From Doris montereyensis (Eukaryota > Mollusca > Gastropoda > Nudibranchia > Dorididae), in the NCBI GenBank assembly GCA_037039925.1, contig JAXRKP010000554.1, positions 118,501 to 182,500 of the forward strand: a DNA stretch of 64,000 nucleotides. Reading direction: 5' to 3'. The number at the start of each line of letters is the position of its first letter. The stretch's first letter is position 1. The notes under the pieces are model-generated. The model was not told where the DNA came from and ran no database searches. It saw only the letters and a program-made list of their open reading frames with translations. Made by a program: the position numbers and the translations under genes. Below, in pieces: positions 1-64,000 of the stretch.

Positions 1-130
1 TTTTAAGGGAGGGTTTGTTGTTCGTTGTTTATTGGGGGGGGGGGCTTTAGTAGTTCGTTTTTTATGGGGGGGGGGTTGTTGTTCGTTTTTATGGAGGGCG
101 GGGGGGGGGGGGGCTGCTTGTTGCTGCTTT
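1..130. repeat. G-run minisatellite at the left edge
   Basis: Three loosely repeated units of about 32-34 bp, each a T-rich stretch containing GTTCGT and TTTAT followed by a long G run. The G runs lie at 34-44, 66-75 and 100-113, the last one preceded by GGAGGGC. The block stops where the first satellite monomer begins with ATTCTAAATC at 131. Runs of 10-14 G could form G-quadruplexes. Such runs are also where long-read consensus is least reliable, so exact lengths are doubtful. No gene is visible; the open frame crossing it is by chance. Confidence 0.75.
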
Positions 131-2861
131 ATTCTAAATCTTTTTCTTTTACCATCATCTGCGAATTGTACTAGAAAATTGAGAACTGTAGATGAAAGAC
201 AATTTTCTAATTTTTTTCTTATCTACATATGTGAGCTGAGGACTAAGTTTAGCAAAAAAAGAACTCTTTCTTATCTTCATTTTAAATGTGAGCCCAAAAT
301 CAACAAATTCAACCATTTTAAGGACATGATAGTGTCCTAGCAAAAAAATTTTCTAACTTTTTCTTGACTGTGAGCATTTTAAAACAATCAAAACTCTAGC
401 GAGAACATTTTAAATATAGGAGAAATGATGTAGCCAAAAAAACAACAATTTCAAATTTTATCTAAGATTAACTGTTAGATGAAAAACAATATTCGAAAGC
501 CATTTTTTAATTAATGGTCATGATATGAGTTTGAGATGTAACTGTAAGAGTCCAAAAACAATTTTCCATTTTAAAACTTTTTAGCCTTTAATGGACCTGA
601 TATGAGTTTGAGATTAACTGTTAGAGCATGAGCCAAGGACCAACTGTCCTAGAAAATTGAAACTCTAGACCGTTTTAGTAAGTGGGAAGTTTAAACATAG
701 GAGAAATGATGTAGCCAAAAAAAACAAAATTTCGATCATTTTAATTAATGGTTATGATATGAGCTTGAGATAATCTGTAAGATGAAAAACAATATTCTAA
801 TTCCTTTTTATTTTACCGTCATCTATGAGCTGAAGACTATCTGCCCACACACAAAAAATCTGAAGACTAGATCGTTTTAGTAAGTGGGAAATTATAAATA
901 TACGAGAAATGATGTAGCAAAATACAACAATTTCAACCATTTTAATTATGGTCCTGATATGAGCTTGAGATTAACTGTCAAGAATGAAAAACAATATTCT
1001 AAATCTTTGTATTTTACCTTCATCTGTGAGCTTAGGACTAACTGTCCTAAACAAAGCAGAACTCTGGACCGTTTTAGTAAGTGGGAAATTTTTAAATATA
1101 GGAGAAATGATGTAACCAAAAAACAAAAAATTCAACCATTTTAATTAATGGTCATGATATGAGTTTGAGATTAACTGTAAGATGAAAACAATTTTCTAAA
1201 ACTTTTTTCTTTTTACCTTCATCTGTGAGCTAAGGACTAATTGTCCTAAAAAATCAAAACTCTAGACCGTTTGAATCAGTGGAAATTTTTTAACGTAGGA
1301 GAAATGATGTAGCCAAAAAAGTAACAAATTTAACCATTTTAATTATTGGTCATAATATGAGCTTGCGATTATCTGTAAGATGAAAAACAACATTCTAAAT
1401 CTTTTTATTTTACGTCGTCTGTGAGCTGAGAACTAACTGTCCTATGAAAAACAGAGCTCTACACCATTTTAGTAAGTGGGAAATTTTAAATATAGGAGAA
1501 ATGATGTAGCCAAAAAGCCACAAATTCAACCATTTTAATTAATGGTCATGATATGAGCTTGAGATTAACTGTAAGATGAAAAACAATATTCTAAATCTTT
1601 TTTTTACCTTCATCTGTGAGCTCAGGACTAACTGTCCTAGAAAAATACATAACTCTAAAACGTTTTAGTAAGTGGAAATTTAAAATCATAGGAGAAATGA
1701 TGTAGCCAAAAAACAACAAATTTAACCATTTTAATTATTGGTCATGATATGAGCTTGAGATTAACTGTAAGATTTTAAAAACAATATTCTAAATCTTTTT
1801 CCTTTACCTTCATCTCTGAGCCGAGGACTAATAGTCCTAGAAAAATCAGAACTCTGGACCTTTAGTCAGTGGGAAATTTTAAATATAGGAGAAATGATGT
1901 AGCCAAAAAACAACAATTTAAACCATTTTAATTAATGGTCATGATATGAGCTTGAGATTAACTGTAAGATGAAAAACAACATTCTAAATCTTTTTCTTTT
2001 ATCGTCATCTGTGAGCTGAGGACTAACTGTCCTAGAAAAATGAGAGCTGCTACCTTTTTAGTAAGTGGGAAATTTTAAATATAGGAGAAATGATGTAGCC
2101 AAAAACAACAATTTTAACCATTTTAATTAATGGTCATGATATGAGCTTGAGATTAACTGTAATGAAAAGCAATATTCTAAATCTTTTTCCTTTATAGTCA
2201 TCTGTGAGCTAAGGACTAACTGTCCTAGAAAAATCATAACTCTAGACCTTTATACTTAGTGGGAAATTTTAAATATAGGAGAAATGATGTATCGTAAAAA
2301 ACAACAATATTCAAACATTTTAATTATTGGTCATGATATGACGCTTCACATTAACTGTAAGATGAAAAACAATATTCTAAATCTTTTTTCTTTTATCGTC
2401 ATCTGTGAGCCGAGGACTAACTGTCCTAGAAAATTGAGACCTCTAGACCTTTTTAGTAAGTGAAATTTTAAATATAGGAGAAATGATGTAGCCAAAAAAA
2501 CAAAAAATTTAACCATTTTAATTAATGGTCATGATATGAGCTTGAGATTAACTGTAAGATGAAAAACAATATTCTAAATCTTTTTCTTTATCGTCATCTG
2601 AGATCCGTGGACTAACTATCCTAGAAAAATAAGACCTCTAAACCTTTTACTAAGTGGGAAATTTTAAATATAGGAGAAATGATGTAGCCAAAAAACAACA
2701 ATTTTAACCATTTTAATTAATGGTCATGATATCAGCTTGAAATTAACTGTAAGATGAAAAACAATGTTCTAAATCTTTTTGTTTACCTTCATCTGTGAGC
2801 TGAGGACTAACTATAACAGAAAAATCACAAAGTCTAGACCTTTTTAGTAAGTAGGAAATTT
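131..2861 (+). repeat. Left-edge satellite subfamily (GAGCTTGAGA type)
   Basis: About 14 monomers that differ from the core by shared marks: ATATGAGCTTGAGATT where the core has ATATGACGTTGAGATT, GTCCTAGAAAAAT where it has TATAACAGAAAAAT, and often TTAATTAATGGTC where it has TTAATTATTGGTC. The first few, up to about 900, are the most truncated and variable, as expected next to an array edge. The change to core type is gradual between about 2760 and 2940: TATAACAG appears first (near 2812), then ATGACGTTGAG. No higher-order period is apparent. No gene. Confidence 0.85.
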
Positions 2862-5430
2862 AAAATATAAAAGAAATGATGTAACCAAAAATGCAACAAA
2901 TTCAACCATTTTAATTATTGGTCATGATATGACGTTGAGATTAACTGTAAGATGAAAAAACAACATTCTAAATCTTTTTTTTTACCTTCATCTGTCAGCT
3001 GAGGACTAACTATAACAGAAAAATCAGAACTCTAGACCTTTTTAGTAAGTGGGAAATTTAAAATATAGGAGAAATGATGTAGCAAAAAAGTAACAAATTC
3101 AACCATTTTAATTATTGGTCATGATATGACGTTGAGATTAACTGTAAGATGAAAAACAACATTCTAAATCTTTTTTGTTTACCTTCATCTGTGAACTGAG
3201 GACTTACTATAACAGAAAAATCAGAACTCTAGACCTTGTTAGTCAGTGGGAAATTTAAAATATAGGAGAAATGATGTAACTAAAAAAGCAACAAAATTCA
3301 ACAATTTTAATTATTGGTCATGATATGACGTTGAGATTAACTGTAAGATGAAAAACAACATTCTAAATCTTTTTGATTTACCTTCATCTGTGAGCTGAGG
3401 ACTAACTATAACAGAAAAATCAGAACTCTAGACCTTGTTAGTAAGTGGGAAATTTAAAATTATAGGAGAAATGATGTAGTCAAAAAAGCAACAAATTCAA
3501 CAATTTTAATTATTGGTCATGATATGACGTTGAGATTAACTGTAAGATGAAAAACAACATTCTAAATCTTTCTTTTTTACCTTCATATGTCAGCTGAGGA
3601 ATAACTATAACAGAAAAAACTGAACTCTAAACCTTATTGGTAATTGGGAAATTTAAAATATAGGAGAAATGATGTAGCCAATAAGCAAGAAATTCAACAA
3701 TTTTAATTATTGGTCATGATATGACGTTGAGATAAACTGTAAGATGAAAAGCAACATTCTAAATCTTTTTTTTTACCTTTATCTGTGAGCTAAGGACTAA
3801 CTATTGCAAAAAAATGAGAAATCTCGATCTTTTTAGTCAGTAGGAAATTAAAAATATAGGAGAAATGATGTAACCAAAAATGCAACAAATTCAACCATTT
3901 GAATTATTGGTCATTACATGAGTTGTGATTAACTGTCAGACCAAAAGCAACATTCAATATATTTTTATTTTAACTTCATCTGTGAACTGAGGACTAACTA
4001 TAACAGAAAAATAAGAAGTCTAGACCTTTTTAGTCAGTAGGAAATTTAAAATATAGGAGAAATGATGTAGCCAAAAAGGCAACAAATTCAACCATTTTAA
4101 TTATTGGTCATGATATGACGTTGCGATTAACTGTAAGATGAAAAACGACATTTGAAATCTTATTTGTTTACCTTCATATGTCAACTGAGGAATAACTATA
4201 ACAGAAAAAACAGAACTCTAAACCCTATTGGTAATTGGGAAATTTAAAATATTAGAGAAATGATGTAGCCAATAAGCAAGAAATTCAACCATTTTAATTA
4301 TTGGTCATGATATGACGTTGAGATAAACTATAAGATGAAAAGCAACATTCTAAATCTTTTTTTTTAACTCCATCTGTGAGCTAAGGACTAACTATAGCAG
4401 AAAAATCAGAAATCTCGACCTTTTTAGTCAGTAGGAAATTAAAAATATAGGAGAAATGATGTAACCAAAAATGCAACAAATTCAACCATTTGAATTATAG
4501 GTCATTACATGAGGTTGTGATTAACTGTCAGACCAAAAGCAATATTCTATGTATTTTTTATTTTAACTTCATCTGTGAACTGAGGACTAACTATAACAAA
4601 AAAATAAGAAGTCTAGACCTTTTTATTAAGTGGGAAATTTAAAATATAGGAGAAATGATGCAGCCAAAAAGCAACAAATTCAGCCATTTTAATTATTGGT
4701 CATGATATGACGTTGCGATTAACTGTAAGATGAAAAACGACATTTGAAATCTTATTTGTTTACCTTGATTTGCGAACTGAGGACTAACTATAACACACAA
4801 ATAAGAACTCTAGACCTCGTTAGTAAGTGGGAAATTTAAAATATAGGAGAATTGATGTAGCCAAAAAGCAACAAATTCCACAATTTTAATTAATGGTCAT
4901 GACATGACGTTGAGATTAACTGTAAGATAAATAAACGACATTCTCAATCTTTTTTAGTTTACCTTCATCTGTGAGCTGAGGACTAACTACAAAAGAAAAA
5001 TCAGAACTCTAGACCTTGTTAGTAATTGGGAAATTCAAAATATAGAAGAAATGAAGTAGCCAAAAAGCAACAAATTGAACCATTTTAATTATTGGTCATG
5101 ATATGACGTTGAGATAAACTGTAAGATGAAAAACAACATTCTAAATCTTTTTGTTTAACTTCAACTGTGAACTGCGGACTAACTATAACAGAAAAATCAG
5201 AACTCTAGACCTCATTAGTAAGTGGGAAATTTAAAATATAGGAGAAATGCTGTAGCAAAAAAAGTAACAAATTCAACCATTTTAATTATTGGTCATGATA
5301 TGACGTTGAGATTAACTGTAAGATGAAAAACAACGTTTTAAATATTACCTGTTTACCTTCATCTGTGAGCTGAGGACTTACTATAACAGAAAAATCAGAA
5401 GTCTAGACCTTTTTAGTCAGTAGGAAATTT
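2862..5430 (+). repeat. HOR copy 1 (A type)
   Basis: First of seven 13-mer units. It carries A-type marks shared with copies 4 and 7: GATGTAACTAAAAAAGCAAC near 3280, and GAAAAAACTGAACTCTAAAC near 3613. It is more diverged from copies 4 and 7 than those are from each other, which fits its position at the array edge. Confidence 0.85.
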
Positions 5431-7999
5431 AAAATATAAAAGAAATGATGTAACCAAAAATGCAACAAATTCAACCATTTTAATTATTGGTCATGATATG
5501 ACGTTGAGATTAACTGTAAGATGAAAAACAACATTCTAAATCTTTTTTGTTTACCTTCATCTGTCAGCTGAGGAATAACTATAACAGAAAAATCAGAACT
5601 CTAAACCTTTTTAGTAAGTGGGAAATTTAAAATATAGGAGAAATGATGTAGCAAAAAAACAACAAATTCAACAATTTTAATTATTGGTCATGATATGACG
5701 TTGAGATAAACTGTAAGATGAAAAACAACATTCTAAATCTTTTTTTTTACCTTCATCTGTGAGCTAAGGACTAACTATAACAGAAAAATCAGAAATCTCA
5801 ACCTTTTTAGTCAGTGGGAAATTTAAAATATAGGAGAAATGATGTAGCCAAAAAGGCAACAATTTCAACCATTTTAATTATTGGTCATGATATGATGTTG
5901 AGATTAACTGTAAGATGAAAAACAACATTTGAAATCTTTTTATTTGTTTACCTTCATCTGTGAACTGAGGACTAACTATAACACAAAAATAAGAACTCTA
6001 GACCTCGTTAGTAAGTGGGAAATTTAAAATATAGGAGAATTGATGTAGCCTAAAAGCAACAAATTCCACAATTTTAATTATTGGTCATGACATGACGTTG
6101 AGATTAACTGTGAGATGAAAAAACGACATTGTAAATCTTTTTGGTTACCTTCATCTGTGAGCTCAGGACTAACTACAAAAGAAAAATCAGAACTCTAGAC
6201 CTTGTTAGTAAGGGAAATTAAAATATAGAGGAAATGATGTAGCCAAAAAGCAACAAATTCAACCATTTTAATTATAGGTCATGATATGACGTTGAGATAA
6301 ACTGTAAGATGAAAAGCAACATTCTAAATCTTTTTTTTTTAACTTCATATGTGAGCTGAGGACTAACTATTGCAAAAAAATCAGAAATCTCGATCTTTTT
6401 AGTCAGTAGGAAATTAAAAATATAGGAGAAATGATGTAACCAAAAATGCAACAAATTCAACCATTTGAATTATTGGTCATTACATGGGGTTGTGATTAAC
6501 TGTCAGACCAAAAGCAACAGTCAATATATTTTTATTTTAACTTCATCTGTGAACTGAGGACTAACTATAACAGAAAAATAAGAAGTCTAGACCTTTATAG
6601 TCAGTAAGAAATTTAAAATATAGGAGAAATGATGTAGCCAAAAAGGCAACAAATTCAACTATTTTAATTATTGGTCATGATATGACGTTGCGATTAACTG
6701 TAAGATGAAAAACGACATTTGAAATCTTATTTGTTTACCTTCATATGTCAACTGAGGAATAACTATAACAGAAAAAACAGAACTCTAAACCTTATTGGTA
6801 ATTGGGAAATTTAAAATATTAGAGAAATGATGTAGCCAATAAGCAAGAAAATCAACATTTTTTAATTATTGGTCATGATATGACGTTGAGATAAACTATA
6901 AGACGAAAAGCAACATTCTAAATCTTTTTTTTTTTTAACTCGATCTGTGAGCTAAGGACTAACTATAGCAGAAAAATCAGAAATCTCGACCTTTTTAGTC
7001 AGTAGGAAATTAAAAATATAGGAGAAATGATGTAACCAAAAATGCAACAAATTCAACCATTTGAATTATAGGTCATTACATGAGGTTGTGATTAACTGTC
7101 AGACCAAAAGCAATATTCTATGTATTTTTATTTTAACTTCATCTGTGAACTGAGGACTAACTATAACAAAAAATAAGAAGTCTAGACCTTTTTATTAAGT
7201 GGGAAATTTAAAATATAGGAGAAATGATGCAGCCAAAAAGCAACAAATTCAGCCATTTTAATTATTGGTCATGATATGACGTTGCGATTAACTGTAAGAT
7301 GAAAAACGACATTTGAAATCTTATTTGTTTACCTTGATCTGCGAACTGAGGACTAACTATAACACACAAATAAGAACTCTAGACCTCGTTAGTAAGTGGG
7401 AAATTTAAAATATAGGAGAATTGATGTAGCCAAAAAGCAACAAATTCCACAATTTTAATTAATGGTCATGACATGACGTTGAGATTAACTGTAAGATAAA
7501 TAAACGACATTCTCAATCTTTTTAGTTTACCTTCATCTGTGAGCTGAGGACTAACTACAAAAGAAAAATCAGAACTCTAGACATTGTTAGTAATTGGGAA
7601 ATTCAAAATATAGAAGAAATGAAGTAGCCAAAAAGCAACAAATTGAACCATTTTAATTATTGGTCATGATATGACGTTGAGATAAACTGTAAGATGAAAA
7701 ACAACATTCTAAATCTTTTTTGTTTAACTTCAACTGTGAACTGCGGACTAACTATAACAGAAAAATCAGAACTCTAGACCTCATTAGTAAGTGGGAAATT
7801 TAAAATATAGGAGAAATGCTGTAGCAAAAAAAGTAACAAATTCAACCATTGGAATTATTGGTCATGATATGACGTTGAGATTAACTGTAAGATGAAAAAC
7901 AACGTTTTAAATATTACCTGTTTACCTTCATCTGTGAGCTGAGGACTTACTATAGCAGAAAAATCAGAAGTCTAGACCTTTTTAGTCAGTAGGAAATTC
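5431..7999 (+). repeat. HOR copy 2
   Basis: 13-mer unit of 2569 bp. Its first half resembles copy 1 and the generic core (for example CTGTCAGCTGAGGAATAAC near 5567). Its second half matches copies 3, 5 and 6. It also carries the GACATTGTTAGTAATTGGG variant near 7581 that recurs in copies 4 and 5. Confidence 0.85.
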
Positions 8000-10566
8000 A
8001 AAATATAAAAGAAATGATGTAACCAAAAATGCAACAAATTCAACCATTTTAATTATTGGTCATGATATGACGTTGCGATTAACTGTAAGATGAAAAACGA
8101 CTTTTGAAATCTTAATTGTTTACCTTCATATGTCAGCTGAGGAATAACTATAACAGAAAAAACAGAACTCTAAACCTTATTGGTAATTGGGAAATTTAAA
8201 ATATTAGAGAAATTATGTAGCAAATAAACAAAAAATTCAACAATTTTAATTATTGGTCATGATATGACGTTGAGATAACCTATAAGATGAAAAACAACAT
8301 TCTAAATCTTTTTTTTACCTTCATCTGTGAGCTAAGGACTAACTATAGCAGAAAAATCAGAAATCTCAATCTTTTTAGTCAGTAGGAAATTTAAAATATA
8401 GGAGAAATGATGTAGCCAAAAAGGCAACAATTTCAACCATTTTAATTATTGGTCATGATATGATGTTGCGATTAACTGTAAGATGAAAAACCACATTTGA
8501 AATCATATTTGTTTACCTTGATCTGCGAACTGAGGACTAACTATAACACACAAATAAGAACTCTAGACCTCGTTAGTAAGTGGGAAAGTTAAAATATAGG
8601 AGAATTGATGTAGCCTAAAAGCAACAAATTCCACAATTTTAATTATTGGTCATGACATGACGTTGAGATTAACTGTGAGATGAAAAAACGACATTGTAAA
8701 TCTTTTTAGTTTACCTTCATCTGTGAGCTCAGGACTAACTACAAAAGAAAAAACAGAACTCTAGACCTTGTTAGTAAGCGGGAAGTTAAAATGATAGAGG
8801 AAATGATGTAGCCAAAAAGCAACAAATTCAACCATTTTAATTATAGGTCATGATATGACGTTGAGATAAACTGTAAGATGAATAGCAACATTCTAAATCT
8901 TTCTTTTTTAACTTCATATGTGAGCTGAGGACTAACTATTGCAAAAAAATCAGAAATCTCGATCTTTTTAGTCAGTAGGAAATTAAAAATATAGGAGAAA
9001 TGATGTAACCAAAAATGCAACAAATTCAACCATTTGAATTATTGGTCATTACATGGGGTTGTGATTAACTGTCAGACCAAAAGCAACAGTCAATATATTT
9101 TTATTTTAACTTCATCTGTGAACTGAGGACTAACTATAACAGAAAAATAAGAAGTCTAGACCTTTATAGTCAGTAAGAAATTTAAAATATAGGAGAAATG
9201 ATGTAGCCAAAAAGGCAACAAATTCAACTATTTTAATTATTGGTCATGATATGACGTTGCGATTAACTGTAAGATGAAAAACGACATTTGAAATCATATT
9301 TGTTTACCTTCATATGTCAGCTGAGGAATACCTATAACAGAAAAAACAGAACTCTAAACCTTATTGGTAATTAGGAAATTTAAAATATTAGAGAAATGAT
9401 GTAGCCAATAAGCAAGAAAATCAAACATTTTAATTATTGGTCATGATATGACGTTGAGATAAACTATAAGACGAAAAGCAACATTCTAAATCTTTTTTTT
9501 TTAACTCGATCTGTGAGCTAAGGACTAACTATAGCAGAAAAATCAGAAATCTCGACCTTTTTAGTCAGTAGGAAATTAAAAATATAGGAGAAATGATGTA
9601 ACCAAAAATGCAACAAATTCAACCATTTGAATTATAGGTCATTACATGAGGTTGTGATTAACTGTCAGACCAAAAGCAATATTCTATGTATTTTTATTTT
9701 AACTTCATCTGTGAACTGAGGACTAACTATAACAAAAAAATAAGAAGTCTAGACCTTTTTATTAAGTGGGAAATTTAAAATATAGGAGAAATGATGCAGC
9801 CAAAAAGCAACAAATTCAGCCATTTTAATTATTGGTCATGATATGACGTTGCGATTAACTGTAAGATGAAAAACGACATTTGAAATCTTATTTGTTTACC
9901 TTGATCTGCGAACTGAGGACTAACTATAACACACAAATAAGAACTCTAGACCTCGTTAGTAAGTGGGATATTTAAAATATAGGAGAATTGATGTAGCCAA
10001 AAAGCAACAAATTCCACAATTTTAATTAATGGTCATGACATGACGTTGAGATTAACTGTAAGATAAATCAACGACATTCTCAATCTTTTTAGTTTACCTT
10101 CATCTGTGAGCTGAGGACTAACTACAAAAGAAAAATCAGAACTCTAGACCTTGTTAGTATTTGAGAAATTCAAAATATAGAAGAAATGAAGTAGCGAAAA
10201 AGCAACAAATTGAACCATTTTAATTATTGGTCATGATATGACGTTGAGATAAACTGTAAGATGAAAAACAACATTCTAAATCTTTTTTGTTTACCTTCAA
10301 CTGTGAACTGCGGACTAACTATAACAGAAAAATCAGAACTCTAGACCTCATTAGTAAGTGGGAAATTTAAAATATAGGAGAAATGCTGTAGCAAAAAAAG
10401 TAACAAATTCAACCATTTGAACTATTGGTCATGATATGACGTTGAGATTAACTGTAAGATGAAAAACAACGTTTTAAATATTACCTGTTTACCTTCATCT
10501 GTGAGCTGAGGACTTACTATAACAGAAAAATCAGAAGTCTAGACCTTTTTAGTCAGTAGGAAATTT
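8000..10566 (+). repeat. HOR copy 3 (C type)
   Basis: 13-mer unit of 2567 bp with marks shared with copy 6: GACTTTTGAAATCTTAATTG near 8099, GTTAGTAAGCGGGAAG near 8770, and the pair TTGTTAGTATTTGAGAAA and GAAGTAGCGAAAAAGCAAC near 10151-10205. The last pair is restricted to copies 3 and 6, which lie ~7.7 kb apart. Confidence 0.88.
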
Positions 10567-13133
10567 AAAATATAAAAGAAATGATGTAACCAAAAATGCA
10601 ACAAATTCAACCATTTTAATTATTGGTCATGATATGACGTTGAGATAAACTGTAAGATGAAAAACAACATTCTAAATCTTTTTGTTTACCTTCATCTGTG
10701 AACTGCGGACTCATTATAACAGAACAATCAGAACTCTAGACCTCATTAGTAAGTGGGAAATTTAAAATATAGGAGAAATGATGTAGCAAAAAAAGTAACA
10801 AATTCAACCATTTTAATTATTGGTCATGATATGACGTTGAGATTAACTGTAAGATGAAAAACAACGTTTTAAATATTATTTGTTTACCTTGATCTGTGAA
10901 CTGAGGACTTACTATAACAGAAAAATCAGAAGTCTAGACCTTGTTAGGAAGTGGGAAATTTAAAATATAGGAGAAATGATGTAACTAAAAAAGCAACAAA
11001 ATTCAACAATTTTAATTATTTGTCATAATGTGACGTTGAGATTAACTGTAAGATGAAAAACATCATTCTAAATCTTTTTGATTTACCTTCATCTGTGCGC
11101 TAAGGACTAACTATAACACAAAAATCACAACTCTAGACCTTGTTAGTAAGTGGGAAGTTAAAATTACAGGGGACATGATGTAGTCAAGAAGCAACAAATT
11201 CCACAATTTTAATTATTGGTCATGATATGACGTTGAGATTAACTGTAAGATGAAAAGCAACATTCTAAATCTTTCTTTTTTTACCTTCATATGTCAGCTG
11301 AGGAATAACTATAACAGAAAAAACTGAACTCTAAACCTTATTGGTAATTGGGAAATTTAAAATAGAGGAGAAATGATGTAGCCAATAAGCAAGAAATTCA
11401 ACAATTTTAATTATTGGTCATGATATGACGTTGAGATAAACTGTAAGATGAAAAGCAACATTCTAAATCTTTTTTTTACCTTTATCTGTGAGCTAAGGAC
11501 TAACTATTGCAAAAAAATGAGAAATCTCAATCTTTTTAGTCAGTAGGAAATTAAAAATATAGGAGAAATGATGTAACCAAAAATGCAACAAATTCAACCA
11601 TTTGAATTATTGGTCATTACATGGGGTTGTGATTAACTGTCAGACCAAAAGCAACATTCAATATATTTCTATTTTAACTTCATCTGTGAACTGAGGACTA
11701 ACTATAACAGAAAAATAAAAAGTCTAGACCTTTTTAGTCAGTAGGAAATTTAAAATATAGGAGAAATGATGTAGCCAAAAAGGCAACAAATTCAACCATT
11801 TTAATTATTGGTCATGATATGACGTTGCGATTAACTGTAAGATGAAAAACGACATTTGAAATCTTATTTGTTTACCTTCATATGTCAACTGAGGAATAAC
11901 TATAACAGAAAAAACAGAACTCTAAACCCTATTGGTAATTGGAAAATTTAAAATATTAGAGAAATGATGTAGCCAATAAGCAAGAAATTCAACCATTTTA
12001 ATTATTGGTCATGATATGACGTTGATATAAACTATAAGATGAAAAGCAACATTCTAAATCTTTTTTTTTTAACTCCATCTGTGAGCTAAGGACTAACTAT
12101 AGCAGAAAAATCAGCAATCTCGACCTTTTTAGTCAGTAGGAAATTAAAAATATAGGAGAAATGATGTAACCAAAAATGCAACAAATTCAACCATTTGAAT
12201 TATAGGTCATTACATGAGGTTGTGATTAACTGTCAGACCAAAAGCAATATTCTATGTATTTTTATTTTAACTTCATCTGTGAACTGCGGACTAAATATCA
12301 CAAAAAAATTAGAAGTCTAGACCTTTTTATTAAGTGGGAAATTTAAAATATAGGAGAAATGATGCAGCCAAAAAGCAACAAATTCAGCCATTTTAATTAT
12401 TTGTCATGATATGACGTTGCGATTAACTGTAAGATGAAAAACGACATTTGAAATCTTATTTGTTTACCTTGATTTGCCAACTGAGGACTAACTATAACAC
12501 ACAAATAAGAACTCTAGACCTCGTTAGTAAGTGGGAAATTTAAAATATAGGAGAATTGATGTAGCCAAAAAGCAACAAATTCCACAATTTTAATTAATGG
12601 TCATGACATGACGTTGAGATTAACTGTAAGATAAATCAACGACATTCTCAATCTTTTTAGTTTACCTTCATCTGTGAGCTGAGGACTAACTACAAAAGAA
12701 AAATCAGAACTCTAGACATTGTTAGTAATTGGGAAATTCAAAATATAGAAGAAATGAAGTAGCCAAAAAGCAACAAATTGAACCATTTTAATTATTGGTC
12801 ATGATATGACGTTGAGATAAACTGTAGATGAAAAACAACATTCTAAATCTTTTTTGTTTAACTTCAACTGTGAACTGCGGACTAACTATAACAGAAAAAT
12901 CAGAACTCTAGACCTCATTAGTAAGTGGGAAATTTAAAATATAGGAGAAATGCTGTAGCAAAAAAAGTAACAAATTCAACCATTGGAATTATTGGTCATG
13001 ATATGACGTTGAGATTAACTGTAAGATGAAAAACAACGTTTTAAATATTACCTGTTTACCTTCATCTGTGAGCTGAGGACTTACTATAGCAGAAAAATCA
13101 GAAGTCTAGACCTTTTTAGTCAGTAGGAAATTC
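10567..13133 (+). repeat. HOR copy 4 (A type)
   Basis: 13-mer unit almost identical to copy 7 over at least 2 kb. Shared rare marks include TTATTTGTCATAATGTGACG (near 11016 and 18723), AATTACAGGGGACATGATG (near 11163 and 18868) and ACTAAATATCACAAAAAAAT (near 12291 and 20000). The offset is about 7.7 kb. Confidence 0.9.
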
Positions 13134-15703
13134 AAAATATAAAAGAAATGATGTAACCAAAAATGCAACAAATTCAACCATTTTAATTATTGGTCATGAT
13201 ATGACGTTGCGATTAACTGTAAGATGAAAAACGACTTTTGAAATCTTAATTGTTTACCTTCATATGTCAGCTGAGGAATAACTATAACAGAAAAAAACAG
13301 AACTCTAAACCTTATTGGTAATTGGGAAATTTAAAATATTAGAGAAATTATGTAGCAAATAAACAAAAAATTCAACAATTTTAATTATTGGTCATGATAT
13401 GGCGTTGAGATAACCTATAAGATGAAAAACAACATTCTAAATCTTTTTTTTTTACCTTCATCTGTGAGCTAAGGACTAACTATAGCAGAAAAATCAGAAA
13501 TCTCAATCTTTTTAGTCAGTAGGAAATTTAAAATATAGGAGAAATGATGTAGCCAAAAAGGCAACAATTTCAACCATTTTAATTATTGGTCATGATATGA
13601 TGTTGCGATTAACTGTAAGATGAAAAACCACATTTGAAATCATATTTGTTTACCTTGATCTGCGAACTGAGGACTAACTATAACACACAAATAAGAACTC
13701 TAGACCTCGTTAGTAAGTGGGAAAGTTAAAATATAGGAGAATTGATGTAGCCTAAAAGCAACAAATTCCACAATTTTAATTATTGGTCATGACATGACGT
13801 TGAGATTAACTGTGAGATGAAAAAACGACATTGTAAATCTTTTTTAGTTTACCTTCATCTGTGAGCTCAGGACTAACTACAAAAGAAAAATCAGAACTCT
13901 AGACCTTGTTAGTAAGCGGGAAGTTAAAATGATAGAGGAAATGATGTAGCCAAAAAGCAACAAATTCAACCATTTTAATTATAGGTCATGATATGACGTT
14001 GAGATAAACTGTAAGATGAATAGCAACATTCTAAATCTTTCTTTTTTAACTTCATATGTGAGCTGAGGACTAACTATTGCAAAAAAATCAGAAATCTCGA
14101 TCTTTTTAGTCAGTAGGAAATTAAAAATATAGGAGAAATGATGTAACCAAAAATGCAACAAATTCAACCATTTGAATTATTGGTCATTACATGGGGTTGT
14201 GATTAACTGTCAGACCAAAAGCAACAGTCAATATATTTTTATTTTAACTTCATCTGTGAACTGAGGACTAACTATAACAGAAAAATAAGAAGTCTAGACC
14301 TTTATAGTCAGTAAGAAATTTAAAATATAGGAGAAATGATGTAGCCAAAAAGGCAACAAATTCAACTATTTTAATTATTGGTCATGCTATGACGTTGCGA
14401 TTAACTGTAAGATGAAAAACGACATTTGAAATCATATTTGTTTACCTTCATATGTCAGCTGAGGAATACCTATAACAGAAAAAACAGAACTCTAAACCTT
14501 ATTGGTAATTAGGAAATTTAAAATATTAGAGAAATGATGTAGCCAATAAGCAAGAAAATCAAACATTTTAATTATTGGTCATGATATGACGTTGAGATAA
14601 ACTATAAGACGAAAAGCAACATTCTAAATCTTTTTTTTTTAACTCGATCTGTGAGCTAAGGACTAACTATAGCAGAAAAATCAGAAATCTCGACCTTTTT
14701 AGTCAGTAGGAAATTAAAAATATAGGAGAAATGATGTAACCAAAAATGCAACAAATTCAACCATTTGAATTATAGGTCATTACATGAGGTTGTGATTAAC
14801 TGTCAGACCAAAAGCAATATTCTATGTATTTTTATTTTAACTTCATCTGTGAACTGAGGACTAACTATAACAAAAAAATAAGAAGTCTAGACCTTTTTAT
14901 TAAGTGGGAAATTTAAAATATAGGAGAAATGATGCAGCCAAAAAGCAACAAATTCAGCCATTTTAATTATTGGTCATGATATGACGTTGCGATTAACTGT
15001 AAGATGAAAAACGACATTTGAAATCTTATTTGTTTACCTTGATCTGCGAACTGAGGACTAACTATAACACACAAATAAGAACTCTAGACCTCGTTAGTAA
15101 GTGGGATATTTAAAATATAGGAGAATTGATGTAGCCAAAAAGCAACAAATTCCACAATTTTAATTAATGGTCATGACATGACGTTGAGATTAACTGTAAG
15201 ATAAATAAACGACATTCTCAATCTTTTTAGTTTACCTTCATCTGTGAGCTGAGGACTAACTACAAAAGAAAAATCAGAACTCTAGACATTGTTAGTAATT
15301 GGGAAATTCAAAATATAGAAGAAATGAAGTAGCCAAAAAGCAACAAATTGAACCATTTTAATTATTGGTCATGATATGACGTTGAGATAAACTGTAAGAT
15401 GAAAAACAACATTCTAAATCTTTTTTGTTTAACTTCAACTGTGAACTGCGGACTAACTATAACAGAAAAATCAGAACTCTAGACCTCATTAGTAAGTGGG
15501 AAATTTAAAATATAGGAGAAATGCTGTAGCAAAAAAGTAACAAATTCAACCATTGGAATTATTGGTCATGATATGACGTTGAGATTAACTGTAAGATGAA
15601 AAACAACGTTTTAAATATTACCTGTTTACCTTCATCTGTGAGCTGAGGACTTACTATAGCAGAAAAATCAGAAGTCTAGACCTTTTTAGTCAGTAGGAAA
15701 TTC
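13134..15703 (+). repeat. HOR copy 5
   Basis: 13-mer unit of 2570 bp. The first part matches copies 3 and 6 (GACTTTTGAAATCTTAATTG near 13233, GTAAGCGGGAAG near 13912). The last part matches copies 2 and 4 (GACATTGTTAGTAATTGGG near 15284). This mosaic suggests unequal exchange or gene conversion between units. Confidence 0.85.
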
Positions 15704-18270
15704 AAAATATAAAAGAAATGATGTAACCAAAAATGCAACAAATTCAACCATTTTAATTATTGGTCATGATATGACGTTGCGATTAACTGTAAGATGAAAA
15801 ACGACTTTTGAAATCTTAATTGTTTACCTTCATATGTCAGCTGAGGAATAACTATAACAGAAAAAACAGAACTCTAAACCTTATTGGTAATTGGGAAATT
15901 TAAAATATTAGAGAAATTATGTAGCAAATAAACAAAAAATTCAACAATTTTAATTATTGGTCATGATATGGCGTTGAGATAACCTATAAGATGAAAAACA
16001 ACATTCTAAATCTTTTTTTTACCTTCATCTGTGAGCTAAGGACTAACTATAGCAGAAAAATCAGAAATCTCAATCTTTTTAGTCAGTAGGAAATTTAAAA
16101 TATAGGAGAAATGATGTAGCCAAAAAGGCAACAATTTCAACCATTTTAATTATTGGTCATGATATGATGTTGCGATTAACTGTAAGATGAAAAACCACAT
16201 TTGAAATCATATTTGTTTACCTTGATCTGCGAACTGAGGACTAACTATAACACACAAATAAGAACTCTAGACCTCGTTAGTAAGTGGGAAAGTTAAAATA
16301 TAGGAGAATTGATGTAGCCTAAAAGCAACAAATTCCACAATTTTAATTATTGGTCATGACATGACGTTGAGATTAACTGTGAGATGAAAAAACGACATTG
16401 TAAATCTTTTTAGTTTACCTTCATCTGTGAGCTCAGGACTAACTACAAAAGAAAAATCAGAACTCTAGACCTTGTTAGTAAGCGGGAAGTTAAAATGATA
16501 GAGGAAATGATGTAGCCAAAAAGCAACAAATTCAACCATTTTAATTATAGGTCATGATATGACGTTGAGATAAACTGTAAGATGAATAGCAACATTCTAA
16601 ATCTTTCTTTTTTAACTTCATATGTGAGCTGAGGACTAACTATTGCAAAAAAATCAGAAATCTCGATCTTTTTAGTCAGTAGGAAATTAAAAATATAGGA
16701 GAAATGATGTAACCAAAAATGCAACAAATTCAACCATTTGAATTATTGGTCATTACATGGGGTTGTGATTAACTGTCAGACCAAAAGCAACAGTCAATAT
16801 ATTTTTATTTTAACTTCATCTGTGAACTGAGGACTAACTATAACAGAAAAATAAGAAGTCTAGACCTTTATAGTCAGTAAGAAATTTAAAATATAGGAGA
16901 AATGATGTAGCCAAAAAGGCAACAAATTCAACTATTTTAATTATTGGTCATGCTATGACGTTGCGATTAACTGTAAGATGAAAAACGACATTTGAAATCA
17001 TATTTGTTTACCTTCATATGTCAGCTGAGGAATACCTATAACAGAAAAAACAGAACTCTAAACCTTATTGGTAATTAGGAAATTTAAAATATTAGAGAAA
17101 TGATGTAGCCAATAAGCAAGAAAATCAAACATTTTAATTATTGGTCATGATATGACGTTGAGATAAACTATAAGACGAAAAGCAACATTCTAAATCTTTT
17201 TTTTTTAACTCGATCTGTGAGCTAAGGACTAACTATAGCAGAAAAATCAGAAATCTCGACCTTTTTAGTCAGTAGGAAATTAAAAATATAGGAGAAATGA
17301 TGTAACCAAAAATGCAACAAATTCAACCATTTGAATTATAGGTCATTACATGAGGTTGTGATTAACTGTCAGACCAAAAGCAATATTATATGTATTTTTA
17401 TTTTAACTTCATCTGTGAACTGAGGACTAACTATAACAAAAAAATAAGAAGTCTAGACCTTTTTATTAAGTGGGAAATTTAAAATATAGGAGAAATGATG
17501 CAGCCAAAAAGCAACAAATTCAGCCATTTTAATTATTGGTCATGATATGACGTTGCGATTAACTGTAAGATGAAAAACGACATTTGAAATCTTATTTGTT
17601 TACCTTGATCTGCGAACTGAGGACTAACTATAACACACAAATAAGAACTCTAGACCTCGTTAGTAAGTGGGATATTTAAAATATAGGAGAATTGATGTAG
17701 CCAAAAAGCAACAAATTCCACAATTTTAATTAATGGTCATGACATGACGTTGAGATTAACTGTAAGATAAATAAACGACATTCTCAATCTTTTTAGTTTA
17801 CCTTCATCTGTGAGCTGAGGACTAACTACAAAAGAAAAATCAGAACTCTAGACCTTGTTAGTATTTGAGAAATTCAAAATATAGAAGAAATGAAGTAGCG
17901 AAAAAGCAACAAATTGAACCATTTTAATTATTGGTCATGATATGACGTTGAGATAAACTGTAAGATGAAAAACAACATTCTAAATCTTTTTTGTTTACCT
18001 TCAACTGTGAACTGCGGACTAACTATAACAGAAAAATCAGAACTCTAGACCTCATTAGTAAGTGGGAAATTTAAAATATAGGAGAAATGCTGTAGCAAAA
18101 AAAGTAACAAATTCAACCATTTGAACTATTGGTCATGATATGACGTTGAGATTAACTGTAAGATGAAAAACAACGTTTTAAATATTACCTGTTTACCTTC
18201 ATCTGTGAGCTGAGGACTTACTATAACAGAAAAATCAGAAGTCTAGACCTTTTTAGTCAGTAGGAAATTT
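15704..18270 (+). repeat. HOR copy 6 (C type)
   Basis: 13-mer unit of 2567 bp, near-identical to copy 3 at an offset of ~7.7 kb. It includes GAAGTAGCGAAAAAGCAAC near 17891 and the GTATTTGAGAAA variant near 17862. Confidence 0.88.
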
Positions 18271-20838
18271 AAAATATAAAAGAAATGATGTAACCAAAAA
18301 TGCAACAAATTCAACCATTTTAATTATTGGTCATGATATGACGTTGAGATAAACTGTAAGATGAAAAACAACATTCTAAATCTTTTTTGTTTACCTTCAT
18401 CTGTGAACTGCGGACTCATTATAACAGAACAATCAGAACTCTAGACCTCATTAGTAAGTGGGAAATTTAAAATATAGGAGAAATGATGTAGCAAAAAAAG
18501 TAACAAATTCAACCATTTTAATTATTGGTCATGATATGACGTTGAGATTAACTGTAAGATGAAAAACAACGTTTTAAATATTATTTGTTTACCTTGATCT
18601 GTGAACTGAGGACTTACTATAACAGAAAAATCAGAAGTCTAGACCTTGTTAGGAAGTGGGAAATTTAAAATATAGGAGAAATGATGTAACTAAAAAAGCA
18701 ACAAAATTCAACAATTTTAATTATTTGTCATAATGTGACGTTGAGATTAACTGTAAGATGAAAAACATCATTCTAAATCTTTTTGATTTACCTTCATCTG
18801 TGCGCTAAGGACTAACTATAACACAAAAATCACAACTCTAGACCTTGTTAGTAAGTGGGAAGTTAAAATTACAGGGGACATGATGTAGTCAAGAAGCAAC
18901 AAATTCCACAATTTTAATTATTGGTCATGATATGACGTTGAGATTAACTGTAAGATGAAAAGCAACATTCTAAATCTTTCCTTTTTACCTTCATATGTCA
19001 GCTGAGGAATAACTATAACAGAAAAAACTGAACTCTAAACCTTATTGGTAATTGGGAAATTTAAAATAGAGGAGAAATGATGTAGCCAATAAGCAAGAAA
19101 TTCAACAATTTTAATTATTGGTCATGATATGACGTTGAGATAAACTGTAAGATGAAAAGCAACATTCTAAATCTTTTTTTTTTTTACCTTTATCTGTGAG
19201 CTAAGGACTAACTATTGCAAAAAAATGAGAAATCTCAATCTTTTTAGTCAGTAGGAAATTAAAAATATAGGAGAAATGATGTAACCAAAAATGCAACAAA
19301 TTCAACCATTTGAATTATTGGTCATTACATGGGGTTGTGATTAACTGTCAGACCAAAAGCAACATTCAATATATTTCTATTTTAACTTCATCTGTGAACT
19401 GAGGACTAACTATAACAGAAAAATAAAAAGTCTAGACCTTTTTTAGTCAGTAGGAAATTTAAAATATAGGAGAAATGATGTAGCCAAAAAGGCAACAAAT
19501 TCAACCATTTTAATTATTGGTCATGATATGACGTTGCGATTAACTGTAAGATGAAAAAAACGACATTTGAAATCTTATTTGTTTACCTTCATATGTCAAC
19601 TGAGGAATAACTATAACAGAAAAAACAGAACTCTAAACCCTATTGGTAATTGGAAAATTTAAAATATTAGAGAAATGATGTAGCCAATAAGCAAGAAATT
19701 CAACCATTTTAATTATTGGTCATGATATGACGTTGATATAAACTATAAGATGAAAAGCAACATTCTAAATCTTTTTTTTAACTCCATCTGTGAGCTAAGG
19801 ACTAACTATAGCAGAAAAATCAGCAATCTCGACCTTTTTAGTCAGTAGGAAATTAAAAATATAGGAGAAATGATGTAACCAAAAATGCAACAAATTCAAC
19901 CATTTGAATTATAGGTCATTACATGAGGTTGTGATTAACTGTCAGACCAAAAGCAATATTCTATGTATTTTTATTTTAACTTCATCTGTGAACTGAGGAC
20001 TAAATATCACAAAAAAATTAGAAGTCTAGACCTTTTTATTAAGTGGGAAATTTAAAATATAGGAGAAATGATGCAGCCAAAAAGCAACAAATTCAGCCAT
20101 TTTAATTATTTGTCATGATATGACGTTGCGATTAACTGTAAGATGAAAAACGACATTTGAAATCTTATTTGTTTACCTTGATTTGCCAACTGAGGACTAA
20201 CTATAACACACAAATAAGAACTCTAGACCTCGTTAGTAAGTGGGAAATTTAAAATATAGGAGAATTGATGTAGCCAAAAAGCAACAAATTCCACAATTTT
20301 AATTAATGGTCATGACATGACGTTGAGATTAACTGTAAGATAAATAAACGACATTCTAAATCTTTTTAGTTTACCTTCATCTGTGAGCTGAAGACTAACT
20401 ATAACAGAAAAATCAGAACTGTAGACCTTGTTAGTAATTAGGAAATTCAAAATATAGAAGAAATGAATGTAGCCAAAAAGCAACAAATTCAACCATTTTA
20501 ATTATTGGTCATGATATGACGTTGAGATCAACTGTAAGATGAAAAACAACATTCTAAATCTTTTGTTTTACCTTCATCTGTGAACTGAGGACTAACTATA
20601 ACAGAAAAATCAGAACTCTAGACCTCATTAGTAAGTGGGAAATTTAAAATATAGGAGAAATGATGTAGCAAAAAAGTAACAAATTCAACCATTTTAATTA
20701 TTGGTCATGATATGACGTTGAGATTAACTGTAAGATGAAAAACAACGTTTTAAATATTACTTGTTTACCTTCATCTGTGAGCTGAGGACTTACTATAACA
20801 GAAAAATAGAAGTCTAGACCTTTTTAGTCAGTAGGAAA
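18271..20838 (+). repeat. HOR copy 7 (A type, diverging end)
   Basis: 13-mer unit matching copy 4 closely up to about 20340. After that the monomers change to a generic form; for example, AACTATAACAG replaces AACTACAAAAG near 20397. The expected unit boundary still falls at ~20839 as the related string AAAAATATAGGAGAAATG, so register is kept but the sequence is no longer homogenised. Confidence 0.82.
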
Positions 20839-23800
20839 TTAAAAATATAGGAGAAATGATGTAACCAAAAATGCAACAAATTCAACCATTTTAATTATTG
20901 GTCATTATATGACGTTGTGATTAACTGTAAGATGAAAAGCAACATTCTAAATATTTGTATTGTTTAACCTTGATTCTGTGAACTGAGGACTAACTATAAC
21001 AGAAAAAATCAGAACTCTAGACCTTATTAGTAAGTGGGAAATTTAAAATATAGGAGAAATGATGTAGCAAAAAAGTAACAAATTCAACAATTTTAATTAT
21101 TGGTCATGAAATGACGTTGAGATTAACTGTAAGATGAAAAACGAAAATCAGAAATCATTTAAATATTATTTTTTACCTTCATCTGTGAACTGAGGACTTA
21201 ACTATAACAGAAAAATCAGAACTCTAGACCTTGTTAGGAAGTGGGAAATTTAAATTATAGGAGAAATGATGTAGTCAAGAAGCAAACAAATTCCACAATT
21301 TTTCATTATTGGTCATGACATGACGTTGAGATTAACTGTAAGATAAAAAAACGACATTCTAAATCTTTTTAGTTCACCTTCATCTGTGAGCTCAGGACTA
21401 ACTACAAAAGAAAAATCAGAACTCTAGACCTTGTTAGTAATTGGGAAATTTAAAATATAGAAGAAATGATGTAGCCAAAAAGCAACAAATTCAACCATTT
21501 TAATTATTGGTCATGATATGACGTTGAGATTAACTGTAAGATGAAAAAACAACATTCTAAATCTTTTTTGTTTACCTTCATCTGTTAGCTATGGATTAAC
21601 TATAGCAGAAAAATCAGAAATCTACACCTTTTTAGTCAATAGGAAATTAAAAATATAGGAGAAATGATGTAACCAAAAAAGCAACAAATTCAACCATTTG
21701 AATTATTGGTCATGATATGATGTTGAGATTAACTGTCAGATGAAAAGCAACATTCTAAATCTTTTTATTTTAACTTTCTGTGAGCTGAGGACTAACTATA
21801 ACAACCTTTTTTAGTAAAATTAAAATTAAGAAATGATGTAGCCAAAAAGGCAACAAATTCAACCATTTTAATTATTGGTCATGATATGACGTTGCGATTA
21901 ACTGTAAGATGAAAAACGACATTTGAAATCTTATTTGTTTACCTTCATATGTCAGCTGAGGAATAACTATAACAGAAAAAACAGAACTCTAAACCTTATT
22001 GGTAATTGGGAAATTTAAAATATTAGAGAAATTATGTAGCCAATAAGCAAGAAATTCAACAATTTTAATTATTGGTCATGATATGACGTTGAGATAAACT
22101 ATAAGATGAAAAACAACATTCTAAATCTTTTTTTTTTAACTTCATCTGTGAGCTAAGGACTAACTATAGCAGAAAAATCAGAAATCTTGACCTTTTTAGT
22201 CAGTAGGAAATTAAAAATATAGGAGAAATGATGTAACCAAAAATGCAACAAATTCAACCATTTGAATTATAGGTCATTACATGAGGTTGTGATTAACTGT
22301 CAGACCAAAAGCAATATTCTATGTATTTTTCATCTGTGAACTGAGGACTAACTATAACAAAAAAATTGAAAGTCTAGACCTTTTTATTAAGTGGGAAATT
22401 TAAAATATAGGAGAAATGATGCAGCCAAAAAGCAACAAATTCAGCCATTTTAATTATTGGTCATGATATGACGTTGCGATTAACTGTAAGATGAAAAACG
22501 ACATTTGAAATCTTATTTGTTTACCTTGATCTGCAAAACTAACTATCCTACACAAATAAGAACTCTAGACTTAAGTGGGAAAATTTATAGGAGAATTGAT
22601 TAGCCAAAAAGCAACAAATTCCACAATTTTAATTAATGGTCATGACATGACGTTGAGATTAACTGTAAGATAAAATCAACGACATTCTCAATCTTTTTAG
22701 TTTATCTTCATCTGTGAGCTGAGGAAACTACAAAAGAAAAATCAGAACTCTAGACCTTGTTAGTAATTGGGAAATTTAAAATATAGAAGAAATGAAGTAG
22801 CCAAAAAGCAACAAATTCAACCATTTTAATTATTGGTCATGATATGACGTTGAGATAAACTGTAAGATGAAAAACAACATTTCTAAATCTTTTTTGTTTA
22901 CCTTCATTGTGAACTGAGGACTAACTATAACAGAAAAATCAGAACTCTAGACCTTTTTAGTAAGTTTTAAAATATAGGAGAAATGATGTAGCAAAAAAAG
23001 CAACAAATTCAACCATTTTAATTATTGGTCATGATATGACGTTGAGATTAACTGTAAGATGAAAAACAACGAAATCTTTTTTTACCTTCATCTGTGAGCT
23101 GAGGACTTACTATAACAGAAAAATCAGAAGTCTAGACCTTTTTAGTAAGTAGGAAATTTAAAATATAAAAGAAATGATGTAACCAAAAAGCAACAAATTC
23201 AACCATTTTAATTATTGGTCATGATATGACGTTGATTAACTGTAAGATGAAAAACAACATTCTAAATCTTTTTTGTTTACCTTCATCTGTGAAGCTGAGG
23301 AATAACTATAACAGAAAAATCAGAACTCTAGACCTTTTCAAAAAACAACAAATTCAACAATTTTAATTATTGGTCATGATATGACGTTGAGATTAACTGT
23401 AAGATGAAAAACAACATTCTAAATCTTTTTGATTTTAATCTGTGATAAGGACTAACTATAACAGAAAAATCAGAAATCTAGACCTTTTTAGTAAGTGGGA
23501 AATTTAAAATATAGGAGAAATGATGTAGCCAAAAAGCAACAAATTCAACCATTTTAATTATTGGTCATGATATGAACTTGAGATTAACTGTAAGATGAAA
23601 AACAACATTCTAAATCTTTTTTTTTACCTTCATCTGTGAGCTGAGGACTAACTATAACAGAAAAATCAGAACTCTAGACCTTAGTAAGTGGGAAATTTAA
23701 AATATAGGAGAAATGATGTAGCCAAAAAGCAACAAATTCAACAATTTTAATTATTGGTCATGATATGACGTTGAGATTAACTGTGAGATGAAAAACAACA

Positions 23801-26800
23801 TTAAATCTTTTTCTTTTACCTTCATCTGTGAGCTAAGGACTAACTATAACAGAAAAAAATCAGAACTCTAAACCTTTTTAGTAAGTGGGAAATTTAAAAT
23901 ATAGGAGAAATGATGTAGCCAAAAAGCAACAAATTCAACCATTTTAATTATTGGTCATGATATGACGTTGAGATTAACTGTAAGATGAAAAACAACATTC
24001 TAAATCTTTTTTTTTTTAACTTCATCTGTGAGCTGAGAACTAACTATCGTAGAAAAATTCTAGACCTTTTTAGTTGATGTAACCAAAAAGCAACAAATTC
24101 AACCATTTTAATTATTGGTCATGATACATGAGATTAACTGTCAGATGAAAAACAAACATTCAATATATTTTTATTTTAATTATTGGTCTGATCATCTGAA
24201 CTAAAAGACTAACTAACTATAGCAGAAAAATCAGAAGTCTAGACCTTTTTAGTAAGTAGGAAATTTTAAATATAGGAGAAATGATGTAGCCAAAAAGCAA
24301 CAAATTCAACCATTTTAATTATTGGTCATGATATGACGTTGAGATTAACTGTAAGATGAAAAACAACATTTAAATCTTAAATCTGTGAACTGAGGAATAA
24401 CTGTTTAAGCTCTAGACCTTTTTGGTAAGTGGGAAATTTAAAATATTAGAGAAATGATGTAGCCAAAAAGCAAGAAATTCAACCATTTTAATTATTGGTC
24501 ATGATATGAAATTAACTCAACATTCTAAATCTTTTTTTTTAACTCCATCTGTGAGCTAAGACTAACTATAACAGAAAAATCAGAAATCTAGACCTTTTTA
24601 GTAAGTAGGAAATTAAAAATATAGGAGAAATGATGTAACCAAAAATGCAACAAATTCAACCATTTGAATTAATGGTCATTACATGAGGTTGAGATTAACT
24701 GTCAGATGAAAAACAATATTCTAAATATTTTTATTTTAACTTCATCTGTGAACTGAGGACTAACTATAACAGAAAAATTGAGAACTCTAGACCCTTTTAG
24801 TAAGTGGGAAATTTAAAATATAGGAGAAATGATGTAACCAAAAAGCAACAAATTCAACCATTTTAATTATTGGTCATGATATGACGTTGAGATTAACTGT
24901 AAGATGAAAAACAACATTTTAAATCTTATTTGTTTATCTTCATCTGTGAACTGAGGACTAACTATAACAGACAAATCAGAAGTCTAGACCTTTTAGTAAG
25001 TGGGAAATTTAAAATATAGGAGAAATGATGTAAAAAAAGCAACAAATTCAACCATTTTAATTAATGGTCATGATATGACGTTGAGATTAACTGTAAGATA
25101 AAAAACGACATTCTAAATCTTTTTCTTTTACCTTCATCTGTGAGCTGAGGACTAACTACAAAAAAAAATCAGAACTCTAGAAGTAATTGGGAAATTCAAA
25201 ATATAGAAGAAATGAAGTAGCCAAAAAGCAACAAATTGAACCATTTTAATTATTGGTCATGATATGACGTTGAGATTAACTGTAAGATGAAAAACAACAT
25301 TCTAAATCTTTTTGTTTACCTTCATCTGTGAGCTGAGGACTAACTATAACACAAAAATCACAACTCTAGACCTTGTTAGTAAGTGGAAATTAAAATTATA
25401 GGGGAAATGATGTAGTCAAAAGCAACAAATTCAACCATTTTAATTATTGGTCATGATATGACGTTGAGATTAACTGTAAGATGAAAAACAACATTCTAAA
25501 TCTTTCTTTTTACCTTCATATGTCAGCTGAGGAATAACTATAACAGAAAAAAACAGAACTCTAAACCTTTTTGGTAATTGGGAAATTTAAAATATAGGAG
25601 AAATGATGTAGCCAAAAAGCAACAAATTCAACAATTTTAATTATTGGTCATGATATGACGTTGAGATTAACTGTAAGATGAAAAACGACATTTGAAATCT
25701 TTTTGTTTACCTTCATCTGTGAACTGAGGACTAACTATAACAGAAAATAAGAACTCTAGACCTCGTTAGTAAGTGGGAAATTTAAAATATAGGAGAAATG
25801 ATGTAGCAAAAAAAAAGGAATAAATTCAACCATTTTAATTATTGTCATGATATGACGTTGAGATTAACTGTAAGATGAAAAACAACGTTTTAAATATTAT
25901 TTGTTTACCTTCATCTGTGAACTGAGGACTTACTATAACAGAAAAATCAGAAGTCCAGACCTTGTTAGGAAGTGGGAAATTAAAATATAGGAGAAAATGA
26001 TGTAACTAAAAAAGCAACAAAATTCAACAATTTTAATTATTGGTCATAATGTGACGTTGAGATTAACTGTAAGATGAAAAACAACATTCTAAATCTTTTT
26101 GATTTGCTTTCATCTGTGAGCTGAGGACTAACTATAACACAAAAATCACAACTCTAGACCTTGTTAGTAAGTGGGAAGTTAAAATTACAGGGGACATGAT
26201 GTAGTCAAGAAGCAACAAATTCCACAATTTTAATTATTGGTCATGATATGACGTTGAGATTAACTGTAAGATGAAAAGCAACATTCTAAATCTTTCTTTT
26301 TTACCTTCATATGTCAGCTGAGGAATAACTATAACAGAAAAAACAGAACTCTAAACTTTATTGGTAATTGGGAAATTTAAAATATTAGGAGAAATGATGT
26401 AGCCAATAAGCAAGAAATTCAACAATTTTAATTATTGGTCATGATATGACGTTGAGATAAACTATAAGATGAAAAGCAACATTCTAAATCTTTTTCTTTA
26501 CCTTCATCTGTGAGCTAAGGACTAACTATTGCAAAAAATCAAGAATCTTTTAATCTTTTTTAGTCAGTAGGAAATTAAAAATATAGGAGAAATGATGTAA
26601 CCAAAAATGCAACAAATTCAACCATTTGAATTATTGGTCATTACATGAGGTTGTGATTAACTGTCAGACCAAAAGCAACATTCTATATATTTGTATTTTA
26701 ACTTCATCTGTGAACTGAGGACTAACTATAACAGAAAAATAAGCAGTCTAGACCTTTTTAGTCAGTAGGAAATTTAAAAATATAGGAGAAATGATGTAGC

Positions 26801-28761
26801 CAAAAAGGCAATAAATTCAACCATTTTAATTATTGGTCATGATATGACGTTGCGATTAACTGTAAAATGAAAAACGACATTTGAAATCTTATTTGTTTAC
26901 CTTGATCTGCGAACTGAGGACTAACTATAACACACAAATAAGAACTCTAGACCTCGTTAGTAAGTGGGAAAGTTAAAATATAGCAGAATTGATGTAGCCA
27001 AAAAGCAACAAATTCCACAATTTTAATTATTGGTCATGACATGACGTTGAGATTAACTGTGAGATAAAAAAACGACATTGTAAATCTTTATAGTTTACCT
27101 TCATCTGTGAGCTAAGGACTAACTATAACACAAAAATCACAACTCTAGACCTTGTTAGTAAATGGGAAGTTAAAATTATAGAGGAAATGATGTAACCAAA
27201 AAGCAACAAATTCAACCATTTGAATTATTGGTCATGATATGACGTTGCGATTAACTGTAAGATGAAAAACGACATTTGAAATCTTATTTGTTTACCTTCA
27301 TATGTCAGCTGAGGAATAACTATAACAGAAGAAACAGAACTCTAAACCTTATTGGTAATTGGGAAATTTAAAATATTAGAGAAATTATGTAGCCAATAAG
27401 CAAGAAATTCAACAATTTTAATTATTGGTCATGATATGACGATGAGATAAACTATAAGATGAAAAACAACATTCTAAATCTTTTTTTTTAACTTCATCTG
27501 TGAGCTGAGGACTAACTATAGCAGAAAAATCAGAAATCTCGACCTTTTTAGTCAGTAGGAAATTAAAAATATAGGAGAAATGATGTAACCAAAAATGCAA
27601 CAAATTCAACCATTTGAATTATAGGTCATTACATGAGGTTGTGATTAACTGTCAGACCAAAAGCAATGTTCTATGTATTTTTATTTTAACTTCATCTGTG
27701 AACTGAGGACTAACTATAACAGAAAAATAAGAAGTCTAGACCTTTTTATTAAGTGGGAAATTTAAAATATAGGAGAAATGATGCAGCCAAGAGCAACAAA
27801 TTCAGCCATTTTAATTATTGGTCATGATATGACGTTGCGATTAACTGTAAGATGAAAAACGACATTTGAAATCTTATTCGTTTACCTTGATCTGCGAACT
27901 GAGGACTAACTATAACACACAAATAAGAACTCTAGATCTCGTTAGTAAGTGGGAAATTAAAAATATAGGAGAATTGATGTAGCCAAAAAGCAACAAATTC
28001 CACAATTTTTCATTTATTGGTCATGACATGACGTTGAGATTAAATGTGAGATAAAAAAACGACATTCTAAATCTTTTTTTTTACCTTCATCTGTGAGCTC
28101 AGGACTAACTACGAAAGAAAAATCAGAACTCTAGACTTTGTTGGTAATTGGGAAATTTAAAATATAGAAGAAATGATGTAGCCAAAAAGCAACAAATTCA
28201 ACCATTTTAATTATTGGTCATGATATGACGTTGAGATAAACTGTAATATGAAAAACAACATTCTAAATCTTGTTTGTTTACCTTCATCTGTTAGCTATGG
28301 ATTAACTATAGCAGAAAAATCAGAAGTCTAGACCTTTTTAGTCAGTAGGAAATTAAAAATATAGGAGAAATGATGTAACCAAAAATGCAACAAATTTAAC
28401 CATTTGAATTATTGGTCATTACATGAGGTTGTGATTAACTCTCAGACCAAAAGCAACATTCTATATATTTTATTTTAACTTGATGTGAACTGAGGACTAA
28501 CTATAACAGAAAAATCAGAACTCTAGACCCTATTAGTAAGTGGGAAATTTAAAATATAGGAGAAATGATGTAACAAAAAAGTAACAAATTCAACCATTTT
28601 AATTTTTGGTCATGATATGACGTTGCGATTAACTGTAAGATCAAAAACAACGTTTTAAATATGATTTGTTTACCTTCATCTGTGAACTGAGGACTTACTA
28701 TAACAGAAAAATCAGAAGTCTAGACCTTGTTAGGAAGTGGGAAATTTAAAATATAGGAGAA
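20839..28761 (+). repeat. Degenerate HOR-derived satellite with indel-rich stretch
   Basis: Same monomer types as the 13-mer array, but order and spacing are disturbed. The mark ATAGGTCATTACATGAGGTT occurs at about 22270 and then not until 27622, off the 2.57-kb grid. Between about 22350 and 24600 many monomers are shortened by small deletions, for example near 22530-22600, 23330 and 24360-24410. A block near 25980-26460 again has A-type order (GATGTAACTAAAAAAGC, CATAATGTGACG, TACAGGGGACATG), showing a shared source with copies 4 and 7. No gene. Confidence 0.85.
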
Positions 28762-31700
28762 ATGATGTAGCTAAAAAGCAACAAAATTCAACATTTTTAA
28801 TTATTGGTCATAATGTGACGTTGAGATTAACTGTAAGATGAAAAACAGCATTCTAAATCTTTTTGATTTACCTTCATCTGTGAGCTAAGGACTAACTATA
28901 ACACAAAAATCACAACTCTAGACCTTGTTAGTAAGTGGGAAGTTAAAATTATAGGGGAAATGATGTAGTCAAGAAGCAACAAATTCCACAATTTTAATTA
29001 TTGGTCATGATATGACGTTGAGATTAACTGTAAGATGAAAAGCAACATTCTAAATCTTTTCTTTTTTACCTTCATATGTCAGCTGAGGAATAACTATAAC
29101 AGAAAAGACAGAACTCTAAACCTTATTGGTAATTGGGAAATTTAAAATATAGAGAAATGATGTAGCCAATAAGCAAGAAATTCAACAAATTTAATTATTG
29201 GTCATGATATGACGTTGAGATAAACTATAGGATGAAAAGCCACATTCTAAATCTTTTTTTTTACCTTCATCTGTGAGCTAAGGACTAACTATTGCAGAAA
29301 AAGCAGAAATCTCAACCTTTTAAGTCAGTAGGAAATTAAAAATAGAGGAGACATGATGTAACCAAAAATGCAACAAATTCAATCATTTGAATTATTCGGT
29401 CATTACATGAGGTTGTGATTAATTGTCAGACCAAAAGCAATATTCTATATATTGTTATTTTAACTTCATCTGTGAACTGAGGACTAAGTATAACAGAAAA
29501 ATAAGAAGTCTAGACCTTTTTAGTCCGGAGGAAATTTAAAATATAGGAGAAATGATGTTGCCAAAAAGCAACAAATTCAACCATTGTCATTATTGGTCAT
29601 GATATGACGTTGCGATTAACTGTAAGATGAAAAACGACATTTGAAATCTTATTTGTTTACCTTGATCGGCGAACTGAGGACTAACTATAACACACAAATA
29701 AGAACTCTAGACCTCGTTGGTAGGTGGGAAAGTTAAAATATAGGAGAATTGATGTAGCTAAAAAGCAACAAATTCCACAATTTTAATTACTGGTCATGAC
29801 ATGACGTTGAGATTAACTGTGAGATAAAAAACGACATTCTAAATCTTTTTTAGTTTATCTTCATCTGTGATCTGAGGACTAACTACAAAAGAAAAATCAG
29901 AACTCTAGACCTTGTTAGTAATTGGGAGATTTAAAGTTTTAGGGGAAATGATGTAGCCAAGAAGCAACAAATTCAACCATTTTAATTATTGGTCATGATA
30001 TGACGTTGAGATAAACTGTAAGATGAAAAGCAACATTCTAAATCTTTCTTTTTTAGCTTCATCTGTGAGTTAAGGACTAACTATAGCAGAAAAATCAGAA
30101 ATCTCGACCTTTTTAGTCAGTAGGAAATTAAAAATATAGGAGAAATGATGTAACCAAAAATGCAACAAATTCAACCATTTGAATTATTGGTCATTACATG
30201 AGGTTGTGATTAACTGTCAGACCAAAGGCTTCATTCTAGATATTTTTTGATTTTAACTTCATCTGTGAACTGAGGACTAACTATAACAGAAAAATCAGAA
30301 AACTAGACCTTATTAGTAAGTGGGAAATTTAAAATATAGGAGAAATGATGTAGCAAAAAAGTAACAAATTCAACAATTTTAATTATTGGTCATGATATGA
30401 CGTTGACATTAACTGTAAGATGCAAAACAACGTTTTAAATATTATTTGTTTACCTTCATCTGTGAACTGAGGACTCACTAAAACACAAAAATAAGAACTC
30501 TAGACCTCGTTATTAAGTGGCAAATTAAAAATATAAGAGAAATAATGTAGCCAAAAAGCAACAAATTCAACAATTTTAATTATTGATCATGATATGACGT
30601 TGAGATTAACTGTAAGATAAAAAACGACATTCCTAATCTTTTCTGTTTAACTTCATCTGTGAACTAAGGACTAACTATAACAGAAAAATCAGAAGTCTAG
30701 GCCTTTATAGTAAGTGAGAAATTTAAACTATAGGAGAAATGATGTACGAAAAAGGTAACAAATTCAACCATTTTAATTATTGGTCATGATATGACGTTGA
30801 GATTAACTGTAAGATGAAAAACGAAGTTTGAAATATTATTTGTTTACCTTCATCTGTGAGCTAAGGACTAACTATAACACACAAATCACAACTCTAAACC
30901 TTGTTAGGAAGTGGAAGTTAAAATTATAGGGAAATGATGTAGCCAAGAAGCAACAAATTCCACAATTTTAATTATTGGACATGATATGACGTTGAGATTA
31001 ACTGTAACATGAAAAACGACATTTGAAATCTTATTTGTTTACCTTGATCTGCAACCTGAGGACTAACTATAACACACAAATAAGAACTCTAGACCTCGTT
31101 AGTAAGTGGGAAAGTTGAAATATAGGAGAATTGATGTAGCCAAAAAGCAACAAATTCCACAATTTTAATTAATGGTCATGACATGACGTTGAGATTAACT
31201 GTGAGATAAAAAAACGACATTCTCAATCTTTTTAGTTTCCCTTCATCGGTGAGCTGAGGACTAACTACAAAAGAAAAATCAGAACTCTAGACCTTGTTAG
31301 TAATTGGGAAATTGAAAATATAGAAGAAATGATGTAGCCAAAAAGCAATAAATTCAACCATTTGAATTATTGGTCATGATATGACGTTGAGATAAACTGT
31401 AAGATGAATAGCAAAATTCTAAATGTTTCTTTTTTACCTTCATATGCGAGCTGAGGAATAACTATAACAGAAAAATCAGAAGTCTAGTCCTTTATAGTAA
31501 GTGAGAAATTTAAAATATTGGAGAAATGATGTAGCCAAAAAGCAACAAATTCAACAATTTTAATTATTGGTCATGATATGGCGTTGAGATAAACTGTAAG
31601 ATGAAAAACAACATTCTAAATCTTTTTTGTTTACCTTCATTTGTTAGGTATGGACTTACTATAGCAGAAAAATTAGAAATCTAGACCTTTTTTAGTCAGT

Positions 31701-33833
31701 AGGAAATTAAAAATATAGGAGAAATCATGTAACCAAAAATGCAACAAATTCAACAATTTGAATTATTGGTCATTACATGAGGTTGTGATTATCTGTCAGA
31801 CCAAAAGCAACATTCTATATATTTTTATTTTAGCTTCATCTGTGAACTGCGGACTAACTATAACAGAACAATCAGAACTCTAGACCTCATTAGTAAGTGG
31901 GAAATTTAAAATATAGGAGAAATGATGTAGCAAAAAAGGAACAAATTCAACCATTTTAATTATTGGTCATAATGTGACGTTGAGATTAACTGTAAGATGA
32001 AACGAAACATTCTAAATCTTTTTAATTTACCTTCATCTGTGAGCTAAGGACTAAGTATAACACAAAAATCACAACCCTAGACCTTGTTAGTAAGTGAGAA
32101 GTTAAAATTATAGGGGAAATGATGTAGCCAAGAAGCAACAAATTCCACAATTTTAATTATTGGTCATGATATGACGTTGAGATTAACTGTAAGATAAAAA
32201 AACAGAAATCTAGACCTTTTTAGTCAGTAGGAAATTAAAAATATAGGATAAATGATGTAACTAAAAATGCAAAAATTCAACCATTTGAATTATTGGTCAT
32301 TACGTGAGGTTGTGATTAACTGTCAGACCAAAAGCAACATTCTATATATTTTTTTATTTTTATTTCATCTGTGAACTGAGGACTAACTATAACAGAAAAA
32401 TAAGAAGTCTAGACCTTTTTGGTCAGTGGGAAATTTAAAATATAGCAGAAATAATGTAGCCAAAAAGCAACAAATTCAACCATTTTAATTATTGGTCATG
32501 ATATGACGTTGCGATTAACTGTAAGATGAAAAACGACATTTGAAATCTTATTTGTTGACCTTGATCTGCGAACTGAGGACTAACTATAACACACAAATAA
32601 GAACTCTAGCCCTCGTTAGTAAGTGGGAAAGTTAAAAATATAGGAGAATTGATGTAGCCAAAAGGCAACAAATTCCACAATTTTACTTACTGGTCATGAC
32701 ATGACGTTGAGATTAACTGTGAGATAAAAAAACGACATTTAAAATCTTTTTAGTTCACCTTCATCTGTGAGCTGAGGACTAACTACAAAAGAAAAATCAG
32801 AACTCTAGACCTTGTTAGTAATTGGGAAATTTAAAATATAGAAGAAATGATGTAGCCAAAAAGCAATAAATTCAACCATTTGAATTATTGGTCTGATATG
32901 ACGTTGAGATAAACTGTAAGATGAATAGCATCATTTTAAATCTTTCTTTTTTACCTTCATATGTGAACTGCGGAATAACTATAACAGAAAAATCAGAAGT
33001 CTAGGCCTTTATAGTAAGTGAGAAATTTAAAATATTGAGAAATGATGTAGCCAAAAAGCAACAAATTCAACCATTTTAATTATTGGTCATGATATGGCGT
33101 TGAGATAAACTGTAAGATGAAAAACAACATTCTAAATCTTTTTTTGTTTACCTTCATCTTTTAGCTATGGACAAACTATAGCAGAAAAATTAGAAATCTA
33201 GACTTTTTTAGTCAGTAGGAAATTAAAAATATAGGAGAAATCATGTAACCAAAAATGCAACAAATTCAACCATTTGAATTATTGGTCATTACATGAGGTT
33301 GTGATTATCTGTCAGACCAAAAGCAACATTCTATATATTTTTATTTCCACTTCATCTGTGAACTGCGGACTAACTATAACAGAACAATCAGAACTCTAGA
33401 CCTCATTAGTAAGTGGGAAATTTAAAATATAGGAGAAATGATGCAGCAAAAAAAGTAACAAATTCCACAATTTTAATTATTGGTCATGATATGACGTTGA
33501 GATTAACTGTAAGATGAAAAACAACGTTTTAAATATTATTTGTTTACCTTCATCTGTGAACTGAGGACTTATTATAACAGAAAAATCAGAAGTCTAGACC
33601 TTTTTAGTCAGTAGGAAATTAAAAATATAGGAGAAATGATGTAACCAAAAATGCAACAAATTCAAACATTTGAATTATTGGTCATGATATGACGTTGAGA
33701 TAAACTGTCAGACCAAAAGCAACATTCTATATATTTTTATTTTAACTTCATCTGTGAGCTGAGGACTAACTATAAAAGAAAAATCAGAACTCTAGACCCT
33801 ATTAGTAAGTGGGAAATTTAAAATATAGGAGAA
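28762..33833 (+). repeat. 26-monomer HOR, copy 1 (~5.07 kb)
   Basis: Unit of 5072 bp delimited by ATGATGTAGCTAAAAA, which recurs at 28762, 33834 and 38910. GGTCAT-type boxes give 26 monomers, one of them short (about 137 bp, near 32198). Shared rare marks with copy 2 include ATTATTCGGTCATTACATG (29391 and 34464), AAGGCTTCATTCTA (near 30225 and 35299) and GTGATTATCTGTCAGACC (near 31785 and 36858). The monomer types overlap those of the 13-mer array, and 26 is twice 13. Confidence 0.92.
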
Positions 33834-36800
33834 ATGATGTAGCTAAAAAAGCAACAAAATTCAACAATTTTAATTATTGGTCATAATGTGACGTTGAGAT
33901 TAACTGTAAGATGAAAAACAGCATTCTAAATCTTTTTGATTTACCTTCATCTGTGAGCTAAGGACTAACTATAACACAAAAATCACAACTCTAGACCTTG
34001 TTAGTAAGTGGGAAGTTAAAATTATAGGGGAAATGATGTAGTCAAGAAGCAACAAATTCCACAATTTTAATTATTGGTCATGATATGACGTTGAGATTAA
34101 CTGTAAGATGAAAAGCAACATTCTAAATCTTTCTTTTTTACCTTCATATGTCAGCTGAGGAATAACTATAACAGAAAAGACAGAACTCTAAACCTTATTG
34201 GTAATTGGGAAATTTAAAATATAGGAGAAATGATGCAGCCAATAAGCAAGAAATTCAACAAATTTAATTATTGGTCATGATATGACGTTGAGATAAACTA
34301 TAGGATGAAAAGCAACATTCTAAATCTTTTTTTTTACCTTCATCTGTGAGCTAAGGACTAACTATTGCAGAAAAATCAGAAATCTCAACCTTTTAAGTCA
34401 GTAGGAAATTAAAAATAGAGGAGACATGATGTAACTAAAAATGCAACAAATTCAATCATTTGAATTATTCGGTCATTACATGAGGTTGTGATTAATTGTC
34501 AGACCAAAAGCAATATTCTATATATTGTTATTTTAACTTCATCTGTGAACTGAGGACTAAGTATAACAGAAAAATAAGAAGTCTAGACCTTTTAGTCCGG
34601 AGGAAATTTAAAATATAGGAGAAAATGATGTTGCCAAAAAGCAACAAATTCAACCATTGTCATTATTGGTCATGATATGACGTTGCGATTAACTGTAAGA
34701 TGAAAAACGACATTTGAAATCTTATTTGTTTACCTTGATCGGCGAACTGAGGACTAACTATAACACACAAATAAGAACTCTAGACCTCGTTGGTAGGTGG
34801 GAAAGTTAAAATATAGGAGAATTGATGTAGCTAAAAAGCAACAAATTCCACAATTTTAATTACTGGTCATGACATGACGTTGAGATTAACTGTGAGATAA
34901 AAAACGACATTCTAAATCTTTTTAGTTTATCTTCATCTGTGATCTGAGGACTAACTACAAAAGAAAAATCAGAACTCTAGACCTTGTTAGTAATTGGGAG
35001 ATTTAAAGTTTTAGGGGAAATGATGTAGCCAAGAAGCAACAAATTCAACCATTTTAATTATTGGTCATGATATGACGTTGAGATAAACTGTAAGATGAAA
35101 AGCAACATTCTAAATCTTTCTTTTTTTAGCTTCATCTGTGAGTTAAGGACTAACTATAGCAGAAAAATCAGAAATCTCGACCTTTTTTAGTCAGTAGGAA
35201 ATTAAAAATATAGGAGAAATGATGTAACCAAAAATGCAACAAATTCAACCATTTGAATTATTGGTCATTACATGAGGTTGTGATTAACTGTCAGACCAAA
35301 GGCTTCATTCTATATATTTTTTTATTTTAACTTCATCTGTGAACTGAGGACTAACTATAACAGAAAAATCAGAAAACTAGACCTTATTAGTAAGTGGGAA
35401 ATTTAAAATATAGGAGAAATGATGTAGCAAAAAAGTAACAAATTCAACAATTTTAATTATTGGTCATGATATGACGTTGACATTAACTGTAAGATGCAAA
35501 ACAACGTTTTAAATATTATTTGTTTACCTTCATCTGTGAACTGAGGACTCACTAAAACACAAAAATAAGAACTCTAGACCTTTTTATTAAGTGGCAAATT
35601 AAAAATATAAGAGAAATAATGTAGCCAAAAAGCAACAAATTCAACAATTTTAATTATTGATCATGATATGACGTTGAGATTAACTGTAAGATAAAAAACG
35701 ACATTCCTAATCTTTTCTGTTTAACTTCATCTGTGAACTAAGGACTAACTATAACAGAAAAATCAGAAGTCTAGGCCTTTATAGTAAGTGAGAAATTTAA
35801 ACTATAGGAGAAATGATGTACGAAAAAGGTAACAAATTCAACCATTTTAATTATTGGTCATGATATGACGTTGAGATTAACTGTAAGATGAAAAACGAAG
35901 TTTGAAATATTATTTGTTTACCTTCATCTGTGAGCTAAGGACTAACTATAACACACAAATCACAACTCTAAACCTTGTTAGAAGTGGGAAGTTAAAATTA
36001 TAGGGGAAATGATGTAGCCAAGAAGCAACAAATTCCACAATTTTAATTATTGGACATGATATGACGTTGAGATTAACTGTAACATGAAAAACGACATTTG
36101 AAATCTTATTTGTTTACCTTGATCTGCAACCTGAGGACTAACTATAACACACAAATAAGAACTCTAGACCTCGTTAGTAAGTGGGAAAGTTGAAATATAG
36201 GAGAATTGATGTAGCCAAAAAGCAACAAATTCCACAATTTTAATTAATGGTCATGACATGACGTTGAGATTAACTGTGAGATAAAAAAACGACATTCTCA
36301 ATCTTTTTAGTTTCCCTTCATCGGTGAGCTGAGGACTAACTACAAAAGAAAAATCAGAACTCTAGACCTTGTTAGTAATTGGGAAATTGAAAATATAGAA
36401 GAAATGATGTAGCCAAAAAGCAATAAATTCAACCATTTGAATTATTGGTCATGATATGACGTTGAGATAAACTGTAAGATGAATAGCAAAATTCTAAATC
36501 TTTCTTTTTTACCTTCATATGCGAGCTGAGGAATAACTATAACAGAAAAATCAGAAGTCTAGTCCTTTATAGTAAGTGAGAAATTTAAAATATTGGAGAA
36601 ATGATGTAGCCAAAAAGCAACAAATTCAACAATTTTAATTATTGGTCATGATATGGCGTTGAGATAAACTGTAAGATGAAAAACAACATTCTAAATCTTT
36701 TTTGTTTACCTTCATTTGTTAGGTATGGACTTACTATAGCAGAAAAATTAGAAATCTAGACCTTTTTAGTCAGTAGGAAATTAAAAATTATAGAGAAATC

Positions 36801-38909
36801 ATGTAACCAAAAATGCAACAAATTCAACAATTTGAATTATTGGTCATTACATGAAGTTGTGATTATCTGTCAGACCAAAAGCAACATTCTATATATTTTT
36901 ATTTTAGCTTCATCTGTGAACTGCGGACTAACTATAACAGAACAATCAGAACTCTAGACCTCATTAGTAAGTGGGAAATTTAAAATATAGGAGAAATGAT
37001 GTAGCAAAAAAGGAACAAATTCAACCATTTTAATTATTGGTCATAATGTGACGTTGAGATTAACTGTAAGATGAAACGAAACATTCTAAATCTTTTTAAT
37101 TTACCTTCATCTGTGAGCTAAGGACTAAGTATAACACAAAAATCACAACCCTAGACCTTGTTAGTAAGTGAGAAGTTAAAATTATAGGGGAAATGATGTA
37201 GCCAAGAAGCAACAAATTCCACAATTTTAATTATTGGTCATGATATGACGTTGAGATTAACTGTAAGATAAAAAAACAGAAATCTAGACCTTTTAGTCAG
37301 TAGGAAATTAAAAATATAGGATAAAATGATGTAACCAAAAATGCAAAAATTCAACCATTTGAATTATTGGTCATTACGTGAGGTTGTGATTAACTGTCAG
37401 ACCAAAAGCAACATTCTATATATTTTTTTATTTTTATTTCATCTGTGAACTGAGGACTAACTATAACAGAAAAATAAGAAGTCTAGACCTTTTTTGGTCA
37501 GTGGGAAATTTAAAATATAGCAAAAATAATGTAGCCAAAAAGCAACAAATTCAACCATTTTAATTATTGGTCATGATATGACGTTGCGATTAACTGTAAG
37601 ATGAAAAACGACATTTGAAATCTTATTTGTTGACCTTGATCTGCGAACTGAGGACTAACTATAACACACAAATAAGAACTCTAGCCCTCGTTAGTAAGTG
37701 GGAAAGTTAAAATATAGGAGAATTGATGTAGCCAAAAGGCAACAAATTCCACAATTTTACTTACTGGTCATGACATGACGTTGAGATTAACTGTGAGATA
37801 AATAAAAACGACATTTAAAATCTTTTTAGTTCACCTTCATCTGTGAGCTGAGGACTAACTACAAAAGAAAAATCAGAACTCTAGACCTTGTTAGTAATTG
37901 GGAAATTTAAAATATAGAAGAAATGATGTAGCCAAAAAGCAATAAATTCAACCATTTGAATTATTGGTCTGATATGACGTTGAGATAAACTGTAAGATGA
38001 ATAGCATCATTTTAAATCTTTCTTTTTTACCTTCATATGTGAACTGCGGAATAACTATAACAGAAAAATCAGAAGTCTAGGCCTTTATAGTCAGTGAGAA
38101 ATTTAAAATATTGGAGAAATGATGTAGCCAAAAAGCAACAAATTCAACCATTTTAATTATTGGTCATGATATGGCGTTGAGATAAACTGTAAGATGAAAA
38201 ACAACATTCTAAATCTTTTTTTGTTTACCTTCATCTTTTAGCTATGGACAAACTATAGCAGAAAAATTAGAAATCTAGACTTTTTTAGTCAGTAGGAAAT
38301 TAAAAATATAGGAGAAATCATGTAACCAAAAAAGCAACAAATTCAACCATTTGAATTATTGGTCATTACATGAGGTTGTGATTATCTGTCAGACCAAAAG
38401 CAACATTCTATATATTTTTATTTCCACTTCATCTGTGAACTGCGGACTAACTATAACAGAACAATCAGAACTCTAGACCTCATTAGTAAGTGGGAAATTT
38501 AAAATATAGGAGAAATGATGCAGCAAAAAAAGTAACAAATTCCACAATTTTAATTATTGGTCATGATATGACGTTGAGATTAACTGTAAGATGAAAAACA
38601 ACGTTTTAAATATTATTTGTTTACCTTCATCTGTGAACTGAGGACTTATTATAACAGAAAAATCAGAAGTCTAGACCTTTTTAGTCAGTAGGAAATTAAA
38701 AATATAGGAGAAATGATGTAACCAAAATGCAACAAATTCAAACATTTGAATTATTGGTCATGATATGATGTTGAGATAAACTGTCAGACCAAAAGCAACA
38801 TTCTATATATTTTTATTTTAACTTCATCTGTGAGCTGAGGACTAACTATAAAAGAAAAATCAGAACTCTAGACCCTATTAGTAAGTGGGAAATTTAAAAT
38901 ATAGGAGAA
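33834..38909 (+). repeat. 26-monomer HOR, copy 2 (~5.08 kb)
   Basis: Unit of 5076 bp, near-identical to the preceding one in the same order, including the short monomer (near 37270). Differences are mostly single bases and homopolymer length changes. The 5' junction differs: GACCCTATTAGTAAGTGGG lies just before copies 2 and 3, while GACCTTGTTAGGAAGTGGG lies before copy 1. This places the duplication boundary near 28745. Confidence 0.92.
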
Positions 38910-39720
38910 ATGATGTAGCTAAAAAAAGCAACAAAATTCAACAATTTTAATTATTGGTCATAATGTGACGTTGAGATTAACTGTAAGATGAAAAACAACA
39001 TTCTAAATCGTTTTCATTTGCCTTCATCTGTGAGCTAAGGACTAACTATAACACAAAAATCACAACTCTAGACCTTGTTAGTAAGTGGGAAGTTAAAATT
39101 ATAGGGGAAATGATGTAGTCAAGAAACAACAAATTCCACAATTTTAATTATTGGTCATGATATGACGTTGAGATTAACTGTAAGATAAAAACAGAAATCT
39201 AGACCTTTTTAGTCAGTAGGAAATTAAAAATATAGGAGAAATAATGTAACCAAAAATGCAACAAATTCAACCATTTGAATTATTGGTCATTACGTGAGGT
39301 TGTGATTAACTGTCAGACCAAAAGCAACATTCTATATATTTTTATTTTAACTTCATCTGTGAACTGAGGACTAACTATAACAGAAAAATAAGAAGTCTAG
39401 ACCTTTTTGGTCAGTGGGAAATTTAAAATATAGCAGAAATAATGTAGCCAAAAAGCAACAAATTCAACCATTTTAATTATTGGTCATGATATGACGTTGC
39501 GATTAACTGTAAGATGAAAAACGACATTTGAAATCTTATTTGTTTACCTTGATCTGCGAACTGAGGACTAACTATAACACACAAATAAGAACTCTAGACC
39601 TCGTTAGTAAGTGGGAAAGTTAAAATATAGGAGAATTGATGCAGCCGAAAAAGCAACAAATTCCACAATTTTAATTATTGGTCATGACATGACGTTGAGA
39701 TTAACTGTCAGATAAAAAAA
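38910..39720 (+). repeat. 26-monomer HOR, copy 3, internally deleted
   Basis: Starts like copies 1 and 2 (ATGATGTAGCTAAAAA, CATAATGTGACG, ACACAAAAATCACAAC). At about 39185 it passes directly into the short-monomer sequence GATAAAAACAGAAATCTAG, equivalent to 37268 in copy 2. It then follows copy 2 to about 39720. Monomers 3-18 of the unit, roughly 3.2 kb, are missing. Confidence 0.8.
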
Positions 39721-42700
39721 CGACATTCTAAATCTTTCTTTTTACCTTCATATGTCAGCTGAGGAATAACTGCAACAGAAAAAAGAGAACTCTAAACCTT
39801 ATTGGTAATTGGGAAATTTAAAATATAGGAGAAATGATGTAGCCAATAAGCAAGAAATTCAACAATATTAATTATTGGTCATGATATGACGTTGAGATAA
39901 ACTATAAGATGAAAAGCAACATTCTAAATCTTTCTTTTTTACCTTCATCTGTGAGATAAGGACTAACTATAGCACAAAAAATCAGAAATCTAGACCTTTT
40001 TTAGTCAGTAGGAAATTGAAAATATAGGAGAAATGATGTAACCAAAAATACAACAAATTCAACCATTTGAATTATTGGTCATTACATGAGGTTGTGATTA
40101 ACTGTCAGACCAAAAGCAACATTCTATATATTTTTATTTTAACTTCATCTGTGAACTGAGGACTAACTATAACAGAAAAATAGGAAGTCTAGACCTTTTT
40201 GGTCAGTAGAAAATTTAAAATATAGCAGAAATAATGTAGCCAAATAGCAACAAATTCCACCATTTTCATTATTGGTCATGATATGACGTTGCGATTAACT
40301 TTAAGATGAAAAACGACATTTGAAATCTTATTTGTTTACCTTGATTTGCGAACTGAGGACTAACTATAACACACAAATAAGAACTCTAGACCTCGTTAGT
40401 AAGTGGGAAAGTTAAAATATAGGAGAATTGATGTAGCCAAAAAGCAACAAATTCCACAATTTTAATTACTGGTCATGACATGACGTTGAGATTAACTGTG
40501 AGATAAAAAACGACATTCTAAATCTTTTTAGTTTACCTTCATCTGTGAGCTGAGGACTAACTACAAAAGAAAAATCAGAACTCTAGACCTTGTTAGTAAT
40601 TGGGAAATTTAAAATATAGAAGAAATGATGTAGCCAAAAAGCAATAAATTCAACCATTTGAATTATTGGTCATGATATGACGTTGAGATAAACTGTAAGA
40701 TGAATAGCAACATTCTAAATCTTTCTTTTTTACCTTCATATGTGAGCTGAGGAATAACTATAACAGAAAAATCAGAAATCTAGGCCTTTATAGTAAGTCA
40801 GAAATTTAAAATATAGGAGAAATGATGTAGCCAAAAAGCAACAAAATCAACCATTTTAATTATTGGTCATGATATGACGTTGCGATTAACTGTAAGATGA
40901 AAAACGACATTTGAAATCATATTTGTTTACTTTGATCTGCAAACTGAGGACTAACTATAAAACACAAATATGAACTCTAGACTTCGTTAGTAAGTGGGAA
41001 ATTTAAAATATAGGAGAATTGATGTAGCCAAAAAGCAACAAATTCCACAATTTTAATTATTGGTCATGACATGACGTTGAGATTAACTATAAGATAAAAA
41101 AACGACATTCTTAATCTTTTTTTTTTACCTTCATCTGTGAGCTGAGGACTAACTACAAAAGAAATATCAGAACTCTAGACCTTGTTAGTAATTGGGAAAT
41201 TCAAAATATAGAAGAAATGATGTAGCAAAAAAGTAACAAATTCAACCATTTTAATTATTGGTCATGATATGACGTTGAGATTAACTGTAACATGAAAAAC
41301 AACTTTTTAAATATTATTTGTTTACCTTCATTTGTGAACTGAGGACTTCCTATAACAAAAAAATCAGAAGTATAGATCTTGTTAGGAAGTGGGAAATTTA
41401 AAATATAAGAGAAATGATGTAGCTAAAAAAACAACAAAATTCAACAATTTTAATTATTGGTCATAATGTGACGTTGAGATTAACTGTAAGATGAAAAACA
41501 ACATTCTAAATCTTTTTAATTTAACTTCATCTGTGAGCTAAGGACTAACTAAAACACAAAAATCACAACTCTAGACCTTGTTAGTAAGTGGGAAGTTAAA
41601 AGTATAGAGGAAATGATGTAGCCAAAAAGCAACAAATTCAACCATTTGAATTATTGGTCATGATATGACGTTGAGATAAACTGTAAGATGAAAAGCAACA
41701 TTCTAAATCTTTCTTTTTTTACCTTCATATGTGAGCTGAGGAATAACTATAACAGAAAAAACAGAACTCTAAACCTCATTGGTAATTGGGAAATTGAAAA
41801 TATAGGAGAAATGATGTAGCCAATAAGTAAGAAATTCAACAATTTTAATTATTGGTCATGATATGACGATGAGATAAACTGTAAGATGAAAAGCAAAAGT
41901 CTACTTTTTTTTTTTACCTTCATCTGTGAGCTAAGGACTAACTATAACAGAAAAATCAGAAATGTAGACCTTTTTAGTCAGTAGGAAATTAAAAATATAG
42001 GAGAAATGATGTAACCAAAAAGCAACAAATTCAACCATTTGAATTATTGGTCATTATATGAGGTTGTGATTAACTGTCAGACCAAAAGCAATATTCTAAA
42101 TATTTTTATTTTAACTTCATTTGTGAACTGAGGATTAACTATAACAGAAAAATAAGAAGTCTTGGCCTTTTTAGTAAGTGGGAAATTTAAAATATAGGAG
42201 AAATGATGTAGCCAAAAAGCAACAAATTCAACCATTTTAATTATTGGTCATGATATGAGGTTGAGATTAACTGTAATATGAAAAATGACATTTGAAATCT
42301 TATTTGTTTACCCTGATCTGCAAACTGAGGACTAACTATAACAGAAAAATAAGAACTCTAGACCTCGTTATTAAGTGGGAAATTTAAAATATAAGACAAA
42401 TGATGTAACCAAAAAGCAACAAATTCAACCATTTGAATTATTGGTCATTATATGAGGTCGTGATTAGCTGTCAGACCAGAAGCAACATTCTAAATATTTT
42501 GATTTTAACTTCATCTGTGAACTGAGGACTAACTATAACACAAAAATAAGAACTCTAGACCTTTTATTAAGTAGGAAATTTAAAAATATAAGAGAAATGA
42601 TGTAGCCAAAAAGCAACATATTCAACCATTTGAATTATTGGTCATGATATGACGTTGAGATTAACTGTAAGATAAAAAAGGGCATTCTAAATCTTTTTCT

Positions 42701-45700
42701 TTACCTTCATCTGTGAGCTGAGGACTAACTACAAGAGAAAAGTCAGAACTCTAGACCTTTTTAGTAATTGGGAAATTTAAAATAGAGAAGAAATGATATA
42801 GCCAAAAAGCAACAAATTCAACAATTTTAAATATTGGTCATGATATGACATTGAGATTAACTGTAAGATGAAAAACAACGTTTTAAATCTTTCTTTTTTA
42901 CCTTCATATGTGAGCTGAGGAATAACTATAACAGAAAAAAACAGAACTCTAAACCTTATTCGTAATTGTGAAATTTAAAATATAGGAGAAATAATGTAGC
43001 CAATAAGCAAGAAATTCAAAAATTTTAATTATTGGTCATGATATGACGTTGAGATAGACTGTAAGATGAAAAACAACATTCTAAATCTTTTTTGTTTACC
43101 TTGATATGTGAACTGAGCACTTACTATAACTGAAAAATCAGAAGTGTAGACCTTTTTAGTAAGTGGGAAAATTTAAAATATAGGAGAAATGATATAGCCA
43201 AAAAGCAACAAATTCTATCATTTTAATTATTGGTCATGATATGACGTTGAGATTAACTGTAAGATGAAAAACGACATTCTTAATCTGTTTAGTTTAATTT
43301 CATCTGTGAGCTGAGGACTAACTACAAAAGAAGAATCAGAACCCTAGACCTTGTTAGTAATTGGGAAATTTAAAATATAGAAGAAATGATGTAGCCAACA
43401 AGCAACAAATTAAATCATTTTAATTATTGGTAATGATATGACGTTGAGATAAACTGTAAGATGAAAAACAACATTTTAAATATTATTTGTTTTCCTTCAT
43501 CTGTGAACTGAGGACTTACTATAACAAAAAATAAGAAATCTAGACCTTGTTAGGAAGTGGGAAATTTATAATATTAGAGAAATGATGTAGCTAAAAAAAG
43601 CAACAAAATTCAACAATTTTAATTATTGGTCATAATATGACGTTGAGATTAACTGTAAGATGAAAAATAAGACATTCTAAATCTTTTTTCTTTACCTTCA
43701 TCTGTGAGCTGAGGACTAACTATAACAGAAAATTGGTCAGAATTCTAGACCTTTTTAGTCAGTGGGAAATTAAAACATATAGCAGAAATGATGTATTCAG
43801 CCAAAAAAGCAACAAATTCAACCATTTTAATTATTGGTCATGATAATATGACGTTGAGATTAACTGTAAGATGAAAAACAATATTCTAAATCTTTTTCTT
43901 TACCTTCATCTGTGAGCTAAGGACTAACTATAACAGAAAAATCAGAACTCTAAACCTTTTTAGTAAGTGGGAAATTTAAAATATAGGAGAAATGATGTAG
44001 CTAAAAAGCAACAAATTCAACCATTTTAATTATTGGTCATAATATGACGTTGAGATTAACTGTAAGATGAAAAACAACATTCTAAATCGGTTTAATTTAC
44101 CTTCATCTGTGAGCTGAGGACTAACTATAAAAAAAAAAATCAGAACTCTAGACCTTTTTAGTAATTGGGAAATTTAAAATATAGGAGAAATGATGTAGCT
44201 CAAAAAAGCAACAAATTCAACCATTTTAATTATTGGTCATGATATGACGTTGAGATTAACTGTAAGATGAAAAACAACATTCTTAATCTTATTTGTTTAC
44301 CTTCATATGTGACTGAGGACTTACTATACCAGAAAAATCAGAACTCTAAACCTTTTTAGTAAGTGGGAAATTTAAAATATAGGAGAAATGATATAGCCAA
44401 AAAGCAACAAATTCTACCATTTTAATTCTTGATCATGATATGACGTTGAGATTAACTGTAAGATGAAAAACAACATTTTAAATATTATTGGTGTACCTTG
44501 ATCTGTGACCTTGAGGACTAACTATAACATAAAAATAAGAACTATAGACCTTTTTTTAGTAAGTGGGAAATTTAAAATATAGAAGAAATGATGTAGCCAA
44601 AAAGCAACAAATTCAACCATTTTAATTATTGGTCATGATATGACGTTGAGATTAACTGTAAGATGAAAAATAACATTCTAAATCTTTTTCTTTTACGTTC
44701 ATCTGTCAGCTGAGGACTAACTATAACAGAAAAATCAGAAGTTTAGACCTTTGTTAGTAAGTGGGAAATTTAAAATTAGGAGAAATGATGTAGCCAATAA
44801 GCAAGAAATTCAACAATTTTAATTATTGGTCATGATATGACGTTGAGATAAACTATAAGATGAAAAAGCAATATTCGAAATCTTTTCTTTTGCCTTCATC
44901 TGTGAGCTAAGGACTAACTAGAACAGAAAAATCAGAAATCTAGACCTTTTTAGTCAGTAGGAAATTAAAAATATAGGAGAAATGATGTAACCAAAAAAAG
45001 CAACAAATTCAACCATTTTAATTATTGGTCATTATATGTGGTTGTGATTAGCTGTCAGATGAAAAGCAATATTCTAAATCTTTTCATTTTAAATTCATCT
45101 GTGAACTGATGACTAACTATAACAGAAAAATCAGAAGTCTTGATCTTTTTTAGTAAGTGGGAAATTTAAAATATAGGAGAAATGATGTAGACAAAAAGCA
45201 ACAAATTCAACCATTTTAATTATTGGTCATGATATGACGTTGAGATTAACTGTAAGATGAAAAACGACATTTGAAATCTTATTTGTTTACCTTCATCTGC
45301 GAGCTCAGGACTAATTATAACACAAAAATAAGAACCCTAGACCTTTTATTAAGTGGGAAATTTAAAATATAAGAGAAAGGATGAAAAAATGCAACAAATT
45401 CCACAATTTTAAGTATTGGTCATGATCTGACGTTGAGATTAACTGTAAGATAAAAAACGACATTCTAAATCTTTTCTTTATCTTCATCTGTGAGCTGAGG
45501 ACTAACTATAAGAGAAAAGAAAGAGCTCTAGACCTTTTTAGTGAGTGACAGATTTAAAATATAGGAGAAATGATGTAGCCAAAAAGTAACAAATTCAACA
45601 AATTTAATTATTGGTCATGATGTTACGTTGAGGTTAACTGTAAGATGAAAAACAACATTCTCAATCTTATTTGTTTACCTTGATATGTGAACTGAGGACT

Positions 45701-48700
45701 AACTATAACAGAAAAATCAGAAGTTTAGACCTTGTTAGTAAGTGGGAAAATTAAAATATAGAGAAATGATATAGCCAAAAAAGCAACAAATTCTACCATT
45801 TTAATTATTGGTCATGATATGACGTTGAGATTAACTGTAAGAGGAAAACGACATTTGAAATATTATTCGTGTACCTTGATCTGCGAACTGAGGACTAACT
45901 ATAACATAAAAATAAGAACTTTAGACCTTGTTAGTAATTGGGAAATTTAAAAATATAGAAGAAATGATGTAGCCAAAAAGCAATAAATTCAATGATTTTA
46001 ATTATTGGTCATGATGTGACGTTGAGATTAACTGTAAGATAAAAAACAACATTCTGAATATTTTTTGTTTACCTTTATTCTGTGATTTGAGGACTAACTA
46101 TAAAAGAAACATCAGAACTCTAGATCTTGTTAGTAATTGGGAAATTTAAAATAGAAAAGAAATGATGTAGCCAAAAATGCAACAAATTCAACCATTTTAA
46201 TTATTGGTCATAATATGACGTTGAGATAAACTGTAAGATGAAAAAGAACATTCTAAATCTTTTTCTTTTATCTTCATCTGTGAGCTAAGGACTAACTATT
46301 AAAGAAAAATCAGAACTCAAGACCTTATTAGTAAGTGGGAAATTTAAAATATAGGAGAAATGATGTAGCCAAAAAAGCAACAAATTAAACCATTTTAATT
46401 ATTGGTCATGATATGACGTTGAGATAAACTGTAAGATGGAAAGCAACATTCTAAATCTTTTGATTTACCTTCATCTATGAGCTAAGTACTAACTATAACA
46501 GCAAAATTAGACGTCTAGACCTTTATAGTAAGTGGGAAATTTAAAATATAGGAGAAATGATGTAGCCAAAAAGTAACAAATTCAACCATTTTAATTATTG
46601 GTCATGATGTGACGTTGAGATTAACTGTAAGATGAAAAACGACATTCTAAATCATTTTTGTTTACCTTCATCTATGAGCGGAGGACTAACTATAAAAGAA
46701 GAATCAGAACTCTAGACCTTGTTAGTAAGTGAGAAATTTAAAATATAGAAGAAATGATGTAGCCAAAAAGCAACAAATTCAACCATTTTAATTATTGGTC
46801 ATGATAGATGACATTGAGATAAAATCTAAGATGAAAAACAAAAGTCTAAATCTTTTTTTTTACCTTCATCTGTGAGCTGAGGACTAACTATAGTAGAAAA
46901 ATCAGAACTCTATACCTTATTTGGTAAGTGGAAAATTTAAAATATAGAGAAATGATGTAACCAAAAAAGCAACAAATTCAACAATTTTAATTATTGGTCA
47001 TGATATGAACGAGATAAACTGTAAGATGAAAAACAACATTCTAAATCTTTTTCTTTTACCTTTATCTGTGAGCTGAGGACTAACTATAACAGAAAAAAGA
47101 GCTCTAGACCTTTTTAGTGAGTGGGAAATTTAAAATATAGGGAAAATGATGTAGCCAAAAAGTAACAAATTCAACCATTTTGATTATTCGTCATGATGTG
47201 ACGTTGAGATTGAATGTAAGATGAAAAACAACATTCTAAATCTTTTCTTTTACCATCATCTATGAGCTGAGGATTAACTATCACAGAAAAATCACAGAAC
47301 TCTAGACATTATTAGTAATTGAGAAATTTAAAATATAGGAGAAATGATGTAGCCAAAAAGCAAGAAATTCAACAAATTTAATTATTGGTCATGATAAGAC
47401 GTTGAGATAAACTGTAAGATCAAAAAGCAACATTCTAAATCTTTTTTTAAGCTTCAGGACTAACTATAACAGAAAAATCAGAAAGCTAGACATTTTTAGT
47501 CAGTTTTAAAATTGGAGAAATGATGTAACCAAAAAATAACAAATTTAACCATTTTAATTATGGCCATTATATAACAGAAAAATAAGAAGTCTAGATCTTT
47601 GTTAGTAATTGGGAAATTTTCAAAACCTAGAAGAAATGATGTAGCTACTAAAACAACAAATTGAACAATTTTAATTATTAGTCATGATATTGTTCAGATA
47701 AACTGTAAGAGGGAAAACGACAATTTAAATCTTATTTGTTTAACTTTATCTGAACTGAGGACTAACTATCTAGAAAATAAGAAATCTAGACCTCTGAGTA
47801 AGTGGGAAATTTAAAATATAGAAGAAATGATGTAATGGCAACAAATTCCACAATTTTAATTATTGGTCATTCTGAGCTGAGATTAACAGTAAGAGGGAAA
47901 ACGACATTTTAAATATTATTTGTTTACCATGATCTGAACTGAAGACTAACTGTAACATCCAGAAATCTAGACCCTTTTTAGTAAGGGAAATTTAAAATGT
48001 AGAAGAAATGATGTAGCCAAAAACAACAAATTCCACAATTTGAATTATTGGTCATGATATGACGTTGAGATTAACTGTAAGATGAAAAACGACATTCTTA
48101 ATCTTTTTTTTACCTTCATCTGTGCTGCTGAGAACTAACTGTTGAAGGAAGAATCAGAACTCTAGACCATTTTAGTAATTGGGAAATTTAAAATATAGAA
48201 GAAATGATGTGGCTAAAAAGCAACAAATTAAAACATTTTTATTATTGGTCATGATATGACGTTGAGATTAACTGTAAGATGAAAAAACATTCTAAATGGG
48301 TTTTTTTTATCTTCATCTGTGAGCTAAGGACTAACTATAACAGAAAATTAGAAGTCTAGGATTTTTAGTAAGTGGGAAATTTAAATATAGGAGAAATGAT
48401 GTAGTCAAAAAGTAACAAATTCAACCATTTTAATTATTGGTCATGATGTGACATTGAGATTAACTGTAAGATGAAAAACAACATTGTAAATCATTTTTGT
48501 TTACCTTCATCTATGAGCTGAGGATTAACTAAGCAGAAAGATCAGAACTCTAGACCTTATTAGTAAGTGGGAAATTTAAAGTATAGGAGAAATGATGTAG
48601 CCAAAAATGCAACAAATTCAACAATTTTAATTATTAGTCATGATATACGTTGAGATAAACTATAAGATGAAAAACGACATTTTAAATATTATTGGTTTAC

Positions 48701-49219
48701 CTTAATCTACGAACTGAGGACTTCTTATGACAGAAAATAAAACTTTAGACCTTTTAGTATGTGGGAAATTTGAAATATAGGAGAAAATGATGTACCCATA
48801 AGCAAGAAATTCAACAATTTTAATTATTGGTCATGATATGACGTTGAGATAAACTGTAAGATGAAAAGCAACTTTCTAAATCTTTTTGTTTACGTTAATC
48901 TGTGAGCTGAGCACTTCAGAACTCTAGATCTTGTTAGTAATTGGGGAAATTTAAAACAAAAGAAATGATGTAGAAAAAGCAACAAATTCAACTAATTATT
49001 GGTCATAATATGACGTTGAGATTAACTGTAGATGAAAAGCAACATTCTAAATCTTTTTCACCTTCCTCTGTGAGCTAAGGACTAACTATAACACAAAAAT
49101 CACAACTCTAGACCTTGTTAGTAAGTGGGAAGTTAAAATATAGGAGAAATGATGTAGCTGGCCATTTTAATTATTGGTCATGATATGACGTTGAGATAAA
49201 CTGTAAGATGAAAAAGCAA
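39721..49219 (+). repeat. Diverged satellite monomers without clear HOR
   Basis: About 48 monomers of the same family in forward orientation. I could not find a longer period by eye. Up to about 42000 they still contain blocks resembling the arrays on the left. From about 46000, and strongly from 47450, they carry many substitutions, deletions and part-monomers (for example 47450-47600, 47860-47880, 48900-49000, 49160). Homogenisation decays towards the insertion and the inversion. No gene. Confidence 0.88.
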
Positions 49220-49232
49220 CATTCTAAATCTT
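49220..49232 (+). repeat. Target-site duplication, left copy
   Basis: CATTCTAAATCTT, the satellite sequence immediately left of the insertion. The same 13 bases recur at 50810-50822. Since each monomer normally has this sequence once, its presence on both sides at the same monomer phase marks a duplication made on insertion. Confidence 0.75.
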
Positions 49233-49290
49233 GACAGAGCGGCGGGTTACCGAGCAGGACAGATGTGGGTTCGTGAGCTCTCGCCTTTTT
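49233..49290 (+). other. Possible tRNA-like 5' head
   Basis: The first ~55 bases contain GGTTCG at 49268-49273, like the core of a Pol III B box, about 25 bp after a GGGTTACCGAGCAGG stretch that could be a worn A box. A T5 run (49286-49290) follows, like a Pol III stop. This would fit a SINE head. The match outside GGTTCG is poor, so it may be coincidence or simply a 5' untranslated region. Confidence 0.25.
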
Positions 49291-49351
49291 ATGATTTCAA
49301 GTTTATTTTGTATTTGAACGACATCAACATGCCAGTTAGCGGACTTCAACG

Positions 49352-50230
49352 ATGCTGGAATGTCTTATCAACAGCATTTTAGGAATCTCACTCTCCTCCT
49401 TCAAAGTAGCTGGAAATAAAGAGCGTACTACCCTCGTGCTTCGATTTGATGGCATGGAGATGGCCGACATAAGTGTGTCGACGGGTCATCATTCAACTCC
49501 TTGGCTTCGAAGAAAGTTAAACCTTTAAGTAAGACGAGACAATTTTAGAAAACAACAACACCATACAAGAGTAGTAACTAAGACAGCAACAACATCTACG
49601 AACACGGACTTTATTGAAAATAAAGAAATTCGAAGTGCTGACATTCAACAAACAGACAACAACAACACGGCCTTGGTCCAGAGTGGCGACAGTGCTATCC
49701 ATTTGTTCAGCTGTCAACCGTAACATCGCTCTGACGACACATCTACGATCAGGATTTCGTTGAAAACAAAGAAAATGGAAGTGCTGACATTCAACAAACA
49801 AACAACAACAATTATTGACTCAATCCAGTGTAAGAACAGTGCTATCCATGAATTCAACAACCGTAACATCGCCCCTTTACGACACGTCTATGGTCGGAAA
49901 TACAATCAGTGAATCAAACAAATACGAACAACCTAGAGGACACAGCGACAGATATGAATTAAATCTCGCACAAGTGAGGAAAAAACTCATCCATAAAACC
50001 AACAAGGAGGTAACAGTAATCACAACGCTTTGGTGATTGACGTCAAACAACTTCGCTGTGAAAAAATATGCCTGAAGATCTTCGGAAATCACGATAGACA
50101 CAGGAAGGCATATTACACTGCCAGATCGCAACAAGGACATATTAAAGCTTGTTAGACACATTTCAAACGACATGTTATTCTTGCAGAGACTGATGATCCA
50201 AAATTAAGTATTGCCTTACCAATCAAAGGA
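49352..50230 (+). pseudogene. Broken coding remnant, protein not identified
   Basis: From the ATG at 49352 one frame reads 58 codons to TAA at 49526, containing KVAGNKERTTLVLRFDG. Reading on in frame gives 64 codons to TAA at 49721 (includes ENKEIRSADIQQTDNNN), then 62 codons to TGA at 49910. The same frame later gives KQLRCEKICLKIFGNHDRH near 50045-50100 and ETDDPKLSIALPIKG near 50185-50230. A shifted frame carries DFVENKENGSADIQQT near 49755-49800, KYEQPRGHSDRYELN near 49920-49965 and LPDRNKDILKLVRHISND near 50120-50170. A protein-like reading that hops frames with scattered stops indicates a decayed gene copy. From memory only, it resembles uncharacterised multi-copy mollusc predicted proteins; no function can be assigned. 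Confidence 0.45.
49592..49905 (+). repeat. ~147-bp tandem repeat inside the insertion
   Basis: Two full units (49592-49738, 49739-49883) and the start of a third. Anchors: ACATCTACG at 49592 and 49739, with ACGTCTATG at 49884; GAAGTGCTGACATTCAACAA at 49632 and 49778; CAGTGCTATCCAT at 49690 and 49838. Units are imperfect, with single-base length changes. The encoded motif ENKE..SADIQQT.NNN appears in both units but in different frames, so the repeat was probably coding before frameshifts accumulated. Confidence 0.8.
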
Positions 50231-50728
50231 TAAATACTTCACGTCAAGTAAGCGAAGACAAAACCCATATGCGAAAATGCGTCAACGACATCTGCTTAAT
50301 TGGCAAGACCAGACGATCTGGATTATGGACTCTGGGACCTTTGGAGACCACGTGCATAATATTCTGACATTGCTACCACATCTTAAAAGCTTGATCTTCA
50401 TAACATTGCAAATAATCTATAGAAAGCAAGACTCTGGAACCCATGACTTGTATAGCCAATAATATGCAATCTTTTCATGTTAACATTTTCTTAATAATGT
50501 TTTGTAATTCTCAGATAATTATCAATTTGCCATGGCTTGATTGCTGATTCCTCAACAATGGATGTCATTGCTGTTTGCCCTTTATTTGTATGTTTAAATG
50601 TATTCATTCAAACAAGTTCGACTTTGATATAGATGCATTGATGATCTTTCAAGAATTATTGTATTTATTTTCACTTTAAATACGATATCTGAAATAATGT
50701 CTTCACTTAGTTATTTTGATAAAATTTC

Positions 50729-50734
50729 AATAAA
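50729..50734 (+). promoter_or_regulatory. Polyadenylation signal AATAAA
   Basis: AATAAA about 15 bases before the A-rich stretch, as expected at the end of a polyadenylated transcript. It supports the view that the insertion was copied from an mRNA-like molecule. Confidence 0.65.
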
Positions 50735-50739
50735 ATGTA

Positions 50740-50807
50740 ACAAACAAACAATAAAAAAAACAAAAAATAAATTTAAAAAAAAATTTTAAAAAAATTAAAG
50801 AAAAAAA
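50740..50807 (+). other. A-rich tail of the insertion
   Basis: A degenerate A-rich tract (A runs broken by C and T, with AACAAACAAACAATAAAAA at its start) ending just before the right target-site copy. The decay suggests the insertion is not recent. Confidence 0.7.
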
Positions 50808-50809
50808 CC

Positions 50810-50822
50810 CATTCTAAATCTT
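50810..50822 (+). repeat. Target-site duplication, right copy
   Basis: CATTCTAAATCTT, identical to 49220-49232, followed directly by the normal monomer continuation (T tract, then ACCTTCA). The satellite register is therefore the same on both sides of the insertion. Confidence 0.75.
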
Positions 50823-52256
50823 TTTTTTACCTTCACCTGTGAGCTAAGGACTAACTATAACAGAAAAATTAGAACTCTAGACCTTTTAGTAATTGAGAAA
50901 TTTAAAATATAGCAGAAATGATGTAGCCAACAATAACAAATTCAACAATTTTAATTATTGGTCATGATATGACGTTGAGATTAACTGTAAGATGAAAAAC
51001 AACATTCTAAATATTTTTTTTACCTTCATCTAAGTGAGCTGAGGACTAACTATAACAGAAAAATAAGAAGTTTAGGCCTTTTTAGTAAGTGGGAAATTTA
51101 AAATATAGGAGAAATGATGTAGTCAAAAATGTAACAGATTCAACAATTTTAATTATTGGTCATGATCTGACGTTGAGATTAACTGTAAGATGAAAACTCG
51201 AAATATTTTTGCCTTTTCTACGAACTGAGGATTAACTCCAGCAGAAAAATCAGAACACTAGACCTTATTAGTCAGTGGGAAATTTAAAATATAGGAGAAA
51301 TGATGTAGCCAAAAATCAACAAATTCAACAATTTTAATTATTGGTCATGATATGACGTTGAGATAAACTATAAGATGAAAAACGACATTTTAAATATTAT
51401 TGGTTTACCTTCATCTGTGAGCTGAGGACTACTATAACACAAAAATAAGAACACTAGACCTTTTAGTATGTAGAAATTTAAAATATAGGAGAAATGATGT
51501 AGCCAATAATCAAGAAATTCAACAAATTATTGATCATAATGTGACGTTGAGATAAACTGTAAGATGAAAAACAACATTCTAAATCTTTTTTGTTTCACCT
51601 TCATCTGTGAGCTAAGGACTAACTATAGCAGAAAAAATCAGAAATCTCGACCTTTTTAGTCAGTAGGAAATTAAAAATATAAAGAAATGATGTAGCCAAA
51701 AAAGCAACAAATTCAACCATTTACATTATTGGTCATAATGTGACGTTGAGATAAACTGTAAGATGAAAAACAACATTCTAAATCTTTTTTTGTTTTACCT
51801 TCATCTGTGAGCTGCGGACTAACTATAAAAGAAAATCAGAACATAAAAGAAATGATGCAAGAACAAATTCCAACCATTTACATTATTGGTCATTAATGTA
51901 AGTAAACTGGGAAATTCTAAATCTTTTTTTTATATCTGTGAGCTGCGGACTAGAAAAATCAGAACTCAAGACCTTATTAGTAGCCAAAAATAGCAAAATG
52001 ATGTAGTAAAAAGCAAATTAAACTATTTTAATTATTGGTCATGATATGACGTTGAGATTAACTGTAAGATGAAAAACAACATTGTAAATCTAATTTGTTT
52101 ACCTTCATCTGTGAACTGAGGACTAACGATCCAAGAAAAATCAGAACTCTAGACCTTGTTAGTAAGTGGGAAATTTAAAATATAGGAGAAATTATGTAGC
52201 AACATATTCCGGATTTGTAATTATTGGTCATGATGTGTCGTTGAGATTAACTGTAA
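50823..52256 (+). repeat. Degraded forward satellite before the inversion
   Basis: About seven monomers of the forward family, several shortened. The stretch 51830-52030 is reduced to pieces. The last monomer carries an unusual ATTCCGGATTTGTAATTATTG (52206-52226) where others have AATTCAACCATTTTAATTATTG. No gene. Confidence 0.85.
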
Positions 52257-52262
52257 AATGGT
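52252..52262. other. Satellite orientation switch
   Basis: Forward sequence ends in GATTAACTGTAAAATGG. The next bases, TTGAAATTG, begin a reverse-complement monomer (ACACGATTTCTCC, then TTTAAATTTCC). Forward monomers read TAAGATGAAA here and reverse monomers read TAAAATGGTTGAA, so the join lies within shared TAA.ATG microhomology. No spacer is present. All satellite to the right stays inverted. Confidence 0.85.
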
Positions 52263-55200
52263 TGAAATTGTTTTTTTTTGTTACACGATTTCTCCTCTAT
52301 TTTAAATTTCCTACTGACTAAACAGCTGTAGTTTTATGATTTTTTAGGATAGTTAGTCGTCGGCTCACAGATGGAAGCAAAAAAAATACTTAGAATGTTA
52401 TATTTATCTTACAGTTAATCTCAAGATCTCATCATGACCAATAATTGCAAATCCGGATTTATTGCTTTTTGGCTACATCATTTCTCCTATATTTTAAATT
52501 TCCACTTACTAACAAGGTCTAGAGTTCTCATTTTTCTGTTATAGTTAGTCCGCAGCTCACAGACAAATGTAAATGAAAAAGATTTAGAATGTTGCTTTTC
52601 ATCTTACAGTTAATCTCAACGTCACATCATTAACAATAATTAAATTTCTTGGATTTGTTGCTTTTGGTCACATCATTTCTCGTATATTTTAAATTTCCCA
52701 CTTACTAACAGGGTCTAGAGTTCTGATTTTTCTTTTCATAGTTAGTCCGCAGCTCACAGATAAAAGATAAGGAAAAGATTTAGAATGTTGTTTTTTATCT
52801 TACAGTTTATATCAACGTCATTTCAACCAATAATTAAAATTGTTCAATTTGTCCGTTTTTCTCTACATCATTTCTCTTATCTTTAAATTTGCCAATCACT
52901 AAAAGGTCTAGAGTTCTGATTTTTCTAAGATAATCTTCAGCTCACAAATCACGGTAAACAATTAAATTTAAAATGCTGTTTTTCATCTTACAGTTAATCT
53001 GAACGTCATATCATGACCAATAATTAGAATGGTTGAATTCGTTCCTTTTTGGCTACATCTATTCTCCTATATTTTAAATTTCCCACTCCACTTACTAACC
53101 AATCTAATTAAAATTGTTGAATTTGTCTCTTTTGGCGACATCATTTTGACTATATTTTACATTTCCGACTTACTAAAAATGTTTAGAGTTCTTTTTTTTT
53201 CTGTTATAGTTAGTTTTCAGCTCACAGATGAAGGTAAAATAAAAAGATTTAGAATGTTGTTTTCGATCTTACAGTTAACCTCAACGTCACATCATGACCA
53301 ATAATTAACATTCTTGAATTTGTTGTTTTTTGTGCTATATCATTTCTCCTATATTTCAAATTTTCCACTTACTGACAAGGTGTAGTGTCCTCATTTTTCT
53401 GTTATAGTTAGTCCTCAGTTCACAGATCAAGGTAAAATAAAAAGATTTAGAATGTAGTTTTTCATCTTACAGTTGATCTCAACGTCATATCATGACAAAT
53501 AATTAAAATCGTTGAATTTGTTGCCTTTTTTGCTACATCATTTCTCATATATTTTAAATTTCTCACTTACTGAAATGGCCTAGACTTCTGATGTTTCTTT
53601 TACAGTTATTCCTCAGTTCACAGATAAAGGTAAAAAAAAAAAAAGATTTCAAATACTGCTTTTGGTCTTACAGTTAATCTCAACGTCATATCATGACCAA
53701 TATTTAAAATTGTTGAATTTATTGCTTTTTGGCTACATCATTTCTCCTATATTATAAATTTCCTACTGACTACAAGGGTCTACTGTTCTGATTTTTCTAG
53801 GACAGTTAGTCCTCGGCTCACAGATTAAGATGAAATAAAAAAAATTAAAATGCTAGTTTTCATCTTTACCGTTAATCTCAACGTTTTATCATTACCAATA
53901 ATTAAAATTGTTGAATTTATTGATTTTTGGATACACCATTTATCCTATATCATAAATTTCCTACTGACTAAAAAGCTTTAGTTTTCATCTTACAGTAAAT
54001 CTCAACGTCACATCATGACCAATAATTAAAATTCCGGAATTTTGCTGCATCATTTCTCCTATATTTTAAATTTCCCACTTAGTAACAAGGTCTAGAGTTC
54101 TTTTTTCTGTTATAGTTAGTCCTCAGCTCACAAATGAAGGTAAAAAGAAAGATTTAGAATGTTGCTTTTCATCTTACAGTTAATCTCAACCTCATATCAT
54201 GACCAATAATTAAAATGGTTCAATTTGTTGCTTTTTGGCTACATCATTTCTCTATATTTTAAATTTCCCACTGACAAAAAAAAGGTTTACAGTTCTCATT
54301 TTTCTGGATAGTTAGACCTCGCTCACAGATGAAGGTAAAATCAAAAGATTTAGAACGTTGTTTTTCATCTTACAGTTAATCTCAACGTCATATCAAGACC
54401 AATAATTAAAATTGTTGAATTTGTTACTTTTTGGCTACATCATTTCTCCTATATTTTAAATTTGCCACTCACTAAAAAGGTCTAGAGTTCTTTTTTTCTT
54501 TTATAGTTAGTCCTCAGCTCACAGATGAAGGTAAAAAGATAAGATTTCAAATGTTGCTTTTCATCTTACAGTTAATTCAACGTCATATTACGACAAATAA
54601 TTAAAATGGTTGAATTTGTTGCTTTTTTGGCTACATTTTTTCTCTTATATTTTGAAATTTCCACTGACTAAAAAGGTCTAGATTTCTTATTTTTCTGTTA
54701 TAGTTAGTCCTCAGCTCACATGAAGGTAAAAAAAAAGATTTAAATGTTGCTTTTCATCTTACTATTAATCTCAACGTCATATTACGACTAATAATTAAAA
54801 TGGTTGAATTTGTTGCTTTTTGGCTACATCATTTCTGCTATATTTTCCAATTTCCACTCACTTTTAAATTTCCTATAGTTACCTCAGCTCAACAAGGTCT
54901 AGAGTTCTGATTTTTTTCTTAGAGTTAATCTCAACTCATAGATGAAGGTTAAAACGACTACATCATTTCGCCTATATTTTACATTTCCTACTGACTAAAA
55001 AGGTCTAGAGTTCTGATTTTTCTAAGATAGTTAGTCCTCAGCTCACAGATGAACGTAAAAGAGAATGATTCAGAATATTATTTTTCATCTTAATGTTAAT
55101 CTCAACCTCATATCATGACCAAAAATTTAAATGGTTGAATTGATTGCTTTTTGGCTACATCATTTCTCCTATATTGTAAATTTCCTACTCACTAAAAAGG

Positions 55201-56690
55201 TCTACATGTTCTGATTTTTCTAGGACAGTTAGTCTTCCGCTCACAGATGAAAGTAAAAAAAAATATTTAGAATATTGTTTTCATCTTACAGTTAATCTCA
55301 ACGTTACCTCCTGACCAATAATTAAAACTCCAGAATTTGTTGGCTTTTGGCTAAAACATTTCTCCTATATTTTAAATTTGGCACTTACTAACACGCTGTA
55401 GAGTTCTGATTTTTCTGTTATAGTTAGTCCTCAGCTCACAGATAAAGGTAAAACAAAAGTATTTAGAATGTTACTTTTCATCTTACACGTTTATCTCAAC
55501 GTCATATCATGAACAATTTTTTGGCTAAATCATTTCGCCTATATTTTACATTTCCACTTACTGAAAAGGTCTAGAGTTCATTTTTTTCTGTTATAGTTAG
55601 TTCTCAGCTCACAGATCAAGGAAAATAAAAAAGATTTAGAATATTGCTATTCATCTTACAGTTAATCCCAACGTCATATCATGACCAATAATTAAAATGG
55701 TTTAATTTGTTGCTTTTGGCTACATCATTTCACCTATATATTACATTTCCTACTGACTAAACAGGTCAACTGTTCTATTTTTCTAGGATTGTTAGTCACA
55801 TGTTCACAGATGATTTAGAATATTGTTTTTCCTCTTACAGTTAATCTCAACTCATATCATGACCAATATTTTAAAATTGGTGAATTTGTTTCTTTTTGGC
55901 TACGTCATTTCTTGTATATTTTAAATTTCCTACTTACCAAAAATGTTTACAGTTCTGATTTTTCTAGGATAGTTAGACCTAACCTTACAGATGAAAGTAA
56001 AATCAAAAGATTTAGAAAGTTGTTTTTCATCTACAGTTAATCTGAACGTCATATCGTGACCAATAATTAAAATTGTTGAATTTCTTGCTTTTTGGGTCAA
56101 TCATTTCTTCTATATTTTAAATTTCACAATTACTAAAAAGGTCTAGAGTTCTTATTTTTCTGTTATAGTTAGACCTTAGCTCACAGATGAAAGTAAAAAA
56201 AGATTTAAAATGTTATTTTTCATCTTACAGTTAATCTGAATGTCACATCATGACCAATAATTAAAATTGACGAATTTGTTTCTTTTGGCTACATCATTTC
56301 TCCTATATTTTAAATTTGTCACTGACTAAAAAGGTCTAGAGCTGTTTTTTTCTGTTATAGTTAGTCCTCAACTCATAGATTTAAAATGTTGTTTTCATCT
56401 TACAGTTAATCTCAAACTCACATCATAAACAATAATTAAAATGGTTGAATTTTGGCTTTTTTGACTGTTTCATTTCTCCTATATTTTGAATTTTCCACTT
56501 ACTAAAAAGGTCTAGCGTTCTTATTTTTCTGTTATAGTTAGTCCTGAACTCACAGATGAAGGTATAAGAAAAATATTTCGAATGTTTTTTTTTCGTCTTG
56601 CAGTTAAACTCAACGGCATATCATGAAGAATAATTAAAAGGGTTGAATTTGTTGCTTTTTACTACATCCTTTCTCCTATATTTTGAAAAA
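52262..56690 (-). repeat. Inverted ~198-bp satellite, diverged
   Basis: About 23 reverse-complement monomers: TTGAATTTGTTGCTTTTTGG, CTACATCATTTCTCCTATAT, AGTTAGTCCTCAGCTCACAG, CATCTTACAGTTAATCTCAA, CGTCATATCATGACCAATAA. They are diverged from each other with several partial units (near 53080-53110, 54840-54960, 55510). Some carry TCTAGGACAGTTAGTCCTCGGCTCAC-type sequence, the complement of the left-edge GTCCTAGA form, while keeping the core AACGTCAT form. No higher-order period and no gene is visible. Confidence 0.92.
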
Positions 56691-57165
56691 CTCTAACCCT
56701 ACCCCTAATCCTAACCATAACATTAACTCTAACACTTAACCCTAACCCTAACCCTAACACTAAAACAAAACCCTTAGAACCCTAACCCTAACCCTATCCC
56801 TAACTCAACCTAACCAACCAAACCCTTAATTAACCCAACCTAACCCTAACACTAACCTTAACCCTACACCTAATTCCTAACCGAACACTAACCCTCCCCA
56901 ACCCTAACCATAACCCTAACTCTAACCCTTACCCTAACCCTAACCCTAACCCTAACCTAACCTTTAACCGTAACTCTAACCCTAAACTCCTAACTTTCCC
57001 TAACTCTAACCCGAAATCTCAACCCTAATCCTAACCCTAATTAAAATCCTAACGCTAACACTAACCCTTGCCCTAACCCTAACCCTAATCCCAACCCCAA
57101 ACCCTAACCCTAACCCTAAACCTAACCCCAACCCTAACCCTAACCTAACCCTCACCCTAACCCTC
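56691..57165. repeat. Telomere-type block 1 (CCCTAA)
   Basis: Degenerate CCCTAA hexamers on the + strand (TTAGGG on -), with variants CTCTAA, CACTAA, CCTTAA and ACCTAA and irregular spacing. It starts directly after the satellite sequence CTCCTATATTTTGAAAAA and ends at ACCCTCAGACAAATGCTAGTCC. The degeneracy shows old interstitial repeats, not a functional chromosome end. Confidence 0.93.
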
Positions 57166-57519
57166 AGACAAATGCTAGTCCTCAGCTCACAGATGAAGGT
57201 AAAAAAACGATTTAGAATGTTTTTTTCATCTCACAGTTTATGTCAACGTCATATCATGACCAATAATCAAAATTGTTGTATTTGTGGCTTTTTGTCTACA
57301 TCATGTCTCCTATATTTTAATTTCCACTTACTACAAAGGTCTAGAGTTCTGATTTTTCTGTTATAGTTAGTCCTCAACTCAATGATTAAAGTAAAAGAAA
57401 AAAATTAGAATGTTGATTTTTTGTCTTACAGTTAATCTCAACGTGATATCATGACCAATAATTAAAATGGTTGAATTTGTTGCTTTTTGGCTACATTCTT
57501 TCTCCTATATTTTAAATAA
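57166..57519 (-). repeat. Satellite spacer between telomere blocks 1 and 2
   Basis: Just under two inverted monomers, from GCTAGTCCTCAGCTCACAG to CTCCTATATTTTAAATAA. It has a distinctive TCACAGTTTATGTCAACGTC and TTGTGGCTTTTTGTCTACAT, which recur in the spacer at 61063-61413, showing the two are copies. Confidence 0.9.
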
Positions 57520-58676
57520 CTCTAACCCTAACCCTAATCGTAACCATAACCCTAAGTCCTAACCCTAACCCTAACCCTAACCCTAACCCTAACCCTAACC
57601 CTATCCTAAAACTAACCCTAACCCTAACTCTACCCCTAACCCTAACCAATAAACCTAAACCCTAAACCTAAACCTAACCTAACCCTAACCCTAGGCCTAA
57701 CCCTAACTTAACCCTAACTTAACTAAACCCTAACTCTAACCCTACCCTAAACCTCTAACTCTAACCCTAATCCTAACCTGAACCCTAACCCTAACCCCAA
57801 CCCTAACCATAACCAACTCTAACCCATAACCCTAACCCTAACCTTAACCTTAACATTAACCCTGACCTAAACCTCAACCTAACCCTAACCCTAACCCTAA
57901 CCCTAACCAACCCTAACCTTAACCTAACCCTAACCCTAACACTAACCCCAACCCTAACCTTAACCCTAACCCTAACCCTAACCCTAATCTTAAACCTAAC
58001 CATAACCCTAACCCTTCTTTAACCCTAACCTAACTTTACCTTAACCCTAACCCTAACCCTAACCCTAACCTAACCCTAACCCTAACCCTAACCCTAACCT
58101 AACCCACAACCCTAACCCTAACCCTAACCCTAACCCTTACCTTAACCCTAACCCTAACCCTAACCCTAACCCTAACCCTAACCCTAACCCTAACCTTAAC
58201 TTTAACCCTAACCCTAACCCTAACCCTAACCCTAACCTTAACCTAACCTAACCCTAACCCTAACCTCAAACCCTAACCATAACCCTAACTCTAACCTCTT
58301 ACCCTAACGCTAACCATAAGCCTAACCTTAAACCTAACCTTAACCCTAAACCCTAAACCTAACCCTAACATCTAACCCTAACCTCAAACATATAACCCTA
58401 ATCCTAACCCTAACCCTAAACCTAACCCTAACCCTAATCCTAACGCTAACCCCAACCATTACTCTAACGCTAACCCTAACCCTAACCCTAATTTTTCTAA
58501 CCCTAACCCTAACCCTAACCCAAAACCCTAACCCTAACCCTAACCCTAAACCTAACCCTAACGCTAACCTCATTCATCCCAACCCTAATCCTAACCCTAA
58601 CCCTAACCCTAATCCGAACCCCATCCCTAGCCCTAACTCTAACCCTTCCTTGAACCTAACCCTAACCCTAACCCTC
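57520..58676. repeat. Telomere-type block 2 (CCCTAA), longest
   Basis: About 1.16 kb of CCCTAA-type hexamers on the + strand. Runs are most regular near 58035-58200, with variants (CTCTAA, CCTTAA, CCCCAA, ACCTAA) throughout. It begins after CTATATTTTAAATAA and ends at ACCCTCAAGCTAGTCCTCAG. Long open frames on the minus strand reading VRVRVR or LGLGLG are translations of the hexamer, not genes. Confidence 0.95.
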
Positions 58677-60560
58677 AAGCTAGTCCTCAGCTCACAGATG
58701 AAGGTAAAAGAAAAGATTTAGAATTTTGCTTTTCATCTTACAGTTAAGATCAATCTCATATCATGACCAATAATTAAAATTGTTGAATTTGGTTTTTTTT
58801 GACTACATCATTTCTCCTATATTTTAAATGTCCTACTGACTAAAAAACCCTATAGTTCTGATTTTTTCTAGGATAGTAAGTCCTCAGCTCACAGATGAAG
58901 GTGAAAAAAAAATTTAGAATGTTGTTTTTCATTTTACAGTTATCTCAACGTCCCATATCACTACCAATAATTAAAATGGTTGAATTTGTTGCTTTTTGGC
59001 TACATCATTTCTCTTATATTTTGAATTTTCCCACTTACTAAAAAGGTCTAGAGTCATGATTTTTCTGTTATAGTTGTCCTCCTTTTACAAGATGAAGGTA
59101 AAAAAAAAGATTTATTTAGAATGTTATTTTTCATGTTTATCTCAACGTCATATCATGACCAATTTTTGGCTACATCATTTCGCTTATATTTTACATTTCC
59201 ACTTACTGAAAAGGTCTAGTGTTCATTTTTTTTTGTTATGATTAGTTCTCACTCACAGATGAAGGAAAAATAAAAAGATTAAGAATATTGCTATCCATCT
59301 TGCAGTTAATCCCAACGTCATATCATGACCAATGATTAAAATGTTTAATTTGTTGCTTTTTGGCTACATCATTTCTCCTATATTTTACATTTCCTACTGA
59401 CTAAAAAGGTCAGCAGTTCTTTTTTTTCTAGGATAGTTAGTCCTCAGTTCACATATGAGGGGCACAAAAAAAGATTTTGAATATTGTTTTTCCTCTTACA
59501 GTTAATCTCAACGTCATATCATGACCAATATTTAAAATTGTTGAATTTGTTGCTTTTTGGCTACATCATTTTCGTCTATTTTAAATTTCCTACTTACTAA
59601 AAAGGTTTATAGTTCTGATGTTTCTAGGATAGTTAGACCTCATCTTACACATGAATGTAAAATCAAAAGATTTAGAATGTTGTTTTTCATCTTACAGTTA
59701 ATCTCAAAGTCATATTATAAGCAATAATTAAAATTGTTGAATTTCTTGCTTTTTGGGTCAATCATTTCTTCTATATTTTACATTTCCCAATTACTAACGA
59801 GGTCTAGAGTTCTGATCTTTCTGTTATAGTTAGTCCTTAGCTCAGATATGAAGATTTAAAATGTCATTTTTCATCTTACAGTTAATCTGATTGTCACATC
59901 ATGACCAATAATTAAAATTGACGAATTTGTTTCTTTTTGGCTACATCCTTTCTCCTATATTTTAAATTTGTCACTTACTAAAAAAGGTGTAGAGCTCTTT
60001 TTTTCTGTTATAGTTAGTCCTCAACTCATAGATGAAGGTAAAAGAAAAAGATTTAGAATGTTGCTTTTCGTCTTACAATAAATCTCAAAGTCATATCATG
60101 ACCAATAATAAAATGGTTGAATTTGTTGTTTTTTTGGTTACATCATTTCTCCTATATTTTAAATTTCCAACTCATTAGAAAGGTCTACAGGTCTGATTTT
60201 TCAAGGACATTATTCATCAGCTCACAGATAAAGGTAAAACAAAAAAAAGATTTAAAATGTTGTTTTTAACTTACAGTTAATCTCAACATCACATCATGAC
60301 CAATATTTAAAATGGTTGAATTTTTTACTTTTTGACTGTTTCTTTCTCCTATATTTTGAATTTTCCACTTACTAAAAGGTCTAGCGTTCTGATTTTTCTG
60401 TTATAGTTAGTCCTGAACTCACAGATGAAGGTATATGAAAAATATTTCGAATGTTTTTTTTTAATCTTGCAGTTAAACTCAACGTCATATCATGAAGAAT
60501 AATTAAAACGGTTGAATTTGTTGCTTTTTGGTTACATGATTTCTCCTATATTTTGAATAA
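58677..60560 (-). repeat. Inverted satellite between telomere blocks 2 and 3
   Basis: About 10 inverted monomers. Several match 55500-56690 in order, for example the TTTTTTGGCTA-ATCATTTCGC partial unit at 55515 and 59163, TTTTTGGGTCAATCATTTCTT at about 56090 and 59752, and AAATTGACGAATTTG at about 56262 and 59916. This is part of the ~3.9-kb segmental duplication. No gene. Confidence 0.9.
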
Positions 60561-61062
60561 CTCTAACCCTACCCCTAATCCTAACCATAACATTAACTCT
60601 AACACTAACCCTAACCCTAACCCTAACACTAACCCTAACCCTAAACCTAACCCTAACCCTAAACCTAACCCTATCCCTAACTCTAACCCTAACTCTAACC
60701 CTAACCCTTACCGTAACCCTAACCCTAACCCTAACACTAACCTTAACCCTACACCTAATTCCTAACCGAACACTAACCCTAACCCCAACCCTAACCATAA
60801 CCCTAACTCTAACCCTTACCTAACCCTAACCCTAACCCTAACCAACTAACCTTAACCTAACTCTAACCCTAAACTCTAACCCTAACCCTATCCTAACTCT
60901 AACCCGAAACCTCACCTAATCCTAACCCTAACCCTAACCCTAACCCTAATCTAACGCTTTTAACCCTACCCTAACCCTAACCTAATCCTAATCCCAACCC
61001 TAACCCTAACCCTAAACCTAACCCCAACTTTAACCCTAACCCTAACCTTAACCCTAACCCTC
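60561..61062. repeat. Telomere-type block 3 (copy of block 1)
   Basis: CCCTAA-type hexamers beginning with the same irregular series as block 1 (CTCTAACCCTACCCCTAATC, then CATAACATTAACTCTAACAC). The block ends with the same CCCTCAGACAAATGCTAGTC as block 1. Shared irregularities show duplication of the whole block, not independent telomere addition. Confidence 0.93.
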
Positions 61063-61413
61063 AGACAAATGCTAGTCCTCAGCTCACAGATGAAGGTAAA
61101 AAAACGATTTAGAATGTTTTTTTTATCTCACAGTTTATGTCAACGTCATATCATGACCAATAATTAAAATTGTTGTATTTGTGATTTTTGTCTACATCAT
61201 GTCTCCTATATATTGAATTTCACTTACTAAAAGGTCTAGAGTTCTGATTTTTTTGTTATAGTTAGTCCTTAACTCAATGATTAAAGTAAAAGAAAAAAAT
61301 TAGAATGTTGATTTTTGTCTTACAGTTAATCTCAACGTGATATCATGACCAATAATTAAAATGGTTGAATTTGTTGCTTTTTGGCTACATTCTTTCTCCT
61401 ATATTTTAAATAA
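61063..61413 (-). repeat. Satellite spacer between telomere blocks 3 and 4
   Basis: Copy of the spacer at 57166-57519, sharing CAGACAAATGCTAGTC, TCTCACAGTTTATGTCAACG and the AACTCAATGATTAAAGTAAA variant. Confidence 0.9.
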
Positions 61414-62092
61414 CTCTAACCTAACCCTAATCGTAACCATAACCCTAAGTCTAACCCAACCCTAACCCTAACCCTAACCCTAACCCTAACCCTAACCCTA
61501 TCCCAAAACTAACCCTAACCCTAACTCTACCCCTTTAACCCTAACCATAAACCTAATCCCTAAACCTAAACCTAACCCTAACCCTAACCTAACCTAGGCC
61601 TAAACCCTAACCCTAACCCTAACCTTACCCCAACCCTAACCCTAACCCTACCCTTAAACCCTAACTCTAACCCTAATCCTAACCCGAACCCTAACCCTAA
61701 CCCCAACCCTAACCATAACCGTAACTCTAACCCTTACCCTAACCCTAACCTTAACCTTAACATTAACCTGAATCCCTAAACCCTCAACCTAACCCCTAAC
61801 CCTAACCCTAACCCTAACCCTAACCCTAAACCTAATCCTAATCCTAACCCTAACCCTTAACACTAACCCAAACCCTAACCTTAACCCTAACCCCAACCCT
61901 AACCCTAACCAAACCTAACCCTAATGCTAACCCTAACCCTTAACCCTTAACCCTAACCCTAACTTTACCCTAACCCTAACCCTAACCCTAATCCTTAACC
62001 CTAACTCCTTAACCGTAACCCTAACCCCAATTCTAACCCTAACCCTAACCCTTAACCCTAACCTATAACTATCCTAACCCTAAGCCTAACCT
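61414..62092. repeat. Telomere-type block 4 (shortened copy of block 2)
   Basis: Starts like block 2 (CTCTAACC, then CCTAATCGTAACCATAACCC) and shares CAAAACTAACCCTAACC and AACCTAGGCCTAA-like irregularities near 61600. It is about 480 bp shorter. It ends at CTAACCTCTTCTTCAGCTCAC, a worn form of the usual exit junction. Confidence 0.92.
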
Positions 62093-62262
62093 CTTCTTCA
62101 GCTCACAGATTTTTCTAACAAGATCAATCTATATCATGACCTTTAAGTACTAACCTAACCCTAAAACATTTAACTGGTTAATTAAAATGGTTGAATTTGT
62201 TGCATAATTTGAAATTGCTAACTCTTTTGGCTAATTTTACATTTCCACTTACTTTTATCATT
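62093..62262 (-). repeat. Mixed satellite and telomere fragments
   Basis: Short pieces of inverted satellite (CAGCTCACAGAT, ATATCATGACC, TTAAAATGGTTGAATTTGTT, TTACATTTCCACTTACTTTT) broken up by CTAACC strings near 62150. The order of satellite landmarks is kept but segments are missing. Confidence 0.75.
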
Positions 62263-62510
62263 TAACCCTAACCCTAACCCTACCCTAACCCTAACCCTTT
62301 AACTCCTAAACCTTTCCTAACTTACCCTAACCCTAAAAATGTCTATCCCTAACCTAACCCGTTAACCCTAATCCTAACCCTAACCCTAACCCTAACCTAA
62401 CCCTAACCCCAACCCTAATAACCCTAAACCTAACCCATCCTAACCTTAACCCTAACAGCCTAACCCTAACCCTAGCCCTACCTCTAAACCTAACCCAACC
62501 TAACTTATCC
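62263..62510. repeat. Telomere-type block 5 (CCCTAA)
   Basis: About 250 bp of irregular CCCTAA-type repeats on the + strand, entered from TTACTTTTATCATTTAACCC and followed by ATTATAAATGCTAGTCC. The entry junction lies later in the monomer than for blocks 1-4. Confidence 0.88.
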
Positions 62511-62728
62511 CAAATTATAAATGCTAGTCCTAACAGATGAAGGTAAAAAAAGATTTAGACTAATTTTAAAATTAAAATGGTTAAATTTGTTGCCTAGAAT
62601 TAGAATTTTGAATTTGTTACTTTCATCTTACAGTTAATTCTAAACAGTCACATCATGACCAATAATTTAAAAAAGCATTGAATTTTGTTACTTTTTGGCT
62701 ACATTCTTATCTCCTATAATTTGAATAA
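62511..62728 (-). repeat. Satellite spacer between telomere blocks 5 and 6
   Basis: About one inverted monomer plus fragments, from GCTAGTCCTAACAGATGAAGG to CTCCTATAATTTGAATAA. TTGAATTTTGTTACTTTTTG and ACATCATGACCAATAATT are recognisable. It is damaged but keeps the same exit and entry phases as the other spacers. Confidence 0.85.
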
Positions 62729-63334
62729 CTCCCTAACCCTAATCCTAACCCTAACCTAAACGTCACATAACCCTTTAAACTTAAAAATCCTAACCTTACC
62801 CCTAATCCTAACCATAACCCTAAAACCCTAACCCTAAACCTAACCCTAACCGTAACCCTAACCCTAACCCTAACCCTAACCCTAACTGTAACCCTACCTA
62901 ACCTTAACCCTACCCCTAAACCTAATCCTAACCCAAACCGTAACCCTAACCCTAACCCTAACCCTAACCATAACCCTAACCTCAACCCTAAACCTTAACC
63001 CTAACTCTTATCCTAACCCTTACACTAAACCTAAACTAATCCTAACCCTAACCTAAGTTTAACCTAATCCCTACCCTAACGCTAACCCTAACCCTAACCC
63101 TAATTCTAACCCCAACCCTGAGCCAAACCTAACCCTAATCTAATCCTAACCCTAACCCTAACCCTAACCCTAACCTTAACCCTAACGCTAACCCGAACCC
63201 TAACCCTAACCCTAACCCTAACCCTAATCCTAACCCTAAGCATAACCTAAACCCTAACCCTAGCCCTAACCCTAACCCTAACCCTAACCCTAACCCTAAC
63301 CCTAACCCTAACCTAACCCTAACCCTAATCCTAA
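62729..63334. repeat. Telomere-type block 6 (CCCTAA)
   Basis: About 600 bp of CCCTAA hexamers with variants. The most regular run is about 63260-63310. It starts after TTTGAATAACTC and ends at CCTAATGCTAGTTCTCAC. A single-phase minus-strand open frame of LGLGLG repeats crosses it and is not a gene. Confidence 0.94.
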
Positions 63335-64000
63335 TGCTAGTTCTCACCTAACAGATCAAGGCAAAAAAATGTTGCTTTTTCATTTGACAGTTTATCTCAA
63401 CGTCATATCATGACCAATACTTAAGTTGTTCAATTTGTTAACTTTTTTTGACATTATTTCTCTTATAACCTAATTTCCTAACCTGACTTAAAAGGTCTAA
63501 CCTGATTTTAAGGATAGTTAATGCTCTGCTCACACCTAAAGGGAGGCAAACCCCAACCTTTAAAATGTTGTTTTTTATCTCACAGTTTATCTCAACCTCA
63601 TATCGTGACCAATAATTAAAATTGTTGAATTTGTTGTTTTTTGGCCCTCATTTCTCCTAATTTTAAATTAACCTACTGACTAAAAACCTAATCCTTTAAC
63701 CTAATTTTTCTAGAATCGTTACCTAACCTCCACACATGAAGATCAAAAAGAACCTTTAGAATGTAACCTTTTCATCTAACCCTTAACCGCAACCCGAACA
63801 TCATGACCAATAATTAAAATTCTTGAATTTCTTACTTTTTTGCTACATCATTTCTTCTATTTTTTAAATTTTCCACTTAACTAAAAAGTTATAAGTTTGG
63901 ATTTTTCTGTTAGAGTTAACCTGAGCTCACACATGAAGGTAAAATAAAAGATTTAGAATGTTGTTTTTCATCATACAGTTTATCCCTAACGTTTCATCCT
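63335..64000 (-). repeat. Inverted satellite with scattered CCTAA strings
   Basis: Just over three inverted monomers to the window end. Between about 63468 and 63795 short CCTAA or TAACC strings sit at positions where neighbouring monomers have T-rich or other sequence (for example ATAACCTAATTTCCTAACC, GGTCTAACCTGATTTT, CATCTAACCCTTAACC). From about 63800 the monomers are normal again. No gene. Confidence 0.85.

Follow-up and report, generated by a model that had tools for sequence, protein, structure and literature searches.

Telomere repeats embedded in other DNA have been described in several settings. Short interstitial telomeric sequences (ITSs) inserted at double-strand breaks in primates, rodents and horse have lost bases from their flanks and carry short matches in register at their joins; in the part of that report drawn on here, telomere insertions at 20 of 66 horse loci (30.3%) are accompanied by such loss (PMC7215372). 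In Chinese hamster, heterochromatic ITSs combine conserved and degenerate telomere repeats within repetitive DNA and span 250-500 kb, according to the section cited (PMC13403905). The potato subtelomeric satellites CL14 and CL34, with monomers of 182 and 339 bp, are joined directly to telomere repeats at chromosome ends, with varied incomplete monomers at the joins in the portion cited (PMC3276127). Clusters of degenerate telomere motifs interspersed with another repeat have also been reviewed (PMC9498494, in excerpt).

We analysed a 64,000-nucleotide stretch of the Doris montereyensis genome (the window), in which six blocks of CCCTAA repeats, A to F, interrupt an array of a 197-bp satellite. 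As in the short break-repair ITSs, flanking bases are missing and the joins show short in-register matches; the window tracts differ from the published description in their size (263-1161 bp), in lying within satellite and in the copying of the joined unit. Their size also sets them apart from heterochromatic ITSs of tens to hundreds of kb, the window blocks being short and known from sequence alone. They share with the potato case the direct junction of satellite and telomere repeat, although here one join is repeated within one contig instead of varied monomers meeting telomere repeats at chromosome ends. Compared with the published ITS clusters, both the fixed phase and the copy history are resolved for the window blocks.

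Telomere blocks within a 197-bp satellite array

Monomer phases are 0-based and counted from AGCTCACAG of the 197-bp consensus, and block boundaries and joins were placed by alignment to the cyclic monomer. The satellite occupies 403-49232 on the minus strand, free of telomere blocks (match 0.91 in the cyclic alignment; also found by TRF); beyond a non-satellite insert, a further minus-strand array covers 50803-52253. From 52254 to 56688 the array is in plus orientation, as are all features that follow, and it ends at phase 140, the left join of block A. The first 56.6 kb of the window contain no telomere array, only isolated 6-7-base telomere words, and the window gave no match in an Rfam scan and no open reading frame of at least 120 amino acids.

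Block A, of worn CCCTAA repeats (56689-57171), is followed by a satellite spacer running from phase 184 to 140 (57172-57516), block B (57517-58677) and a longer spacer from phase 186 to 140 (58678-60557). Block C (60558-61068), a spacer again running from phase 184 to 140 (61069-61410) and block D (61411-62094) come next, followed by scrambled satellite with telomere fragments (62095-62257, match 0.71), block E (62258-62520), a scrambled spacer ending at phase 140 (62521-62725) and block F (62726-63333). The satellite past block F (63334-64000, match 0.81) contains inserted telomere-like pieces.

Alignment to the cyclic monomer bears out the proposal of the sequence-only reading that telomere repeats occupy a fixed monomer site, with left joins at phase 140 in five of the six blocks (A, B, C, D and F, at 56688, 57516, 60557, 61410 and 62725); at block E (about 62258) the monomer is left at phase 157. 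The same reading had all six blocks ending at one site, which holds for A, C and F (phase 184) and for B (phase 186). The right join of D is worn and falls at phase 192 by alignment, and that of E is worn and scored at phase 5, yet ATGCTAGTCC, found in A and C, is present at 62521 too. A segment of monomer is indeed missing at the joins, although at about 43-45 bp it is slightly smaller than the 45-50 bp first estimated.

The word GCTAGT stands at five of six right joins (D excepted); the plus-oriented side has a single further copy, at 53852 and in a different phase, and the minus-oriented side has 0 against 172 of GTTAGT. GCTAG as a mark private to the join proved only partly right. The longer string GCTAGTCCTCAGCTCACAG has 14 exact copies in the genome, 3 in the window's contig and 11 outside, and all 11 outside copies lie within satellite, with no telomere repeats in the stretch fetched.

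Copy history of the blocks

A stretch of about 3.9 kb is duplicated in tandem, its first copy carrying blocks A and B and its second blocks C and D (54956-58568 and 58801-62504, plus strand, 81.9% over 3,822 columns), which makes C the duplicate of A and D that of B. Against unit-shuffled arrays, the A-C alignment reached z values of 17.6 and, in a second comparison, 22.7, and the B-D alignment 15.9 and 22.3. Between 76 and 85% of the telomere substitution variants are common to A/C and B/D (42 of 55, 40 of 47, 42 of 52 and 44 of 52), indels are mostly private (6-8 of 16-27 in common), and the surroundings of the paired blocks are 1.5-6% different; the right-flank comparison covered the blocks other than E. 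The joined unit thus recurs in tandem and retains both of its joins, as A plus B and C plus D, with two copies shown.

There is modest support from the arrays for a common start, in register, in A and B. When A and C were compared with B and D over their first 60 bp, 0 of 300 shuffles were as good in each of the four pairs, and over the first 100 bp 0, 0, 0 and 1 of 300; the A-B likeness fades at 250 bp (2-18 of 300). We regard this link as only modest because an unrelated array, C126, also scored few shuffles out of 300: against A, 4 at 60 bp and 0 at 100 bp; against B, 1 and 3. The flank mark ACATTCTT stands before the left join in B, D and F and has one further copy on the plus-oriented side; on the minus-oriented side it occurs 0 times, against 177 for ACATCATT. 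Some observations count against copying as the explanation: the monomers directly left of A and B (0.151) are no closer than pairs generally are (medians 0.175 and 0.159); join-anchored alignments compared with shuffles gave no in-register homology of the F array to A or B; and E, with its other left phase, had none against unit-shuffled arrays.

Since the tandem duplication makes C from A and D from B, six blocks do not represent six events. The five left joins had been put forward as support as if independent, when effectively they number roughly one to three.

Satellite-telomere joins elsewhere in the genome

Searches for the left join across the readable 513-Mb assembly located it in the window's contig alone, where the sequence-only reading had looked to the identical join at many loci as support for a composite family. 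The right-join pattern likewise matched in this contig only, although of the six blocks it picks up just B and D, and the five one-mismatch matches to the left join outside the contig, against 4 for a control, were taken as chance. As the left join was found in one contig only of the readable assembly, the composite is local, and we rejected a dispersed family for the window blocks.

We also read part of each of the 26 contigs with a pure telomere run of 27 bases, some of the sequence being N; five of these (C1060, C1746, C1790, C1822 and C2540) showed no proper flank in the part read. A second composite, built on a different satellite subfamily, is dispersed: its own pair of joins, at phase about 152-157 (at CTAA) and phase 175, occurs in exactly five contigs with variant repeats in the same order, which indicates that satellite-telomere joins get copied in this genome. 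In two of these five contigs, C1773 and C2634, telomere repeats also meet the satellite at the word GTTAG (187-191), in a join of terminal type. These joins have the form of terminal telomeres, which brings the two contigs nearer than the window blocks to the potato satellites as described in the cited portion (PMC3276127). C1773 alone has a further join at phase 83, and an unrelated 32-bp repeat carries two telomere blocks at one phase. Joins at these other phases imply several founding joins, of which the multi-copy ones were copied.

We do not claim that the window blocks derive from the five-contig composite: B gave z values of 5.4 and 6.1 against two of its arrays, but in join-anchored alignments 20-120 of 300 shuffles did as well as A or B against its arrays. 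To the eye, the left join AATAACTCTAACCC might have arisen by erosion of the five-contig join at CTAA. Our literature search found no paper on the 197-bp satellite, and we make no claim about its absence from print.

Origin of the composite

We favour, with a probability of roughly 0.68, a rare telomeric insertion, probably made in break repair, that was then copied by satellite exchange. Telomeric DNA would have been captured within a satellite monomer, likeliest during repair of a double-strand break and at a cost of about 43-45 bp of monomer, after which unequal exchange and tandem duplication would have multiplied the joined unit within its array. One copying step, of about 3.9 kb, is directly shown; an older one, from A to B or from B to A, is likely. 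Other captures, such as the five-contig double join and the two blocks in the 32-bp repeat, would have been copied likewise. This origin needs no assumed function, and it makes copying the main reason for the common phase. The amplification proposed in the sequence-only reading thus accounts for most of the repeated phase, through the A/C and B/D duplication and the modest A-B link, whereas its single founding join gives way to several founders genome-wide. Random insertion or healing at every block has a negligible chance of being correct: only the differing left phase of E speaks for it, and the phase common to five of six blocks and the copy relations rule it out for A-D, as the same reading had argued from phase.

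The monomer itself could instead steer recurrent telomere addition or end joining through its telomere-like words, GTTAG at 187-191 (its sole 5-mer match) and CTAA at 152-155, so that independent events hit the same segment. A preferred break in this segment, raised as the alternative in the sequence-only reading, may also have played a part. The window's right join adjoins GTTAG, and in F the array is in hexamer register from it; the five-contig joins at CTAA and phase 175 and the terminal-type joins of C1773 and C2634 fit as well, and five of the six join types (140, 184-186, about 152-157, 175 and GTTAG, the sixth being 83) fall within phases 140-191. These types are few, however, and partly linked as two sides of one insertion, the joins at 140 and 83 match no 4-mer telomere word, 43 of 197 monomer positions are already at most one base from such a word, and the satellite is common while the left join occurs nowhere else. 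We consider it unlikely, though the foremost alternative, that a telomere-acceptor segment at about phases 140-191 made several independent captures, as internal blocks and chromosome-end caps. It is more doubtful still that the right join is the relic of a healed end, with telomere added to a broken monomer and made internal once satellite joined its outer side. CCCTAA followed by satellite is oriented as at a left chromosome end, and C1773 and C2634 are joined at the same word, approached from the opposite side. Nevertheless, record ends may be artificial, several contigs being round-numbered in size; the left joins require a second event; and the window blocks are ITSs internal to a 275-kb contig, with satellite on either side, non-satellite sequence flanking the array left and right where readable and no telomere repeat at a record end (CCCTAA at the left, TTAGGG at the right). 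Left of the array lies a receptor-like open reading frame, with a 7tm_1 match weaker than Pfam's cut-off and no match at E 0.001 among 116 candidates. Blocks or repeats produced by misjoined or badly called long reads appear less probable again. Nanopore-like telomere errors are present in the assembly, as CTTCTT, CCTGG and TTAAAA-type words, described as nanopore miscalls in the part cited of PMC9414165, occur in the C786 and C2634 arrays; CCTAACC pieces are mixed into scrambled satellite at 62095-62725 and 63334-64000, and the private indels point the same way. The window blocks, however, contain two CTTCTT and no CCCTGG, the joins of A-D are clean, and common substitutions next to flanks that differ are unlike a false exact duplication.

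The fixed telomere position comes mainly from very few old insertions that were copied together with the satellite. The process is a known one, of which this is a clear new example, and it is seen again in other repeats of the same genome. It offers a worked case of how satellite turnover turns one rare telomere-repeat insertion into a repeated composite, and a caution that copies must not be counted as independent events. The joins also hint at a preferred landing place for telomere repeats within the satellite; if so, the satellite would be a standing, predictable landing place for new telomeres, and array turnover would spread every capture.

Array layout and phase of the joins

Most of 403-52253 in the window is satellite in a single orientation, which switches at 52253/52254 and is interrupted at 49233-50802 by a non-satellite insert of 1.57 kb. 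The insert lacks ORFs of at least 120 aa, and its A-rich end and the 13-bp direct repeat CATTCTAAATCTT on both sides resemble the traces that a retroposed element would leave. Six worn CCCTAA blocks, A to F, lie within the 197-bp satellite in the final 7.3 kb of the window, all of them on the plus-orientation side, 4.4 kb past the turn. The contig holding the window, C3007, is 275,307 bp long in an assembly of 513 Mb and 3,500 contigs; where readable rather than N, the array is bordered on its left by non-satellite sequence with a receptor-like ORF and on its right also by non-satellite sequence.

Thirty-five monomers served to derive a consensus, and the window was aligned to a cyclic monomer together with a cyclic CCCTAA unit; phases are 0-based consensus positions. 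The left joins (satellite to CCCTAA) fall after phase 140 in A, B, C, D and F, and block E departs from the monomer at 157 in this alignment. The right joins (CCCTAA to satellite) fall at 184 in A, C and F and at 186 in B; that of D is worn, and the string ATGCTAGTCC at the right side of E is identical to A and C. About 43-45 bp of monomer are absent at the blocks. The sequence-only reading had placed the blocks at one fixed monomer site, which the alignment confirmed for five of the six left joins.

Monomers at 62095-62725 and 63334-64000 are scrambled with CCTAACC-like pieces, through strong decay or because the consensus there is poor, and caution is due for blocks E and F and for the right join of D. 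The window blocks contain CTTCTT twice and CCCTGG not at all. The telomere arrays of two other contigs, C786 and C2634, are long, with TTTTAA runs and with CTTCTT, CCTGG and TTAAAA-type words, which a passage in PMC9414165 describes as nanopore telomere miscalls. We infer that the assembly is nanopore-based.

Copy history of the blocks

Self-comparison revealed a tandem duplication, 54956-58568 versus 58801-62504. The two copies are 81.9% alike in an alignment of 3,822 columns that has 327 gaps, and the level of substitutions between them is 5.1-16.9% up to position 56500 and 1.5-6.0% beyond it. The likeness of C to A and of D to B far exceeds unit-shuffled controls (z of 17.6 and 15.9), and a further shuffled-control comparison gave z values of 22.7 and 22.3. 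Both pairs have 76-85% of substitution variants in common, whereas the shared fraction of indels is just 22-50%; the substitutions thus appear inherited, and many of the indels look recent or like sequencing noise.

The arrays of A and C have their first 60 bp in common, in register, with those of B and D: in all four pairs this likeness was reached by 0 of 300 shuffles over 60 bp, and the counts rose to 0, 0, 0 and 1 of 300 over 100 bp, 0-8 of 300 at 150 bp and 2-18 of 300 at 250 bp. In this test an unrelated array, in C126, scored 4 and 0 of 300 against A and 1 and 3 of 300 against B at 60 and 100 bp, and therefore the link between the A/C and B/D array starts is modest. The flank mark ACATTCTT precedes B, D and F, with one other copy on the plus side (53308) and none on the minus side.

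The A/C and B/D duplication indicates that the repeated phase is due mainly to copying, as had been proposed. Two observations speak against a simple composite: the monomers immediately left of A and B show no special likeness (0.151), and the join-anchored shuffle test found no in-register array homology for block F. The six blocks of the window come down to an effective number of between one and about three founding joins.

Satellite-telomere joins across the assembly

Searching the assembly for the left join with at most one mismatch gave nine matches, four in C3007 and five scattered one-mismatch matches elsewhere (control, 4). A degenerate left-join pattern matched four times, always in C3007 (A-D), with F falling outside the pattern. 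In the readable assembly, the left join is private to this contig. The degenerate right-join pattern matched three times, again only in C3007 (B twice, and D), and as A, C, E and F escape this pattern, absence of the right join elsewhere is less sure. The satellite itself is common, with 1,816 matches to the right-join word at up to one mismatch, and all 11 exact copies of GCTAGTCCTCAGCTCACAG outside C3007 are in satellite that shows no telomere repeats within the stretches fetched.

The assembly has 80 start sites of pure telomere runs 27 bases or longer, spread over 26 contigs; telomere repeats adjoin satellite in six of these contigs, including C3007, and the flank was not seen in five. In C3127 (142507-142660), the flanks of a short TTAGGG tract, CGTCTATA and TATAGACG, look like mutual inverted copies. 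A second satellite-telomere composite is common to C786, C1773, C1978, C2163 and C2634; it has a double join different from that of the window, in which a 34-41-bp telomere tract at the word CTAA of the monomer is followed by about 20 bp of monomer and a CCCTAA array from phase 175. Both joins of this type occur at exactly those five places, and the variant-repeat order nearby is largely alike. Their satellite flanks are 88.3-98.7% alike (at least 94% in 6 of 10 pairs) and 83-86% alike to the window satellite; an offset of one to three monomers frequently yields identity that is as high or higher, and the flanks by themselves are therefore no proof of a copied block.

In C1773 (1-2082) and C2634 (13246-15938), satellite stops at GTTAG and TTAGGG runs to the record end, an orientation as at a natural chromosome end, although several contigs have round-number lengths and the record ends may thus be artificial. 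An internal block in C1773 terminates at phase 83, found nowhere else with the pattern used. C2886 (186069-187043) holds a further composite, an unrelated 32-bp tandem repeat in which two CCCTAA blocks, of 280 and 379 bp, share one phase and the spacers are 88-92% alike.

Probable origin of the composite and other captures in the genome

The window holds what looks like a real local satellite-telomere composite. Telomere repeats were probably captured during double-strand break repair with loss of flanking bases, and unequal exchange, the usual way in which satellites multiply, would then have multiplied the captured unit. Loss of flanking bases is given for 20 of 66 horse interstitial telomeric sequence (ITS) loci in a passage of PMC7215372. 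The right join adjoins GTTAG, the sole monomer 5-mer matching the telomere repeat, and by eye the block F array is in hexamer register starting from it. Of the six distinct join types, five lie in phases 140-191; the types are few and partly linked, and their clustering hints at a possible preferred acceptor segment in the monomer.

The window composite works as would an ITS that arose in break repair and was then amplified through turnover of the satellite, and it is a candidate member of the break-repair class. The genome contains several founding joins, and from the five-contig double join, the terminal-type joins and the C2886 blocks it follows that telomere-repeat capture and copying have occurred more than once, in unrelated repeats.
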